A DNA stretch of 64,000 nucleotides from Neoalteromonas arenosi (GTDB lineage: Bacteria > Pseudomonadota > Gammaproteobacteria > Enterobacterales > Alteromonadaceae). The notes below the pieces were generated by a model. The model searched no databases, was not told the origin of the DNA, and worked only from the letters and a program-made list of their open reading frames with translations. The DNA lies in assembly GCF_030362855.1 (NCBI RefSeq), contig NZ_JAUCBP010000007.1, forward strand, positions 682,675-746,674, in the 5' to 3' direction. Of this stretch, positions 1 to 64,000 are shown piece by piece. Position 1 is the stretch's first letter. Every line of letters starts with the position of its first letter. A program made the position numbers and the translations under genes.

Positions 1-57
1 TTTATTCAGCAAAAGGTTAAACTCTCAAAGTCGTAATCATAATGAGTCGTATATCTC

Positions 58-624
58 GTGTGGACAATTCCTAACATCGTCACCATGTTTCGCGTCATTT
101 TAATTCCGGTGTTTGTAATTGTTTATTTTCTTGATTGGGAATATGCACAGTACACTGGCGCGTTTATTTTTTGGCTTGCAGCAATCACCGATTGGTTTGA
201 CGGCTATCTCGCACGTAAACTCCAGCAATCAACGCCGTTCGGGGCGTTTCTTGATCCCGTAGCAGATAAGCTAATTGTTGGTGCGGCGTTACTAATGATC
301 ACTCACACCTATGATAGTGTATACATTACAATCCCCGCGATTGTATTGATGATGCGCGAGATCTATATTTCCGCTCTGCGAGAGTGGATGGGCCAAAATG
401 GCTTAAGCGATGTGGTCAAGGTTAATTTTACTGGTAAGGCTAAAACCATGGCGCAAATGCTAGCCTTAATTGGCCTATTATCTGGATTGGAATATTTCAT
501 GGGCTTTAGGATCTACTGGGTGAGTCTTGGTTATATTCTGCTTTATTTTGCTGCGGCATTGTCTATTTGGTCGATGGTTACATACACATTAGCAGCTTGG
601 AAACATCTAAAAGCCGCTCAGTAA
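58..624 (+). CDS. pgsA: CDP-diacylglycerol-glycerol-3-phosphate 3-phosphatidyltransferase
   Basis: Integral inner-membrane enzyme that makes phosphatidylglycerol phosphate from CDP-diacylglycerol and glycerol-3-phosphate, the committed step to phosphatidylglycerol and cardiolipin. The CDP-alcohol phosphotransferase signature is complete: D45, D48-G49, A52-R53, G62, D66 and D70. The 188-residue length and several hydrophobic segments fit the family. The start is a GTG at 58, giving the family-typical N-terminus MWTIPNIVT; only a weak ribosome site precedes it. The downstream tRNA-Gly, tRNA-Cys and tRNA-Leu genes repeat the enterobacterial pgsA-glyW-cysT-leuZ order, which supports the call. Confidence 0.95.
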   Translation: MWTIPNIVTMFRVILIPVFVIVYFLDWEYAQYTGAFIFWLAAITDWFDGYLARKLQQSTPFGAFLDPVADKLIVGAALLMITHTYDSVYITIPAIVLMMREIYISALREWMGQNGLSDVVKVNFTGKAKTMAQMLALIGLLSGLEYFMGFRIYWVSLGYILLYFAAALSIWSMVTYTLAAWKHLKAAQ

Positions 625-689
625 TTGCGCAAAATATCGACGTTCGAACAAAAGTCGCTTAAAAACACAGCAAACGGACATTTTAGTAG

Positions 690-717
690 TTGACAGCAAT
701 GACTTTGTCGGTAGAAT
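690..717 (+). promoter_or_regulatory. sigma70-type promoter of the tRNA operon
   Basis: A perfect -35 box TTGACA (690-695) is followed after 16 bp by TAGAAT (712-717). This places the transcription start near 724, about ten bases before tRNA-Gly. Read directly from the sequence; no other promoter of comparable quality lies between pgsA and the tRNAs. Confidence 0.75.
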
Positions 718-734
718 TCGTGCCCACGTTGCAA

Positions 735-810
<76 letters not shown>

Positions 811-854
811 ATTTAACAGTTGGCTTTCTGCAACGTTAGTCCACCTTTAGGTAT

Positions 855-928
855 GGCGGAATGGCAGAATGGCTATGCAGCGGATTGCAAATCCGTGGAT
901 CTCGGTTCGACTCCGGGTTCCGCCTCCA
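855..928 (+). tRNA. tRNA-Cys (anticodon GCA)
   Basis: A 74-nt cloverleaf with acceptor GGCGGAA/TTCCGCC, anticodon GCA within GGATT-GCA-AATCC, GGTTCGACTCC T-arm and encoded CCA. Second gene of the operon, matching the position of cysT in enterobacteria. Confidence 0.96.
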
Positions 929-963
929 TACATAAAGGGCAGTTCATACTGCAACCATCCTTA

Positions 964-1050
964 GCCCGGGTGGTGAAATTGGTAGACACAAGGGATTTAA
1001 AATCCCTCGCTGGTAACAGCGTGCCGGTTCAAGTCCGGCCCCGGGCACCA
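964..1050 (+). tRNA. tRNA-Leu (anticodon TAA)
   Basis: An 87-nt class II tRNA with long variable arm, acceptor GCCCGGG/CCCGGGC, anticodon TAA within GGGATT-TAA-AATCCC, GGTTCAAGTCC T-arm and encoded CCA. Third gene of the operon, matching leuZ. Only 13 bp separate it from the 3' end of the convergent pilin gene, and no intrinsic terminator is visible in that gap. Confidence 0.96.
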
Positions 1051-1063
1051 TTACTCCTAAAGA

Positions 1064-1435
1064 TTACCAGCAAGCGGCAGGGGTTCTGTCCATATTCTGA
1101 TTTATGTTTAACACCGTGCAGCCAGCATCGTTTAATTGATCGCCGCGAGCTGTTGCTGTAATTGTGTAGGTTGTGGCTGTAACGTTATTAACTGCGAAGG
1201 TGTAAAAATCATTCGCCGGCAAGGTTAAATTGCCAACGGCGGCATAGGTAACATTTTCTAACCGGAAGTTCTCTTGCTGTATTTGTAGATGCAGTAACTG
1301 TTTTTGCACGTTATCACGGCGTGATTCCATAACCTGATTGTTATAGGATGGGATAGCAATTGCTGCGATAATACCGATGATTGCCACAACAATCATAAGC
1401 TCAATCAATGTGAAACCATCTATTTTTCTGCGCAT
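1064..1435 (-). CDS. type IV pilin, PilE/ComP-like
   Basis: Prepilin of 123 residues. A short basic leader MRRKIDG is followed by the type III prepilin cleavage motif [21 protein letters not shown], with Glu5 of the mature protein present. The C-terminal half has the Cys pair (AGC...AACW) typical of a small PilE disulfide loop. I chose the ATG at 1435 because AAGGAG lies at the right distance before it and the leader then has normal length; an upstream in-frame start would add 20 residues. It stands alone on the minus strand, back to back with the minor-pilin operon that begins at 1556. It may be a minor pilin rather than the major subunit. Confidence 0.85.
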
Positions 1436-1555
1436 GAATCTTATCTCCTTCCATACCATTTGTGCATTTAAATACTGATAACTGTAAAAATTCAACTAGA
1501 CTTTGGATGTCTAGGATTAGTATAGAACTAAGTACAATAATTATAGGTATCGATT

Positions 1556-2083
1556 TTGCGTGGTATGTACAACTCTAAAGGTTTAACGTTACTCGAGCTA
1601 GTACTCGTAGTGGCGATTATTGCTCTAGTTGTCACACTCGGTGCGCCTTCCATAATCAATGCACAGCGGGTTATGGCACATAAAGGGGCAGTCGAATCCA
1701 GCTATTTTATCCTCCAGTCTGCACGCTCTCAGGCGATAAGCATTAATAATGATGTGACCGTTCAATTTAACGCCGCTGCCCCTTGGTGTATCGGCGTAAG
1801 TGACGCTGGTAATTGTGATTGCGCAGTGGCCAATAGTTGTGTGGTAAACGGTGTAGAGCGCGTTCTATCGGGTGAGGATTTCAATAACATTGTGCTGCAA
1901 GAGATTAATTTTGGCGGTAATGCATTTACTATCTACGACGGTCAGCGCGGCATGGCTGTAAATAACAGCGGTTCATTTGTACTAAGTGACGGAGCGGCCG
2001 AAGCTCGCCTAACGTTAAGTGAAATAGGTCGGCTAACGGTTTGCATGGAAGCCGGCGATTTAGGAGCCTATCCAGCATGCTGA
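1556..2083 (+). CDS. minor pseudopilin, FimT/GspH-like
   Basis: Prepilin of about 175 residues with leader ending in G and the mature start LTLLELVLVVAIIALVVTLG, followed by the GspH/FimT-type globular region (residues about 40-170) with a short Cys-rich stretch near residues 82-94. Expected to sit in the minor-pilin tip complex that primes type IV pilus assembly. The start is either TTG at 1556, with AGG about eight bases upstream, or ATG at 1565, which lacks an obvious ribosome site. First gene of a four-gene prepilin operon; its stop overlaps the start of the pilW-like gene. Confidence 0.8.
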   Translation: MRGMYNSKGLTLLELVLVVAIIALVVTLGAPSIINAQRVMAHKGAVESSYFILQSARSQAISINNDVTVQFNAAAPWCIGVSDAGNCDCAVANSCVVNGVERVLSGEDFNNIVLQEINFGGNAFTIYDGQRGMAVNNSGSFVLSDGAAEARLTLSEIGRLTVCMEAGDLGAYPAC

Positions 2084-2712
2084 TTAAGTCACCGAAAACC
2101 CAACGCGGCGCGACCTTATTAGAGTTGTTATTATCTTTGGCGCTAGGCGTTACTGCGATCACGGCTTTAGCCGGACTTGTTGGCTATGGTATGGGGGTTA
2201 ATGCGAATCTGTTGTCCAGTTCACGCGTTAACGAAGAACTGGGGAATTTAATGTTAATGATCCAGCGTGATGTGCGTCGCGCCGGATATAGTGGTAATAC
2301 GTTAGCGATGGTTGGCGATCCCGCAGCAAACCCTTCACCATTCGCCAATAGCATTGCGATTGGCGCCTACCCCGGAGAGGCCGCAAACTCGTGTATTTTG
2401 TTCAGTTACGACAATGATAATAATGGCGTGCTGGATGCTGTTGCAGGTAATAACGAAAACTTCGGATACAGGCTGCGTGACGGACAGGTAGAAATGCGGG
2501 TAAATAGCTTATTGTGTGTTGATGACGGATGGTTGGTTCTATCCGACCCTGACACAATTAATGTGACCGGGTTGACTTTTGTGCTCAATCAAATTGTCGA
2601 AAATAATGTCACGTCGAATGAAATCACACTTACGCTACAAGGTGAATTAGCTACTAATAACGCCATTAGTCGTCGCTTCGACTCCAGTTTTGTGGTGCGC
2701 AATTATGATTAG
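2077..2712 (+). CDS. minor pilin, PilW-like
   Basis: Prepilin of 211 residues with leader ending KTQRG and mature start ATLLELLLSLALGVTAITALAG. The motif MLMIQRDVRRAGYSG about 50 residues later is characteristic of PilW proteins. The ATG at 2077 overlaps the stop of the preceding fimT-like gene and is preceded by TAGGAG, so I prefer it to the upstream in-frame TTG at 2041. Predicted to act with the FimT, PilX and PilV proteins in initiating pilus assembly. Its stop overlaps the next start. Confidence 0.83.
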   Translation: MLIKSPKTQRGATLLELLLSLALGVTAITALAGLVGYGMGVNANLLSSSRVNEELGNLMLMIQRDVRRAGYSGNTLAMVGDPAANPSPFANSIAIGAYPGEAANSCILFSYDNDNNGVLDAVAGNNENFGYRLRDGQVEMRVNSLLCVDDGWLVLSDPDTINVTGLTFVLNQIVENNVTSNEITLTLQGELATNNAISRRFDSSFVVRNYD

Positions 2713-3835
2713 ACGCAACGTTAAAAGTATTTCGAAAAAGCAACAAGGCGCTATCATGCTAGCGGCCTCTACCTTGCTGTTGGTGCTTATAACGATAGGC
2801 ACCTTATACACTGGCCAGCTTAAATCAGTAGAACACAAAATTGTGTTAAATACTCAAAATTACAAGCAAGCGTTCGCTGCAGCAGAGGCTGGAGCCATGA
2901 AAGCTTTGGGCAGGTTGCATGATGAGCCGCGCTGGAACGGTGCGGTATTCAATGAGGTGTTGGCTAATCAGAGTCAATATTCGGTACAGGGGAATCGTCA
3001 GGCGGTGGTGCGTAACACAGCCACCGTGGACGTTGTAACAATAACATCGGTCGGAACGTCTGCCGATGGACTCGCCACAGTAACCATAACTGAACAGGCA
3101 TTACAATATTCTGTTTTGGCAAACCCGCCGGATGTACCTCTAATCGTCGCTGGCGGCCTGGATGTCAGTGGAAACTTCGAGGTGGCCGCAAACCCCAATG
3201 GCGGCGGGCAGGGCGTACCATTGTCAATCTGGACTGATTTAAACGTGGATTTGAATAACGGTAGCGGTACTACCTGTGGGTTACAAGAATTTGAAGATGG
3301 TAATTGTAGCTCCTCGCCTTATTCTGAAAAAGGCTTTAAGGATCTCGATATCCTCGATAACGACCCCAATTTTCCTGACGACATGATGGAATACCTGTTT
3401 AATGTACCCGACGATGAATGGGCAACATTGCGCAGTGATGCGGATATGATCATCAACGATTGCAATCTACTTAACGCGGCGTCCGAGGGACTTATATGGA
3501 TGGATGGGCCTTGTACGCTTAATGCGGGAACGATCGTAGGCTCTGTCGCTGACCCAGTTATTTTGATTGTTACTGATGGCGACATCACTATGAACGGTGG
3601 TGCTGAAATCAACGGTATGGTGTTTTCATTCAGAAAGCCCGGCGTTGTTGCAGATTTTGAAATCAACATGATTGGTGGTGCATTAGTAAATGGGGTAGTT
3701 GCATCAAATCACCCCGTCGGTCATTCAAACGGTACGTACAATTCAGTGTATGACGCCGATGTTTTAGCCCAACTCGAACTCAACGACACGTTTCAACGTG
3801 TAGCTCGTATTCCCGGCAGTTGGCGCGATTTTTAG
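2705..3835 (+). CDS. PilX-like minor pilin with C-terminal beta-repeat domain
   Basis: Protein of 376 residues. The N-terminus (KKQQGAIMLAASTLLLVLITIG) fits the PilX N-terminal helix, followed by an Ala/Glu-rich amphipathic stretch (AFAAAEAGAMKALGRL). It lacks the Glu5 of ordinary pilins, as GspK/PilX-like proteins do. The C-terminal part (about residues 135-340) has a bactofilin-like run of short hydrophobic repeats (GGLDVSGNFEV, DGDITMNGGAEINGMVFSF), suggesting a right-handed beta-helix. The ATG at 2705 lies inside the last codons of the pilW-like gene, so translation is probably coupled. It is longer than the roughly 200 residues usual for PilX. Confidence 0.75.
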   Translation: MIRRNVKSISKKQQGAIMLAASTLLLVLITIGTLYTGQLKSVEHKIVLNTQNYKQAFAAAEAGAMKALGRLHDEPRWNGAVFNEVLANQSQYSVQGNRQAVVRNTATVDVVTITSVGTSADGLATVTITEQALQYSVLANPPDVPLIVAGGLDVSGNFEVAANPNGGGQGVPLSIWTDLNVDLNNGSGTTCGLQEFEDGNCSSSPYSEKGFKDLDILDNDPNFPDDMMEYLFNVPDDEWATLRSDADMIINDCNLLNAASEGLIWMDGPCTLNAGTIVGSVADPVILIVTDGDITMNGGAEINGMVFSFRKPGVVADFEINMIGGALVNGVVASNHPVGHSNGTYNSVYDADVLAQLELNDTFQRVARIPGSWRDF

Positions 3836-3845
3836 AGAGGTAAGT

Positions 3846-5903
3846 ATGAGAGGTTTTGCCTTAGTAGAAGTAATTGTTGTTGCACTGATTGTTATGATCG
3901 GGGTGACGGGTTATGTAACCTTGCAAAGCGAGTATGTTCGCTCGGACTCAAGCATGAATTTGCGTACGGTAGCAATGGAGCTTGCCCAGGAAAAATTGGA
4001 TGACCTACGTCAGTTTGAAGAATTACAAACCACAGCTGGTGCCATCGCGTTTAATGATATCGCTGATAATCAAGGTGGAGCCATTGCTGCAGGTCCCACT
4101 AACATTGCGATTAAGACTGCCGCAGGTCAGACGCACACCTTTGTTCGCTCTTGGCAAGTGGTCGATCAGTACTTCGTCGACACCAACGCCGATGGAACGG
4201 CCGATACGTGGTTAAATGCGGGCAATATAGGCCTACCTTTAGTTCTACCTAATTACCCAACTCAAAAAGCGGTTACTGTCAGTGTTTCTTATGTGGGGGC
4301 CGATGGCGATGCTAAAGTTGTTTCAGTCGACGGTAATATTGCGCCTATTCCTGTAGGCAGAAGTTTTCAAGCCAACACTGAAACTGATAATGCTAAGCGT
4401 CAGCCGCAAGTTTCTTATACACCGGGTGCAGCGCCCGACGTAATTGCTTATGACTTGGGCAATAACGAAAAAATTGAAACGAGTAAACCAGTGCCAGATA
4501 TCGACAATCAGGGCGAGAACAACGTCGTTCAATTTGAAACAATTCGTTATCTGGAGTTACTCAATCAAACCGATAAGTTGGAACAGGAAGAGTTTCTTAC
4601 AGTCAATTGTACGTGTGCATTAGCAGGCAATGGTAAGGGGTATACCGCCGCTATGACGGTACTGCAAAACGGTGAGCTTGTCGTGCAACAGGGTGAGGAA
4701 GTCACTAAGATGACAGGTGTACCTGCTAATAATCAACAACCGGCTCTTTGTACCCAATGCTGTCGCGATCATCACGATACCGCCACAACCATCGCGAACG
4801 AAAACTACTATCGCAGCGAAAATGGTGGCCCGCATAAGCACTATTTTAGAGATAACAGCGGTAATTACTCACTTGCCAGTGGTATTGGTGATAAGTACCA
4901 CGAAGCGTGTCGATTTAAACGCGTAAACGGTTTCTTTACTTTATATCCCGATTGGCAGCTTATTGATATCGTCGAATTTGATGACAGCTTTTTGTTTACC
5001 GGTAGTAATTTGACCGCCTATACCAATTATTCTGAAAACGTCATTGAAAGCGAAATTACAGGTTCAGCAAGACCTGCAAAATTAGCGGGGCGTGATCTTA
5101 CAGTTCTACCAGGTGGATACCAGCTGATCTCTCGTGGTATCTATCTCGACCGCATGACGTCGGCGCATAAAGCCACAGTAAAAGCGATGATTACCGCGGG
5201 CGATCCAGACTGGATCGCGTTCACACCGTTTTACGATATTAATCTAACACTGTTATCAGATTGGTATACTACCACTCCCATCGTAGCGACGGTAACACAA
5301 GAAGATATCGAGACCATTGTTGACCCGGTCAATGATTTTTATGGCACTTACAGCCGAGGCCGGCTTGAAGCACTAACCGATGGTGTCACTAAAGTGGCTG
5401 TACAAGGGTATGCCTACAATTCCAGTATCACGGGCACGGGCCCAATTTCACCCAGTGAAAAAGCAGGAATACGAATAGATGATTCTATTACGGTGACCGT
5501 TGATAGCAAGGCGGGGACCGAAAAGTTCTATGGTCTGGTTGTAGATATCAACTGTATCATCACTTTCAATGGCGTACCTGAAAGCTGTGAAACGAATAAC
5601 ACGAAAAAGGCAAGCTATGTGGATCTAACTGCACTGGTAATAGAGCCGAATCCAAACAATTTCACTTGTACAGTGGATGTCCCTAAAGGTAAGTCAACGC
5701 CGTTCATGAACTGTGAAAACGTTTCAGAAAACTATAACGGATATATTGATTTCACATTTGCAAAAGCGGGCTATACCACTGTGATGAAGATACGTCTGCC
5801 TGATGGCAGCGTTGTGACCACGAATAGGCTTGATTTGAGCAAACGCTTAACAGCAACGTCTAATCGTGAGTTTGCATTGATTATTGAGTTAGTACCAAAT
5901 TAA
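3846..5903 (+). CDS. very large PilV-like prepilin with Cys/His-rich C-terminal region
   Basis: Protein of 685 residues that begins MRG/FALVEVIVVALIVMIGVTGY, a prepilin signal in the PilV style (VEV in place of IEL), followed by the PilV-like region MELAQEKLDDLRQFE. Ordinary PilV proteins have about 150-200 residues, so some 500 extra residues are appended. A dense metal-ligand-like cluster lies in the middle: C255, C257, C302, C305, C306, H309, H310, H330, H332, H352 and C355. The rest looks beta-rich and is acidic, with further Cys pairs near the C-terminus. It is the last gene of the operon and is preceded by GAGAGGTAAG. No PilY1 gene is present, so this protein could serve as the exposed tip or adhesin; that is inference. 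Confidence 0.7.
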   Translation: MRGFALVEVIVVALIVMIGVTGYVTLQSEYVRSDSSMNLRTVAMELAQEKLDDLRQFEELQTTAGAIAFNDIADNQGGAIAAGPTNIAIKTAAGQTHTFVRSWQVVDQYFVDTNADGTADTWLNAGNIGLPLVLPNYPTQKAVTVSVSYVGADGDAKVVSVDGNIAPIPVGRSFQANTETDNAKRQPQVSYTPGAAPDVIAYDLGNNEKIETSKPVPDIDNQGENNVVQFETIRYLELLNQTDKLEQEEFLTVNCTCALAGNGKGYTAAMTVLQNGELVVQQGEEVTKMTGVPANNQQPALCTQCCRDHHDTATTIANENYYRSENGGPHKHYFRDNSGNYSLASGIGDKYHEACRFKRVNGFFTLYPDWQLIDIVEFDDSFLFTGSNLTAYTNYSENVIESEITGSARPAKLAGRDLTVLPGGYQLISRGIYLDRMTSAHKATVKAMITAGDPDWIAFTPFYDINLTLLSDWYTTTPIVATVTQEDIETIVDPVNDFYGTYSRGRLEALTDGVTKVAVQGYAYNSSITGTGPISPSEKAGIRIDDSITVTVDSKAGTEKFYGLVVDINCIITFNGVPESCETNNTKKASYVDLTALVIEPNPNNFTCTVDVPKGKSTPFMNCENVSENYNGYIDFTFAKAGYTTVMKIRLPDGSVVTTNRLDLSKRLTATSNREFALIIELVPN

Positions 5904-5976
5904 GGAATATGCTTATAACCAATTGACGAATTCGTTTGCTTTGCTATTATTACGGCGTCGTTGAGAGGAGAGAGCG

Positions 5977-6180
5977 ATGGATGCGAGAGATGCGCGGATT
6001 GCGCAGCTAGAAAAAGAATGTAGCAATTTGGTCGACAGCCTTACTACGATCCGCATGAAGGAGTGCGTGAAGGATCAAACGTGGGCGCAGTCCGAGCAAG
6101 GTGAAATTCTGAAGCGTGCCATTCGACACGCACGAGAGACCCTTGGTGATGACTTTATGTTATCAGAGCCAGAGCGCTAA
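5977..6180 (+). CDS. small charged coiled-coil-like protein, function unknown
   Basis: Protein of 67 residues with a good ribosome site (GAGAGGAGAG) before the ATG at 5977 and a strong intrinsic terminator directly after the stop, so it is very probably a real single-gene transcript. It is highly charged, opens with a short heptad-like segment (ARIAQLEKECSNLVDSL) and contains two Cys (residues 15 and 30). The N-terminal part recalls SlyX-type small coiled coils, but the rest does not, and I do not assign a family. There is no membrane segment or signal peptide. Confidence 0.7.
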   Translation: MDARDARIAQLEKECSNLVDSLTTIRMKECVKDQTWAQSEQGEILKRAIRHARETLGDDFMLSEPER

Positions 6181-6186
6181 GTTTCA

Positions 6187-6212
6187 AAAAGCCCGCATTA
6201 GCGGGTTTTTTT
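6187..6212 (+). terminator. intrinsic terminator of the small-protein gene
   Basis: A run of A, then GCCCGC, loop ATTA, GCGGGT and seven T. The stem is GC-rich and the T-run immediate; the matching A-run could make it work in both directions. It lies a few bases after the stop at 6180. Confidence 0.85.
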
Positions 6213-6265
6213 ATACCTCGATTGACATTACTCTAGGTGAAAACTGCCAATTTTAATGAGTTAAT

Positions 6266-7108
6266 ATGCAAAACGGCGTTCCTATCTTCGTTTCCGCACA
6301 GTGGTTAAAACACAACCTTAATGATGTAACGCTGCTTTACACCAGGCTTGCAGATATAAAAACCGGCATTGTGGAATCAATGGAGCACAAAATTATTCCC
6401 ACTGCACGTTTGTTTGACTTTGAAGCTGACTTTGCTGCTACGGAAAGCGTTCTACCCCATACCTTACCCGATGAAGAGCGGTTTACTCAACGTGCCCAAC
6501 AATTGGGAATAAATACAAACGATCACGTTGTTGTGTATGATTCAACGGGACTCTATGCTGCCCCGCGCGTATGGTGGATGTTTAAAGTCATGGGGTTTAA
6601 CCGTGTCAGTGTGCTAAGTGGTGGGTTACCCGAATGGTTGGCGACCGGCGAAAACGTCGGGTCTACAGTATATTCACCCCAACGTAGAGGGGACTTTAAC
6701 GCAGTGTTTCACCCTGAGTTTTACATTGATACCGAATCGCTGATAAGTGGCTTAGAAAAAAAGCAATTGCATGTCGTCGATGCGCGCGCAAAAGAACGGT
6801 TTCATGGCCAAGTTCCAGAGCCAAGACCTCATTTACGCGCAGGGCATATACCGAGTGCCCATAATTTACCATTCACGACGCTTGTTGATGAATGGGGGCG
6901 AATCAAGTCACCCGATGAAATCAAGCAAATGTTTGACGCACTACAATTAGCACCCAATCAACCAATGGTATTTTCCTGTGGCTCGGGCGTTACTGCATGC
7001 ATTCTTGCCATAGCTGCTGAGTCTATTGGCATTCACGATTGGCGGGTTTATGATGGTTCTTGGTCAGAATGGGGTGCCAATTGTGCATTACCGGTAGCGT
7101 TTGATTAG
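6266..7108 (+). CDS. sseA: 3-mercaptopyruvate/thiosulfate sulfurtransferase (two rhodanese domains)
   Basis: Cytosolic sulfurtransferase of 280 residues with an inactive N-terminal rhodanese domain (about 8-125) and a catalytic C-terminal rhodanese domain (about 150-275). The catalytic loop is CGSGVT (in FSCGSGVTACIL), the six-residue form typical of mercaptopyruvate sulfurtransferases rather than thiosulfate rhodaneses. The motif ARAKERFHGQVPEPR and RAGHIPSAHNLPF complete the family pattern. Followed after eight bases by the sirtuin gene, so the two are probably co-transcribed. Confidence 0.9.
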   Translation: MQNGVPIFVSAQWLKHNLNDVTLLYTRLADIKTGIVESMEHKIIPTARLFDFEADFAATESVLPHTLPDEERFTQRAQQLGINTNDHVVVYDSTGLYAAPRVWWMFKVMGFNRVSVLSGGLPEWLATGENVGSTVYSPQRRGDFNAVFHPEFYIDTESLISGLEKKQLHVVDARAKERFHGQVPEPRPHLRAGHIPSAHNLPFTTLVDEWGRIKSPDEIKQMFDALQLAPNQPMVFSCGSGVTACILAIAAESIGIHDWRVYDGSWSEWGANCALPVAFD

Positions 7109-7116
7109 GATAAATT

Positions 7117-7812
7117 ATGCCAAACATTGTTATTTTAACTGGCGCGGGCATATCCGCCGAGTCCGGTCTTAAAACGTTTCGAGATAATGACGGCCTTTGG
7201 GAAAATCATCGTTTAGAAGACGTCGCGACACCTGAGGCATTTGCACGCGATCCCGCTTTGGTTTATCGCTTTTACAACCAACGTCGCGTTCAACTTTTAA
7301 ATCAAGATGTTCGGCCAAACGCGGCCCATATTGCAATCGCAAAATTGCAGCAGAGGATTGGCAATAAACTCACATTAGTTACCCAAAATGTCGATAATTT
7401 ACATGAGTTGGCGGGCACTGAAGATGTAGTCCATATGCACGGTGAGTTACTCTCTGCGCGCTGTCTTAAGTCTGGTAAACGATTTGTTACTCACGATAGC
7501 TTTGATAGCAATGCTCGCTGCGAGTGTTGCGAGGAGCCTGCTGGTATACGTCCAGATATCGTATGGTTTGGTGAGCAACCCATGTATATGGATTATATCT
7601 ATAACAAACTAGCAACTGCGGACTGGTTTCTCGCAATTGGCACCTCCGGCAATGTATATCCCGCGGCAGGCTTTGTTGAAGTCGCTAAGATGGCTGGCGC
7701 AAAAACGGCTGAATTAAATCTTGACCCAGGTGCAAATGACTATATGTTTGACTACCAACAACAAGGGCTAGCTACTGCCGTGGTCCCCAAATTTCTCTCA
7801 CAATTTAAATGA
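7117..7812 (+). CDS. cobB: NAD-dependent protein deacylase, class III sirtuin
   Basis: Protein of 231 residues. NAD-binding motif GAGISAESGLKTFRD near the N-terminus, catalytic segment TQNVDNLHELAG with the active His in VHMHGE, and the Zn-binding Cys arranged as one single Cys (ARCLKSGK) and a CECC cluster, as in enterobacterial CobB. The YRFYNQRR motif carries the Tyr and Arg that mark class III sirtuins acting on succinyl and malonyl lysine. It lacks the N-terminal extension of long CobB. Its stop overlaps the start of the LysE-type gene. Confidence 0.92.
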   Translation: MPNIVILTGAGISAESGLKTFRDNDGLWENHRLEDVATPEAFARDPALVYRFYNQRRVQLLNQDVRPNAAHIAIAKLQQRIGNKLTLVTQNVDNLHELAGTEDVVHMHGELLSARCLKSGKRFVTHDSFDSNARCECCEEPAGIRPDIVWFGEQPMYMDYIYNKLATADWFLAIGTSGNVYPAAGFVEVAKMAGAKTAELNLDPGANDYMFDYQQQGLATAVVPKFLSQFK

Positions 7813-8483
7813 GCATGTCCATGAGTGAAGTATTTGCATCTTACTGGGTGGAATTTCTAACCATTGCTGCAGTTCATTTTGTCGCGGTAATTAGTCCCGG
7901 ACCTGATTTTGCGATAGTCGTAAAGAACAGCGTAAGGTATGGTCGAACTATTGCCTATGCAACGAGTATTGGAATAGGGGTTGGTATCTTATTACACGTT
8001 GCCTACTCACTGCTGGGGATAAGCCTACTGATCAAGACAACACCGTGGCTATACACCCTATTCAGTTATGTCGCTGGTGCCTATTTGCTCTTTTTGGCAT
8101 GGGGAGCTATACGAGCGCAGCCACCACAGGACGGTCATGGCGAGGGAATAACTGCTGTCAATCAAGGTGGCAAGGCTTCGATTAGCTGGATCCGTGCATT
8201 TTGGATTGGCTTCTTAACGAATGGCTTAAATCCAAAAGCGACTTTGTTTTTTATGTCGGTGTTTACAGCTGTAATAAGTATTGAAACCCCGCTATCCGTG
8301 CAAATTGGCTATGGTATTTACTTGGCGTTTGCAACCGGTCTTTGGTTCTGCACTCTGTCTTATTTGCTAGGCACAAGTCGTGTAGTAGCCTTTGTTGGTG
8401 ACAAAGGCTACATACTCGACAGAATGATGGGGGTTATGTTGGTGCTACTAGCGCTTAACCTAATCGTTCTTCACCCGCTGTGA
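7809..8483 (+). CDS. LysE/RhtB-family amino-acid exporter
   Basis: Inner-membrane protein of 224 residues with the LysE/RhtB pattern: an early motif VISPGPDFAIVVKNSVRYGR, five to six hydrophobic segments, and the internal NPKATLFFMSVF motif. Members export homoserine, threonine, leucine or related small amino acids by proton exchange; the substrate cannot be read here. The first ATG at 7809 overlaps the stop of the sirtuin gene; ATGs at 7815 and 7821 are alternatives. Confidence 0.85.
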   Translation: MSMSMSEVFASYWVEFLTIAAVHFVAVISPGPDFAIVVKNSVRYGRTIAYATSIGIGVGILLHVAYSLLGISLLIKTTPWLYTLFSYVAGAYLLFLAWGAIRAQPPQDGHGEGITAVNQGGKASISWIRAFWIGFLTNGLNPKATLFFMSVFTAVISIETPLSVQIGYGIYLAFATGLWFCTLSYLLGTSRVVAFVGDKGYILDRMMGVMLVLLALNLIVLHPL

Positions 8484-8534
8484 CCGAAACTAACATCTTG
8501 GTATAATGCCTGAAACTGTATTAATAAACCTGAC

Positions 8535-9266
8535 ATGTCTGATAATCCAATTGAAAATTCAGCGGCAGTGCAACGAGCGTTGGCAGGCAAAGCTAACATC
8601 GATGTTTTTGCTGCACTAAAACAAGCAAATGAGTTGACTAAAGGCTCTTTTGCAACGTTTTCATTCGCGGGCGTTGTTGTACTGGCAATATTTATCGCCG
8701 TGTTTGTGCTTGGCACACAATTATTGAATATTGAAATCAACAGCGCTGAAGATATGGCGACGCCAGAGTATTCCCTGCTGAATCTGATCATTATTCTAGT
8801 TATGTCACCATTGCTTGCGGGTTTAACCATGATGGGGGTTAACAGAGCGCGCAGAAAGGAAGTGAAAGTGTTAGATGTTTTTCAGTGGATTTCGATCGCG
8901 GTTGTTATTGCTCTTGGCGCTCTAATTGTGGCCATTATCGTAGAGATTGGATTACAGCTTTTTATTCTACCCGGTTTGTATTTGGGAATTGCTACCACGT
9001 TTACTTCAGCGTTGATCGTCGATAAAAAACTAACAGCTGTCAGTGCTATTGTTCTATCGGTGCGTGTTGTTAATCGATATTTAGGGCAGTTTGTTTTGTT
9101 TTTTGTGGTGTCGCTCGGTTTATTTGCATTCGCTGGATTTACGTTAGGCGTTGGCCTAGTGTGGGTGCTTCCTTTGTACTTCAATACCAAGGGTATTTTG
9201 TATGAAAATTTATTTGGCGACGCAGATTTTAGCGTAGAGCAAACTGGATCAACGTTCAGTGCTTAA
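8535..9266 (+). CDS. multi-pass membrane protein, function unknown
   Basis: Protein of 243 residues with a soluble N-terminal region of about 40 residues and then some five hydrophobic segments (about 42-65, 82-102, 120-155, 175-195 and 200-220). It resembles the loosely defined YciC/BPSS1780-like membrane proteins in organisation, but I find no catalytic motif. It lies 12 bp before the bax-like gene on the same strand and may share its transcript. Confidence 0.7.
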   Translation: MSDNPIENSAAVQRALAGKANIDVFAALKQANELTKGSFATFSFAGVVVLAIFIAVFVLGTQLLNIEINSAEDMATPEYSLLNLIIILVMSPLLAGLTMMGVNRARRKEVKVLDVFQWISIAVVIALGALIVAIIVEIGLQLFILPGLYLGIATTFTSALIVDKKLTAVSAIVLSVRVVNRYLGQFVLFFVVSLGLFAFAGFTLGVGLVWVLPLYFNTKGILYENLFGDADFSVEQTGSTFSA

Positions 9267-9277
9267 TTGAGGTATTT

Positions 9278-10066
9278 ATGACGTTTAAACAGCTAGTTTG
9301 GTGGATTTTAGTAACTTTGTTTGTAGGGTTTTCGTTCTTATACCCGTTCATAAACGAGCCTGAAGCTCTCATGCCTCCGCCGCCGATAAAACCTACGTCA
9401 ACCACTCAAGCGATCCCAGACTTTTCTGCTTACGAGCAAGTGGTTGAAAAGAAACAAGCCTTCTTTGACTATTTAAGACCAGAAGTAGAGCGGCAAAACG
9501 ACTACTTACTCAATTTGCGTTTGCAAATCCAGAATATGCAGCAAGACTACAATGAGAAAGGCGGGCTCTCTAGCCTTGATGGGAAACGACTGAAGTGGTT
9601 GATCGCAGAATATAACATTGAGCCCGACTTATCTATCGATGAGCAATTTGAATTGCTGATGCGTCGCGTTGATATTATTCCTGCTGATTTAGTGCTTGTG
9701 CAGGCGGCAAACGAGAGTGCATGGGGCACGTCACGTTTTGCTCAAGAAGGTTACAATTTATTCGGTCTGTGGTGCTTTCGCAAAGGCTGTGGGTTCGTGC
9801 CCAGACGCCGTAATAGTGGGGCCAATCATGAGGTCGCTAAATTTGATAACCTTTCCCGTGCTACATACACCTATATGCGTAACCTGAATCGTCACAGGGC
9901 GTACACTCAGCTACGCGATATTCGGCGTAAACTGCGCGCCAATCAAAAGCCTATAACGGGGATCGCACTCAGCGAGGGTCTGATGCAATACTCAGAACGA
10001 GGTGAAGACTACATTGAAGAGCTTCAGCACATGATTCGAATAAACCGAGAGTATATTACGCTATGA
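9278..10066 (+). CDS. bax: Bax-like glucosaminidase domain protein
   Basis: Envelope protein of 262 residues with one N-terminal membrane anchor (about residues 6-24) and a Pro-rich linker, then a coiled region and a C-terminal mannosyl-glycoprotein endo-beta-N-acetylglucosaminidase (FlgJ/Bax) domain. The likely catalytic Glu is in VQAANESAWGTSRFA; YNLFGLWCF and YMRNLNRHRAY are family motifs. Predicted to act on peptidoglycan in the periplasm. The next gene starts inside its last codons, suggesting coupling to the DUF2987 protein. Confidence 0.87.
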   Translation: MTFKQLVWWILVTLFVGFSFLYPFINEPEALMPPPPIKPTSTTQAIPDFSAYEQVVEKKQAFFDYLRPEVERQNDYLLNLRLQIQNMQQDYNEKGGLSSLDGKRLKWLIAEYNIEPDLSIDEQFELLMRRVDIIPADLVLVQAANESAWGTSRFAQEGYNLFGLWCFRKGCGFVPRRRNSGANHEVAKFDNLSRATYTYMRNLNRHRAYTQLRDIRRKLRANQKPITGIALSEGLMQYSERGEDYIEELQHMIRINREYITL

Positions 10067-10710
10067 AAATCCAAATTAAATGCGTAATGGCGTTAACAAT
10101 TGCGCTGATAAGTATACCTGTATTCGCCGAGACTATTGAGTTGCGGTATAAAGACTTCTACAGCCACGTGCGCAAGCTATCCGGTGAGGATACACAAGCG
10201 TTGCAATTTGCGTTTGGTTTTCAGCATGTAAGTGAAGCTCGACTCTGTGAATTAACTAGCGCTGAAATTGTGACTCAAAAACAACGGTTACCACTGGCTA
10301 TTAGCGCGGAAAATCGTTTTACCATCCAATCAGAGAGAGCCCTTAACCTAGCAGATGCAACGGTTGTTTTAGAGACAAGCGATTCGGTTGAACAGTGTGA
10401 TATGTCAGTGCAATTGGAAACTAAACCTGAATACTTAAAACAATACTATACCAGCGAGGAACTGAGGTTTATCTTTGAGCAATACGCCGCTTTTTTCAAT
10501 GAGATGGGGAGTTTTCTATCGTTCATGATGCCCCAAGTGGATGGCTTGATGTTACACTTTGACGACCCAGAGTTAGATCACGATATTCGGGACGCACCGT
10601 CAATTGTCAACGGAATGTTGCAACTGCGAAGTGACTATTGGCAGGGGAATAAAACCTTAGTTTTGCCAGAGGTACCACTGCGAATAACCGCTAGAACTGA
10701 CGAGTCGTAA
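10063..10710 (+). CDS. DUF2987 family periplasmic protein
   Basis: Protein of 215 residues with a clear Sec signal peptide (MKIQIKCVMALTIALISIPVFA, cut before ETIEL). The YKDFYSHVRKLSGED start of the mature part and the two conserved Cys (CELTS and EQCDMS) match DUF2987 proteins, which are common in Alteromonadales and Vibrionales and have no known function. The start overlaps the stop of the bax-like gene, so it may assist or regulate that peptidoglycan enzyme; that is inference from position only. Confidence 0.82.
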   Translation: MKIQIKCVMALTIALISIPVFAETIELRYKDFYSHVRKLSGEDTQALQFAFGFQHVSEARLCELTSAEIVTQKQRLPLAISAENRFTIQSERALNLADATVVLETSDSVEQCDMSVQLETKPEYLKQYYTSEELRFIFEQYAAFFNEMGSFLSFMMPQVDGLMLHFDDPELDHDIRDAPSIVNGMLQLRSDYWQGNKTLVLPEVPLRITARTDES

Positions 10711-10727
10711 AATTAAAAGAAACAATC

Positions 10728-11852
10728 TTATTCTTCTGGGTTAACAGCAACATATCGGTTTCGTCCACTGCGTTTAGCTTCGTATAGTGCGCTGTCTGCT
10801 CGTTTGATGATGTCCGTGTGATTTAGCGTCGACACAGGAACAGTGCTTGAAGCGCCAACACAGCACGTAATCCTAACCACTTTATCATCGTGCTCAATTT
10901 GCATCGACTCCACAGCGTGTCTGATCCGTTCTCCAGTGACTTTTGCACCTTCGGCATCAGTATTAGGTAAAAGCGCTATGAATTCCTCGCCGCCGTAGCG
11001 TGCGATGCAATCAGTAGGGCGCTTTAACTCATTAGAAATAACCGCCGCGGTGCGCCTAAGTACCTCATCACCAAACAAATGACCATATGTATCATTGAGC
11101 TTTTTAAAGTGGTCTAGGTCAATCATGATGACTGAGATTGGCGCATTCAATCGATAGCTACGCCGCCATTCGTTGTCAAACTCTTCATCAAAATACATCC
11201 GATTTTTCAACTGGGTTAATTTATCGGTGGTACTGAGTTGCTCCAGCTCGGTCGCTCGTTCTTCAGCGATCAGATGATTTTTGATCGCCGACCAATAATT
11301 TTCGCGCGGATACTTCGACGCTGAAATGATATAGATGTATGAAATTAGGATGGATACTGCGTAAACAGTGTTCAGCGGATCTTGCGAATAATAAAACATA
11401 AATAGCGGTGGCACATACAACGCTAGTGGATAGAAAATTCTTAATACATTGGAAATGGCCAGAGCGCTTGCACCACCCATCGCGAATGCTGGCAAGACGA
11501 TTAACATTAAATGCGATGCATTGTTAGCGGATTCAAAGGTTAACACCCATGCGGTTAAAACTCCCCAATGCAATGCCGACAAGAGTACGCTGAAAATGAG
11601 TAAGTGGTAAAGGAGTTGAACATTATCTTCATTAGCATTTTTGATGTAACTCATGTGCGCAATGCGAATCGCCATCATCACGAGCAAGATAATAGAGTTA
11701 ATCACAACCAACGGGATGCTCATCGCGACAAAATCAAACGCAATAACGAACACAAGCCAAATCGCGCAGTATATATAGATACCCGCTCTGGCTCGCATAG
11801 ACAGATCAAATAACGCCTGCATCTTCAGTTGTGAGTCTTGGGATAATTTCAT
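10728..11852 (-). CDS. membrane-bound diguanylate cyclase
   Basis: Protein of 374 residues. The N-terminal half has about six hydrophobic segments (residues 20-185), a MASE-like sensory membrane module, followed by a GGDEF domain (about 205-370) with an intact GGEEF active site. The inhibitory RxxD site (RPTD) stands five residues before GGEEF, so product inhibition by c-di-GMP is expected. Makes c-di-GMP from two GTP. Convergent with the DUF2987 gene, with no terminator visible in the 17-bp gap. Confidence 0.9.
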   Translation of the reverse strand: MKLSQDSQLKMQALFDLSMRARAGIYIYCAIWLVFVIAFDFVAMSIPLVVINSIILLVMMAIRIAHMSYIKNANEDNVQLLYHLLIFSVLLSALHWGVLTAWVLTFESANNASHLMLIVLPAFAMGGASALAISNVLRIFYPLALYVPPLFMFYYSQDPLNTVYAVSILISYIYIISASKYPRENYWSAIKNHLIAEERATELEQLSTTDKLTQLKNRMYFDEEFDNEWRRSYRLNAPISVIMIDLDHFKKLNDTYGHLFGDEVLRRTAAVISNELKRPTDCIARYGGEEFIALLPNTDAEGAKVTGERIRHAVESMQIEHDDKVVRITCCVGASSTVPVSTLNHTDIIKRADSALYEAKRSGRNRYVAVNPEE

Positions 11853-11978
11853 ATGTCAACAGCATACGTATTAATACCACAAGAATAGGTTGTGGTTATA
11901 AAGACTGCAACTTTAAGCATCAAAATCAATAAGTTGATATGCGTTTGAAAGACCTGTCACGGCTAGCCAGGTTGGTCG

Positions 11979-12881
11979 TTATGACATATTGAGCTGATAG
12001 CGAATTTGCTGAGCTAATCGTTCAACGCTCTCTTCGCCACGCTTGGCTAACTGCTCTGCGCGATGAAACTCAAGTAAACCCACGTCTCGTAGTTGTGGCT
12101 CAATTAATATATCTGGCGGATCACCAGCGAGGCGCGAACGAGTTACCCTCGCTTGAAGAATCTCTAGCGAGCTACTCATGACACTCATTATACCGGGTAC
12201 CGATTTTTTTTCTGGTTTAGGGTCTGGTGAAAACCACTGGCGCAACATAGATGTTTGCTGATTCGAGTCTAGAAACTCGTCAGTTTTTTTCTGCATTTTT
12301 TGGTGCTCAATACTATTTTGCTCCAACACCTGCGGTCGAAAATCGGCACTAAGGTTAACGGCGATAACAAAGTCAGCCCCAAGCTGTCGGCACAAATTCA
12401 CTGGAACAGGGTTGACAACAGCACCATCAACAAGGAATCGTTCACCGTGTTCTACTGGAGAAAAAAGCCCAGGAATGGCACAAGAAGCGCGAATCGAATC
12501 ACCAATTTCACCCGAATTAAATGTAACTTCTCGCCCGCTGTACAGGTCAGTCGCAACCGCAGCAAAGGGTTTTTTCATTTGTTCATAGCTGGGTTTGCAG
12601 AAATCTTCAGCAAGCTTATCAAATACCTTTTGACCGTTTGCCAATCCGCCACGGCGAATACCGATCCCTAACAAGCCAAAAACTTGCCACTCGGTGAGGC
12701 TGCTTGCCCAAGCTTCGAGTTCCAACAACTTACCACTCGCATAGGCAGCACCTACATATGCACCGATAGAACAACCAGCAACAATGTCGATATTGATACC
12801 CATACGCTCAAGCGCTTTAATGATACCAATGTGCGTCCATCCTCTAGCGGCACCAGCGCCCAGTGCAATTCCAATCTTCAT
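11979..12881 (-). CDS. rssA: patatin-like phospholipase RssA
   Basis: Protein of 300 residues with the patatin-type Ser-Asp dyad: oxyanion motif GAGAARG (residues 8-14), nucleophile elbow GCSIG (about 37-41) and DGAVVNPVP with the catalytic Asp. Length and motifs match enterobacterial RssA, a cytosolic patatin-family protein of uncertain substrate. The gene lies just downstream of ttcA in the same orientation (17 bp apart), so it is probably at the tail of the fnr-uspE-ttcA neighbourhood. Confidence 0.88.
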   Translation of the reverse strand: MKIGIALGAGAARGWTHIGIIKALERMGINIDIVAGCSIGAYVGAAYASGKLLELEAWASSLTEWQVFGLLGIGIRRGGLANGQKVFDKLAEDFCKPSYEQMKKPFAAVATDLYSGREVTFNSGEIGDSIRASCAIPGLFSPVEHGERFLVDGAVVNPVPVNLCRQLGADFVIAVNLSADFRPQVLEQNSIEHQKMQKKTDEFLDSNQQTSMLRQWFSPDPKPEKKSVPGIMSVMSSSLEILQARVTRSRLAGDPPDILIEPQLRDVGLLEFHRAEQLAKRGEESVERLAQQIRYQLNMS

Positions 12882-12898
12882 TCTTGTTTCACAATCCT

Positions 12899-13810
12899 TT
12901 AATTTAATGAAATGATTTGTGGCTCATCATCGGCACTTATTGACTGCGGCTTTAGCTCAGGCGGATCAAATGCGCGATCACCTTCTCCTGCAAAAGAGGT
13001 GTCGGTGGTGATAGTTTTAAAATCAAATAAATCATTATCTGCCAAATGCGAGGGGACAACATTTTGCATGCCCTTAAACATTGACTCAATGCGTCCGGGG
13101 AAACGCTTATTCCAATCTTGCAGCATTAGCTTGATGTTTTTACGCTGCAAATTCTCTTGTGAACCGCAAAGGTTACACGGGATAATTGGGAATTCAACAG
13201 CATCACTATAGCGCTGAATATCATGTTCGGTGCAATAGGCTAGGGGGCGAATCACCATATGTTCGCCATTATCACTGACTAACTTTGGTGGCATAGACTT
13301 TAATTTACCACCGTGGAACATGTTCAAAAATAGAGTTTCTAACATGTCATCTCGATGGTGCCCCAAGGCTATCTTTGTCGCACCTATTTCTTTAGCTGTC
13401 CGGTACAAAATACCGCGTCTTAACCGAGAGCAGAGCGAGCACGTGGTTTTCCCCTCGGGTATTTTGTCAGTGACTATGCTGTAGGTGTCTTCTTCAACTA
13501 TCAGATAGTCGACTCCGACAGAATCCAAATAGCGAGGTAAAACATGTTCTGGGAAGCCAGGTTGCTTTTGGTCTAGGTTGACCGCAGTGATCTTGAAGTC
13601 AATGGGGGCAATATTGCGCAAAAACATCAATATATCGAGCATTGTGTAACTATCTTTGCCACCCGAAAGACAAACCATTACATGGTCATCGGCTTCGATC
13701 ATATTAAAATCTGCGATCGCTTTACCCACGTTTCTCCGCAAGCGCTTTTGTAATTTGTTAAAACTGTAGCGCTTTTTACTGTCGCTAGGCTGTGCGTTTG
13801 TGTTACTCAT
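12899..13810 (-). CDS. ttcA: tRNA 2-thiocytidine(32) synthetase
   Basis: Protein of 303 residues that thiolates cytidine 32 of certain tRNAs, using ATP and an iron-sulfur cluster. The PP-loop [10 protein letters not shown] is intact near residue 50, and the cluster-binding CxxC pairs CSLC and CNLC are present, as in the TtcA family. The tail after about residue 265 is acidic and less conserved. It follows uspE and fnr as in many gammaproteobacteria. Confidence 0.95.
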
Positions 13811-13881
13811 CTAATGCAATTTACAATGACTAAAAACCGCTATTGTAAAGCTTTACGGCAAGGTCGCAAACACTCATATGA

Positions 13882-14808
13882 CTAACTTTTTATCGGCGAC
13901 TGAAATCCATCCGGTTTGATTGCTAGGACATCACAGTTCAACGCATCAATTACATGTTCAGCCGTATTACCTATTAGTGCCGCTGAAAGTCCGACTCTGC
14001 CGATAGTACCAATTACCACCAGTTCGGCATCAATATCAGCCGCGACTGTTGGAATTGCGACTTCAGGTAATCCTTGTTTTACATGCGTAACCTCGGCGTG
14101 CACGCCGTGCCGCCCTGCAAAGGCCTGCATTTCCTTTTCATGATGATGCTTAACATTGCTGGTGTAACCTTGAGGGTCAAATTCAGGAATTTCAATCGCT
14201 AGGTTGAGCGGGGTTCCAGGATACGCGTTTACGAGGTGTAACCGTGCCCCTAACAACTCGGTTATGAGTTTAGCTGTATTGGTGACCTTGTCATTAAGTG
14301 CTTGATGTTGGTTGTCTTCAGTACCGACATTGACTGCAGCGATCACATTGCCATTTTCGGGCCAATCATGCTGCTTGACCATCAATACCGATGTGGGGGA
14401 TTTGCGCAGTAAATGCCAGTCTGTCGGCGTAAAGATCAGTGAAGCTAAATCATCATGTGAATTTGCTGCCTTAATTATGAGATCGGCCTTTATCTGTATC
14501 GCGTGTTTTATTGCGGCAGAATAAACAGAGTTATCCCATACGACACAAGTTTCGACTTCCTCAGGGCTATCATACGTTTTACAGATGTTTTGTAACCACT
14601 CGGCTCTATCAGTTAACACGGCCTGACGCATGGCATCGCGCTCTTCATGCGACAGCATTGTGGTCATTTCATAAGAAAAGTCATATATGCACATAAACGC
14701 CGTTACCTTAGCTCGTGTTTTGCGAGCTAATAAACAGGCACGTGCTAAGGCAGGTTGTGATTCACTTTCCGGATCAATAACAACGAGTAAGTTTTGATAG
14801 GTTGCCAT
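13882..14808 (-). CDS. uspE: universal stress protein UspE
   Basis: Protein of 308 residues made of two tandem Usp domains (about 1-150 and 155-300). The second ends with the ATP-binding type pattern VVIGTIGRVGLSAALIGNTAEHVI. The ATG at 14808 has AGAGGTG five bases upstream and gives the canonical start MATYQNLLVVIDPE, so I prefer it to an in-frame start 15 bases earlier. Position between ttcA and fnr is conserved in gammaproteobacteria. Confidence 0.93.
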   Translation of the reverse strand: MATYQNLLVVIDPESESQPALARACLLARKTRAKVTAFMCIYDFSYEMTTMLSHEERDAMRQAVLTDRAEWLQNICKTYDSPEEVETCVVWDNSVYSAAIKHAIQIKADLIIKAANSHDDLASLIFTPTDWHLLRKSPTSVLMVKQHDWPENGNVIAAVNVGTEDNQHQALNDKVTNTAKLITELLGARLHLVNAYPGTPLNLAIEIPEFDPQGYTSNVKHHHEKEMQAFAGRHGVHAEVTHVKQGLPEVAIPTVAADIDAELVVIGTIGRVGLSAALIGNTAEHVIDALNCDVLAIKPDGFQSPIKS

Positions 14809-14907
14809 ATAACACCTCTGCAAGTAGAGAACACTTTTCAGTGTAATCAGAGTTACAAAGATTGCCAGACAGGAGGTTGCGCCAGATCAACGCAACCGCC
14901 AAAAGGA

Positions 14908-15654
14908 TTAATCAATTGAACAAGTGGGGATTTCTGCAGCGTGCAGTTTTTCTTCCATTAAATCGAAGTCGAGAATTGTGATAAGTTTACCGTCGACAGC
15001 GATGATGCCGTTATTTTGAAAACGCGTTAACAAGCGACTGATGGTTTCAACCGTCAACCCTAAGTAGTTGCCGATCTCATTGCGTGTCATAGTGAGATTG
15101 AATTGTTTCGGTGAAAAACCACGCTCTTCAAAACGCTTGGATAAATGCGCAATAAAGTACATCAAACGCTCCTCAGCCGTGCGTTTGTTGAGCAACATCA
15201 TCAAGTCGTGGTCTTGCTTTATTTCAGCACTCATAAAACTCATGATTTGCTTACGCAACTTGGGGAATCTGGCTGACATTTCATCAAGGGTATCGTAGGG
15301 GAGCTCACATACCATGGCTGTTTCCAGCGCTTGGCAATAACTCTGGTGTTGCTGCTCGCGCAGGGCGTCAAAACCAATAATATCGCCAGGGAAGTGGAAT
15401 CCAATCACTTGCTCTTCGCCATCTTCATCGCTGATAAAAGACTTAAATGACCCCGAGCGCACAGCAAATAACGAGTGAAACTTATCGCCTGCTTTGATCA
15501 GCTTGTCGTGTTTGTGTAATGGTTTTTTACGCTCAATGATGTCATCAAGAGAAACCATCTCCTCTTCGTTAAGGGCGAGAGGCAAACACAAGTGACTAAA
15601 ACTACAGGTTTGGCAATGAATCGACAGGTCGTTACGACCTAGCTTATTCGGCAT
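14908..15654 (-). CDS. fnr: oxygen-responsive regulator FNR (EtrA/Anr)
   Basis: CRP/FNR-family regulator of 248 residues. The [4Fe-4S] ligands are present: C14, C17 and C23 near the N-terminus and C116 in [11 protein letters not shown]. The recognition helix TVETISRLL carries the E-SR residues that read TTGAT half sites. It should dimerise and activate anaerobic or micro-aerobic genes when oxygen is low. It lies downstream of the cbb3 maturation genes on the same strand, and a near-consensus FNR box precedes ccoN, so the regulator and a probable target are neighbours. Confidence 0.96.
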
Positions 15655-15685
15655 AACACGCCTACAAAAAAAGTATTAAAACAGA

Positions 15686-16354
15686 TCAATTTATATTCTT
15701 AAATAGCGTAAAAATCAAGTAGAGCCCAAAACTTACAAGCAACACAGCAATCAGTTGGCGGGTTATATGATGACGAAAAACAACGCTAGCTGACTTTGCA
15801 CCGAAACTCACCGCTAACATAGCGGGCAGGGTGCCTGCACCAAAGGCTAACATAACCAGTGCTCCTCTAGACCAGCTTCCCGTGGTAAGTGCCCAACTCA
15901 GTGTTGAATAGACTAAACCGCAGGGTAAAAAACCCCACACGGCGCCGTATGCAATTGAATGTAATGGCGTTTTGAACGGGACAAAACGCTTGGCCAGCGG
16001 TTGAAACTGCCGCCAAACGACACCTCCTAGCTGCTCAAGGCGACTCAATCCCATGTACCATTGGCCGATATAGCACCCAAGCAATATGAGTAACACTGCA
16101 CTCAACGCACTTAACACAGAAAAACCGAATGGACTCGCATGGGTTGCAATACTGCCAATCGCGCCAGCTAGCGCACCTGCTGCTGCATAACTAAATATAC
16201 GACCAAAGTGGTAGGCTAAGGTATACGCATAAGAGTGCTTTCCCGCTGGTACTGCTGACTGCAAGGCTAACGTAATTCCACCACACATGCCAAAGCAATG
16301 CACGCCGCCCGCGAGTCCTATAACAAACGCTGCGAATAAGCCTATGTCACTCAC
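15686..16354 (-). CDS. TauE/SafE-like membrane protein of the cbb3 assembly locus
   Basis: Integral membrane protein of about 222 residues with six or so hydrophobic segments and the motif GGVHCFGMCGGITLAL near the N-terminus, characteristic of the small proteins that sit beside ccoS in many proteobacteria and are labelled sulfite exporter TauE/SafE-like. The Cys/His motif hints at metal handling, perhaps copper, which would suit oxidase assembly; that is inference. The GTG at 16354 overlaps the ccoS stop (GTGAGTGA); an upstream in-frame ATG at 16423 would add 23 residues that read as out-of-frame ccoS. Confidence 0.78.
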   Translation of the reverse strand: MSDIGLFAAFVIGLAGGVHCFGMCGGITLALQSAVPAGKHSYAYTLAYHFGRIFSYAAAGALAGAIGSIATHASPFGFSVLSALSAVLLILLGCYIGQWYMGLSRLEQLGGVVWRQFQPLAKRFVPFKTPLHSIAYGAVWGFLPCGLVYSTLSWALTTGSWSRGALVMLAFGAGTLPAMLAVSFGAKSASVVFRHHITRQLIAVLLVSFGLYLIFTLFKNIN

Positions 16355-16550
16355 TGCGTGACTCGAGGTCTTTCTTGCGTTGCTCAGCCAAGGCTTTTTC
16401 CTCTGGCGGTAAATCGTCGTCAAACAGAATGTTATATCCTTGACGCTCTAAATCTTCAAACTGATTTGACTTCACAGCCCAAAAAAACACTGCGACTGCT
16501 ATGGCGACAATAATTACAGCGATAGGGATAAGGACATAAATAATAGTCAT
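16347..16550 (-). CDS. ccoS: cbb3-type cytochrome oxidase assembly protein CcoS
   Basis: Small protein of 67 residues: one N-terminal membrane helix (MTIIYVLIPIAVIIVAIAVAVFFWAV) followed by the family motif SNQFEDLERQGYNILFDDD. CcoS is needed for cofactor insertion into cbb3 oxidases. The ATG at 16550 gives the canonical start; two upstream TTG codons are in frame but unlikely. It lies between ccoI and the TauE-like gene, with stop-start overlap downstream. Confidence 0.93.
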   Translation of the reverse strand: MTIIYVLIPIAVIIVAIAVAVFFWAVKSNQFEDLERQGYNILFDDDLPPEEKALAEQRKKDLESRSE

Positions 16551-16565
16551 CAACAAATACTCACA

Positions 16566-18953
16566 TTAACGCAGCAGTCGAGTCGAGTTCATCACAACAA
16601 TTACGGAACTCAAAGACATACCTAACGCTGCCATCCATGGTTCTAGTACACCACTGACGGCGAAGGGTAACACCAGCACATTATATCCCAAGGCCCAAAG
16701 GATATTTTGTTTGATTTTCAACTTAGTTTTGTCAGCCAGTGTGAACAGTTGTGGTAATGCGGAAATACTCTCATTGAGTAACACTACGTCAGCTGAACTT
16801 TTGGCCAAATCGGTAGCATTGCCGACAGCCACTGATATATCGGCTTTGGCTAAGACAGGAGCGTCGTTAACACCGTCACCAAGCATCATAATATGCTTAC
16901 CTGCGGTTTGTTGGGTGGTCACGTAATTCAGTTTATCTTGCGGTGACTGTTTGGCTAAGTAATCATTGAGTGCAAGTGATGAAGCAACGGCTTCAACATT
17001 GGGCTGAGTATCTCCGCTTAACAGAACCTTTTGAACTACGGGAATGCGTCGTAGTGTGTCGTCAACTGCAGCTTTTAACGTGTCATTTAACCAAAATATC
17101 GCGATAATGTTATCGTCTTTTGACAACCAAACACTGGCTTGTTCTAGCGCTTTATTGTCTATTGCTGTTACTTGGGTTCGCGCATGGGTACCAATAAACC
17201 TTTCAGCACCCATCCTATAGTGATGCCCCGAAATATCACCAGCGATGCCACCACCGATAGTCGTCGCATAATTCTCTACTTGGAGTGGCTTATCGGTACT
17301 AAACGCCGCGGCAATAGGGTGCTCAGAGCGCATTTCAAGTGATGCGGCAATCTGCATTACTTCAGCAGAATCAATGTCCGGTGCATGCCACTGTTGAGTA
17401 ATTGAAAAGCGGCCTTCAGTGAGGGTGCCAGTTTTATCCAATACCAAGGTGTCAATTTGTGTTATTTGCTCGAGAGCGTCAGCGCGCTTTAATATGACGC
17501 CGTTGTTATTAAGCTTTGCCATAGCGCACGTAAGTGCAGATGGGGTTGCTAGGCCGAGTGCGCACGGACAAGTTGCTACCAACACTGAAATAGTAATCCA
17601 AAACGCTTCCGAGTTTCCTTGCCATGTCCAATAGGAAAATGTCAGTCCTGAGATCACGAGGACTGCAGTAACAAAATAACGCGATAACTTATCGGCAATC
17701 TGAGCAATTTGAGGTTTAGTCGCCATTGCGGTTTCTTGCATACGCACAATCTGATTAACCATTGCATCTTTCAAGCTACGGGTCACTTTGACCGTAATCG
17801 TACCCGATAGATTAACGGTTCCGCCAAAGACACGGTTACCAGGTGCTTTTGTTGCAGGCGCAAATTCGCCGTTTAACATAGCTTCATTAACTTCGCTTTC
17901 ACCTTCGACTACCCGACCATCCACAGGGATTGTCTCGCCCGCCTTTACGAGTACTAATTGTCCGGGTTTTAATTGTTTCGCTAATACCGTCGTCACTTCC
18001 TGTTCTTGTACCAAGCTGGCAGACACAGGGATATATTGCAGCATGTTAGAAGAATAGAGTGCTGCTTTGTGCCTTGCGCGATGCTCTAATGCTCGACTGA
18101 GTAATAAGAAGAAAATAAACATACAAATGGATTCAAAGTACACTTCACCCACTTCTAAAAACGTTGCTTTGATCCCCGCTATATACGTACCAAAAATTGC
18201 GATAGTAACTGGGACGTCCATGTTGACAGTTTTCGCTGATATTGCTTTGAATGCACTGACGTAAAAAACACTGCCTGAATACAGAACCACCGGTGTGGTT
18301 AACACCAAGCTAATCCAATAAAAATACTGGCGAGTTTCGGCTTCGATATTACCGAACAAATCAAAATACAATCCCATCATTAGCATCATAACTTGCATCG
18401 TCATAATGCCAGCTAGGCCGACTTTTTTTAAAAAGGACTTTTGTTCGCGTTTAAACATGTCCTCGTGTTTATCTTGCTGAAATGGCGAGGCGCGATAACC
18501 AATTCGCTGGAAAGTACTAAGTATTTGACTCAGCTTTGTTTCTTCGGGCGCAAAATCAACCAATGCTCGGCGCGTAGAGACATTCACGGCGATGCGCTTG
18601 ACGCCAGCGACCTTCGCCATTTGTTTCTCGATCAACCAACCACAAGCGGCGCAGGTGATACCCTCGACGGTAAGCTGTACTTGTTTGTGTTGCTGATTAT
18701 CGAAAACAAATTCCTCTTGTACTTCTGGTTTGTCATAAATTGACAATTTCACCATTGTTTCATCCAGCAATTCATCGCCTTTGGATGCGGGTTCAGTACG
18801 GAATTTGTAATAGTCTGCCAAACCGTTATCTACGATTGCTTGAGATACAGCATGACAACCTGGGCAACACATGTGGTGTGTTTCACCATCGATTTGAACA
18901 GGGTATTTATGACCTTCGGTGTTGGGAAGGCCACAGTGAAAACATTGACTCAA
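16566..18953 (-). CDS. ccoI: copper-translocating P-type ATPase for cbb3 assembly
   Basis: P1B-type ATPase of 795 residues. Order: N-terminal Cys-rich region (CFHCG and CCPGC, residues 4-33), HMA domain with GITCAACGWLIE (about 95), membrane helices, the CPCALGLATP translocation motif, phosphorylation motif DKTGTLTEG and hinge GDGVNDAPVLA. Family knowledge: CcoI/FixI ATPases supply copper to the binuclear centre of cbb3 oxidase. Its start overlaps the ccoH stop by four bases. Confidence 0.95.
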   Translation of the reverse strand: MSQCFHCGLPNTEGHKYPVQIDGETHHMCCPGCHAVSQAIVDNGLADYYKFRTEPASKGDELLDETMVKLSIYDKPEVQEEFVFDNQQHKQVQLTVEGITCAACGWLIEKQMAKVAGVKRIAVNVSTRRALVDFAPEETKLSQILSTFQRIGYRASPFQQDKHEDMFKREQKSFLKKVGLAGIMTMQVMMLMMGLYFDLFGNIEAETRQYFYWISLVLTTPVVLYSGSVFYVSAFKAISAKTVNMDVPVTIAIFGTYIAGIKATFLEVGEVYFESICMFIFFLLLSRALEHRARHKAALYSSNMLQYIPVSASLVQEQEVTTVLAKQLKPGQLVLVKAGETIPVDGRVVEGESEVNEAMLNGEFAPATKAPGNRVFGGTVNLSGTITVKVTRSLKDAMVNQIVRMQETAMATKPQIAQIADKLSRYFVTAVLVISGLTFSYWTWQGNSEAFWITISVLVATCPCALGLATPSALTCAMAKLNNNGVILKRADALEQITQIDTLVLDKTGTLTEGRFSITQQWHAPDIDSAEVMQIAASLEMRSEHPIAAAFSTDKPLQVENYATTIGGGIAGDISGHHYRMGAERFIGTHARTQVTAIDNKALEQASVWLSKDDNIIAIFWLNDTLKAAVDDTLRRIPVVQKVLLSGDTQPNVEAVASSLALNDYLAKQSPQDKLNYVTTQQTAGKHIMMLGDGVNDAPVLAKADISVAVGNATDLAKSSADVVLLNESISALPQLFTLADKTKLKIKQNILWALGYNVLVLPFAVSGVLEPWMAALGMSLSSVIVVMNSTRLLR

Positions 18954-19444
18954 GGGGCAAACCGTATTTCAGTTTGTTGCGGGAGACCAACGACTTGCTG
19001 AATTTTCCAGCTTTCATCCATGGGTAATAACGTAATTCGCCATTTTCCCGTTAGGTCTTCGTTTATAACGCCACGAAAAACGCCGGTGGCATCAGCAGTC
19101 AGTAAGACCTCAACATCGCGTTCGTGCAGGGTTACGTGGTACAAACTGAGCTTTAACGCAGTATTATCGCGTGGTAAACCACTAATAAAGCGCAAACTAA
19201 CGGTGCCATTTTCAGTAATGGTAAGGCCAGTGACTATGCGCATTTCTTTTGCTTGTTGAATCTTGTCTAAACGCGCGTTAATGGCTCGTCCTTCCTTATA
19301 GTAATCGTCAACTACTAGACTATCAGTAGTATTAGTTGCTAGGTGTAAAACAAAAAAACCAACAATAAATGAGGAAAGCGGCACTGATATCAAAAACCAC
19401 GGCCAAAACTGCTTATACCAAGGTGTGACTTTTGTTCGTTGCAT
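18950..19444 (-). CDS. ccoH: cbb3 oxidase assembly protein CcoH (FixH)
   Basis: Protein of 164 residues with one N-terminal membrane helix (about residues 13-34) and a periplasmic beta-rich FixH-type domain containing the early motif DDYYKEGRAIN. Acts with CcoI in cbb3 oxidase maturation. First gene of the ccoHIS block, separated from ccoP by a strong terminator, so the maturation genes need their own promoter or read-through. Confidence 0.92.
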   Translation of the reverse strand: MQRTKVTPWYKQFWPWFLISVPLSSFIVGFFVLHLATNTTDSLVVDDYYKEGRAINARLDKIQQAKEMRIVTGLTITENGTVSLRFISGLPRDNTALKLSLYHVTLHERDVEVLLTADATGVFRGVINEDLTGKWRITLLPMDESWKIQQVVGLPQQTEIRFAP

Positions 19445-19460
19445 ATTCTAATCTTATCCC

Positions 19461-19487
19461 ATAAAAAAGCCCCGCGAAAACGGGGCT
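19461..19487 (-). terminator. intrinsic terminator after ccoNOQP
   Basis: On the minus strand the stem AGCCCCG / CGGGGCT closes a six-base loop and is followed by a T-run (19461-19468). It lies about 20 bases after the ccoP stop and before ccoH, splitting the structural and assembly genes. Confidence 0.88.
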
Positions 19488-19505
19488 GATTATCTCACTA
19501 ATTTT

Positions 19506-20459
19506 TTACTTATTCGATAAGCTATAAACGTACGTTGCAACAACGTGAATCTTATCTTCGCCTAAGGTTTTATCAAAAGCAGGCATTACACCGTTACGAC
19601 CGTAGTTAAGTGTTTCGGTTACACCTTCTAACGTGCCGTCGTATAGCCAGATTTGATCGGTCAAGTTTGGCGCACCAAGCAATTGATTACCTTTGCCATC
19701 CATTCCGTGACAAGCTGCGCAAGCAGCAAAACGGGCTTGACCTGCTGTTTTCAAACTTTGGTCTACTTCTCGACCACTCAGGCTAAGCGTGTAAGCGACA
19801 ACTTCTTTAATACCTTGCTCGCCAAATGCATCCAACCAGCCGGGCATTTGACCGCTGCGGCCGAGGACCAAGGTCTCTTTAATTTTGTCGCCAGAGCCAC
19901 CGTATAACCAGTCGTCGTCCGTCAAGTTGGGGAAGCCGCCATTTTGACCACGTGCATCTGAGCCATGGCACTGTGCACAGTTTTGCAAGAATAAACGCTG
20001 ACCGATTTTAACCGCTTCTTCGTTGTGCATTAACTCTTCTACCGGTACTTTGGCGTACTCTTCGAAGATTGGATCAAAACGTTCGTTAGCGAACTTAATT
20101 TCGCGATCGTACTGAACCAGTGCACCAGAATCGATAGCCGCTTGCTGCTTAGCTTGTGATTCTTCAAGGCTAAGTACCCCTTGGTTTGAGCTCGTCCAGC
20201 CCAAGATGCCTTTGTATGCACCAAGGCCAGGGTAGAGCGCTAAGTACAACAAGCCCCAACCGATGACGATATAGAATAAAATTGTCCACCAACGAGGCAA
20301 CGGGTTGTTGATTTCGATGATGCCATCGAATTCATGTCCCATGCTCTCGCCTTCTTCTACGCCAGTATTATTAGATAAACACCATCTTAGTAGCAGGAAA
20401 CAACCTGCAATACATCCCAAGGTGATTACTGAAATCCAAATTGTCCAAAACATACTCAT
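19506..20459 (-). CDS. ccoP: cbb3-type cytochrome c oxidase diheme subunit III
   Basis: Protein of 317 residues. Two N-terminal membrane helices (about 5-25 and 58-78) precede two cytochrome c domains, with heme motifs CAQCH and CAACH. The second domain ends in TYVYSLS, usual for CcoP. Passes electrons from donor cytochromes to CcoO and CcoN. The N-terminal extra helix is the form common in gammaproteobacteria. Last structural gene of ccoNOQP. Confidence 0.96.
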   Translation of the reverse strand: MSMFWTIWISVITLGCIAGCFLLLRWCLSNNTGVEEGESMGHEFDGIIEINNPLPRWWTILFYIVIGWGLLYLALYPGLGAYKGILGWTSSNQGVLSLEESQAKQQAAIDSGALVQYDREIKFANERFDPIFEEYAKVPVEELMHNEEAVKIGQRLFLQNCAQCHGSDARGQNGGFPNLTDDDWLYGGSGDKIKETLVLGRSGQMPGWLDAFGEQGIKEVVAYTLSLSGREVDQSLKTAGQARFAACAACHGMDGKGNQLLGAPNLTDQIWLYDGTLEGVTETLNYGRNGVMPAFDKTLGEDKIHVVATYVYSLSNK

Positions 20460-20464
20460 TAGTT

Positions 20465-20641
20465 TTAAGACTCCTGTTTATTATCTTTTGCGTTCTTTTT
20501 GTCTTCTTCATCGGCAAACACTAGGTTTGCTGCTTCGTCAAATTTGGCTTTGTTGCGACTGCTAAAAGCCCAGAAGACGATGCCGATGAAAGCGACGAAT
20601 ACGATGACAGTAAATATGCTGCCGATTACACCTTGATCCAT
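20465..20641 (-). CDS. ccoQ: cbb3-type oxidase small subunit CcoQ
   Basis: A 58-residue protein read directly from the minus strand between ccoO and ccoP. It starts MDQGVIGSIFTVIVFVAFIG, has one membrane helix (about residues 5-26), then the CcoQ-type motif SSRNKAKFDEAANL and an acidic/Lys-rich tail. The start lies two bases after the ccoO stop and the stop five bases before ccoP, completing the canonical ccoNOQP order. CcoQ stabilises the complex. Confidence 0.93.
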   Translation of the reverse strand: MDQGVIGSIFTVIVFVAFIGIVFWAFSSRNKAKFDEAANLVFADEEDKKNAKDNKQES

Positions 20642-20643
20642 AA

Positions 20644-21249
20644 CTATTTCAGATGAGTTCCAAGTGATTGAAGATAGGCAATCAAGGCTTCCATTTCGGT
20701 TTTGCCTTGGACCGCTGCTTTAGCGCCTGCGATATCTTCGTCTGTGTAAGGCACGCCTAAATCTTTAAAGATTTGCAACTTCGCACCGGTTTTCTCGCCA
20801 GTCAGGATATTGTCTTGCAACCATGGGTAACCTGGCATATTGGATTCTGGAACTACGTCACGTGGATTGATTAAGTGAACGCGGTGCCACTCATCACTAT
20901 AACGCTGACCGACTCGAGCTAGGTCTGGCCCAGTGCGTTTAGAGCCCCACAAAAACGGACGCTCCCAAACAGACTCACCAGCAACCGAGTAATGGCCGTA
21001 ACGTTCAGTTTCAGCGCGGAAAGGGCGAATCATTTGGCTGTGACAGCCTGAACAACCCTCGCGGATATAGATGTCGCGACCTTCCATTTCTAATGCAGTG
21101 TAAGGACGCAACCCAGTAACAGGTTCCATTGTTTGTTGTTGGAACATCAATGGTGTGATTTGCACCATTGCACCGAAACTAATAGCGACCAAGATAAGAA
21201 TCGTGAGTAAGCCTACGTTCTTTTCAATTAACTCATGTGGATTTGCCAT
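20644..21249 (-). CDS. ccoO: cbb3-type cytochrome c oxidase monoheme subunit II
   Basis: Protein of 201 residues with one N-terminal membrane helix (about 11-32) and a single heme c site CSGCH, in the CcoO signature [17 protein letters not shown]. Carries electrons from CcoP to the catalytic subunit. It lies 13 bp after ccoN. Confidence 0.96.
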
Positions 21250-21261
21250 TCTCGATGCTCC

Positions 21262-22695
21262 TTATGCTGCTTGAGCTTCTGGCTCTGGGCCAAAGCTTTC
21301 TTTAGGGGCGCGGATAGTCTTATAAGCGTTGTATGCCATAATCAACATACCCACTACGATGAACACACCACCAATGAAACGCACTATGTAGAATGGTTTA
21401 GACGCTTCTAGCGACTCAACGAAGCTGTAAGTCAGAGTACCGTCTGGGTTAACAGCACGCCACATAAGACCTTGAAGAACACCCGAAATCCACATTGCTA
21501 CGATATACAGAACTACCCCAATAGTTGTTAGCCAGAAGTGCACATTAATCAAGCTAGTTGAATACATGCCGCGCTGACCGAATAATACTGGAATTAAGTG
21601 GTAGACCGAGCCGATAGAAACCATTGCAACCCAACCAAGTGCTCCTGAGTGTACGTGACCAACGGTCCAGTCGGTATAGTGTGAAAGGGCATTAACTGTT
21701 TTGATACTCATCATTGGGCCTTCAAAGGTAGACATACCGTAGAAAGACAATGAAACAATAAGGAAACGTAGTACTGGGTCAGTACGTAATTTATGCCAAG
21801 CACCTGAAAGCGTCATGATACCGTTAATCATACCCCCCCAAGATGGAACGAAAAGAATCAATGACATCACCATACCTAATGACTGAGTCCAGTCGGGTAG
21901 TGCAGTGTAGTGAAGGTGGTGAGGGCCGGCCCAGATATACAATGAAATAAGTGCCCAGAAGTGCACAATCGATAGACGATATGAATAAACAGGGCGTCCA
22001 GCTTGCTTAGGTACAAAGTAGTACATCATGCCTAAGAAACCAGCAGTCAAGAAGAAGCCTACCGCGTTGTGTCCATACCACCACTGCATCATTGCATCTA
22101 CCGCACCCGCATAGAGTGAATATGATTTAGTGAACGACAGTGGAATAGCCATACTATTACCGATATGTAGCACCGCTACTGTCAGCATGAATGCGCCTAG
22201 GAACCAGTTCGCTACATAAATGTGCGATGTCTTTCGAATTACCATGGTGCCGAAGAAGTTGATGATATAAGCCACCCATACTAGGGCGATTAAAATATCG
22301 ATAGGCCACTCTAGCTCAGCGTACTCTTTACCACCCGTGATACCCAACGGTAGTGTTACAACGGCGCTAAGGATAACGACCTGCCAACCCCAGAAGGTGA
22401 AGGCCGCTAGCTTGTCACTAAACAAGCGTACCTGACAGGTTCTCTGCACGATGTAATACGAGGTCGCAAACAGGGCGCAACCACCAAAGGCAAAGATAAC
22501 TGCGTTAGTATGGAGAGGACGAAGTCTGGAGTAGGTTAACCATGGGAGGTCAAAGTTTAATGCTGGCGCAAATAACTGCGCTGCAAGTAAAACTCCAACG
22601 GTCATCCCGATGATACCCCAGATGATGGTCATCACGGTAAATTGCCGCACTACTTTATAGTTGTAGTCTGGCTGTGCTTGGCTGATTTCACTCAT
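21262..22695 (-). CDS. ccoN: cbb3-type cytochrome c oxidase catalytic subunit I
   Basis: Protein of 477 residues with twelve predicted membrane helices and the conserved heme b and heme b3/CuB histidine region ([17 protein letters not shown] early, [25 protein letters not shown] and [14 protein letters not shown] in the middle). Reduces oxygen to water with high affinity and pumps protons. It heads ccoNOQP and is preceded by an FNR-type box at 22840-22853. Confidence 0.97.
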
Positions 22696-22810
22696 TTAAC
22701 GGATCTTCCACTGCAATTGTAAAAACGTGTATTCTCAAAAAACTCAGCGCTTTAGTTGTTTTTATTGGCGCCAAGCCAAATTTTGACGGTGCGATAATAA
22801 TGCTTTTAAA

Positions 22811-22853
22811 TACATAAAGATACCAAAAGCATGTTTCAGTTGATCTCGGTCAA
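22811..22853 (-). promoter_or_regulatory. FNR box and -10 element of the ccoN promoter
   Basis: TTGATCTCGGTCAA at 22840-22853 matches the FNR consensus TTGAT-N4-ATCAA in nine of ten bases. On the minus strand a -10-like TATGTA (22816-22811) lies at the spacing expected if the box is centred at -41.5, the class II activation position. The regulator gene fnr lies 7 kb downstream on the same strand. Confidence 0.78.
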
Positions 22854-22896
22854 TAAACGCTATTCAAACGTAAACTCAAGGTTAAAAATACGTTAA

Positions 22897-23355
22897 ATGA
22901 CGATGCAAAAATATACAGTTTTAAGTGCCACTATAATTTTATCTATAATAGCATTTATATATATAAATATTGCGGTTCAAACTGACGACTCGCTAACGTC
23001 TGATGCTCTTACTATAGCAGGACTGAATGGATGTTCTATTCAAAATAACTACTGTGAATTTGCGCTTGATCAACAAAATTTCGAAGTAAGCCTGCCAGAA
23101 GGCGCAAAAATTGAAGAAGAATCGTTTGTGAACATAACCTCTAACCAAGGGTTTGTGATCGAAGCTATTTGGATCGAGGGCGTCAACATGTATATGGGCC
23201 GCTCACCGGTGATTGCAGAGATAATTGAGGATACGCGTTTTAACGGCTTATTTTTCTTAGGTAGTTGCAATACTGCAAAAATGGAATGGGTTATGAAAAT
23301 ACAGCTGGCAAAAAAAACGCACCCAGTAGAGGTGCGCTTTTCAACATCGATGTAA
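22897..23355 (+). CDS. membrane-anchored or exported protein, function unknown
   Basis: Protein of 152 residues, divergent from ccoN. It has one N-terminal hydrophobic helix (about residues 7-27), anchor or uncleaved signal, then a small probably periplasmic domain with three Cys (GCSIQNNYCEF and GSCNTAK). I recognise no family. The last 45 bases of the frame also contain the terminator of the converging bacterioferritin transcript. ATGs at 22897 and 22903 are both possible; neither has a strong ribosome site. The region shared with ccoN could put it under the same FNR box, but this is not shown. Confidence 0.62.
   Translation: MTMQKYTVLSATIILSIIAFIYINIAVQTDDSLTSDALTIAGLNGCSIQNNYCEFALDQQNFEVSLPEGAKIEEESFVNITSNQGFVIEAIWIEGVNMYMGRSPVIAEIIEDTRFNGLFFLGSCNTAKMEWVMKIQLAKKTHPVEVRFSTSM
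23311..23341 (-). terminator. bidirectional terminator of the bacterioferritin genes
   Basis: Stem CGCACC/GGTGCG with a seven-base loop; the minus strand ends in seven T, the plus strand in four T. It lies 17 bp beyond the stop of the bacterioferritin gene but inside the 3' coding end of the converging 152-codon gene. Confidence 0.75.
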
Positions 23356-23357
23356 GC

Positions 23358-23825
23358 TTACATCTGTGATTGTAAATAATTAGGTAAGCCTAACCGCTTA
23401 ATGAGTCCGAGTTGCTGCTCTAACCAGTACGCGTGATCCATTTCTGTATCGTCGAGCAACACCATCAGCATATCGCGTGTCACGTAATCTTCTTCACGCT
23501 CAGCAAGCGCTATTACTTCTTTGAGCTTGGCATCAACTTCGTACTCTACGCGCAAATCACTTTCAAGCATCTCGGGAACGTCTTTGCCTACTTTGAAGCC
23601 CACTCGAGTTTGCATGTCTGGTGTACCTTCTAAAAACAGCATGCGCTCGATAAGCTTTGTGGCGTGGCCACGCTCATCGTCGAATTCATGATTAATTCGC
23701 TCATACAGCTTGTTCAAGCCCCAATCGAGGTACATCTGTGAATGAATAAAATATTGATCCATTGCGGCTAACTCATAACCCAAAAGCTCGTTTAATCCGT
23801 CAATTATATTTTGCTTACCTTTCAT
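23358..23825 (-). CDS. bfr: bacterioferritin subunit, ferroxidase type
   Basis: Four-helix ferritin-like protein of 155 residues. Aligned by eye with E. coli Bfr, all di-iron ferroxidase ligands are present (E18, E51, H54, E94, E127, H130), but the heme-axial Met52 is replaced by Arg. This is the pattern of a ferroxidase subunit in two-component bacterioferritins. It lies immediately downstream of the second bfr gene, stop and start almost touching, so the two are co-transcribed and probably co-assemble to store iron. Confidence 0.93.
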   Translation of the reverse strand: MKGKQNIIDGLNELLGYELAAMDQYFIHSQMYLDWGLNKLYERINHEFDDERGHATKLIERMLFLEGTPDMQTRVGFKVGKDVPEMLESDLRVEYEVDAKLKEVIALAEREEDYVTRDMLMVLLDDTEMDHAYWLEQQLGLIKRLGLPNYLQSQM

Positions 23826-23826
23826 T

Positions 23827-24303
23827 TTATTCTCCTTCCTCGACTTGCGTCTGTAAGTAGTTTTCGAGGCCTAACGCTGAGATTTGGTATTGCTGGGTCT
23901 CAAGCCAATCTACATAGTCTTCTTCGTACTCAAGAATGTCTTCAAGTATATCGCGGCTCACGTAGTCTTGCTGCTCTTCACACAACGCGATTGCTCGCTT
24001 TAACAGTGGAAGTTGCTCCAACTCAAAATCCATATCGCACTGCAACATCTCTGGCGTGTGCTCGCCAATGTATAGCTTGCCCAATTTTTGTAGATTGGGA
24101 AGGCCTTCTAAGAACAAGATGCGCTCGATAAGGGCGTCAGCTTGTTTCATGTCTTTGATTGATTTTTTGTAGGCTGCACTGTTGAGGCGTTCAAGGCCCC
24201 AGTTTTTGTACATTCTGGCGTGTAAGAAGTATTGGTTGATTGAGGTCAACTCACAAGTGAGGACCTCATTGAGCACAGCGATTACCGAGCGATTGCCTTG
24301 CAT
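23827..24303 (-). CDS. bfr: bacterioferritin subunit, heme-binding type
   Basis: Ferritin-like protein of 158 residues. The heme-axial Met52 is present (IKDMKQAD), while ferroxidase positions are altered: Asp for E51, Gln for H54, Arg for E94 and Tyr for H130; E18 and E127 remain. It should bind heme at the subunit interface but oxidise iron poorly or not at all, and so complements the downstream partner. A Fur-box-like sequence stands 87 bp upstream. Confidence 0.93.
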   Translation of the reverse strand: MQGNRSVIAVLNEVLTCELTSINQYFLHARMYKNWGLERLNSAAYKKSIKDMKQADALIERILFLEGLPNLQKLGKLYIGEHTPEMLQCDMDFELEQLPLLKRAIALCEEQQDYVSRDILEDILEYEEDYVDWLETQQYQISALGLENYLQTQVEEGE

Positions 24304-24389
24304 TTATTTAATCCCAATGTTTAATTTAGTGAAGAAGTATAGAACATCGCGTGATTAAAACAAGAAAAACCTTTAAAATCAGATAGATG

Positions 24390-24408
24390 CATAATGATAA
24401 TGGTTATC
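24390..24408 (-). promoter_or_regulatory. Fur box upstream of the bacterioferritin genes
   Basis: CATAATGATAATGGTTATC matches the 19-bp Fur consensus GATAATGATAATCATTATC at 16 positions by eye. It lies between the bfr pair and the antiporter gene, both on the minus strand, so it could serve bfr. Confidence 0.7.
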
Positions 24409-24466
24409 AATACGACCATTGTTTTTGTTTGGCTCAATCATTAACCCGTGTAATTGGTTGAACGGA

Positions 24467-26050
24467 TTATTGGGTCATTAACTCGCGATCTTCAACGAAA
24501 GCGAGGCTCTCTTCAGCAAAACCTAACCCCGCTTCTTTGAAGAAATTAAACACCTTGTCTACACCGTTGTTGCGCAGTACTTCAACTTCGTCCTCATATC
24601 GCGCGATCGCCGCAATCTTGCCGCTAAAATTAACCGTACGTAATTGTTGCGCGATATTAATTGAATCCTCGATAGAGGGGAGGGCTAACATCACCAACTT
24701 GACATGACTTACGTCCAAGCTTTCCCATAAATCGGCGTCTTCACCATCACCGGTAATGACCTTCAAGCCCTGTTTCTCGAGCTTATGAATCTTACTGCGA
24801 TCTGCATCCATACCCCATACAGCTCCATCAGCGAGCTTGTTAAGTGAAGAAAACGCGCCTAAACCCACACGTCCCATACCGACAACTAAAAATTGACATT
24901 GCTCAAGCGTAGGGTATCGATCCTCTGGTAATCGCGTGGACTTCTCTAGACGTTTAAGCTGATTGTTAAAGCGACCGTACAGATTATGTGCTGACCGATA
25001 TACGATACTGGTCAGTACAAACGACAGTGATACCGCTAGTGCAATAATCACTAACCATTCTGCCGTCAACATATCGAGGGTCACAGCGAGCGCCGCTACA
25101 ATTAATCCGAATTCACTAAAATTGGTCATCACCATACCCGTGAGAAAACTGGTGCGGGCACGTAGTCTAAGAATCGACAGAATTGCGTAAAACAAAAAGT
25201 ACTTAAGTGGCAACAGCACAGCTATGACCAAAGCAATACCAAACATCTCCAAAGTAGGTAAAGCCGTTAAGCCGATACTGATGAAGAAGCCGATCAAAAA
25301 TAAGTCTTTGAAGCTCAAGAGCGATTTTGCCATCTCAACGGCTTTGAAATGCGAGGCTAACAGTAATCCCATAACCAAGGCGCCCAGGTCACCTTTAACA
25401 CCAACAAGCTCAAATAACTGGTAGCCGCCAAGCGCAAAAATTAAACCAGTTAAGGGTAGCAGCTCACCGTGTCCCGACTTGGTGATCACTTTGCCAAAAA
25501 CAGGGGCCATCGGCAGCAATAACACCAAAGCCAATGCCCAAATTTCCGGTAACTTACCCGTGGCAACAACCAAGAAAATGACCGCGAAGATATCTTGCAT
25601 GACTAGAATGCCCATGGCGACTTTGCCGTGTCTAGTTTTGCTTTCACCGCTTTCCTCTAACACCTTCATCACGCAGACAGTACTTGAGAAACTCAACGCA
25701 AAACTAATCAGCGCGATAGTTTGCCAGCTAACGTCACTGAAGTAGGCTAACCCGAGGATTGAAAGCGCAGTGAATATTAGGCCGGCTATCACAATCCATA
25801 AGCTAGTATGCAAGATACTTCCCAGCCAAACTTCACGCTTAGCCAGATCGCGCATATTGAGTTTAAGGCCGATTGTGAAAAGCATTATGGTAATACCGAG
25901 ATCGGCCAATTGCTGAATGGTTGCGTTGGCCTCATAGCCAGCGAAATGCAAAATAAACCCAGCTAATAAGTATCCAACTAAGGGCGGAATACCCACTAAC
26001 TTTACGGTTAATCCGCAAACAAAAGCAAACAGCAGAATAATATAATCCAT
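24467..26050 (-). CDS. CPA2 cation:proton antiporter with TrkA-N domain
   Basis: Protein of 527 residues with about twelve membrane helices (residues 1-360) of the KefB/KefC/YbaL type, then a cytoplasmic Rossmann TrkA-N domain (about 385-500) with the nucleotide-binding motif VVGMGRVGLGAFSSL. Probably a regulated K+ or Na+/H+ antiporter. It lacks the long C-terminal extension of KefC. Its membrane motif SFALSFSSTVCVMKVLEE is typical of the family. Confidence 0.88.
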   Translation of the reverse strand: MDYIILLFAFVCGLTVKLVGIPPLVGYLLAGFILHFAGYEANATIQQLADLGITIMLFTIGLKLNMRDLAKREVWLGSILHTSLWIVIAGLIFTALSILGLAYFSDVSWQTIALISFALSFSSTVCVMKVLEESGESKTRHGKVAMGILVMQDIFAVIFLVVATGKLPEIWALALVLLLPMAPVFGKVITKSGHGELLPLTGLIFALGGYQLFELVGVKGDLGALVMGLLLASHFKAVEMAKSLLSFKDLFLIGFFISIGLTALPTLEMFGIALVIAVLLPLKYFLFYAILSILRLRARTSFLTGMVMTNFSEFGLIVAALAVTLDMLTAEWLVIIALAVSLSFVLTSIVYRSAHNLYGRFNNQLKRLEKSTRLPEDRYPTLEQCQFLVVGMGRVGLGAFSSLNKLADGAVWGMDADRSKIHKLEKQGLKVITGDGEDADLWESLDVSHVKLVMLALPSIEDSINIAQQLRTVNFSGKIAAIARYEDEVEVLRNNGVDKVFNFFKEAGLGFAEESLAFVEDRELMTQ

Positions 26051-26134
26051 AAATTAGATTGTAGTGCTCAATGGTGATGATGACTGTGATTGTGTAAGAA
26101 AAAGCCCGCACTTGTAAATAGTTGGCGGCACTTA

Positions 26135-26533
26135 TTAGTGTTTGTCTTTTAACCTTTCCGACAAAGAGTTGAGCTCCATCAACAAAGCGTTTTCTTTAAT
26201 CCGTAATGCACCTAATTCGAAAGTGATTTCAGCTTCCCGCTGTTTTACTTGTTCATAAGTCATATCTCGCGGGGCAAGATGGGGCACGGCGCGCGCCGGT
26301 TCAACTGGGGCTTGTGTTGCAGCAGATTGAGTTGGAGGCTCTGGCTTCTCGCGCAGCGCACGATTGCGTTCAGCCTTATCAATGAGCTCTAGTTTGTCAG
26401 CGAAACGCGTCAGCGCAATACGATTGATATTGATCCCGAGCTCATGACACTGCTCGAGAGTTTTATCGTACAGTCGATAGTTATTAGCGCGGATCAACTT
26501 TTTGACAAGTTCAACCTTATCGTCTTTAAACAC
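26135..26533 (-). CDS. unknown protein with C-terminal coiled coil
   Basis: Protein of 132 residues: a basic helical N-terminus (DDKVELVKKLIRANNYRLYD), a Pro/Ala-rich linker (about 63-88) and a C-terminal heptad-like helix (MTYEQVKQREAEITFELGAL). No signal peptide or membrane segment and no recognised motif. The layout suggests a two-domain adaptor or regulator, but I do not assign a function. Confidence 0.6.
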   Translation of the reverse strand: MFKDDKVELVKKLIRANNYRLYDKTLEQCHELGININRIALTRFADKLELIDKAERNRALREKPEPPTQSAATQAPVEPARAVPHLAPRDMTYEQVKQREAEITFELGALRIKENALLMELNSLSERLKDKH

Positions 26534-26584
26534 AAAGCTCTCTATTTATTGCTGCTATTGGCGTTATCGGCCGAATCGAAATTT

Positions 26585-27514
26585 TTACGAGCGTTGCGTG
26601 GTAAAAATATGATTTTTAACGGCAAACGCGGTTCGCTCCGGTGCTTCCATCATCGGCATGTGGCCTAAATCGTACCATATGTGCACTGTGCATTGCAGAC
26701 CTTGTTGCCAAACGTTGGCACTGCTGACATGGATAAGTTGATCTTGTGCGCCCCAAATCACTAAAGCTGGACAACCAATTTCACTGAGTTCTGCTTCTAG
26801 ATAGTTGTGTTGACGGTTGTAGTCATTAAATATCTTCGCTAGTTCTTGGCTTCTGGCTTGATAGGTTTGGCTAAGCGCGTCGGTCACAACTTTCGGCGCA
26901 AAGGGGGGACGCGCCATCACCATGTTGTAAAACTCATAAAACTCCTTATCAGAGTTCATAACAAACGGGTTACGGCCACTTTGGAGCATCTGTAACATTT
27001 TACTCGGCTCTGGCGAGCTAACACCAGCGGGATCTATTAGCGTAATGCTGTTGCACATATTGCTGTAATACCGCCCCATATGTGCGGCAATAAAGCCCCC
27101 CATAGAGTTACCGACGATGTGTGCAGATGAACAACCTAAACAGTGCAATAGTGCAGCCATTCGTTGCGCCTGTGATTCAATTGAATAATCCCATTGTTGT
27201 TCGAAGCCTGTTTCACCATGTCCGGCTAAATCGGGAATAATGACAAAATAGTCGTTATTGAAGTAACGAGCGAAGCGCAACCAAACGGCATGGCTAGCAC
27301 TAAAACCATGGATTAGAAGTAGGGCAGGTTTGTTCGATTTGCCATTGTGCCAATATACGTGGTCTATTCCCTCAATACTGACTATTGCGCGTTTGAAACC
27401 ATATAGTTTTGCTTCTAGATTGTTACCGCTGTGATAAAGCCAATGACCAAAACGAGGGTAAGAATGCCAGTACGCAATTGCGATAGCTATCGCCAATAAA
27501 CCTAAAATTATCAT
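26585..27514 (-). CDS. alpha/beta hydrolase
   Basis: Protein of 309 residues with an N-terminal hydrophobic helix (about 1-16), an oxyanion region LLIHGFSASHAVW, nucleophile elbow GNSMGG, an acid in IWGAQDQLI and the final His in LGHMPMME: a complete catalytic triad of the lipase/esterase type. It ends a three-gene operon with an SDR and a flavin monooxygenase, overlapping the SDR stop by four bases. It could hydrolyse the ester made by the monooxygenase; inference from context. Confidence 0.85.
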   Translation of the reverse strand: MIILGLLAIAIAIAYWHSYPRFGHWLYHSGNNLEAKLYGFKRAIVSIEGIDHVYWHNGKSNKPALLLIHGFSASHAVWLRFARYFNNDYFVIIPDLAGHGETGFEQQWDYSIESQAQRMAALLHCLGCSSAHIVGNSMGGFIAAHMGRYYSNMCNSITLIDPAGVSSPEPSKMLQMLQSGRNPFVMNSDKEFYEFYNMVMARPPFAPKVVTDALSQTYQARSQELAKIFNDYNRQHNYLEAELSEIGCPALVIWGAQDQLIHVSSANVWQQGLQCTVHIWYDLGHMPMMEAPERTAFAVKNHIFTTQRS

Positions 27515-28389
27515 TTATCTACCTTTTTCTCTGGTACCTGAAATCCAGGGTGATCAAGTCTATAGTCATTTTGCATGTCTAATTGCCGCATTTGTTTACC
27601 GACCAATTTAGCCAACCAGTTTAAGGGCAACAGTCGCGAGGCCATATGCACTAAGCCCGACTGATTACCATAAACAATCCGCGCTTGGTTACGCATAACG
27701 CGAAGCGCAATGTGTTCAGCAATTTTTTGTGGCGCAGTAGTTAGAAACTTACGCTTAAAGGATTGTGAGTTATCACGCCGCGCAATGTTGGTGGAAATAC
27801 CGCCTGGATGAACGAGTTGAATTTGAATGTGCGGATAAATTTCGGCTAGTTCTGCACGAAATGCCTCAGTGTAGCCACGCACAGCAAATTTACTCGCGCA
27901 ATAGTCTGCCGCGTTGGCAGCGCCAATCATACCAAAGATACTCGATACATTGACGATTGCCGCCCAAGGACGGTCGATAAGATAGGGCAACACTGAGCGA
28001 GTGCCGTGCACAACACCGTAAAAATTTACCGCCATGACCCGTTCTAAAGTGGCAAAATCTGAAGCCCACACTGGTGCAGATGTACCTTCAATACCGGCAT
28101 TATTTATACAGATATCAATGTGACCGAACTGCGTATAAGCCTGGTTAACAAAAGACTGCCACGCCTGTGGATCGGCAACGTCCATTTCACGCGTAATTAC
28201 ACTAGCTGCATTATGTTCTTCAATTAGCGCCTCAGCAGTAGCAACTAACAGTTCGCCATCTCTATCGCAGAGTGCTAAATTAGCACCATAACTAGCAAAA
28301 ACCTTTGCTAGCGCTTTACCGATACCCGAAGCTGCACCGGTAACTATAACGGTTTTATTGGTGTAAAACGCTTGGACTGAGGGCATCAA
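27511..28389 (-). CDS. short-chain dehydrogenase/reductase
   Basis: Rossmann enzyme of 292 residues with the SDR signature: TGAASGIGKALA cofactor loop, NNAGIEG, catalytic Ser in VSSIFGM and YCASK with active Tyr and Lys. Asp in LCDRDGE after beta-2 favours NAD(H). The start overlaps the stop of the monooxygenase gene (ATGA) and its own stop overlaps the hydrolase start, so the three are translationally coupled. Confidence 0.88.
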   Translation of the reverse strand: MMPSVQAFYTNKTVIVTGAASGIGKALAKVFASYGANLALCDRDGELLVATAEALIEEHNAASVITREMDVADPQAWQSFVNQAYTQFGHIDICINNAGIEGTSAPVWASDFATLERVMAVNFYGVVHGTRSVLPYLIDRPWAAIVNVSSIFGMIGAANAADYCASKFAVRGYTEAFRAELAEIYPHIQIQLVHPGGISTNIARRDNSQSFKRKFLTTAPQKIAEHIALRVMRNQARIVYGNQSGLVHMASRLLPLNWLAKLVGKQMRQLDMQNDYRLDHPGFQVPEKKVDK

Positions 28390-29858
28390 TTGCCTCCGAA
28401 CTGGTGATGGTTGGGTTTAAACTTTGAACACAAGCGACGGAAGGTAAAACTGAAGCCAGGAAACATTGCGGTTACTTTACCATTTTTACTCTTATACCAA
28501 GAGTTACAACCACCTGATTGCCATACAGTTTGCTGCATCTCTTGGTGAATATGGTTGGTATAGTTTTCTTCAGCCTCTGGCTGTACTTCGATGAAAGCAC
28601 AATTACGCTCTCGCACGGCTCTGATACAGTGCGCGATGTAGCGCATTTGTGATTCAATAACGAACAACGCGGATGTATGGCCTATGCCTGTATTGGGGCC
28701 TGTAACGATAAACAAGTTGGGAAACTTCGGAACGCTGGTACCCAAATATGCCCGCGGGTAGTCGTCCCATACATCGCTTAATTGCGCGCCATCTCTGCCA
28801 ATAACGGGATAAGAAATAATCCCATCAGCGGCGTCATAACCAGTTGAATAGATCAAAACATCGATAGGTACTTCTGTACCTCGGGTGGTTCTGATACTCG
28901 ATTCCGTTAACTCAGCGATTGCATCATTTTTGTCATGTAGGGTGGTACTCGTATGTGCTAATGCAGGTAATAACGTACTGGAGACGATGATCCGTTTGCA
29001 ACCAATAGTGAAGTTTGGCGTTAACTTTTCGCGCAGTTCGGGATCAGCAATTTGTTTATTTAACTGACGTTTGGCCGGGATAGTACCCAAAAAGTGCAAC
29101 AGGCGCCGTGAATATTTAAAGCCAAGAATACGAACTTCTAACAACCAGTAAATTAACCAGCGCAGCGCATAGTAAAAGGGTTTCTTGCGCAATAACCAAC
29201 GCTGCCAAGGTTTGAAGATAATGTCCCAACGCGGCAGCAACCAGTGCGGTGTGCGCTGAAACACATGGAGTTCTTTGACCTTGTCTACAATAGCGGGGAT
29301 CACCTGCGCAGCACTGGCTCCGCTACCCATTATTGCAACGCGTTTGCCCGCCAGATCAATACTGTGATCCCAGTTGTTGGTATGCCAAGTGTGGCCTGTG
29401 AACTTTTCTTGGCCAGGGATTTTGGGAATGATTGGCGTGCTGAGAGGCCCTGACGCATTAATTAAAAACTGACTAGTGTATATAGTTGAGTTATTAACTG
29501 TTACTTGCCAAAGACTTTGCTCTTCGAGCCATTTAACTTCGGTAACGTTGGCGCTGGTGACTGTTTTTTCTGTTAGCCTGTATTTGGTGTAAACGTGTTG
29601 TGTGTAGTTTTCTAGCTCTTTTTGCTCTGCAAACATACGCGACCAATCGTAGGGCTCGAAGGAGAGTGAATAAAGTGGGGAGTGGACGTCTACAGCTGCG
29701 CCGGGGTAGCTATTTTGCGCCCATGTGCCTCCAATGAAAGCTCGGCGCTCGAGTAGCAAATAGTCCGTAATACCCATTTTGTTTAATTCGATAGCGGCAC
29801 ATTGACCACCAAAACCACTGCCAATGATAAGGGCCGTGAACTGTTTTTCCTGTTGCAC
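28386..29858 (-). CDS. flavin-containing monooxygenase, Baeyer-Villiger type
   Basis: Protein of 490 residues with two Rossmann nucleotide sites, FAD site GSGFGGQCAAIEL near the N-terminus and NADPH site IMGSGASAAQVIP about residue 176. Between them is the Baeyer-Villiger fingerprint F-x-G-x3-H-x3-W-D (in FTGHTWHTNNWD). Converts ketones to esters or lactones with NADPH and oxygen. First gene of the minus-strand cassette; divergent from the glutamate-synthase-like gene, with about 105 bp between them. Substrate unknown. Confidence 0.87.
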   Translation of the reverse strand: MQQEKQFTALIIGSGFGGQCAAIELNKMGITDYLLLERRAFIGGTWAQNSYPGAAVDVHSPLYSLSFEPYDWSRMFAEQKELENYTQHVYTKYRLTEKTVTSANVTEVKWLEEQSLWQVTVNNSTIYTSQFLINASGPLSTPIIPKIPGQEKFTGHTWHTNNWDHSIDLAGKRVAIMGSGASAAQVIPAIVDKVKELHVFQRTPHWLLPRWDIIFKPWQRWLLRKKPFYYALRWLIYWLLEVRILGFKYSRRLLHFLGTIPAKRQLNKQIADPELREKLTPNFTIGCKRIIVSSTLLPALAHTSTTLHDKNDAIAELTESSIRTTRGTEVPIDVLIYSTGYDAADGIISYPVIGRDGAQLSDVWDDYPRAYLGTSVPKFPNLFIVTGPNTGIGHTSALFVIESQMRYIAHCIRAVRERNCAFIEVQPEAEENYTNHIHQEMQQTVWQSGGCNSWYKSKNGKVTAMFPGFSFTFRRLCSKFKPNHHQFGGN

Positions 29859-29963
29859 AGTCAGTCTCTTATTATTTTATTAATCAATACTCTACTCAGG
29901 CTGAGCGGGAGATGCTATAAAAACAGTAATCTGTTTGCCAATCACTACGATGGAGTTGTCAAA

Positions 29964-31628
29964 ATGGAACAACGGGCGATAGCGATTTTAAGTCTTTTGT
30001 TGATAGTGTCGTTAGTCGCCACCGTTAGCTTTAACGGTCCAATCTGGGTTCCAGTGGCGCTTGCACTATTAACTGCGCTTGCGATTTATGACCGCGTGCA
30101 ACGAAAGCACTCGATTCTTAGAAATTTTCCTTTTGTTGGGAGAGGGCGTTGGATAATTGAACGAATCCGACCGTTTATCCAACAATATGTTATAGAGTCG
30201 GACACCGGCGGTGCACCCATTCAACGCATGTTTCGCAACATCGTCTACCAACGTGCGAAAAATAGCCTAGAAACAATCCCGTTTGGCACGCAACTCGATA
30301 CTTATCAAGAAGGGTACGAGTGGATTGGTCATTCATTATCAGCTAATGAAGTTGATAATATTGATTGTTCTCCCCGCGTAACTATTGGCGGACCAGCTTG
30401 CAAGCAGCCTTACAGTGCCAGCATTTTGAATATCTCTGCAATGAGCTACGGTTCGTTGAGTAAAAATGCAATTTTGGCATTGAATAAAGGTGCGCGAAAA
30501 GGGGGCTTTTATCACAATACCGGCGAAGGCGGCCTAAGTCCTTACCACCTGAAACACGGCGGTGATATTGTGTGGCAAATAGGCACTGGATATTTTGGTT
30601 GCCGAACCGATGACGGTAATTTTGACCCAGAGCAATTTAAACAAAATGCCCTGCGCGAAAGCGTGAAAATGATAGAGATTAAGCTTTCCCAAGGTGCAAA
30701 ACCCGGTCATGGCGGTATCTTACCGGCGCATAAAAACTCACCTGAAATCGCAAAAATACGCGGTGTTGAGCCCTATACACAAGTAGATAGTCCAGCTCGT
30801 CACAGTGCGTTTAAAACACCGCTGGAAATGATGGATTTTATTCAACAACTGCGAGAATTATCCGGTGGTAAACCGATTGGAATTAAGTTGGCACTCGGTC
30901 GGCGCAGTGAGTTCGTTGCGATGTGCAAGGCAATGGTAGATAGCGGTATAAGCCCTGACTTTGTCACCGTCGATGGCGGCGAGGGCGGTACCGGTGCAGC
31001 ACCACTGGAATACAGTAATTCAATAGGCACGCCACTCAAAGAAGCGCTTGCCTTCGTTGATGATATTCTCACTGGTTACGGGCTGCGCGATGCAATTAAA
31101 GTCATTGCTTCCGGTAAGATCATTACCGGTTTTCACATCACTAAACACATCGCGTTAGGTGCTGATATATGCAATAGCGCGCGTGGAATGATGTTGGCAC
31201 TTGGCTGCGTTCAGTCACTATCGTGTAACACTAATAAGTGCCCAACCGGCGTCGCAACGCAAGATGAGTCACTGGCAAAAGGGTTAGTTGTTGAAGATAA
31301 ATTTGAACGCGTTTATTCATTTCACAAACGCACGGTCCATGTTACAGCGGATATCATTTCTTCGGTTGGTTTAGCGCATACTGACCAATTAAATCGAGCC
31401 CACATATTTCGTCGCGTAAACCAAGAAACAGTTAAACGCTACGATCAAATTTATCCAATCATTGGGCACGGCGCATTTCTGCAAGGTATGGTTCCCGAGC
31501 ACTATCGCTTAGATGTTGAAGAGGCCAGTGCGAATTCGTTTGTACCACGCGTGCAATTAACCAGTGTCGATCAAAACGAAACATTTATTCCAATCGCGGT
31601 GGTAGGAGAGAACAATGGCAGCAAGTAA
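29964..31628 (+). CDS. FMN-binding glutamate-synthase-like membrane protein
   Basis: Protein of 554 residues with two N-terminal hydrophobic segments (residues 5-45) and a glutamate synthase-type TIM barrel (about 100-500). The 3Fe-4S Cys cluster is visible in LGCVQSLSCNTNKCPTGVATQ, and FMN-site motifs such as GEGGLSPYH and DGGEGGTGAAP are intact. There is no glutaminase domain, so it is not a normal GltB. The ATG at 29964 is preceded by GGAG. Next gene starts inside its last codons. Confidence 0.85.
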   Translation: MEQRAIAILSLLLIVSLVATVSFNGPIWVPVALALLTALAIYDRVQRKHSILRNFPFVGRGRWIIERIRPFIQQYVIESDTGGAPIQRMFRNIVYQRAKNSLETIPFGTQLDTYQEGYEWIGHSLSANEVDNIDCSPRVTIGGPACKQPYSASILNISAMSYGSLSKNAILALNKGARKGGFYHNTGEGGLSPYHLKHGGDIVWQIGTGYFGCRTDDGNFDPEQFKQNALRESVKMIEIKLSQGAKPGHGGILPAHKNSPEIAKIRGVEPYTQVDSPARHSAFKTPLEMMDFIQQLRELSGGKPIGIKLALGRRSEFVAMCKAMVDSGISPDFVTVDGGEGGTGAAPLEYSNSIGTPLKEALAFVDDILTGYGLRDAIKVIASGKIITGFHITKHIALGADICNSARGMMLALGCVQSLSCNTNKCPTGVATQDESLAKGLVVEDKFERVYSFHKRTVHVTADIISSVGLAHTDQLNRAHIFRRVNQETVKRYDQIYPIIGHGAFLQGMVPEHYRLDVEEASANSFVPRVQLTSVDQNETFIPIAVVGENNGSK

Positions 31629-31986
31629 AGTTGGTACAATGGGATGGCTAGACTTAACAGTCGATAATGCCGATGAGGTTAAAGCGTTCTATCAGCAAGT
31701 CGTAGGTTGGACATCAGCCGATGTATCGATGGGCGAGTATAATGACTATATGATGAAAGCTGAGAACGGTAACGAAACTGCAGGTATTTGTCACAATCGT
31801 GACGCGAATAAAGGCTTACCTGCAAAATGGTTACCTTACTTTATTATTGCAGATATCAAATCATCACTCACAAGTGTCACGAATTTAGGTGGTAAACAGC
31901 TATCTGAAATTCGCAGTTATGGGGACAGTCGATTTGTGATTATTAAAGATCCTGCGGGCGCAGTTTGTGCGTTATATCAGGAGTAA
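31615..31986 (+). CDS. VOC-superfamily (glyoxalase-like) protein
   Basis: Protein of 123 residues with the bleomycin-resistance/glyoxalase fold pattern: GWLDLTVDNADEVKAFYQQVVGW at the start and VIIKDPAGAVCALYQ at the end. One such module normally dimerises. Metal-ligand positions cannot be fixed by eye. Start overlaps the preceding gene by 14 bases. Confidence 0.83.
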   Translation: MAASKVGTMGWLDLTVDNADEVKAFYQQVVGWTSADVSMGEYNDYMMKAENGNETAGICHNRDANKGLPAKWLPYFIIADIKSSLTSVTNLGGKQLSEIRSYGDSRFVIIKDPAGAVCALYQE

Positions 31987-31991
31987 TTGAG

Positions 31992-32990
31992 TTGGCCGAC
32001 AAACATATCCGTTGGGGAATTTTGGGGTGCGGCGGCATCGCGCAGATGTTTATGAGCAGCATCCAACCTGTAGCCAATACATCCGTTGTAGCCTGTGCAG
32101 CACGAAATCATAAAAATGCACAGGCTTTTGCCAATGAGCATGGCATTAAAACGGCCTATGCGAGCTATGCGGATCTTATAAGTGCAGACGACCTTGATGC
32201 GATTTATGTCGCTAACACCCACAATGCGCACTATGCAACAGCGAAAGCCTGCCTTGAAGCAGGAAAGCCCGTGCTATGTGAAAAGCCACTCACGGTAAAT
32301 ACAGCTCAGTCAAAGGCGCTTTTTGAGCTAGCGAAGAAACACAATGTGTTACTGGTTGAAGCGGTATGGACACGTTTTTTACCCGCGATTATTGCGCTTC
32401 AAGAGCAACTATCTAAAGGCATTATCGGCGATGTTCTTTCGGTTAATGTAAACTTTTCAATTACCGGCGAATTCGACCCTAAGCACCGATTAAACAATCC
32501 AGAAACGGCAGGGGGTTCATTATTAGACTTAGGGATTTATCCGATCACTATGGCTGATATTGTTTTCGACGCCGAGCCGATTAATATTCAAAGTCAGGTA
32601 AGTAAGGGCCCAACCGGCGTCGATCAGCGCGCTCAATTTCTAGTTGAATACCCGAATGAAAAGCATGCAATGCTCAGCTGCGCTTTTGTGCAACACGCCC
32701 CCATTGTGGCAATAATTTCTGGCACAGATGGTTATATAGAGGTCCCGCATTTTTTGGGCGCTAGAGAATTAATCGTGCAAAGAGCAGGGCGCGTGGAGCA
32801 ATTAAATTTTGAATATCCAGAGGGCCATAATTTCACACCTGAAATAACGCAGTTTAATGCGGATCTAAGTGATGGCAATATACATTCAACAATACTGCCA
32901 CCAAACAAAACAATGAGAGTAATGAAAATTATGGATACTCTGCGTGAGCAGTGGCAATTGCGTTATCCTGAAGATATTGAGTCTGTGTAA
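31992..32990 (+). CDS. Gfo/Idh/MocA family oxidoreductase
   Basis: NAD(P)-dependent oxidoreductase of about 332 residues. N-terminal Rossmann domain (WGILGCGGIAQMF, residues about 6-18) and the family motif EKPLTVN, followed by the C-terminal alpha/beta domain with GGSLLDLGIYPI. Related to trans-1,2-dihydrobenzene-1,2-diol dehydrogenases and glucose-fructose-type enzymes; the substrate is not readable. I chose TTG at 31992, which has CAGGAG upstream; an earlier in-frame start at 31965 would overlap the VOC gene. Confidence 0.83.
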   Translation: MADKHIRWGILGCGGIAQMFMSSIQPVANTSVVACAARNHKNAQAFANEHGIKTAYASYADLISADDLDAIYVANTHNAHYATAKACLEAGKPVLCEKPLTVNTAQSKALFELAKKHNVLLVEAVWTRFLPAIIALQEQLSKGIIGDVLSVNVNFSITGEFDPKHRLNNPETAGGSLLDLGIYPITMADIVFDAEPINIQSQVSKGPTGVDQRAQFLVEYPNEKHAMLSCAFVQHAPIVAIISGTDGYIEVPHFLGARELIVQRAGRVEQLNFEYPEGHNFTPEITQFNADLSDGNIHSTILPPNKTMRVMKIMDTLREQWQLRYPEDIESV

Positions 32991-33073
32991 ACGGTTAAAA
33001 AACTTGAAGAGCAACGTAAAAGCATTGCACTATAAATTTCGAAACCACTTCTACTTTTTTATTGGAGTTAAAA

Positions 33074-33532
33074 ATGATTAGGGAAGATCTAGAATACGTA
33101 GGTTTTTTTGCGAGAGTCGGGGCAAGCATCATTGACGGTGTTTTGTTATTGGTAATTTCTTTACCGGTATTATTTGTGATCTATGGCGACGATTATTTAT
33201 ACAGTACAGAAGTTATACAAGGGCCTGCTGATTTCTTCATTAATTATGTTTTACCCCCGTTCATTGTCATTTCTTTTTGGGCGGCAAAACAAGCCACTCC
33301 CGGTAAAATGGCGGTAAGAGCTAAAATTGTCGATGCACAAACGGGAAATGCTTGCGGGTTAGGTCAGTTAATAGGTCGCTACCTTGGCTACATCATATCC
33401 ATGCTCCCTTTGGGATTAGGCCTATTATGGGTCGCTTTTGATGATAAAAAACAAGGGTTCCACGACAAACTGGCTGGGACGGTCGTTGTGCGTAAAAAAG
33501 AGCGTAAGCCGAAAGCTGTTTCCTTTGACTAA
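33074..33532 (+). CDS. RDD-family membrane protein
   Basis: Protein of 152 residues with three membrane segments (about 15-40, 55-75 and 100-120) and the RDD signature: ARVGASIIDGV at the start with conserved Arg and Asp, TPGKMAVRAKIVDA in the middle and KKQGFHDKLAGTVVV at the end. RDD proteins have been linked to ion exchange but most are uncharacterised. ATG at 33074 is preceded by GGAG at good spacing. Confidence 0.85.
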   Translation: MIREDLEYVGFFARVGASIIDGVLLLVISLPVLFVIYGDDYLYSTEVIQGPADFFINYVLPPFIVISFWAAKQATPGKMAVRAKIVDAQTGNACGLGQLIGRYLGYIISMLPLGLGLLWVAFDDKKQGFHDKLAGTVVVRKKERKPKAVSFD

Positions 33533-33712
33533 TTTGCAACGTGTTTCGCGGGAGGGTTTAGCTCCAGCTTGACAACTCTAAAGACGAACATTGGAAGGTA
33601 ATAATTCACTTGGAAAGCGAAGACTCGCGTAATTACTCGCTATTGGGATGCAAAGGAAAACCTATAAGCTATATTTATAACAATTGCACACAGTAATAAT
33701 GATTTAATTCAA

Positions 33713-34084
33713 ATGCCGTATGAAATTCATGTTAATGATAACCATGTATTGATAAGGCTCACCGAGGTAGTTACATCAATAGATTTGTTGAAATCCCTCG
33801 AAGATATTGAGTTTTTGAACTGTTTAGAAAAGACTGGCGTTGCGGTTTATGACTATAGTGACGCAAAAGAATCTCTTGTAACGATTGAAGATGCCGCACA
33901 TTTAGCACATGTCGCGAATAAAATGGTTGAGTATCAACCATCGCTAAAGGTAATCATTATTCCGCTAGATCCCAATAAACTGGAAAAGGCACATGCTTAC
34001 GAGTCGGCGATTACCAATCCTAAAGTCTCAGTGCACATATGTAAAAGCCTCAAACAACTAGACGAAGTATTGAATAACCAGTGA
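33713..34084 (+). CDS. STAS/SpoIIAA-like protein
   Basis: Soluble protein of 123 residues with alternating beta and alpha elements resembling the SpoIIAA-like (DUF3478/STAS) fold: VLIRLTEVVT, AVYDYSDAKESL, then an amphipathic helix and SLKVIIIPLD. Family membership is judged by pattern only. It stands alone, with 180 bp of non-coding sequence before it and about 490 bp after. Confidence 0.55.
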   Translation: MPYEIHVNDNHVLIRLTEVVTSIDLLKSLEDIEFLNCLEKTGVAVYDYSDAKESLVTIEDAAHLAHVANKMVEYQPSLKVIIIPLDPNKLEKAHAYESAITNPKVSVHICKSLKQLDEVLNNQ

Positions 34085-34574
34085 CACATTGGTTGGATAG
34101 TTAGTTGATTAGCTCTTCGGCGTTTATTAACTTTGCGAAGGGCATACGTTCTTGGGTTTATAATCTTAATATAGTATTTAACATAATATACATTATGCGC
34201 AATATAGGGTATGTGTAAATAGTGTGCTAATTTAGCTATAACTGCTGCATATCATCGAAGTTTAATAACTGCCATTTAGTACGCCCTTGAAGTAACACGT
34301 GTACCCAAAGCCAGTTCTCTAATCTTGTTGTAATCAGACTTGCCCTGAGTGCCATATTTTTTATCAGTCGATTATTACTAGATACAGATACTGACGATAT
34401 GACTCAGTCGTAAAAAAGCTTTTGCAATAATGCTAATTGAAAAAACGGCTTGTCACTGTAATATACAATTGCCTGATTAAGGAAACGTCATTTAAAACCT
34501 AAACTTAGCTGGGCGACCAAAGCAATGTATAACACTTAAATATTTCTAGGAATCACAACGGACTTGAATATTTT
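34085..34574. other. 490-bp AT-rich intergenic region
   Basis: No reading frame with a credible start and ribosome site, no RNA gene and no terminator were seen. Local AT-rich dyads occur (around 34165-34200, with repeated TATA/ATAT runs). It lies upstream of the orphan MSHA-type pilin gene and probably holds its promoter and leader, but no box could be assigned with confidence. Confidence 0.5.
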
Positions 34575-35108
34575 ATGGTAGTAAAAAGTCAACGCAATGG
34601 CTTCACACTTATTGAGCTTATTTTAGTCATTGTAATAATTGGAGTGCTTGCAGTTATTGCTGCCCCGCGGTTTATCGACTTATCCGGTGATGCGAATGCG
34701 GCAGTAATGAAAAACATGGAAGGCAACCTGGAAACATCGCTCAATTTAATCCTTGCGAAAAAAGCGATACAAAGAGCAAGCAGTACCGTTGACTACGGTG
34801 GCGACACGATAGTCCTACAAAGTGGATTCCCACAACCCGATGCGTCCCAACTGCGCTATTGGCTCAATACCTCTCTACCTTCAACTACATTTACAGCCGA
34901 TCGCTACACGGTTCCTTGCGATCTCTCTGACTTCTGTGTCGTTGGCAACAGACCCGCTTCTGAAGCGCCTGTAATTCCCGGTCTAAATTCTGGAACAAAG
35001 CTTTATATTTGGCCTAAAGGATACGTACTTGATGCTTGTTTTGCCTATTACGGAAACCCAGATGATGGTAGCTTGCCAGTTATCGGTGCAATAACTACAG
35101 GATGCTAA
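34575..35108 (+). CDS. orphan MSHA-type major or minor pilin
   Basis: Prepilin of 177 residues, leader MVVKSQRNG followed by FTLIELILVIVIIGVLAVIAAPRF, the MshA/MshB-type helix start (APRFIDL). The globular part carries Cys pairs (VPCDLSDFCVV and a C-terminal ACF...GC). Length and the RFIDLSGDA motif match mannose-sensitive haemagglutinin pilins. No msh assembly genes lie nearby, so the pilin must use machinery encoded elsewhere. Confidence 0.85.
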   Translation: MVVKSQRNGFTLIELILVIVIIGVLAVIAAPRFIDLSGDANAAVMKNMEGNLETSLNLILAKKAIQRASSTVDYGGDTIVLQSGFPQPDASQLRYWLNTSLPSTTFTADRYTVPCDLSDFCVVGNRPASEAPVIPGLNSGTKLYIWPKGYVLDACFAYYGNPDDGSLPVIGAITTGC

Positions 35109-35259
35109 TCTTTATTACGTCGCTTTCCTTTAATTTCATTCAGAAACAAATTCCATATCCAGTGTAAATTGAGTATTCACCGTGTAAATCCAACGGTTTA
35201 TTGATTATGCTGATAGACTTACGTTTTCATTTAGATAAAACACCGATTGAGCAAAATCA

Positions 35260-35685
35260 TTGAAACCCATTTTTAAAGACCTCACCCCGAACAGTATCTA
35301 TTTATTTGTGTTGGGATTAGCGCTTGTTGCGCTTGGCCACAACCAATTTATGGCGCTAGCGGAAGGTATAAATCCCAATTTTGTTCTGGTATTAATGGTA
35401 TTGGGACCCGGTTGTTTATTTATGGTGTCATTCATAACCACTGCTTCACCAAAGCTTTGTCGCAGTCACCTTCAAGCCTACGTTGCCTTTATCAGTGGCG
35501 TTGAAATTGGTATCGCTATGTACTTGGGATATTGTGCCGCGAAATGGTATCAATTCCCTGATGCGTCGCACCTAGAGCCAACAGTCGTTTGCTTAACCCT
35601 GGTCATTGGCTGCTTACAGTGGTCTAAAAGTAAGTGGGAAAAAAGAGTTAAAGCATTAATAGAAGTCACTCAACAAGCTAAATAA
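35260..35685 (+). CDS. small four-helix membrane protein, function unknown
   Basis: Protein of 141 residues with four predicted membrane segments (about 11-30, 40-60, 72-92 and 105-122) and a basic C-terminus. The only upstream start is TTG at 35260; no ATG lies earlier in frame before the first helix. No family motif recognised. Confidence 0.55.
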   Translation: MKPIFKDLTPNSIYLFVLGLALVALGHNQFMALAEGINPNFVLVLMVLGPGCLFMVSFITTASPKLCRSHLQAYVAFISGVEIGIAMYLGYCAAKWYQFPDASHLEPTVVCLTLVIGCLQWSKSKWEKRVKALIEVTQQAK

Positions 35686-35725
35686 CGACCTAAACATTGG
35701 GCGTTACAACCCCCTACTCAATACC

Positions 35726-36481
35726 CTAATCAACATAGCTCTTGGTTAGTTCAAGTTGTTCAACAACGGCTTGTTCTGCTGCTGCAATAATTTCTTCAAG
35801 TTCACCGCTATCACGAAAACGTCTTATAACAGCGTCAACCTGAGAAACCATATTGGCGTGGCGAATATGCAAGTAGTGATACAGTTCGCGCTCATCGATT
35901 ATGAGATTATGGACTTGGATATTTAACGATGGTTCAAACTGTAGTGCGAGCTCACCATTGAGCCGATGCGTTAAGCCAATATCGGCAAAGCCGTCATCTA
36001 ACAAACGCATCATGGTTGAAGTGCTATTGATATCCGCGGTTTTAATTGCGTTTTGACTCAGTATGTCGGTAACTACTATGCCTCTTATCTTAACGATTGA
36101 ATAATCATTTAATTGTTCAGGCGAATCTAATTCGATACCGCTATTTGAGTGCGAAAACGCAGCGGTTGAGACAACATAATAAGGTGTTGGGACACGAACA
36201 ACGCTAGGGTTGTTCACTCCGTACTGATAGATCCGCATAACCTCGCCATCCACTATCCCAGCGCGCAGCGAGGAAGCAAGGCGTTTGGCCGGTTTATGGA
36301 TAACATCAATGTCGATGTTTAACTCAGCATAAACGCGTTCGATGACTATTTCGCCTACGCTCTGCTCGTAGAGATGACTAATCCTACCCAACTCTAATAC
36401 TGGCTTTTCAGCAAAAACATTATAAGAAAAGCTTACCGAACAAATCAGAAAAAATAGTCGCTTAGTACAAAACCTGTGCAC
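35726..36481 (-). CDS. periplasmic substrate-binding protein (SBP_bac_3-like)
   Basis: Protein of 251 residues with a signal peptide (MHRFCTKRLFFLICSVSFSYNVFA) and a family 3 solute-binding fold: RVYAELNIDIDVIHKPAKR, later LNDYSIVKIRG and a hinge-like ADIGLTH. No permease or ATPase gene is adjacent, so it is more likely a sensory or orphan binding protein than part of a transporter. It diverges from a Cache-type diguanylate cyclase and could signal to it; inference. Confidence 0.8.
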   Translation of the reverse strand: MHRFCTKRLFFLICSVSFSYNVFAEKPVLELGRISHLYEQSVGEIVIERVYAELNIDIDVIHKPAKRLASSLRAGIVDGEVMRIYQYGVNNPSVVRVPTPYYVVSTAAFSHSNSGIELDSPEQLNDYSIVKIRGIVVTDILSQNAIKTADINSTSTMMRLLDDGFADIGLTHRLNGELALQFEPSLNIQVHNLIIDERELYHYLHIRHANMVSQVDAVIRRFRDSGELEEIIAAAEQAVVEQLELTKSYVD

Positions 36482-36697
36482 TTTTCTATTCTACTCTACA
36501 CGTCATTCCTGTTTGAACACTATTCTAGTAGAAAAACTATTAAATCTCTTGCTGAAGAACCATTGTTTAAAATTTAAAATTACGACAGGTATAAAGTTTA
36601 ATTTATGCTCTTATGTGGAAACAGGTATCAAATAAAACCACAACAATTTCAAATAGTGTTATATATACTGTAACAAGTGCAGTAATCCAAATGTCAA

Positions 36698-38116
36698 ATG
36701 ATCCGGTCCATTTTTAACAAGTATTACCAAAATCTGCTGATTGTGATTCTGATTTCACTGTTAGCGGTATTTGCAGTTACCTGTTTTATTGCCATCAATA
36801 ATATCGTTAGTGAACAAAGTAAGATCCAACAACAATCAGTTTCTCCGGTTTATGCGTTGGTTAATCGAGAACTGTTAAAACCCCTTCACATTGCTGAGAC
36901 GTTTGCTGAAACGATAACATTTAATGGTTTACTTGATGGTGGTGCCGTCGACCAAGACCTTATTCTTGAGCAATTGGCGCGTATGGAAAAGCGCTTGAAC
37001 CTTACTTTTTTCGTTGCTTTAGAAAATGAACGCGTTCAGTTAATGTCCAACGGACGTCAATTTGACCTCATCGAAGGTCAAGTTTATTGGTACTTTGAGG
37101 CACTAAAAAGCGACAACCGTATACTGGCCGATCTTGGCCAAGTGGGTGACGTGCACTTGTTTTTTGACGTCCGCATTTATAGCGATGATGGCGATTTTCT
37201 TGGGTTTGTTGGGGTTGGAAAGCGCATAAAACACTTTGTTGATACTTTTGCTAGTTATAAGGAAACGTATAACTACGACTTTTTGTTTGTCAATGAAAAC
37301 GACCAAGTTATTCTGACTTCCCTACCCGATCTTGTCGTTACCGATGAATTTATTCCAAGTCTTGCATCTTTAGCGTGGTTTGAAGACGGACAAATGAATT
37401 TACAGAATCTCGACAGTCAAATCGTTGAGCATGATGGTCTTGATACGCTGATTACAGAAATACAAATTCCACAGTTAAATTGGCGCTTGTTATTACTAGT
37501 ACCATTGGCAGAACGTCAAGCAAAACTCACGCGCACTTTTGTGGTCAATGCGGTACTGGCATCTACGGTAATCATCGTTACCTTGTCTATCATGTTCTTC
37601 TTATTTGTCACCTACAAGCGTCATCTAGAGAAGAAACTGGAGATCGACAACCTAACTGGCTTGGTGAATCGAAGTTATCTACATCGTCGCTTCAACCGTT
37701 TACACACAACATCGACTGACCTATGTGTTGCAATCGTTGATCTTGACCACTTTAAGCAGGTCAATGACAACTATGGGCATAACGCCGGTGATCTGGTCCT
37801 AAGACAGGTGGCAAATATCTTAACGTCGGTACTGCGAGCCGATGATACTGTCTGTAGATGGGGGGGCGAAGAATTTGTTCTGATGTTACCAAACACGTCG
37901 GCTGATAATTGCATGGCCCTACTCGAACGGGCACGGCTTAAATTTGTTGAAACACCCGTTGTATTTGCAGGAAATACTATTGAATACTCCGCAAGCTTCG
38001 GTATCGTTGCCGGTAACTCAAAAGATCAATTGTCTAAATTGCTAGGTAACGCCGATGTTGCCTTGTATGAATCAAAGCGTCAGGGCCGCAATCGCGTTAC
38101 GCTCTACTCAGAATAA
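36698..38116 (+). CDS. diguanylate cyclase with periplasmic Cache-type sensor
   Basis: Protein of 472 residues: membrane helix about 11-33, periplasmic sensor (about 35-280) with Cache-like pattern, second helix about 286-306 and a GGDEF domain (about 315-470). The active site is GGEEF, and an RxxD inhibitory site (RADD) lies five residues before it. Predicted to make c-di-GMP in response to an extracytoplasmic ligand. Confidence 0.9.
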   Translation: MIRSIFNKYYQNLLIVILISLLAVFAVTCFIAINNIVSEQSKIQQQSVSPVYALVNRELLKPLHIAETFAETITFNGLLDGGAVDQDLILEQLARMEKRLNLTFFVALENERVQLMSNGRQFDLIEGQVYWYFEALKSDNRILADLGQVGDVHLFFDVRIYSDDGDFLGFVGVGKRIKHFVDTFASYKETYNYDFLFVNENDQVILTSLPDLVVTDEFIPSLASLAWFEDGQMNLQNLDSQIVEHDGLDTLITEIQIPQLNWRLLLLVPLAERQAKLTRTFVVNAVLASTVIIVTLSIMFFLFVTYKRHLEKKLEIDNLTGLVNRSYLHRRFNRLHTTSTDLCVAIVDLDHFKQVNDNYGHNAGDLVLRQVANILTSVLRADDTVCRWGGEEFVLMLPNTSADNCMALLERARLKFVETPVVFAGNTIEYSASFGIVAGNSKDQLSKLLGNADVALYESKRQGRNRVTLYSE

Positions 38117-38148
38117 GCGAGTTTAAAAGCATCATATCGCATATTGCT

Positions 38149-38607
38149 TTACACATTTGAAAGCGGTAACGATGTTTCATTCTTTATCTTTTCCATCGCA
38201 AAACTCGACGTAACGTCAGTCAAAGGCACACCAGCTATAAACCGCTTATAAAAGTTATCATAACCCTGCATGTCAGCGACCATTACCTTTAGCATATAAT
38301 CATACTCACCACTTAATCGGTAAATCTCTATTACTTCCTCAAAGGCTGCGGTATGACTAGCGAACTGCTTAAGCCAAGTAGGTTCATGCCTCGCTGTTTT
38401 TATATGAACAAACACGGTCAGTTTTAAATTTAGCTTGTCAGGATCTAACAGCGTTACTTTTGATTTGATTATGCCGATTTCTTGTAGTCGCTGGATCCGT
38501 TTCCAACACGGAGTAGTAGACAAGCCTACTTGTTCTGCTATCTCAGCCGTCGTTTGTGTTGCGTCTTTTTGCAATACACTCAAAATATGTTTATCTAACT
38601 TATCCAT
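38149..38607 (-). CDS. Lrp/AsnC-family regulator, DecR-like
   Basis: Regulator of about 152 residues with an N-terminal winged helix (LDKHILSVLQKD, recognition region STTPCWKRIQRLQEIGII) and a C-terminal ligand-binding domain with the motif GEYDYMLKVMVADMQGYDNFYKRF and ending VTSSFAMEKIKNETSLP. This closely follows the E. coli DecR (YbaO) pattern, an activator of cysteine detoxification. It may start five codons upstream, at 38622. It diverges from a CysK-like gene, a plausible target. Confidence 0.88.
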   Translation of the reverse strand: MDKLDKHILSVLQKDATQTTAEIAEQVGLSTTPCWKRIQRLQEIGIIKSKVTLLDPDKLNLKLTVFVHIKTARHEPTWLKQFASHTAAFEEVIEIYRLSGEYDYMLKVMVADMQGYDNFYKRFIAGVPLTDVTSSFAMEKIKNETSLPLSNV

Positions 38608-38741
38608 AGTAAATATTTTCATAATTTGGATATTTGTAAGAATAGTATTCTATAAAAAGGCCGCAAGGAAGAAATTATGGAATTATATTCACACGTGCAA
38701 ATGGCACACTGTCTTACAGTTACGCAACTGGATAATACACA

Positions 38742-39716
38742 ATGAAGCCATTAACGGGATATCACCCTTTCGCACAGCAATCGTCACAACGCATTTGTGC
38801 TGATATTACAGAGTGTATTGGCAATACACCGATGATTGAGCTTAGTCGTCTCGCAAACCTGCAAAACTTTGCAGGGCGGGTTTTGGCCAAAGCAGAATTT
38901 TTTAACCCGATGAGTTCGGTTAAAGATCGTCCGGCCTACGCAATGCTCCAAAACTTAATGGCTTCGCCAGATTTTTCAGAACACACTCAAATTATTGAAG
39001 CTACATCCGGTAACAATGGAGTGTCGTGCGCTTGGCTTTGTGCCATCTACGAAATACCACTGACAATCGTGATTCCAGAACATATGTCAATTGAACGTCA
39101 AAAAATGATTAAGCATTTCGGCGCCAAAGTAGTTACAACTCCGAAGCATCTTGGTACAAAAGGAGCGATTGATTTGGCGACGCGGATGGTTGCCGAACAG
39201 CCGCACGCAGTAATGCTCGATCAGTTTGCTAACAACGCTAATCCACAATGCCACGCCAACTCGACAGGGCAAGAAATTTTGCAAGCGACTGGTGGCAATG
39301 TCGATGTTATTGTCGCTGGCGTTGGAACCGGTGGCACTTTGTCAGGTATTGCTAAAACACTTAAACAATATAATAAAAGTATTCAAGTAGTTGCTGTCGA
39401 GCCTGCTAACTGCCCGGTACTCAGTAAAGGACAAAGCGGCGTGCACGGCATACAAGGGCTTAGCTCGGGACATGTACCCGATACATTATCGCGTGAACTT
39501 ATTGATACAATCATCACTGTTGAAGATGATGAGGCTATCGCATTTGCTCGCTTGCTTGCGCGAACTGAAGGACTTGCTGTGGGAATTTCTTCTGGAGCTA
39601 ATGTATGCGCAGCTGCTAGTTTAGCTGTCAGGCCAGACTACGCGGATAAAACTATAGTAACGATCTTGGCAGATACCGCAGAACGTTACTATAGTACTGG
39701 GCTATTTAGCCAATAG
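38742..39716 (+). CDS. CysK/CBS-family PLP-dependent enzyme
   Basis: Fold-type II PLP enzyme of 324 residues. The PLP lysine is K61 in MSSVKDRPAY, the phosphate-binding loop is GVGTGGTLSG and the active-site loop is TSGNNG (88-93) where cysteine synthases normally have TSGNTG. Related to cysteine synthase and cystathionine beta-synthase. Beside a DecR-like regulator it may degrade cysteine rather than make it; that is inference. There is no CBS-domain extension. Confidence 0.82.
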   Translation: MKPLTGYHPFAQQSSQRICADITECIGNTPMIELSRLANLQNFAGRVLAKAEFFNPMSSVKDRPAYAMLQNLMASPDFSEHTQIIEATSGNNGVSCAWLCAIYEIPLTIVIPEHMSIERQKMIKHFGAKVVTTPKHLGTKGAIDLATRMVAEQPHAVMLDQFANNANPQCHANSTGQEILQATGGNVDVIVAGVGTGGTLSGIAKTLKQYNKSIQVVAVEPANCPVLSKGQSGVHGIQGLSSGHVPDTLSRELIDTIITVEDDEAIAFARLLARTEGLAVGISSGANVCAAASLAVRPDYADKTIVTILADTAERYYSTGLFSQ

Positions 39717-39720
39717 GTTA

Positions 39721-40902
39721 TCAATCTCGTGGATCGGGCAGGTGCACCCTGCCCTCCATTAATATCCTTGCGCTGCGACTCATAATAGCCTTATCAATCG
39801 TCCAATCACCGTCGTTGTTCGTTGCGGCTGCACCGACTTTTAAGGTTCCGGAAGGATGACCAAAGGTCACAGTTTCCCGCTCAGTACCGCCGGCAGCCAA
39901 GTTTACCAATGTGCCTGGAACCGAAGCCGCAGCCGCTATCGCAACAGCTGCAGTGCCCATCATCGCGTGATGCAACTTGCCCATGGATAGCGCTCTAACC
40001 AGTACATCAACATCCTTCGTCGTAATTGCTTTACCACTACTAGACACGTAGTCCTTGGGCGGAGCTACGAACGCAATCTTCGGTGTATGTTGGCGCGCTT
40101 GAGCTTCGCTAACGTCGCTAATCAACCCCATCGCAACGGCACCATGTGCACGCAAGCTCTCAAATTTAGTTAATGCTATAGGGTCCTCATTAATCGCGCC
40201 TTGAAGCTCAGTACCTGTGTAGCCAATATCTTCAGCATTGACAAAAATAGTCGGTATGCCAGCATTAATCATGGTTGCTTTCAACGTGCCAAATTCTGGC
40301 ACCGTGAGCTCATCAACTAAATTGCCTGTTGGAAATAAGGCCGCATCGCCTGCTGCCGGATCCATAAACTCAACCACGACTTCCGCTGCTGGAAACGTTA
40401 CACCGTCTAACTCAAAATCCCCGGTTTCTTGCACTTCACCATTAGTAACAGGAATGTGCGCGATAATCGTTTTTTGGATGTTAACTTGCCAAATTCGCAC
40501 CGTTACAACGCCTGTGCCTTTAACACTTAACAATGGGTCGTTAACCATACCGTTGTTTATGGCAAAAGCGCCAACTGCGGCGGTTAAGTTGCCGCAGTTA
40601 CCACTCCAATCCACAAAGGCTTTATCGATAGCCACTTGTCCAAACAAGTAATCAACATCATGCGATTTAGAGTCAGACGCGCTCAAGATCACTGTTTTAC
40701 TGGTGCTTGATGTCGCGCCCCCCATCCCATCGGTTTGTTTGCCGTAGGGATCGGGACTGCCAATGACGCGCAGCAAAAGCGCGTCACGCAGCGGTCCTGG
40801 TTGCTGCGCAAACTCAGGCAAATCGGCTAGTGCAAAAAATACCCCTTTACTAGTACCGCCACGCATGTAGGTGGCAGGTACTTTTATTTGTGGTTTATGC
40901 AT
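39721..40902 (-). CDS. prpF: 2-methylaconitate cis-trans isomerase
   Basis: Protein of 393 residues of the PrpF family (diaminopimelate-epimerase-like fold), with the N-terminal motif YMRGGTSKGVFF and the central DWSGNCGNLTAAVGAFAI. It isomerises trans- to cis-2-methylaconitate after AcnD. Last gene of the operon, 11 bp after acnD. Confidence 0.96.
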   Translation of the reverse strand: MHKPQIKVPATYMRGGTSKGVFFALADLPEFAQQPGPLRDALLLRVIGSPDPYGKQTDGMGGATSSTSKTVILSASDSKSHDVDYLFGQVAIDKAFVDWSGNCGNLTAAVGAFAINNGMVNDPLLSVKGTGVVTVRIWQVNIQKTIIAHIPVTNGEVQETGDFELDGVTFPAAEVVVEFMDPAAGDAALFPTGNLVDELTVPEFGTLKATMINAGIPTIFVNAEDIGYTGTELQGAINEDPIALTKFESLRAHGAVAMGLISDVSEAQARQHTPKIAFVAPPKDYVSSSGKAITTKDVDVLVRALSMGKLHHAMMGTAAVAIAAAASVPGTLVNLAAGGTERETVTFGHPSGTLKVGAAATNNDGDWTIDKAIMSRSARILMEGRVHLPDPRD

Positions 40903-40912
40903 GTTGTCTACC

Positions 40913-43513
40913 TTAGGCGCTGGCTTTTTCAGCCGCTAAAAAGTCTTTGGCAAAGCGCTGTAAAACACCGCCTGCATCGTAAATAGACACTTCCTCAGCC
41001 GTGTCTAAACGACACTTCACTGTCGCTTGAACACTTTCACCGTTAGCTCGGTTAACCGTTAATGTAAGCATGGCGCCTGGCGCAATATCACCGCTCACAT
41101 CAAAGGATTCCGTACCATCGATGGCCAGCGACTTACGCGTTTCACCACCGGTGAATTCCAGTGGTAATACACCCATACCAATCAAGTTGGTGCGGTGAAT
41201 ACGCTCAAATCCTTCAGCAACGATGACTTCAACGCCCGCTAAGCGCACACCTTTGGCGGCCCAATCACGTGATGAGCCTTGACCGTAGTCAGCACCGGCA
41301 ATAATGATAAGTGGTTGCTTGCGATCCATGTAAGTCTCAATCGCTTCCCACATACGCATGACCTTGCCTTCTGGTTCCACACGCGCTAACGAGCCTTCTT
41401 TAACCTCACCATTTTCAATGACCATTTCATTGCGCAAGCGCGGGTTCGCGAACGTTGCACGCTGCGCGGTTAAGTGATCGCCGCGGTGCGTTGCATAACT
41501 ATTGAAGTCTTCTTCCGGTAGCCCCATTTTAGCCAAGTACTCACCCGCTGCACTGTCAGCCATGATGGCATTAGAGGGTGATAGGTGATCGGTAGTGATG
41601 TTGTCGCCAAGTACTGCAAGTGGACGCAAGCCTGACAAACTACGCTCGCCCGCCAACGCGCCTTCCCAGTATGGTGGACGGCGAATATAGGTACTTTGTG
41701 GACGCCATTGGTAAAGCGGATCGTTGTCCTCACCGTAATCGACGCTTAAGTCGAACATCGGGTTATAGACTTTGCGGAATTGCTCAGGTTTAACACTGGC
41801 TTTTATTACTGCATCGATCTCTTCGTCACTTGGCCAAATATCAGCTAAGTAGACTGGATTTCCGTCGGCATCAGTACCTAACGCATCTTTTTCGATGTCA
41901 AAGCGGATGGTACCAGCAATTGCATATGCCACCACCAGTGGTGGTGACGCTAAGAACGCTTGTTTCGCATAGGGGTGGATGCGGCCATCAAAGTTGCGGT
42001 TACCACTTAATACTGCTGTGGCATATAAATCCCTGCGCTTGATCTCGTCAACGATCTCTGGACGCAACGCACCACTCATACCGTTACATGAGGTGCAAGC
42101 AAAGGCGACTATCCCAAAGCCTAACTGTTCTAGTTCTGGTAATAGTTGCGCTTCTTCCAAATACAATTGAACGGCTTTAGAGCCCGGTGCCAATGAAGTT
42201 TTAACCCAAGGTTTACGCGTTAAACCTTTAGCATTGGCATTACGTGCAATTAAACCTGCAGCAATCATATTGCGCGGGTTACTGGTATTGGTACAACTGG
42301 TAATTGCCGCAATGATAGTGGCACCATCAGGCATTTCGCCATTGTCGCTATCTTCTACAACACCTGAAATACCCTTTACTTTTAGATCGGCAGTAGAAAC
42401 CCGTGAGTGAGGGTTCGAAGGCCCCGCAATGTTGCGACCAACAGTTGATAAGTCAAACTGTAATACGCGTTCATATTCGGCATCGACCATATCATCAGCC
42501 CACAAACCGGTGAGTTTGGCATACTGTTCAACCAGCTCTACTTGTTGCTCTTCACGACCTGTAAGGCGCAAGTAATCAAGTGTATGCTGATCGATATAGA
42601 ACATCGCAGCGGTAGCACCATACTCTGGCGTCATATTACTGATCGTTGCTCGATCACCAAGGGTTAAGTGCTGTGTACCTTCACCAAAGAACTCTAAATA
42701 CGTTGATACAACTTTTTCTTTACGCAAAAACTCAGTTAGCGCTAGCACAATGTCGGTCGCGGTAATGCCAGGTGCGGGCTTGCCAATAACTTCTACACCC
42801 ACAATATCCGGTAACCGCATGTAGGAAGCTCGGCCAAGCATTACGCTTTCTGCTTCTAGTCCACCTACACCAATCGCTATAACACCAAGGGCATCAACCA
42901 TGGGTGTATGACTGTCGGTACCGACTAAGGTATCGGGGAAGGCAACGCCGTCTCGGTTTTGAATAACAGGCGACATACGCTCAAGATTGATCTGGTGCAA
43001 AATACCATTGCCTTGCGGAATTACATCAATGTTGCGGAAGGCGGTTTTCGTCCAGTTAATAAAGTGGAACCGATCTTCGTTACGCCGGTCTTCAATTGCA
43101 CGGTTTTTGGCAAACGCATCTTCTTCATAACCTGCGTGTTCAACGGCTAGCGAGTGGTCTACAACCAATTGGGTTGGTACTACTGGGTTCACTTTCGCTG
43201 GATCGCCACCTTGTGCTGCAATCGCATCTCGCAGACCCGCTAAGTCAACAAGTGCGGTTTGACCTAAGATATCATGGCATACCACACGCGCTGGAAACCA
43301 CGGGAAATCAAGATCGCGCTTGCGCTCAATGATTTGCTCCAATGATGCGGTGAGTTTTTCCGGTTCACATTTGCGCACTAAGTTTTCTGCCAGCACCTTA
43401 CTGGTGTATGGCAGCTTGGCATAGGCACCGGGTTTGATCGCCTCAACCGCAGCGCGTGTATCGTAGTAATCGATACCTGCGCCCGGTAACGGTTTTCTGT
43501 AATCCATATTCAT
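40913..43513 (-). CDS. acnD: Fe/S-dependent 2-methylisocitrate dehydratase AcnD
   Basis: Aconitase-family enzyme of 866 residues. Cluster-binding Cys lie in AITSCTNTSNPRN and ACTSCNG, and the swivel domain contains GADYGQGSSRDWAAKG. Dehydrates 2-methylcitrate to trans-2-methylaconitate and is found together with prpF, as here, replacing PrpD. Confidence 0.96.
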   Translation of the reverse strand: MNMDYRKPLPGAGIDYYDTRAAVEAIKPGAYAKLPYTSKVLAENLVRKCEPEKLTASLEQIIERKRDLDFPWFPARVVCHDILGQTALVDLAGLRDAIAAQGGDPAKVNPVVPTQLVVDHSLAVEHAGYEEDAFAKNRAIEDRRNEDRFHFINWTKTAFRNIDVIPQGNGILHQINLERMSPVIQNRDGVAFPDTLVGTDSHTPMVDALGVIAIGVGGLEAESVMLGRASYMRLPDIVGVEVIGKPAPGITATDIVLALTEFLRKEKVVSTYLEFFGEGTQHLTLGDRATISNMTPEYGATAAMFYIDQHTLDYLRLTGREEQQVELVEQYAKLTGLWADDMVDAEYERVLQFDLSTVGRNIAGPSNPHSRVSTADLKVKGISGVVEDSDNGEMPDGATIIAAITSCTNTSNPRNMIAAGLIARNANAKGLTRKPWVKTSLAPGSKAVQLYLEEAQLLPELEQLGFGIVAFACTSCNGMSGALRPEIVDEIKRRDLYATAVLSGNRNFDGRIHPYAKQAFLASPPLVVAYAIAGTIRFDIEKDALGTDADGNPVYLADIWPSDEEIDAVIKASVKPEQFRKVYNPMFDLSVDYGEDNDPLYQWRPQSTYIRRPPYWEGALAGERSLSGLRPLAVLGDNITTDHLSPSNAIMADSAAGEYLAKMGLPEEDFNSYATHRGDHLTAQRATFANPRLRNEMVIENGEVKEGSLARVEPEGKVMRMWEAIETYMDRKQPLIIIAGADYGQGSSRDWAAKGVRLAGVEVIVAEGFERIHRTNLIGMGVLPLEFTGGETRKSLAIDGTESFDVSGDIAPGAMLTLTVNRANGESVQATVKCRLDTAEEVSIYDAGGVLQRFAKDFLAAEKASA

Positions 43514-43518
43514 TGTAA

Positions 43519-44643
43519 TTACCCGCGCTCTTCGATTGCTGGTACTGGTCGCAAATCTTCACCAATGTACTCAGCCGATGGACGAATAATACGGTTGTCA
43601 GCGCGCTGCTCCATTACGTGTGCAGCCCAACCTGTTAGGCGTGACATAACAAAGATTGGCGTGAACAACTTAGTAGGAATTTGCATAAAGTTATATGCTG
43701 ATGCATGGAAGAAATCCGCGTTACAGAATAGTTTCTTCTCGCGCCACATCACTTCTTCACATCGAACAGATACCGGATACAACACAGTATCACCCACATC
43801 AGCAGCTAATTTCTCAGACCATTGCTTGATAATTTCGTTACGCGGGTCGCTTTCTGAATAGATTGCATGACCAAAGCCCATGATTTTTTCTTTGCGGGCC
43901 AATTTACCCATCATTTCTTCTTCGGCGTGATCAGCTGATGTAAAGCCTTCTATCATTTCCATCGCCGCTTCGTTAGCACCACCGTGCAACGGTCCACGCA
44001 ATGAACCAATTGCGCCAGTAATACACGAATGCATATCTGAAAGCGTTGAAGCACAAACACGTGCGGTAAAAGTAGATGCGTTAAATTCGTGCTCTGCGTA
44101 GAGGATCAGCGATACGTGCATAACTTTAACGTGTAGCTCATTAGGTACTTCGCCGCGTAACATATGCAGGAAGTGTCCACCGATAGAATCGTCATCGGTT
44201 TCTACGTTAATGCGTACATTGTCGTGAGAGAAGCGATACCAATAACAAATGATACTTGGGAAGCACGCTAACATGCGGTCAGTTACGCTTTGTTGTTGCT
44301 CAAACTCAGTTTCCATCTCAAGGTTGCCTAACATCGAGCAACCGGTGCGTAAAACGTCCATTGGGTGGGCATCGGCTGGAATGCGCTCTAGTACATCTTT
44401 TAGCGCTTGTGGCAAACCACGCAGACCTTTCAATTTTGCTTTGTAGTCATTGAGTTCAGTTTGGTTGGGTAAATGCCCTTTTAAAATCAAGAAAGCGACT
44501 TCTTCGAACTCACATTTTTCCGCTAAGTCTTTAACGTCATAACCGCGATAAGTTAATCCTGATCCTGATTTACCAACAGTAGACAAGGCTGTTTTTCCAG
44601 CAACTTGCCCACGTAAGCCAGCACCACTTAATACTTTAGCCAT
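43519..44643 (-). CDS. prpC: 2-methylcitrate synthase
   Basis: Citrate-synthase family protein of 374 residues joining propionyl-CoA and oxaloacetate. Catalytic motifs: RGPLHGGANE (His) and MGFGHAIYSESDPR (His), with a C-terminal Asp region. The N-terminus LAGVVAG-like start (LSGAGLRGQVAGKTALSTVG) is typical of PrpC. It lies between acnD and prpB. Confidence 0.96.
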   Translation of the reverse strand: MAKVLSGAGLRGQVAGKTALSTVGKSGSGLTYRGYDVKDLAEKCEFEEVAFLILKGHLPNQTELNDYKAKLKGLRGLPQALKDVLERIPADAHPMDVLRTGCSMLGNLEMETEFEQQQSVTDRMLACFPSIICYWYRFSHDNVRINVETDDDSIGGHFLHMLRGEVPNELHVKVMHVSLILYAEHEFNASTFTARVCASTLSDMHSCITGAIGSLRGPLHGGANEAAMEMIEGFTSADHAEEEMMGKLARKEKIMGFGHAIYSESDPRNEIIKQWSEKLAADVGDTVLYPVSVRCEEVMWREKKLFCNADFFHASAYNFMQIPTKLFTPIFVMSRLTGWAAHVMEQRADNRIIRPSAEYIGEDLRPVPAIEERG

Positions 44644-44679
44644 TTTAATTCTCCAAATAGGGTACGATTTTGTAAGGTT

Positions 44680-45555
44680 TTAATTTTTTGATTCAGCGAA
44701 AAGTGCGTCGAGCTTTTGCTCGTAATCGTGATAACCAAGGTAATCATAGAGCTTCATACGCGTTTGCATCATGTCAACGACCGCTTTTTGGTCACCGTCT
44801 CTGAGGATTGCGGTATACACAGTTTCAGCCGCTTGGTTCATTGCTCTAAATGCACTAAGTGGGTACAACACCATAGCAGCGCCCCACTCGCCTAACTCTT
44901 TAGCATTCCATAATTCGGTTTTACCGAACTCTGTGATATTGGCTAAGATTGGAACATCAAGCGCTTCGGCAAAGGCGCGATAATGCTCTTCAGTTTGCAC
45001 GGCTTCTGCAAAAATACCATCTGCACCAGCAGCTACGTAAGCTTTAGCGCGCTCTATGGCAGCCTCCAAGCCTTCCTGAGCAAATGCATCAGTACGCGCC
45101 ATGATAAAGAAATCAGGGTCAGTACGCGCATCTACGGCCGCTTTAATACGATCAACCATCTCAGCCGTTGAAACGATTGCTTTGTTCGGTCTGTGACCAC
45201 AGCGTTTTTGCGCCACTTGATCTTCCATATGAACAGCGGCTGCGCCAGCTCGTTCCATATCTTTAATTGTTTTGGCGATGTTGAATGCTCCACCCCAACC
45301 AGTATCTATGTCTACCAGTAACGGCAAGTTAGAAGCTGATGTGATGCGTTGTACATCGGCAATAACGTCGTTGAGTGACGTCATGCCTAAGTCGGGTAAC
45401 CCGTAAGAGGCGTTTGCCACGCCACCACCAGACAGGTATATCGCTTTATGGCCGATCTGTTCTGCCATCATTGCCGCATAAGCATTGATAGTCCCAACTA
45501 TTTGCAAAGGATAATTTTGCTTTAGCGCTTCGCGGAAACGTTTACCTGCACTCAT
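44680..45555 (-). CDS. prpB: 2-methylisocitrate lyase
   Basis: Isocitrate-lyase superfamily protein of 291 residues. The active-site motif [15 protein letters not shown] includes the catalytic Cys (KRCGH), and the Mg2+ region DIDTGWGG is present. Cleaves 2-methylisocitrate to pyruvate and succinate. First enzyme gene of the operon, directly downstream of the regulator. Confidence 0.96.
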
Positions 45556-45567
45556 AATTGCCTCGTT

Positions 45568-46221
45568 TTAGTCTGAAAGTTTGGTTTGAATATTGTTACG
45601 CGAGTAAAGAATATGGCGGCGCATTAGCATTTCTGCCAATTCTTCATCGCGATTTGAAATGGCTTTGACGATTTGAAGGTGTTCGTCATAAGCGGTAGAT
45701 ACTCTAGGCCCTGCCATGCCTAATTGGACGCGGTACATGCGCACCAAGTGATAAATGCCGTTGACAAGGAACTGAATCAACTGTTGGTTTTTACTACCGA
45801 GTACAATTCGATAGTGAAAATCCACATCGCCCGCTTCTTGATAGTATGTCTCGCCGTCTTTTGCAGTAGAGTGATGTTCTGTTAATAACGCAAAGAGCTC
45901 ATCGATTTCATCATCGCTCATATGGCGCGCAGCTAAGCGGGCAGCCATGCCTTCTAGTGATTCACGTACGTCATAGAGTTCAACTAAACCAGTAGCTGAT
46001 AATGCTACGACTCGGGCCCCCACATTGGCGCGTCTTTCAACTAAGTGACAGGACTCTAATCGATTAATGCCTTCGCGAATAACTGCGCGGCTTACTTGAT
46101 AAGTTGTCGACAATTCGTTTTCGCTGAGTTTCTGCCCCGCAGGAATAACACCTTCGACAATGTCATTGCGTAGCTGTAAAAACAGCTTATCAGCAGATGT
46201 AATGGCTTGTTCGACGAGCAT
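45568..46221 (-). CDS. GntR-family (FadR-type) regulator of the prp operon
   Basis: Regulator of 217 residues: winged-helix domain (ENELSTTYQVSRAVIREGINRLE) and a C-terminal FCD ligand domain (about 85-210) with DVDFHYRIVLG. It heads the prpB-prpC-acnD-prpF operon, an arrangement known from Shewanella-like bacteria in place of sigma54-type PrpR. Two perfect palindromes precede it and one core lies inside its frame. It probably represses the operon until a pathway intermediate binds. Confidence 0.9.
   Translation of the reverse strand: MLVEQAITSADKLFLQLRNDIVEGVIPAGQKLSENELSTTYQVSRAVIREGINRLESCHLVERRANVGARVVALSATGLVELYDVRESLEGMAARLAARHMSDDEIDELFALLTEHHSTAKDGETYYQEAGDVDFHYRIVLGSKNQQLIQFLVNGIYHLVRMYRVQLGMAGPRVSTAYDEHLQIVKAISNRDEELAEMLMRRHILYSRNNIQTKLSD
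46104..46113. promoter_or_regulatory. intragenic copy of the GntR operator core
   Basis: TTGTCGACAA, identical to the core of the two upstream palindromes, inside codons for the recognition-region residues of the regulator itself. It may aid looping or roadblock control, or it may be chance. Confidence 0.4.
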
Positions 46222-46241
46222 GTTGGACCTGATTAACTGAT

Positions 46242-46253
46242 ATTGTCGACAAT
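46242..46253. promoter_or_regulatory. operator 1 of the prp operon
   Basis: Perfect 12-bp palindrome ATTGTCGACAAT, 20 bp before the start codon of the GntR gene. The dyad fits the size of a GntR/FadR-type site. Confidence 0.78.
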
Positions 46254-46294
46254 AGTAGGCCTAATTTAGGGGTTTATCAAGTCATCAACACTTA

Positions 46295-46306
46295 ATTGTC
46301 GACAAT
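46295..46306. promoter_or_regulatory. operator 2 of the prp operon
   Basis: Second perfect copy of ATTGTCGACAAT, with longer flanking symmetry (TTAATTGTCGACAATTTAA). Its centre lies 53 bp from operator 1, about five helical turns, on the same face of DNA. Confidence 0.78.
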
Positions 46307-46363
46307 TTAACCTAGGGCATGATTGTCACTTGCACTTTCTGTACTGAACGTTCTAGGCCCCAA

Positions 46364-46414
46364 ACGTACTTTTCGCTCGTAAATGACGTCCAAGGTACGC
46401 CATAACGTACTTTT
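46364..46414. repeat. short direct repeat ACGTACTTTT
   Basis: Two copies of ACGTACTTTT (46364-46373 and 46405-46414) 41 bp apart, between the prp operators and the 3' end of yjdM. No function is evident; possibly part of an uncharacterised regulatory or relict element. Confidence 0.35.
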
Positions 46415-46420
46415 AGGTAG

Positions 46421-46759
46421 CTACGCCTTTTTAACGAACTTTGCCGTTACCATCATCTCGCCGGCTCCATCTACTTTACAGTCGAGTTCGTGGTCTTTTT
46501 TATCCATTACCCTGCGCACAAGCGCCTTCGTACCTATTTTAATTACCTGCGAGCTACCCTTTATTTTAAGGTCTTTGATTACAGTGACTTTATCGCCATC
46601 ACTTAGCACTGTCCCATTCGCATCTTTCACTGCAAAAGTATCATCTTGGTTCTGTTCATTTGGATCCCACTCAAAGCCACACTCTGGGCAAATTAACAAT
46701 CGCTGATCTTGATACACGTACTCTGATTGGCATTGGGGACAAGGGGGCGAGGCAGACAT
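46421..46759 (-). CDS. yjdM: zinc-ribbon protein YjdM (PhnA-like)
   Basis: Protein of 112 residues with an N-terminal zinc ribbon (CPQC and CPEC) and a C-terminal PhnA beta-barrel domain (GDKVTVIKDLKIKGSSQVIKIGT). The cellular role is unclear; despite the old name it is not a phosphonoacetate hydrolase. Separated from the DUF2256 gene by about 50 bp on the same strand. Confidence 0.9.
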   Translation of the reverse strand: MSASPPCPQCQSEYVYQDQRLLICPECGFEWDPNEQNQDDTFAVKDANGTVLSDGDKVTVIKDLKIKGSSQVIKIGTKALVRRVMDKKDHELDCKVDGAGEMMVTAKFVKKA

Positions 46760-46808
46760 TAACGGTCCTTAACTGAAGAGCACAGCGCCTAACTGCTGTA
46801 CTTTGTGC

Positions 46809-46955
46809 TTATTCTTTTTTTAGTTTACCACGTTGACCAGCGCAGCGCTTCGAACAGTACACAACATTTTCCCAATCTCGCTCCCATTTCTTACGCCAGC
46901 TAAATGGCCGATCGCACACTGGGCAAATCTTGGACGGTAAATTAGACTTTTTCAT
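46809..46955 (-). CDS. DUF2256 zinc-ribbon protein
   Basis: A 48-residue protein read directly from the minus strand. It starts [20 protein letters not shown], and has the DUF2256 pattern: CPVC, then [18 protein letters not shown] with the second Cys pair. Four Cys suggest one structural zinc. DUF2256 genes are frequently next to cryptochrome/photolyase genes. Its first 14 bases overlap the last codons of the FeS photolyase gene, implying coupled translation. Function unknown. Confidence 0.9.
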
Positions 46956-48480
46956 TAACGGCTAATTTATCGAAAAAGCGTTCAGCGTCTTCAAACATTG
47001 CTTGCAGCTTACTGTCATCCATCCGCCCCATCGTCTTTAAAATCATACCCATGCGATGGTTATTCTCAAGCTGTGCTTTATGGCGATTGATAAAATCCCA
47101 GTAAAGATAATTGAATGGGCATGCTTGATGTCCGGTTTTCTCTTTCACGCTGTACTCGCAGCGTTTACAGTAATCCGACATTTTGTTGATATAACTACCA
47201 CTGGCTGCATAGGGTTTGCTGGCTAGTTGTCCGCCATCGGCATATAAAATCATGCTCGATACATTTGGCATTTCCACCCACTCGTAGGCATCTGCATACA
47301 CGAGTAAATACCATTCGTTAACCTGTTCAGGATCGAGGCCTGCAAGTAAAGCAAAATTACCCAACACCATTAACCGCTGAATATGGTGGGCATAGGCATT
47401 GTCGCGAGTTTCGGTTATGCATTGCTTCAAGCAATTCATACGAGTATCAGCAGTCCAATAAAACTCAGGTAAGTCACGCGTTGCATTCAAGGCATTCTTT
47501 GTGGCGAGCTCAGGCATAAAGTACCAATAAAAGCCTCTAATATATTCACGCCAGCCTATAATTTGACGCACAAAACCTTCAACACTGTTCAGCGGTGCCT
47601 CTCCAGCATAATAGGCCTGTAAAACTGCTTCTATGACTTCTTTAACGTCAAGCAGACCGCAATTCAAATAAAAACTGATATGACTGTGAAACATCCACGG
47701 CTGATTCATCACCATGGCGTCTTGATAGCGCCCAAAATTCTCTAAACGCTCGTCTATAAAGGTGTTGAGGACATCTAACGCTTGGTTACGTGTAACGGCA
47801 AATGCGAAATTATCAAGATTGCCAAAGTGATCGTCAAAGGTATCTTCCACCAGAGCAAGAACGTCCTGGGTAATTTTATCTGCCTCATAGTGTGAGCGCG
47901 CGGGCACGTCTTTGTCACTGGGCATTGGCTCACGATTTTGCGCATCGTAATTCCACTTTCCCCCCTCGGGTTCACCATCATTCACTAAGTAGCCGGTGTG
48001 CTTGCGTACTTCACGGTAGAAAAACTCCATACGCAGTTGCTTTTTTCCTTTCGCCCAATCGTCGAAGAAGGACTGTGGTACTAAGAACCGGTTGTCCTCT
48101 TGCATAGAAACCGTAACACCGAGCGACTTTTCCCATTCACACATTGCTTGCCAGAGACGATACTCACCTGGATGAGTAACAATAACTTCATCGAGATCAT
48201 GCTGCTCAAGTGCCCAAATGACTTGCGCTTCCAGCGATCCACGATTGTCATCATGATGATAGTCGATATACAGAACATTAAACCCGTCGTCTTTAAGGCT
48301 CTTGGCAAAATGCCGCATCGCACTGAAAAGAAACGCAATCTTTTGTTTATGGTGTTTAACGTAAGTAGCCTCTGATTTCACCTCAGCCATTAACACGATA
48401 TCGCGCTTCTTATCGATGCCTTGCAAGCAGGAGATCGAACGGCTGAGTTGATCGCCGAGCACCAAACGAAGTGCAGCCAT
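46942..48480 (-). CDS. FeS-type bacterial cryptochrome/(6-4) photolyase
   Basis: Protein of 512 residues of the FeS-BCP (PhrB/CryB) group: N-terminal antenna domain beginning [10 protein letters not shown] and C-terminal FAD domain with [19 protein letters not shown]. The four [4Fe-4S] Cys are C350, C438, C441 and C454, the spacing known for this group. Members repair (6-4) photoproducts or act as light sensors; repair is the default reading here because the His pair H365/H366 is retained. Its start meets the stop of the CPD photolyase gene, and it is coupled to DUF2256 downstream. Confidence 0.92.
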
Positions 48481-49904
48481 TACCCTTTCACCTCATCGTA
48501 GGCGCTTAGTGCACGTTGGCGTGATTCTTTCAGGTCAACGATGGGGTTAGGGTAATCTTTTCCTAACACAACGTCGGCTTCGGATAACACCTTGTCAGGC
48601 GCTTCCCACGGTTTGTGGATGTACTTATTGGGTAATTTGCTTAGTTCTGGACAATACGTCTTCACATATTCGCCCTGCTTGTCAAATTTCTCTCCCTGCA
48701 AAATGGGATTAAAGATACGAAAGTAAGGCGCTGCATCAGCACCAGAACCTGCGACCCATTGCCAACTAGCCGTATTCGCAGCAAGGTCAGCATCGAGTAA
48801 ACAATCCCAAAACCATTTTGCCCCTGCGCGCCAGTCAAGTAATAAGTTTTTGACCAGAAAAGAGCCGACCACCATTCTGACTCGATTGTGCATATAACCG
48901 GTTTGCCACAGCTCTCGCATGCCTGCATCAACGATTGGTATGCCTGTTTGCCCACGCTGCCACGCAACTAATGCATTTGAATCATTCAGCCACGGGAATT
49001 GGTCAAATTTTTTATTAAAGTTATCAGTGGTGATTTTAGGCCAGTGATACAGCAAGTAATAACTGAATTCGCGCCAGCCCAGTTCACTCAAATACGTATC
49101 AATATTATCATTATCGCTGCCGCCAAAAGCATCCAAAATCGAATACCAAATCTGATTGGGTGAGATCTCACCAAAATGTAAGTGTGGTGATAATTTTGAG
49201 GTACCTTCAACAGCCGGAATATTGCGTTGATCGCGATATTGTTGAGCCGCATTTTCGATAAATTTTGACAGCTTTTCGGCCGCGCCGACTTCTCCGGGTT
49301 CCCAAAGTGCATCAAAATCATCAGCCCAATCCAACGTTGGTAACAACGCTAAGTCTTCGACGTCACCCAACTCAACATCGTGGTTGGAAAATTTTATATC
49401 ATCAGGCGATTGTAAGGGATAGCGCGGCGATGCGTGACCAAGGCAGCCATTGCGGTAATAAGGCGTGTAAACCTTATAAGGTGTCCCATCGTTTTTCAGG
49501 ATCTGCATGGGCTCCCACAATAAACTACCGTTAAAACTTTTAACCTTGTAATCCGCTTCTTTAAGCTTCTGTTTAATGTCTTTATCGCGCGACAATTCAC
49601 CCGGCTCATAACGCCGATTCCACACAATCGTGTCGACGCCAGCCGCTGCCGCGAGCGCCAGTATCTCATCTGCAGCTTTTCCTTTTCGAATAATCAGCTT
49701 GTCTTTGAGTGTCTTTTGCAGGCTTTGTAAGGAATGATGCAACCACCATTTAGAGGCCCCGCCTAACGGCTCAACGTCATCGCTTTGCTCGTCAAAAACA
49801 TAGAGCGGAATAATATCCCCCTGCTCTACGGCCCAACTCAGTGCAGGATTGTCTTTAATACGGAGGTCTTGTCGAAACCAAACAAGCGTCGTTTGTTTTG
49901 TCAT
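48480..49904 (-). CDS. phr: class I CPD photolyase
   Basis: Protein of 474 residues: antenna-binding N-domain (TTLVWFRQDLRIKDNPAL) and FAD domain (LGWREFSYYLLYHWP, MHNRVRMVVGSFLVKNLLLDW, ANTASWQWVAGSGADAAPYFRIFNP). Compared with E. coli PhrB, the Trp triad W306/W359/W382 and N378 are present, so flavin photoreduction and CPD repair should work. The ATG at 49904 gives the normal N-terminus; upstream in-frame sequence is unlikely to be coding because it overlaps the divergent gene. Upstream of the FeS photolyase, with one-base overlap. Confidence 0.94.
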   Translation of the reverse strand: MTKQTTLVWFRQDLRIKDNPALSWAVEQGDIIPLYVFDEQSDDVEPLGGASKWWLHHSLQSLQKTLKDKLIIRKGKAADEILALAAAAGVDTIVWNRRYEPGELSRDKDIKQKLKEADYKVKSFNGSLLWEPMQILKNDGTPYKVYTPYYRNGCLGHASPRYPLQSPDDIKFSNHDVELGDVEDLALLPTLDWADDFDALWEPGEVGAAEKLSKFIENAAQQYRDQRNIPAVEGTSKLSPHLHFGEISPNQIWYSILDAFGGSDNDNIDTYLSELGWREFSYYLLYHWPKITTDNFNKKFDQFPWLNDSNALVAWQRGQTGIPIVDAGMRELWQTGYMHNRVRMVVGSFLVKNLLLDWRAGAKWFWDCLLDADLAANTASWQWVAGSGADAAPYFRIFNPILQGEKFDKQGEYVKTYCPELSKLPNKYIHKPWEAPDKVLSEADVVLGKDYPNPIVDLKESRQRALSAYDEVKG

Positions 49905-50019
49905 GTTTTTAGCGTGCTGAATTACTTTAGTGATTGTTACTGAATACACAGATTTTTCGATCCATTTATTCAGAAAAACACTACAAAAAATCGTCAAAAC
50001 TAACGGTATTGCAGACAAT

Positions 50020-51318
50020 ATGAACAACCATGTAAAACGCGGATTGATGATTTTCAGAAATGACTTGCGTTTAAATGATAGTCCGACGTTATCGATGCTC
50101 GCACAGCTGTGCGATGAGTTACTTTGTATTCGCATTATCAGCGATAGCGAACAAGAGGCCAACGCATTCAATTTGGTAAGCCTCGGTGCACACCGGTATC
50201 GATTTTTACTTGAGTGTTTAGCTGATCTCAATACACACTTGCACGAATACGAGCAGTCCTTGGTGGTACTGCAAGGTGACCCCTACACCGTCATTGCTGA
50301 CTTGATCAATAAAGGACACTTTAGTCATGTAGGAATGGCGAGTGATTGTGGCGTGTATGAACGAGAGTTATCTGTATTTGTGAATAAATGTTGCAAACAA
50401 AACCACGCGCGTTTCATAGACGACTCGGCGGAATGCTTATACCAACAATCAGATTTGCCCTTTTCACTCGAAAATATGCCTGATGTTTTCTCGCCATTCA
50501 GGCGCAAAGTAGAGAAATACACTGAGCCAAGAAAGCCAATCAAAATACCCAATGAGTTGCCTAAACAAGCTGCTATTCCCGGTGAATTAATTCCCATAAA
50601 TGTAGAGCGCGCACTGACATCAACCACGCCCAATAAAGTCGCCCAGTTTATCGGTGGTGAGAAAATCGCTTGGCAGCAAGTCACCTATTACTTTGATAAG
50701 ACACATTACATTCAACGCTACAAGGATACGCGCAATGGACTGGACGGTTGGGATTTTTCATCAAAACTCAGTGCGTGGTTGGCACACGGCTGTATTTCCG
50801 CTGCTAGTGTGGCAGATGCTCTGGCTAATTACGAAGCCCGTGAGCATCAGAACGAGTCAACTTATTGGTTGTTTTTTGAATTGCTGTGGCGAGACTTCTT
50901 TCATTGGCAGATGTACAAGCAACAACATTTGATGTTTGTGTTTTCAGGCATACAAAACAACTTCCCCAACACCCTTCATGATCGTGAAACATTCGAAAAA
51001 TGGTGTGCTGGGGAAACCGGTTACGACATTGTGGATGCCTGTATGCGCCAACTAAACGCTACAGGGTTTATGTCAAACCGCGGTCGTCAGTTAGTCGCAA
51101 GTTGTTTCGTTCATGAACTTGGACAGGACTGGCGCTATGGTGCAGCTTACTTCGAACAGCAACTGATCGATTATGACGTTGCAAGCAATTGGGGTAATTG
51201 GCAATATCTAGCGGGCGTAGGCAGCGATCCGCGCGGTCATCGACAATTTAATTTGCATAAACAAACGCAGATGTACGACCCCCAACATCACTTTATTAAC
51301 CATTGGCTACAGCGCTAG
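50020..51318 (+). CDS. DASH-type cryptochrome
   Basis: Protein of about 432 residues of the CRY-DASH group: RGLMIFRNDLRLNDSPTL at the start and the DASH signature DYDVASNWGNWQYLAGVGSD with HRQFNLHKQTQMYDP at the end. Family knowledge: CRY-DASH binds FAD and folate and repairs CPDs mainly in single-stranded DNA. W359 and W382 equivalents are present, but the W306 position reads Thr/Leu. It diverges from the phr gene with about 115 bp between starts. The start at 50020 gives the best N-terminus; an earlier start at 49930 is less likely. Confidence 0.87.
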   Translation: MNNHVKRGLMIFRNDLRLNDSPTLSMLAQLCDELLCIRIISDSEQEANAFNLVSLGAHRYRFLLECLADLNTHLHEYEQSLVVLQGDPYTVIADLINKGHFSHVGMASDCGVYERELSVFVNKCCKQNHARFIDDSAECLYQQSDLPFSLENMPDVFSPFRRKVEKYTEPRKPIKIPNELPKQAAIPGELIPINVERALTSTTPNKVAQFIGGEKIAWQQVTYYFDKTHYIQRYKDTRNGLDGWDFSSKLSAWLAHGCISAASVADALANYEAREHQNESTYWLFFELLWRDFFHWQMYKQQHLMFVFSGIQNNFPNTLHDRETFEKWCAGETGYDIVDACMRQLNATGFMSNRGRQLVASCFVHELGQDWRYGAAYFEQQLIDYDVASNWGNWQYLAGVGSDPRGHRQFNLHKQTQMYDPQHHFINHWLQR

Positions 51319-52844
51319 TGTCTAAATCGATTCAAATTGTTTGGTTTAAAAGGGACTTGCGCTTGCGTGACCATGCGCCATTGGCAGAAGCGAGTTGTCG
51401 AAATGAACCGACTGTACTGTTGTACATTATTGAGCCCATGCTTATCAATGATCCGCACTTCGATATTCGCCATTGGCGCTTTATCACTCAATCTATTACA
51501 GATTTGAACGAACAGCTGAGTGCCAAGGGCGCATGTATCACGCTAGTTATCGGTAACGCGGAGCAAGCATTCGCATCGATTGCTAAGCAATTTACTATCG
51601 CAAGAGTACTTAGTTATGAAGAAGTCGGGCTTGATAATACCTACCAACGCGATAAACGCCTAAAAGCTTGGTTTAACGGTCATGGTATCGATTGGCTGGA
51701 GTTTGCGAATGGTGGCGTAACACGTGGATTAAACAACCGACGTAATTGGAAACAGCAATGGCACGATTACCTGAGGCGACCGGTTGACGATCCGGCGCTT
51801 GAGGCCTTGCAAGTGATTGAGCCAGAGAGCTTGGGTACACCTTTGTCACTGAGTAACGCTGTAAAAGTCCATCATTTGGATGATACAACAGACATTATCT
51901 CTTCATTAAACGCATTGACCGCACCTGCGCAAACCTTCCAGCCAGGTGGCGAAAAGCGCGCGTGGTATACCCTTAATCACTTTTTAGCCGAACGTGGTAT
52001 TAGATATGCGCAGCAAATTTCCAGTCCTAGTCTAGCAAGAAAGTCTTGTTCCCGATTATCGCCATATTTAGCGTGGGGAAATATTACACCGCGTCAGGTA
52101 CTCAATCGACTGAACAGTAAAAAATCAGACAGTGATTGGAGGCGCACAGTAAAGGCGTTCTCGTCTCGTATTCAATGGCGTTCGCATTTTATCCAAAAGT
52201 TTGAGAGTGAGTGCTCGATGGAAATTAGTCCCGTTAATAAAGCCTACGAGAACTACCCATACGCTGGTGCGCTGGACGCCGAACCCAAAGTTACCGCTTG
52301 GCAACGAGGAGAGACGGGGTTTCCGTTAATTGATGCTTGTATACGCGCAGTAATTGCAACAGGCTATTTAAACTTTCGGATGCGTGCAATGCTGGTCAGT
52401 TTTTTAACGCACCATCTAAATGTCGATTGGCGCAAAGGCGTGGTATTTCTAGGACGGCAGTTCCTTGATTTTGAACCCGGCATTCACTACCCACAGTTTC
52501 AGATGCAGGCCAGCGTAACAGGTACAAATACCATACGCCTTTACAATCCGTTAAAACAAGCACTAGATCACGATAAAGATGGTCGTTTTACGCGTAAATG
52601 GGTACCTGAATTAGCTGAAGTCCCCGATGACTTGATTCACTCACCATGGAAGCTTAGCGCGATGGAACAAAGACTTTACGGTGTGGAACTTGGCCGAGAC
52701 TACCCATTACCTATTATTGATATTGAACAAGCGAGTCGCGAAGCGCGTGACCGTCTGTGGTCCTTTCGCGAACGTGATGATGTTAAACGCGAAGCTCGAC
52801 GAATATTAAGCAAACACACCATACCTGGTTCGCCCAGAACCTAA
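51318..52844 (+). CDS. fourth cryptochrome/photolyase-family protein, atypical
   Basis: Protein of about 508 residues with antenna domain (SIQIVWFKRDLRLRDHAPL) and FAD domain. The FAD-proximal segment reads EPGIHYPQFQMQASVTGTN where CPD photolyases have ANNGGWQW-type sequence, so N378 becomes Gly and W382 Pro by position; W306 becomes Ala and W359 is kept. Members with this IHYPQ pattern are known in Bacteroidetes and cyanobacteria but their function is, as far as I know, unsettled. GTG at 51318 overlaps the stop of the DASH gene by one base; TTG at 51303 is an alternative. Confidence 0.8.
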   Translation: MSKSIQIVWFKRDLRLRDHAPLAEASCRNEPTVLLYIIEPMLINDPHFDIRHWRFITQSITDLNEQLSAKGACITLVIGNAEQAFASIAKQFTIARVLSYEEVGLDNTYQRDKRLKAWFNGHGIDWLEFANGGVTRGLNNRRNWKQQWHDYLRRPVDDPALEALQVIEPESLGTPLSLSNAVKVHHLDDTTDIISSLNALTAPAQTFQPGGEKRAWYTLNHFLAERGIRYAQQISSPSLARKSCSRLSPYLAWGNITPRQVLNRLNSKKSDSDWRRTVKAFSSRIQWRSHFIQKFESECSMEISPVNKAYENYPYAGALDAEPKVTAWQRGETGFPLIDACIRAVIATGYLNFRMRAMLVSFLTHHLNVDWRKGVVFLGRQFLDFEPGIHYPQFQMQASVTGTNTIRLYNPLKQALDHDKDGRFTRKWVPELAEVPDDLIHSPWKLSAMEQRLYGVELGRDYPLPIIDIEQASREARDRLWSFRERDDVKREARRILSKHTIPGSPRT

Positions 52845-52845
52845 A

Positions 52846-53202
52846 CTAAGACGCTTTTTTGATGCGTTCTTTAGTGTTTGCATCAACTTGAGATTGAGCC
52901 TCCATTTGCTGCTTAGCTTCTTGCTCTTCTGAAGGCTCATGATCTTTAAGCCATTTGGTCAGTAATCCAATTTGCCCGCATTTATACGCTGCGTAAGTCA
53001 ACCGTAATGCATTAGATAAGGTTTCGCTATCGTTCCAATTTGTTACGTCGCTAATTTCTTTGTAGCACCGCATCGCTTGCGGCGTAATGTAACCGCGGAC
53101 TAATTTCTTTCCCTGAGCCTTTTGACGTTCTCGAAACCGTTTTTGTTTTAGCGCGTTTGCGGAAGGCGTTTTTTTAGTGTTTTTCTTCTGGCCGATTTTC
53201 AT
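52846..53202 (-). CDS. small basic protein, possible DNA-binding, function unknown
   Basis: Protein of 118 residues, very Lys/Arg-rich at the N-terminus (KKNTKKTPSANALKQKRFRERQ). The middle (RGYITPQAMRCYKEISDVTNWNDSETLSNALRLTYAAYK) has the strand-helix-helix outline of a ribbon-helix-helix domain, followed by an acidic Gln-rich tail. Converges on the fourth cryptochrome gene, leaving one base between stops. DNA binding is inferred from pattern only. Confidence 0.6.
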   Translation of the reverse strand: MKIGQKKNTKKTPSANALKQKRFRERQKAQGKKLVRGYITPQAMRCYKEISDVTNWNDSETLSNALRLTYAAYKCGQIGLLTKWLKDHEPSEEQEAKQQMEAQSQVDANTKERIKKAS

Positions 53203-53406
53203 TTTTTTATCTCATTCTTATAACTCTGAAAATTGTAGCACACCTTCCTCTACACGGTTATGCGTTACCATGAAAAACAACACTAAGTGACTAATAATCA
53301 TACACTTTATAATTGACTCTTGGTTTTCTGTAAGAACTATAATAAAAATAATGCTACATAGGCTTAATGTGACAATTTATTGAAAATTCACTGTTCAGAG
53401 TTGTTT

Positions 53407-53424
53407 AGCGTACAAGTGTTCGCT
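53407..53424. promoter_or_regulatory. FabR-like operator upstream of fabA
   Basis: AGCGTACAAGTGTTCGCT, an 18-bp inverted repeat (AGCG-ACA / TGT-CGCT half sites), matches the FabR-type pattern found before fabA and fabB in gammaproteobacteria. It lies 36 bp before the fabA start codon. Confidence 0.72.
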
Positions 53425-53459
53425 AAATTAGCGGCTCATTTACAGCAGTAGACGGTTTT

Positions 53460-53981
53460 ATGTCATTACAAGATAAAAATAGTTTTAGTCGAGAAGAGCT
53501 TTTAGCCTGTAGTCAGGGGGAGCTTTTTGGTCCGGGTAACAGTCAGTTACCAGCACCTAACATGCTTATGATGGATCGTATAGTATCGATCACTGAAGAA
53601 GGCGGTGAAAATGGTAAAGGTGAAATCATAGCCGAATTAGATATCACACCGGACTTGTGGTTTTTTGATTGTCACTTCCCAGGCGATCCAGTAATGCCGG
53701 GCTGTCTCGGGCTTGATGCTATGTGGCAATTGGTTGGTTTTTTCCTAGGTTGGAGTGGCGGCCCAGGTAAAGGAAGAGCACTAGGCGTAGGTGAAGTTAA
53801 GTTTACCGGCCAAATCCTACCAACAGCTAAAAAAGTCACTTATCACATCCAAATGAAACGCGTTGTTAAACGTCGTTTGTTCATGGGCTTGGCTGATGGC
53901 GTCGTCAAAGTTGACGGACGTGAAATCTACAGCGCCAAGGATCTGAAAGTGGGCTTATTTCAAGATACTAGCAGTTTCTAA
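53460..53981 (+). CDS. fabA: 3-hydroxydecanoyl-ACP dehydratase/isomerase
   Basis: Protein of 173 residues. The catalytic His is in [13 protein letters not shown] and the Asp in [13 protein letters not shown]. It dehydrates 3-hydroxydecanoyl-ACP and isomerises the product, starting unsaturated fatty acid synthesis. The FabR-like operator upstream suggests control by unsaturation of the membrane. Followed by a shared terminator with rmf. Confidence 0.97.
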
Positions 53982-54012
53982 AAAGAACCCCGCAACAAAT
54001 GCGGGGTCTTAC
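53982..54012. terminator. bidirectional terminator between fabA and rmf
   Basis: Stem ACCCCGC/GCGGGGT (53987-53993 and 54001-54007), seven-base loop. The plus side has a weak T-rich tail; the minus side has TTCTTTTT. It serves the converging fabA and rmf transcripts. Confidence 0.75.
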
Positions 54013-54038
54013 TTCATACTTATCGATAACGTTAGCGC

Positions 54039-54212
54039 CTAACGGGTAAGTCCTAGGCTTCTGTCTTCGAGTGCTTCTCTCCAGCCTCCTAACCATTGCG
54101 ACCTGGCGTCTGAGGTCTGAAATGGACAAATATCTTTTGAACGTCCAGAAATTCCTGCTTGATAACCTTTTGCGTGAGCACGCGTCAACTTGTCTCTTTT
54201 TTGTCTTTTCAT
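54039..54212 (-). CDS. rmf: ribosome modulation factor
   Basis: A 57-residue basic protein read directly from the minus strand: MKRQKRDKLTRAHAKGYQAG, then ISGRSKDICPFQTSDARSQWLGGWREALED. This is the full RMF pattern; it dimerises ribosomes to 100S in stationary phase. The ATG is preceded by GAGG. Convergent with fabA, as in E. coli where rmf and fabA are neighbours. Confidence 0.96.
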   Translation of the reverse strand: MKRQKRDKLTRAHAKGYQAGISGRSKDICPFQTSDARSQWLGGWREALEDRSLGLTR

Positions 54213-54521
54213 TGAGTTACCTCGGTTGAATTAAACACAAGGCGCTTTTTGAACTTCTTTCTCTTTCTGTCGCAATTTTGCTGTAAAGTTTTGCAGCGCC
54301 ACTATTAGAGATAGAGGATCACTGAAGCGCATTCAAGTGCAAATAATCAAGAACACTATTGACATCGCTTAACATGATGAAAGTTTTATGAATTTTTTAT
54401 TACACTATTTGGTTATAAATTTAGGCGTTTTTATGGTTAAAAAGAACGCAAAAAAATGGAACTTATCAGCAGTGCTTTTTTCACATAAAAAAGCCCGCAT
54501 CAGCTTGCTTGTAACGATTCC
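54213..54521. other. intergenic region upstream of rmf and downstream of the DUF3466 gene
   Basis: About 310 bp, AT-rich. It holds the rmf upstream region at its left end and a weak terminator-like hairpin at its right end. A 69-codon frame on the plus strand (54388-54597) has no good ribosome site and runs into the DUF3466 gene, so it is not called. Confidence 0.5.
54482..54512 (-). terminator. weak intrinsic terminator after the DUF3466 gene
   Basis: On the minus strand, AAGCAAGC, loop TGAT, GCGGGCTT and a T-run. The stem has two mismatched pairs, so efficiency is doubtful. Confidence 0.4.
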
Positions 54522-56225
54522 TCAGACTTTTCGTCTGCGTCTTACTATCATGGCTAGCAACAATGCGACTAATCCAAAATTCCAGCTCGCTCCCTGACGT
54601 TCAATGACCTCAACCTCAAACTGGCAGTCGTCAATTTCACCATTCGGTATAGGAATTAATTTAACCGCATAGACAGTATCAACTAACGTCGTTTCGCCAG
54701 CATCGTTTAACACAGGCTCACCATTGACCTCTTTGCTTGGCGCACGCAAACGCGCATTTACAACTATTTCGTTGTTATTATTGATATCAACAGCATCCAC
54801 TAGCGTATATTCGCTATCACACTCTATCAGCGTATTGAGGTTAATAAACTCTTGAGTATCAATGTTAAACATGAAAGCATTTTTTTCGCGCACAGTTTCA
54901 ACTGACGCTTCAACTTCACTTTCACCCACTATGATGTTGTTGTCGTTTATTGCCCGCGGGGTTGTACCTGCGGTGGAGAAAAAGCCTGAAGGATACTCTA
55001 CAGTTTCTGTCGCTAGGTCATATACAAACAGTGTTTCACGCGATACACCATTCGATTCTCGCGTTACTGTACCAACGATGTAGTCGTCATTTATCAGTAA
55101 TGCGTTGCTCAATTGATTTTCTTCACGCGGTAGCAATTCAGTGGTAACCCCATTGCTGTACATTGTTGCAACGAGCTGCGCCTCCGTTTGACCGAAGGAG
55201 CTACCTGGTCGAGTTACCACGACACCTTCACCGGTCATCGAATCGCCAACAGCAATACCAGCATCATTAATATCAAAAGCACGTGCAATATAATTAAATG
55301 TATCGTTTTCTTCTGGGGTAAATAGTAAGTCATACGTTTCTACATTAATCACCGCCCCATTCACATCCAACTGCCAAATGTGTGGTCGCGTGCGCGCTGA
55401 GGCTCGCAGCGCATTGGTCGTTCCTGCGCCGGTTTCACGGATGTTACGTAAACACAGCTCCTCAGGGATATCGCCACGTACCTCTGGATCAGCACAAGTA
55501 TCAATCAAATCAACACCACTGCCATATAATTCTGTTGCTCCAAAGCCAGCGACTTGCATATTAGAATTAATAGCATACGCTTCACTGTACCCACCTAAGC
55601 GCGTTTCCACTGAAGTTAAGCCTGTAGTTACCCCGTTAACCTCCACAAACCCCCGCGTAATATGGTCACTTAGCACAAACGTTTGTTCATCACCATCCGC
55701 GTTTACATAATCAACTGTCAAGTAGGGTGCATCACTACTACCGACAACAGTAGAGCTACCCAAAATGTCGCGTGCGCGCACATTTACGCTGTTGGTGTAG
55801 TCGTCAAAAGTCTCGGTTACGATATCCAACCCAGGAATGAGGTCATATTCTGCCCCCGTAACAAAATAACTCCGGAATTCTGCTAAGCGTTGCAGTGTTA
55901 CACTGTTATTTGCGCGGGCCGATAACAATAAGTTAACCAACGTTGTGTAGTCAGCTAAATTAAAGTTTCCCGCACGAGCTGCATCGACGTCGGTAAGCAA
56001 GTTGATTAACGATTCGCTGTCAAAATCCAACAAGGTTAAATCAATCGGTGGGTTAAATTCATTCTGCGTGGTTGCAACAACTGTCCCATCGTCAGCGATA
56101 GCTTGAGCGAAATGATTGATTGAAACAGTATCTAGAGGCAATGGCTCTAATCGATATTGGGCTGCATTAATACTACTTGCTGAAAATGCAATGGTTGCTG
56201 CCACTGCAAGCCTGGAAAACTTCAT
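54522..56225 (-). CDS. DUF3466 family exported protein with GlyGly-CTERM-like tail
   Basis: Protein of 567 residues with a signal peptide (MKFSRLAVAATIAFSASSINA) and a beta-repeat body resembling DUF3466 (HAF-repeat-like segments such as AINDNNIIVGESE, AVDINNNNEIVVNARL). The C-terminus is QGASWNFGLVALLLAMIVRRRRKV: a small-residue motif, a hydrophobic helix and an Arg cluster, the layout of GlyGly-CTERM sorting signals. Such proteins are thought to be processed by rhombosortase and exported by type II secretion. Function unknown. Confidence 0.82.
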   Translation of the reverse strand: MKFSRLAVAATIAFSASSINAAQYRLEPLPLDTVSINHFAQAIADDGTVVATTQNEFNPPIDLTLLDFDSESLINLLTDVDAARAGNFNLADYTTLVNLLLSARANNSVTLQRLAEFRSYFVTGAEYDLIPGLDIVTETFDDYTNSVNVRARDILGSSTVVGSSDAPYLTVDYVNADGDEQTFVLSDHITRGFVEVNGVTTGLTSVETRLGGYSEAYAINSNMQVAGFGATELYGSGVDLIDTCADPEVRGDIPEELCLRNIRETGAGTTNALRASARTRPHIWQLDVNGAVINVETYDLLFTPEENDTFNYIARAFDINDAGIAVGDSMTGEGVVVTRPGSSFGQTEAQLVATMYSNGVTTELLPREENQLSNALLINDDYIVGTVTRESNGVSRETLFVYDLATETVEYPSGFFSTAGTTPRAINDNNIIVGESEVEASVETVREKNAFMFNIDTQEFINLNTLIECDSEYTLVDAVDINNNNEIVVNARLRAPSKEVNGEPVLNDAGETTLVDTVYAVKLIPIPNGEIDDCQFEVEVIERQGASWNFGLVALLLAMIVRRRRKV

Positions 56226-56245
56226 TCACTATCCTGTTTAGTTAT

Positions 56246-58183
56246 TTATTCTAGCGCACTTTCTAATTCATCCCAGCGTGCATAAGCGTGTTCTAGCTTA
56301 GACTCGACGTCAGCTAGCTGGTCAAGCACAGACTTGGTTTCATCTGCTGGCTGGTTGAAGAATTTTGGGTCGTTAATTGTCTCTTGTAATTCAGTTTGTT
56401 CAGTTTCTAGCGTGGCAATTAAGGTCGGTAAACCATCTAATTCACGCTGATCTTTATATGATAACTTTTTGTTGCGCTTCGGAGAAGCCTCCGATTGCTT
56501 AACGCCATCGCTATGACCCGAAAATGATGGGTTAGTTTCATTCTTTTTAGTCTTTATCGGTGATTGCGATTGCTCTGTCAGTTTGTGTTTAGCATACCAA
56601 GCTTGAACATCGCTATAGCCACCCACAAACTCCTTAATTAAACCCTGGCCTTCAAAGAATAAACTCGCACTAACGACATTATCTACAAACTCTCTGTCGT
56701 GACTCACGAGCAACAGTGTGCCCTCATAGTCAACCAATAGAGACTCTAATAGTTCTAATGTTTCAACATCCAAATCGTTTGTCGGTTCATCGAGGATCAA
56801 CAGGTTATTCGGCTTTAACATAAGGCGAGCCAATGTGAGGCGGTTCTTTTCACCGCCTGACAGTGCGCGAACGGGTACGTTTGCACGCTCTGGCGCGAAT
56901 AAGTAATCTTGTAGATAACTCATCACATGACGTGGTTGGCCATTGACAACTAAATCGCGTTTACCATCACCGACAGTATCAATAACCGTCTTATCGAGAT
57001 CCAAATCACTGCGATGTTGATCAAAATAGGCTATTTCTAGGTTCACTCCCCGTAATACTGCACCTGATTGAGGCTCAAGCTCCCCTAGCAACAGTTTGAT
57101 CAAGGTACTCTTACCACACCCATTGGGACCGATGACCGCTACTTTGTCACCGCGCAAAATACTTACATCTAAGTCTGCCACTATCGGCTTGCCAGCTATT
57201 GAATACGATAAGCCATGGGTTTCAAACACCCGCTTACCCGAACGCTGAGCTTGGTTTTGCGTGACTTTTGCTGTACCCATTACGTTGCGCCGTGCTTTGC
57301 GTTCTTCACGTAGTGCTTTAAGTGCTCTAACCCTGCCTTCATTTCGCGTTCTGCGCGCTTTTATGCCTTGTCGGATCCAGACTTCTTCTTTGGCCAGTTT
57401 TTTATCGAATTCAGCATTATGGTTGGCTTCTACCTCTAAGTCTTCGGCCTTCTTCACAAGATAAGTGGCATAATCCCCTGGGTAGCTGGTCAATTTACCG
57501 CGGTCTAAATCAACAATACGCGTAGCGAGATTGCGAATAAACGCACGGTCGTGACTGATGAATACTATTGCGCCTGAAAACGCTTTCAAATGTGTTTCAA
57601 GCCACTGAATCATTTCGATATCTAAGTGGTTTGTCGGCTCGTCCAATAAAAGTACATCGGGGTTACCAACTAAAGCCCTCGCTAATGCAGCTTTACGGCG
57701 CCACCCACCACTCAACTCAGCTAATGACTGATTTGGGTCGAGTGACAACATCGTGAGTACATTGGCGATTTGTTGCTCTAGTTGCCATGCGTTGTGAGCC
57801 TCTAACTCTTCTTGTAACTGCTGTAAGCGGTTGAGCTGCTTTTCACTGGGGTCGTCAGAGACGACTTTTAGTTGCTTAAAGTAAGCCTTGAGAATGTCTC
57901 CGGCATCGCTCAGACCCTCAGCGACGTAGTCAAACATAGTGATCTGCACACTTTCTGGGGGATCTTGAGGCAAGCGTGCGATCTTGGTCTGACTGGGAAC
58001 GACCCGCACACCGTCGTCGTAGCTAATTTCGTTGGCTAACACTCGCATTAAAGTCGACTTACCGCTGCCATTGCGGCCAACTATACAAACACGCTCTTGG
58101 GGTTGCAGGTTGAATTCGACAGCATCGAGCAGTGGCGGCGTACCGTACAACACCGATACTTTCTTTAATTGGATCAAACTCAT
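56246..58183 (-). CDS. uup: ABC-F ATPase Uup
   Basis: Protein of 645 residues with two ABC domains: Walker A GRNGSGKST and GPNGCGKST, signatures LSGGWRRKAALA and LSGGEKNRLTLA, Walker B with LLLDEPTNHLD and LILDEPTNDLD, and a C-terminal charged coiled-coil domain (from about residue 570). There are no membrane segments. Acts on ribosomes or branched DNA. The ATG at 58183 overlaps the stop of the preceding gene (ATGA). Confidence 0.95.
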   Translation of the reverse strand: MSLIQLKKVSVLYGTPPLLDAVEFNLQPQERVCIVGRNGSGKSTLMRVLANEISYDDGVRVVPSQTKIARLPQDPPESVQITMFDYVAEGLSDAGDILKAYFKQLKVVSDDPSEKQLNRLQQLQEELEAHNAWQLEQQIANVLTMLSLDPNQSLAELSGGWRRKAALARALVGNPDVLLLDEPTNHLDIEMIQWLETHLKAFSGAIVFISHDRAFIRNLATRIVDLDRGKLTSYPGDYATYLVKKAEDLEVEANHNAEFDKKLAKEEVWIRQGIKARRTRNEGRVRALKALREERKARRNVMGTAKVTQNQAQRSGKRVFETHGLSYSIAGKPIVADLDVSILRGDKVAVIGPNGCGKSTLIKLLLGELEPQSGAVLRGVNLEIAYFDQHRSDLDLDKTVIDTVGDGKRDLVVNGQPRHVMSYLQDYLFAPERANVPVRALSGGEKNRLTLARLMLKPNNLLILDEPTNDLDVETLELLESLLVDYEGTLLLVSHDREFVDNVVSASLFFEGQGLIKEFVGGYSDVQAWYAKHKLTEQSQSPIKTKKNETNPSFSGHSDGVKQSEASPKRNKKLSYKDQRELDGLPTLIATLETEQTELQETINDPKFFNQPADETKSVLDQLADVESKLEHAYARWDELESALE

Positions 58184-58428
58184 TGTAAAAACCGTTCTAT
58201 ATCTTGTGCCGTAAACGGCCAACCAAGCTCTAGATCATTGTCTCTGCGTTTTAATACGGGAATACGTACCGCATACAAATGATAATCGTCAGGGTTTTCG
58301 CGAATGTTTCGCTTCTCTACACTAAACGTAACATTGTGCACCTGCTCTAGCTCAACTAAAGCCAGATCACAAAGGTGGCATTGAGGTCCGGTGAATAAAA
58401 TTAACTGCACTTTGTTAGTCGCCAACAC
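58180..58428 (-). CDS. glutaredoxin-family protein
   Basis: Protein of 82 residues, thioredoxin fold: [20 protein letters not shown] with the redox pair CHLC, cis-Pro in VRIPVLKR and ending FTAQDIERFL. Similar short glutaredoxin-like proteins (DUF836) lie between rlmL and uup in related bacteria. The frame opens with GTG at 58428, overlapping rlmL by 28 bases; GTG at 58410 is an alternative start. Confidence 0.87.
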   Translation of the reverse strand: MLATNKVQLILFTGPQCHLCDLALVELEQVHNVTFSVEKRNIRENPDDYHLYAVRIPVLKRRDNDLELGWPFTAQDIERFLQ

Positions 58429-60536
58429 TGATGAATTTTTGGGTTGCGTTTAAAGTCTTCAGGTAACGTTTCACCCGAGATGTTCTCGACACTTAAACCC
58501 AAGGCTTCGACTGCCACTTGATCGAGTTTAAAACTCCGCAGATTATTGGAAAAATAAATTACGCCGTTTTCAGTCAAGTTTCGGACGGCGTCAGCAAGCA
58601 GTGCCACATGGTCACGCTGCACATCCCACGTCCCCTCCATGCGTTTAGAGTTAGAAAACGACGGCGGATCGATAAACATTAAATCAAACTGTTTGTTGTT
58701 ATCAGCTAACCATTTAACGCAATCGGCTTGAATAAAACTATAAGCGCCGGTTAATCCATTGAGTTTGAAATTGTCCTTAGCCCAATCCAAATAGGTCTTT
58801 GACAAATCAACCGTGGTAATTGAGCGAGCGCCCCTCAATGCGCAGTGCACCGATACACTGCCGGTGTAGGCAAATAAATTTAATACGTGCTTTTGCTGTG
58901 CCTGCTCTGCGAACATTTGACGCGTTACACGATGGTCAAGGAATAAACCACAATCGAGGTAGTCAGTCGGGTTAATATAAAACTTAGCACCACTCTCCTC
59001 AACGACTATCCGAGACGACTGCTCAGCAACCTTTTGATATTGAGCGCTACCTTTCTGTTGACTGCGCACTTTAACCGCGATTTTTTGTGGATCAAAACCG
59101 GTGATACTCGGCAGTTGTATAATGATGTCATTCAACCGACGACGTGCTTTCTCAGCTGGAATATTTTTCGGCGGCGCGTATTCCTGCACCACTAACCAAT
59201 CGGCATAGACATCGATTGCCACGTTGTAATCAGGTAGGTCGGCATCGTAAATGCGATATGCATTGGTATTCGCTTTCTTTAAAAAGCGTTGTAGTTGTTT
59301 GATGTTCTTCTTCAGGCGATTGGCAAACTCACTTGTTGTTGATGAATCTCGAACTTCTAAATTCGCAGTATCCATGACGTAATTCGCAAGTTTACACTCG
59401 AGATTGCCGTTCATTAGCGCGTATTCGTTCTTTGCTCTTAGCTTTAACTGGCGTAACAAATCTCGCTGCGATGACAACAAACTGATACGCCAATTGGCAA
59501 AATTCTGCTTCAGCGCAATCCCCCACTGATTAAAAAATGGAACTAGGGTTGCCATGTCGCTCAGGCGCTCTCCGTATGGAGGATTTGACACCATAAAGCC
59601 TTCGTCTAAACCCTCAGGAACCAGACTTAATGCGTCTTGGCGCTGGAACTTTATGGCGTTAAATACTCCGGCTGCATCGGCATTCTTTTTGGCTATGGCG
59701 ATTAAACTAGACTGATTGTCATTGGCGACGATGGGCCCTTTGGGGTCACAAATACTGTCTTTAGCATGGCTTAAAATTGATTCCCACAGGCGTTGATTGT
59801 GTTGTTGCCATTGGGTAAAGCCCCATCGCTTGCGCGTTAGACCTGGCGCACGATTAGTACTAATCAGCGCAGCTTCAATAGCAATTGTTCCAGAACCACA
59901 CATGGGATCTAACATCGGTTTTGACTGCGCTTCAAGCCAACCGGAACGATAAAGAATAGCACTGGCGACATGTTCTTTTAATGGCGCTTCACCGGTTTCA
60001 CTGCGATAACCACGTTGATGCAAACTACCACCCGATAAATCGATACCGAGAGTTACCGTATCTCGCCATAAACGCGCTTGAATGATTACATCCGGATTGA
60101 GTTTATCGACATCGGGGCGAGCATTGCCTAGTCCGATAAAGTGATCAACGATGCCATCTTTTACTCTTTGTGCCGCAAACTGGCTATTCTTCAGTGCGCG
60201 ATTAGTGCCGCTAAAATTAATCATAAACGTCTGTTTAGCATCAAAATGCTGTTGCCACTCAATGCTCGATACAGTGTCATAAAGTTGTTGAGCGTTGTCC
60301 GCAGGGCCTTGGGTTAATACCCAAATCACACGGTTTGCGAGACGCGACCACAAGCAGAGACGGTAGGCATCAGCGAGCTCCGCCTCAACGATCACCTGGC
60401 CAGGCTTTAAACGCGGTTGTAAGTTTGGACAAATACGTGTGACTTCATCGCGAAGTAACTCGTCTAAGCCTCGGCTCGTGGTAAGAATAAGCATTTGCGG
60501 CGCACTGGCCGTTGCAATGTTCAAATTAAAGACCAT
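58401..60536 (-). CDS. rlmL: bifunctional 23S rRNA methyltransferase RlmKL
   Basis: Protein of 711 residues: THUMP domain (about 60-170), RlmL methyltransferase domain ([24 protein letters not shown]) and RlmK domain ([30 protein letters not shown]). It makes m2G2445 and m7G2069 of 23S rRNA. The ATG at 60536 overlaps the pyrD stop; an internal ATG at 60494 gives a shorter N-terminus closer to family length and may be the true start. Confidence 0.95.
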
Positions 60537-61533
60537 TTACAATTGTTTGAACCAATTTCGGTCCATGATAAATTAGCGCAGAATACACCTGAACAAGACT
60601 AGCACCGGCTTGGAGGCGTGCTTTAGCGGCCTCCGCCGAATCAATCCCGCCGACACTAATAATAGGCATGCGCTGTTCTAGCGCATCAGCAAGTACACGC
60701 GTAACGTGCAAACTCTTTTCGGTCAGTACCGACCCCGACAGGCCGCCGGCCTCATCAGCGTGCTCTAGGCCTTCAACCGTACTGCGATCCAATGTAGTAT
60801 TCGTTGCGATTACGCCGTCAATTTCAGCAGTGAGTAACGATGTAGCTATAGAGTTAATCTCCTCGTCGGATAAATCTGGCGCAATCTTTACTAACAGCGG
60901 TTTATAAGCGCCGTGTTGTTCACACAATTCACGCTGTCGCTGCTTTAAACCGGCCAGTAGCGCATCAAGCGCTTCACCATATTGTAAATTGCGTAGTCCA
61001 GGTGTATTGGGCGACGATATGTTAACGGTAATGTAGTCGGCGACGGCATAGACCTTGTCTAAGCATATCAGGTAATCATCCAGCGCATTTTCTTCAGGCG
61101 TGATTTTGTTTTTGCCAATGTTGATTCCCACAATACCATCAAATTTTGCCCGTTTAACCTGTTCAACAAGATAGTCCACACCTTTGTTGTTAAAGCCCAT
61201 GCGATTAATAATGGCTTTTTTCTCAGGGATCCTAAACAAGCGCGGCTTATCATTCCCGCTCTGAGGTAACGGAGTAGCAGTACCCACTTCAACAAAGCCA
61301 AACCCCATAGCTCCGAACGCGTCTACACATTCGCCATTCTTATCCAAACCTGCGGCTAAACCGACGGGGTTTGGGAATTGAAGACCGAACACCTCTACCG
61401 GTTTATTGGCCACTTTTTGCGAGTAAGTACAGCGCAACAAATTAGATTGAGAGTACTTTAACCAATTAATGGTCAAATCATGCGCTTTTTCGGGGTCACA
61501 GTTTAATAAGGCGTTTTGCACCAGTCCGTACAT
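60526..61533 (-). CDS. pyrD: dihydroorotate dehydrogenase (quinone), class 2
   Basis: Protein of 335 residues. N-terminal quinone-interacting helices ([17 protein letters not shown]), FMN barrel with [21 protein letters not shown], the catalytic Ser region [10 protein letters not shown] and GGIDSAEAA. Oxidises dihydroorotate to orotate in pyrimidine synthesis, feeding the membrane quinone pool. Confidence 0.97.
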
Positions 61534-61550
61534 AAGGGGTCACTATCCAG

Positions 61551-61578
61551 ATAAAAAAAAGCCCCGCATTGCGGGGCT
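61551..61578 (-). terminator. intrinsic terminator of the glutamate dehydrogenase gene
   Basis: On the minus strand the stem AGCCCCGC/GCGGGGCT with a three-base loop is followed by eight T. It lies 23 bp after the stop of the glutamate dehydrogenase gene, before pyrD. Confidence 0.9.
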
Positions 61579-61601
61579 ATAACTTCGCAATAGGTACTAT
61601 T

Positions 61602-63998
61602 TTAATGGTTTGCCTTCACGCTTAACAGCATCAATTCACGTAAAGCGACAGAAAACTTCGCAAAATCGTGTGTCGCACTGGTTTTGAACTCAGACATCAT
61701 GTGATACCAACGTTGTAGTAAAACCTCGTTGGCATCCATCCAATCATTCAAGATTACATTAGCGTCTTTTTCGTTTGGAGCATTAAGCAGCAAGTTATTG
61801 GTAATCGAACGCTGTTGCCAATCGAGCTCTTCTCGATACGAAGCACGTGCGAGTGCCTGCCAATGATTACTAACAGATTGATGGTTAATCTGGGTTAAGA
61901 ACCAATGCAGTTCAAGCTTAGAGCCCAACTGATAGTACAGTTTCGCTGCGATTGCGTTGCCGCGTTTGTCGGTTTGCGCGATTTGCGCCAAATCCAAGCA
62001 ACAGAACATATTACTAAAGCTAGCAACTGAGCGAGCAATTTCTTCTGGCACGCCCTGCTCCATTAATTTAGCCGTTTCGCGTTCAACCTCAGCGTATTCT
62101 TCTTTAACAAGGTATTCGCCCAGATTGTCGCGCAGATCGCGGTAAATTTCACAATATTGCTGAATCGCCTCATCAATAGCCAATGCTTGGTTACCGTGGC
62201 GCAAGTACCAGCGAGAAGCTCGGCGAATTGTACGACGCGCTTGTTCAAGCATGCTTAGCTGAACGTCTGCAGGTACTTTGTTATCGAGCTTCTCTATTGC
62301 TTCCCATAAATCGCCAATGCCAAATATTGCTTTAACGATACTGTATGCAATAGCAACTTCGGAAACCGATGCCCCCGTTTCTTCCTGCACACGGAACATA
62401 TAGTTAAGGCCCATATCGTTTACAATTTCATTGGTCAACTTAGTCGCAATAATTTCTTTGCGCAGTGGATGGTTTTGCATCTGCTTGGCAAACTTCTTGC
62501 GCAATACAGCAGGGAACGCGTTTACCAATAGCTGATCGTAATAAGGATTATCGGTAATTTCCGGCGTATTGAGTTGGTCTTTTAACACCATTTTGCCATA
62601 TGCAATCAACACAGACAGTTCGGGTCGCGTAAAGCCAGCATTAGATGCAAGACGATCAGACACTTCTTCATCGTTGGGAATAAACTCTAACTCACGATTC
62701 AGTTGTCCTTCGCGCTCTAAACCATGAATAAATCGTAACTGCTCTTTAATGAGACTTGCGCCGGCGCGCTCAGTGATCGATATCGACAGGGTTTGACGAT
62801 AACAGTCTTGTAAAACAATGGTCGAAACATCATCGGTCATGTCGTACAGCAACTTATTACGCTGCTTAACGGTAAGTTCGCCATCATTAACTAATGCATT
62901 GAGCAGGATCTTAATGTTTACTTCGTTATCCGAACAATCAACACCCCCTACGTTATCGATAAAGTCTGTGTTAACTCGGCCACCATTCGCAGCAAATTCG
63001 ATACGTCCCAATTGTGTTAGACCTAGATTACCACCTTCGCCGACGATCTTGGCGCGAACATCTTTACCATTAACCCGTAAGGAGTCATTGGCGCGATCAC
63101 CCACTTCATTGTGGCTTTCTTTACTGCCTTTAACATAAGTGCCGATACCGCCATTCCACATCAAGTCCACTTCCATTTTCAAAATGTTGTGGATCAGTTC
63201 TGTTGGCGTCATGGCATTTTGACGAGTATTCAACCACTTCTTCATCTCAGGAGAGAGTTTGATTGACTTTGCAGAGCGCAGAAAAATACCGCCGCCTTTG
63301 GAAATCAAATCTTGATTATAATCAGCCCATGACAAACTCGGGTTTTCAAACAAACGTTTGCGCTCGGCATAAGTCTTCGCAGCATCAGGGTTTGGATCAA
63401 AGAAAATGTGTAAGTGGTTAAAGGCTGCAATCAAACGCGTGTGCTCGGATAACAACATACCGTTACCAAATACGTCACCGGCCATGTCACCGACACCGAT
63501 ACAGGTAAAATCTGTGGTCTGGCAATCAATGCCAATTTCGCGGAAATGCCGTTTGACCGATTCCCAAGCACCACGCGCGGTAATACCCATTTTCTTGTGG
63601 TCGTAACCGATACTGCCACCAGAAGCAAACGCATCACCTAACCAGAAGTTGTATTCTTCAGAGATACCATTGGCGATATCTGAGAATGTCGCCGTGCCTT
63701 TATCGGCGGCAACAACCAAATACGGATCATCTTCGTCCAAGCGCACAACGTTTTCTGGGTGCACAATTTTGCCATCAACAATGTTGTCTGTGATGTCTAG
63801 TAAACTGCGGATAAAGGTGCGATAACACGCTTGTCCTGCTTCAAAGAATTCCTGACGCGACAATTCGGGCGATAAATTCTTACAAACAAAACCACCTTTT
63901 GCACCTACCGGAACAATAACGGTGTTTTTAACTTGCTGTGCTTTAACCAACCCTAAAATTTCCGTGCGGAAATCTTCTTGGCGGTCTGACCAACGCAA
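61602..63998 (-). CDS. gdhB: NAD-specific glutamate dehydrogenase, large type (partial)
   Basis: C-terminal half (about 799 residues) of the roughly 1600-residue bacterial NAD-glutamate dehydrogenase; the 5' part lies beyond the window end, so the apparent start is not real. Recognised by VIVPVGAKGGFVCKN, VVAADKGTATFSDIAN, GDMAGDVFGNGMLLSEH, MWNGGIGTYVKGSKESH and DNVGGVDCSDNEVNIKILLN, followed by the long helical C-terminal region. It converts glutamate to 2-oxoglutarate and ammonia. The gene is followed by a strong terminator and pyrD. Confidence 0.95.
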   Translation of the reverse strand: MRWSDRQEDFRTEILGLVKAQQVKNTVIVPVGAKGGFVCKNLSPELSRQEFFEAGQACYRTFIRSLLDITDNIVDGKIVHPENVVRLDEDDPYLVVAADKGTATFSDIANGISEEYNFWLGDAFASGGSIGYDHKKMGITARGAWESVKRHFREIGIDCQTTDFTCIGVGDMAGDVFGNGMLLSEHTRLIAAFNHLHIFFDPNPDAAKTYAERKRLFENPSLSWADYNQDLISKGGGIFLRSAKSIKLSPEMKKWLNTRQNAMTPTELIHNILKMEVDLMWNGGIGTYVKGSKESHNEVGDRANDSLRVNGKDVRAKIVGEGGNLGLTQLGRIEFAANGGRVNTDFIDNVGGVDCSDNEVNIKILLNALVNDGELTVKQRNKLLYDMTDDVSTIVLQDCYRQTLSISITERAGASLIKEQLRFIHGLEREGQLNRELEFIPNDEEVSDRLASNAGFTRPELSVLIAYGKMVLKDQLNTPEITDNPYYDQLLVNAFPAVLRKKFAKQMQNHPLRKEIIATKLTNEIVNDMGLNYMFRVQEETGASVSEVAIAYSIVKAIFGIGDLWEAIEKLDNKVPADVQLSMLEQARRTIRRASRWYLRHGNQALAIDEAIQQYCEIYRDLRDNLGEYLVKEEYAEVERETAKLMEQGVPEEIARSVASFSNMFCCLDLAQIAQTDKRGNAIAAKLYYQLGSKLELHWFLTQINHQSVSNHWQALARASYREELDWQQRSITNNLLLNAPNEKDANVILNDWMDANEVLLQRWYHMMSEFKTSATHDFAKFSVALRELMLLSVKANH

Positions 63999-64000
63999 GC

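Follow-up and report, generated by a model that had tools for sequence, protein, structure and literature searches.

Gene organization of the photolyase island

The window analyzed in this study, a stretch of 64,000 nucleotides from Neoalteromonas arenosi, contains an island of photolyase-family genes at 46809-52844. All genes of this island were found by open reading frame and profile checks, and its features are the following:

46809..46955, minus strand: small zinc-ribbon-like DUF2256 protein, 48 aa (PF10013, E 1.9e-21; translation)
46942..48480, minus strand: gene A, FeS-BCP, (6-4) photolyase type, 512 aa (PF04244, E 8e-83; PhrB, 4dja)
48480..49904, minus strand: gene B, class III CPD photolyase type, 474 aa (PF03441, PF00875; 4u63)
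49905..50019, no strand: divergent region of 115 bp with a GATCGAA motif inside, flanked by the start codons of genes B and C
50020..51318, plus strand: gene C, CRY-DASH, 432 aa (TIGR02765; 6kii, E 4.2e-92)
51318..52844, plus strand: gene D, atypical member of the cryptochrome/photolyase family, GTG start, 508 aa (PF00875 and PF03441)

These coordinates and profile matches agree with the first-pass annotation, which had described two divergent, overlapping gene pairs plus a DUF2256 gene, arranged around a 115-bp divergent region that indeed lies between the two start codons. In the leftward pair, genes B and A share one base at 48480, and the DUF2256 gene has 14 bp in common with gene A on the minus strand. 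The rightward pair, genes C and D, also overlaps by one base (TAGTG), with the GTG start of gene D at 51318. Such overlaps are compatible with translational coupling; the stoichiometric expression that had been read into them is not supported, since overlaps are silent on stoichiometry. PF03441 has three matches in the genome of this strain, all of them in the island.

Class assignment of genes A, B, and C

Gene A matched Agrobacterium PhrB (4dja) at E 6.2e-179 over 506 residues, and both the PF04244 N-terminal domain and the PhrB-like C-terminal part are present. Its cysteine stretches MNC, YC..C, and ACPFN align with PhrB and include the four cluster cysteines, which presumably serve as FeS ligands as in PhrB. 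Gene A is thus of the same type as FeS-BCP/PhrB, as had been annotated, and its product is predicted to repair the (6-4) photoproduct.

The class I label previously given to the gene at 48480-49904 was wrong. The closest solved structure to gene B is the class III enzyme 4u63 (Agrobacterium PhrA; E 2.4e-152, versus 2e-88 for the E. coli class I enzyme 1dnp), its score of 375.4 bits did not reach the cut-off of 506 of the NCBIfam class I model PRK10674, and it branched apart from the class I photolyases of E. coli and the Vibrionaceae in a tree without a named class III row. Class I was therefore ruled out, and gene B was assigned to class III. It keeps the equivalents of all the CPD residues checked, namely E. 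coli E274, W277, N341, M345, N378, W382, and W384. For gene C, the CRY-DASH annotation held, with 509.3 bits against the TIGR02765 cut-off of 317.05.

Gene D as a separate subfamily

Gene D carries PF00875 followed by PF03441, the normal order, and no NCBIfam model scored above its cut-off. Its predicted structure (pLDDT 93.2) retrieved 50 listed matches from the PDB, all photolyases or cryptochromes, the top fold match being 4u63 (TM 0.76/0.79) at 24% identity. In the phylogenetic tree, D sequences formed a clade of 21 rows with a support of 100/100 against the 32 other rows.

The most distinctive feature of this clade lies in the active site. In all 61 aligned D members, Arg, Phe, His, and Met occupy the sites of E. 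coli E274, N341, N378, and W384, and Trp is found at the W382 site in none of the 61. Gene D of the window has R284, F353, A357, H390, F394, and M396 at the E274, N341, M345, N378, W382, and W384 sites, and it fails as a CPD photolyase on these residues. In E. coli photolyase, these sites comprise residues that hold and split the CPD, an Asn facing N5 of the flavin, and the Trp that is proximal in the photoreduction chain. D has retained the residues corresponding to R342, R344, and D372, which lie near the flavin, as well as W277 of the lesion pocket. In one D homolog, the N5 position carries Asn. Judged from its sequence, D is a photolyase-fold subfamily of its own, whose flavin pocket departs from the canonical one and hardly varies, and the earlier description of an atypical fourth family member was appropriate.

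Several known groups were considered for gene D and rejected. The CRY-DASH enzymes include its best sequence match among solved structures (the 6kii/1np7 group, E 3.1e-43) and its common gene neighbor, but D scored only 168.1 bits against the TIGR02765 cut-off of 317.05 and falls outside the DASH clade. Class I was rejected by the separate clade and by the lack of any NCBIfam model above cut-off. D also differs from the class III CPD photolyases in being without the CPD-binding residues that gene B keeps, and from FeS-BCP, with which it co-occurs, in having no PF04244 match. NewPHL, the short photolyase-like proteins, are a bacterial branch of the family that was described recently; they have an inverted domain order (PMC13274461), which is absent from D.

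Conservation and co-occurrence of the island genes

The whole block was found in 19 of the 61 family loci, the window counted in, so the arrangement is not unique to one strain, and the partners were met again in different orders, in Bacteroidota too. D was present in 66 of 147 family genomes, accompanied anywhere in the genome by the FeS protein in 66 and by DUF2256 in 65. Among 120 genomes sampled from the family of a Flavobacterium, 27 had D; FeS-BCP and DUF2256 were each found in 25 of these 27, and two lacked both; all these co-occurrence counts are of raw genomes, uncorrected for kinship. The synteny and co-occurrence bear out the proposal that the island is a co-selected set and not a chance cluster.

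D was met in Gammaproteobacteria, Alphaproteobacteria, Bacteroidota, and Deinococcota. In the genus of V. fluminensis, it was found in 16 of 61 genomes, in two of these 16 in pieces. In Salinivibrio and Tritonibacter, DUF2256 directly follows D. DUF2256 goes with the FeS photolyase in 53 of 54 genomes of the Flavobacterium-family sample, and TIGR03643 does so in 69 of 69 genomes; because TIGR03643 follows the FeS protein in this way, it was ruled out as a partner of D alone.

The dependence of D on the FeS protein is one-way: D was found without it in none of the 66 D genomes of the family and in 2 of the 27 of the Flavobacterium sample. This could suggest that D helps the FeS photolyase in the dark, as a flavin-dependent redox or DNA-binding protein such as a damage sensor, and performs no photochemistry itself; the missing proximal Trp in the photoreduction chain would fit such a role. 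We regard this reading as improbable, since D keeps both the FAD domain and an antenna-type N-terminal domain, and often lies apart, with no partner in view in 31 of 80 contig loci, some of these contigs being short.

Divergent region and possible control

The GATCGAA motif occurs in the divergent gap of 11 of 22 regions, some of which are close kin, against a shuffle mean of 0.27. In the window, it lies inside TGGATCGAAAAA (49953-49964, minus strand). This recurrence fits a putative common control site. A second perfect TGGATCGAAAAA of the same genome is inside an ORF, and copies with at most one mismatch numbered 29, close to the 23 of a reversed control; therefore, no regulon is claimed for TGGATCGAAAAA.

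As for promoters, the sigma-E type promoter reported for V. cholerae is TGATC-N18-CGTAT (PMC5241685); a relaxed pattern gave two hits in the 22 divergent regions, none in that of the window, and this type is thus not supported for the island. Scanning of 49700-50200 for sigma-70 returned two promoter-like sites versus 1.0 expected, neither inside the gap, and no terminator in the same region. Light regulation of the island is an analogy with V. cholerae (PMC5241685) and is not shown by these data.

Fusion with uracil-DNA glycosylase and other neighbors of D

In Deinococcus plasmid records, D and a uracil-DNA glycosylase (UDG) were joined in one open frame in all seven cases found, each frame containing both the EPGIH and GQDPYH motifs. 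One fusion tested against NCBIfam scored 299.2 bits with the UDG model (cut-off 162), and the fused UDG looks intact from these sequence features. One fusion adjoins dinB and a gene of the spore-photoproduct-lyase family. The fusion was seen in this one genus only, and a search of the ORFs of 141 other loci with the fused UDG domain detected nothing related.

A gene cluster with two members matching the flavin reductase domain PF01613 was found in the D neighborhood in 21 of these 141 loci; 12 of the 21 genes lie within 650 bp of D or overlap it, and three (L071, L102, and L129) are apparently of a different type by eye. In the open-access literature covered, neither a D subfamily nor the D-UDG fusion was found described, and DUF2256 turned up in two papers.

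These observations bear on whether D could be a blue-light photoreceptor, namely, a true bacterial cryptochrome that has lost catalysis and controls or modulates the neighboring repair genes. The residue facing flavin N5 tunes the redox states of cryptochromes, and D has lost the CPD-catalytic residues and adjoins repair genes, all of which would suit a photoreceptor. We nevertheless consider it unlikely: the Deinococcus fusion suggests that D works on DNA, all 61 members share the replacement residues, which have thus not drifted, and the FAD domain is followed by a mere 27 or so residues, which leaves no long signaling tail.

Relationship to Vibrio cholerae Cry2 and published clusters

By elimination, V. 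cholerae Cry2 (VC1392) probably belongs to the D type. Photobacterium SKA34 is reported to have an ortholog of each of the three V. cholerae genes (PMC4019646), and its three PF03441 proteins fell into class I, DASH, and D, respectively, in our tree, so that D is what remains for VC1392. In the portions of the literature at hand, Cry2 is labeled a cryptochrome, DASH, or of unknown function (PMC4019646 for the last), and is also given as a single-strand CPD photolyase (PMC5241685, PMC11976125); the rebuilt active site is unmentioned there.

The grouping of VcCry1 and VcCry2 as single-strand photolyases in the last two papers, together with the CRY-DASH gene directly before D in 43 of the 61 family loci, would favor a CPD photolyase for single-stranded or special DNA, CRY-DASH-like with unusual residues. 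The low CRY-DASH model score, the other clade, and the lack of E274, N341, and N378 equivalents, which CRY-DASH keeps, make this unlikely. Further, a V. cholerae mutant deleted for cry1, cry2, and phr still showed a blue-light transcriptome response, according to PMC5241685; if VC1392 is D, this result speaks for a role of D in repair rather than in signaling, and against the photoreceptor.

For marine Flavobacteriia, a proximity cluster of genes for photolyases and related proteins has already been reported, with enrichment in the strains that bear rhodopsin (PMC5932025). In the available text of that paper, subfamilies are not separated and D is not described, and DUF2256 is absent from the main text.

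Possible role of gene D

We give about an even chance to the explanation that the island is a light-driven repair set in which D processes a lesion or base state feeding uracil excision. Two divergent pairs of overlapping genes would be served by one shared control region and would supply three repair types that are already known. These are a (6-4) photolyase of the FeS kind, accompanied by the small DUF2256 protein, a CPD photolyase of class III, and a CRY-DASH for single-stranded CPD. D may hold reduced FAD, being reduced from outside and not via the Trp triad, and may use light to process a photolesion in DNA that differs from the ordinary thymine CPD. This lesion would most likely be linked to deaminated cytosine, in which case uracil-DNA glycosylase would act after D. 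Fusions can also join damage-response domains that have no common substrate.

Quite unlikely is the bolder proposal that D repairs, as a photolyase, a type of damage for which none is known, for example Dewar (6-4) isomers or deaminated, uracil-containing photoproducts. D would then work beside the FeS photolyase and pass its product to UDG; the N5 His and the active-site Arg would then represent new flavin chemistry. The earlier claim that all four main lesion classes are covered is not supported because D lacks the CPD-binding residues. Thus, the first-pass interpretation stands as to a co-selected set, and not as to class I, four lesion classes, light regulation, or stoichiometry.

A loosely named fourth cryptochrome hereby becomes a defined, widespread subfamily with a nearly fixed partner set, for which the Deinococcus fusion suggests a pathway. 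The function of Vibrio Cry2-type proteins becomes directly testable, and D is a possible enzyme for sunlight lesions left by the known photolyases. The tracking of the FeS photolyase by both DUF2256 and TIGR03643 provides a genomic lead for these two families. A presence of D in viruses was not supported: 10 phage records matched, with the five rows listed 25.6-26.6% identical, far below D homologs, and one of 18 pattern matches among viral contigs encodes a partial relative (L237).

Composition of the island

Gene calls, profile matches and translation confirmed that all the genes reported in the first-pass annotation are present in the window where it had placed them. The best reading of the island is a light-repair set, laid out as follows:

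46809-46955, leftwards (-), DUF2256 protein (Z), overlapping A by 14 bases
46942-48480, leftwards (-), FeS-BCP of the (6-4) photolyase type (A), overlapping B by 1 base
48480-49904, leftwards (-), class III-type CPD photolyase (B)
49905-50019, divergent gap of 115 bp between the starts of B and C
50020-51318, rightwards (+), CRY-DASH (C), with a 1-base overlap with D in TAGTG
51318-52844, rightwards (+), gene D, the atypical fourth family member

The own-genome search found three PF03441 genes, all in the island. B had been labeled as class I, which has to be revised, since its nearest solved enzyme is the class III protein 4u63 (E 2.4e-152, versus 2e-88 for the class I protein 1dnp). A class I assignment was also rejected on the score, which is below the class I model cut-off, and on the tree, where B branches apart from E. 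coli Phr and the Vibrionaceae class I rows. All of the CPD residues checked in the alignment are kept in B.

Residues and fold of gene D

None of the NCBIfam models matched D over its own cut-off, and the best solved relative was found at E 3.1e-43. In a tree of 53 rows, the 21 D rows, spanning Gammaproteobacteria, Alphaproteobacteria, Bacteroidota and Deinococcota, were separated by a branch supported at 100/100 from the other 32 rows, which are class I, B-type, DASH and Bacteroidota photolyases; eukaryotic, class II, FeS-BCP and NewPHL sequences are not represented. The tree software flagged two cautions: the long branches of D and of the DASH side join, and the composition of several D rows is unusual. 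A DASH-like enzyme is, in our estimate, a rather improbable identity for D. The AlphaFold model, built from 60 sequences, reached a pLDDT of 93.2 and a pTM of 0.92, and the 50 PDB matches displayed for it were photolyases and cryptochromes at 16-25% identity.

Residues were compared in E. coli CPD photolyase numbering over 61 members, a chosen part of the collected D proteins. The E274, N341, N378 and W384 sites are Arg, Phe, His and Met, respectively, in 61/61; the M345 site is Ala in 56 and Ser in 5; and the W382 site is Phe (33), Leu (11), Ile (8), Val (4) or Met (4) among the five letters displayed, and never Trp. W277, R342, R344 and D372 are retained in all 61, and W316 and W359 in 60. 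We take the residue roles from E. coli photolyase, in which N378 is the flavin N5 site; across the 61 family loci this site is His in 59, Asn in one and missing in one. From these alignments, the pocket looks like one rebuilt under strong constraint rather than decayed. That D serves as a helper in the dark is doubtful.

Distribution and partners

The arrangement is not unique to one strain, and the proposal of a co-selected module stands in this respect: of the 147 genomes searched in the window's family, 66 carry D (G000 included; threshold, a best match over 240 bits), and the block recurs in relatives. G128, in which a 220-aa frame encodes a D-like fragment at 39% identity, scored as lacking D. 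Neighbourhoods were taken from 60 of the 65 other D genomes, leaving out G118, G051, G018, G145 and G111. Among the 61 family loci, window included, the whole block Z-A-B<>C-D is present in 19 (D in two pieces in two of them), C directly precedes D in 43, and 54 show one partner or more. A search of genome contigs yielded at least 591 candidates, at least 590 of which encode relatives (590/591 among the matches listed). In the best 80 of these, a partner is visible in 49 and none is in view in 31, some on short contigs; 10 of the 80, all Bacteroidota, carry D-Z-A-C with every gene pointing the same way (A is split in two in one locus), unlike the gene order of the window.

In the 147 genomes, those with D were compared with those without: FeS-BCP occurs in 66/66 vs 32/81, DUF2256 in 65/66 vs 20/81, CRY-DASH over the cut-off in 62/66 vs 15/81 (three of the four misses score 285-313 bits against a cut-off of 317), and TIGR03643 in 57/66 vs 12/81. 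In 120 genomes sampled from the family of a Flavobacterium, 27 have D, with FeS-BCP in 25/27 vs 31/93 and DUF2256 in 25/27 vs 29/93. Fisher p-values for the D pairs, which ignore kinship, range from 2e-8 to 2e-22. DUF2256 accompanies FeS-BCP in 82/85 cases in the 147-genome sample and 53/54 in the Flavobacterium-family sample, and TIGR03643 was found only in FeS-BCP genomes (69/69, 147-genome sample).

Fusion, neighbours and proposed role

In all seven Deinococcus plasmid records with a D match (L204, L205, L211-L215), D lies in one open frame with uracil-DNA glycosylase (UDG), as checked by Pfam in three and by translation in all seven. EPGIH and GQDPYH are present in 7/7 and HPSPLS in 6/7. 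These fusions are annotated only as uracil-DNA glycosylase, and the start annotated for the D. gobiensis fusion (L212) truncates the D domain. The most likely role of D is a different light-driven step on DNA, which the UDG would link to deaminated cytosine and the co-occurrence would tie to the FeS (6-4) branch.

Recurrent neighbours were counted over 141 loci, which are not independent cases because the two locus sets share genomes (e.g., L080/L095 and L050/L096, each pair on equally long contigs). The small protein TIGR03643/DUF2805 is near D in 25 (e.g., L132:6700-6984); in 10 of these it overlaps D or is at most 500 bp away. A flavin-reductase-like cluster occurs in 21 loci, overlapping D or no more than 650 bp from it in 12. 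The PF01613 flavin-reductase-like genes lie beside D in Vibrio and Flavobacteriia (e.g., L160:6221-6865 and L098:8496-9245), and their product is a candidate reductant for D. In Salinivibrio and Tritonibacter, DUF2256 immediately follows D.

Directly downstream of D in the window, and convergent with it, is a 118-aa protein with a KRFRERQKA motif (52846-53202, -), with members in 19/141 loci, window included, and 0 matches in a Pfam search. A YjdM/PhnA-like zinc-ribbon protein (46421-46759, -) adjoins DUF2256, its cluster being present in 5/141 loci.

Probable counterpart in V. cholerae

PMC4019646 lists VC1814 as a ssDNA photolyase of V. cholerae alongside a CPD photolyase and VC1392, a third gene whose function is unknown, and gives Photobacterium SKA34 orthologs of all three. 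Sequence search and tree assign the three PF03441 proteins of SKA34 to class I, DASH and D, one each; therefore, by elimination, VC1392 is probably D-type. If so, the present data conflict with the ssDNA-photolyase label given to VcCry2 in PMC5241685 and PMC11976125. PMC5241685 reports that operons with VC1392, VC1814 and VCA0057 are highly induced by blue light and that the light response of a triple mutant is unchanged; a signalling function for D is possible but unlikely. PMC9426592 identifies a 'phr1-like' gene as a V. cholerae cryptochrome and reports UV-C survival 6 times worse, with UV-B survival unaffected, in a marine Synechococcus phr1 mutant.

Control region and minor observations

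A V. cholerae sigma-E site was sought in the window's gap and not found. Of the 22 divergent B-C regions, 11 contain the motif GATCGAA, against a mean of 0.27 and a maximum of 2 over 300 shuffles, a recurrence that is only suggestive because some regions are near-copies (L042 and L045). The window's copy lies inside TGGATCGAAAAA (49953-49964, minus strand).

In Deinococcus sp. QL22 (L215:5276-7425), dinB and a spore-photoproduct-lyase-family gene adjoin the fusion in a small plasmid DNA-damage cluster. Upstream of D in L156 (2465-3556), a 363-aa ORF matches the PF03441 FAD domain alone, with no N-terminal photolyase domain match, and is possibly a short photolyase-like protein. A partial D-type gene (L237:37-1038) lies on a contig filed as viral, which may be plasmid or bacterial DNA, since a second ORF there is topoisomerase-like by eye.
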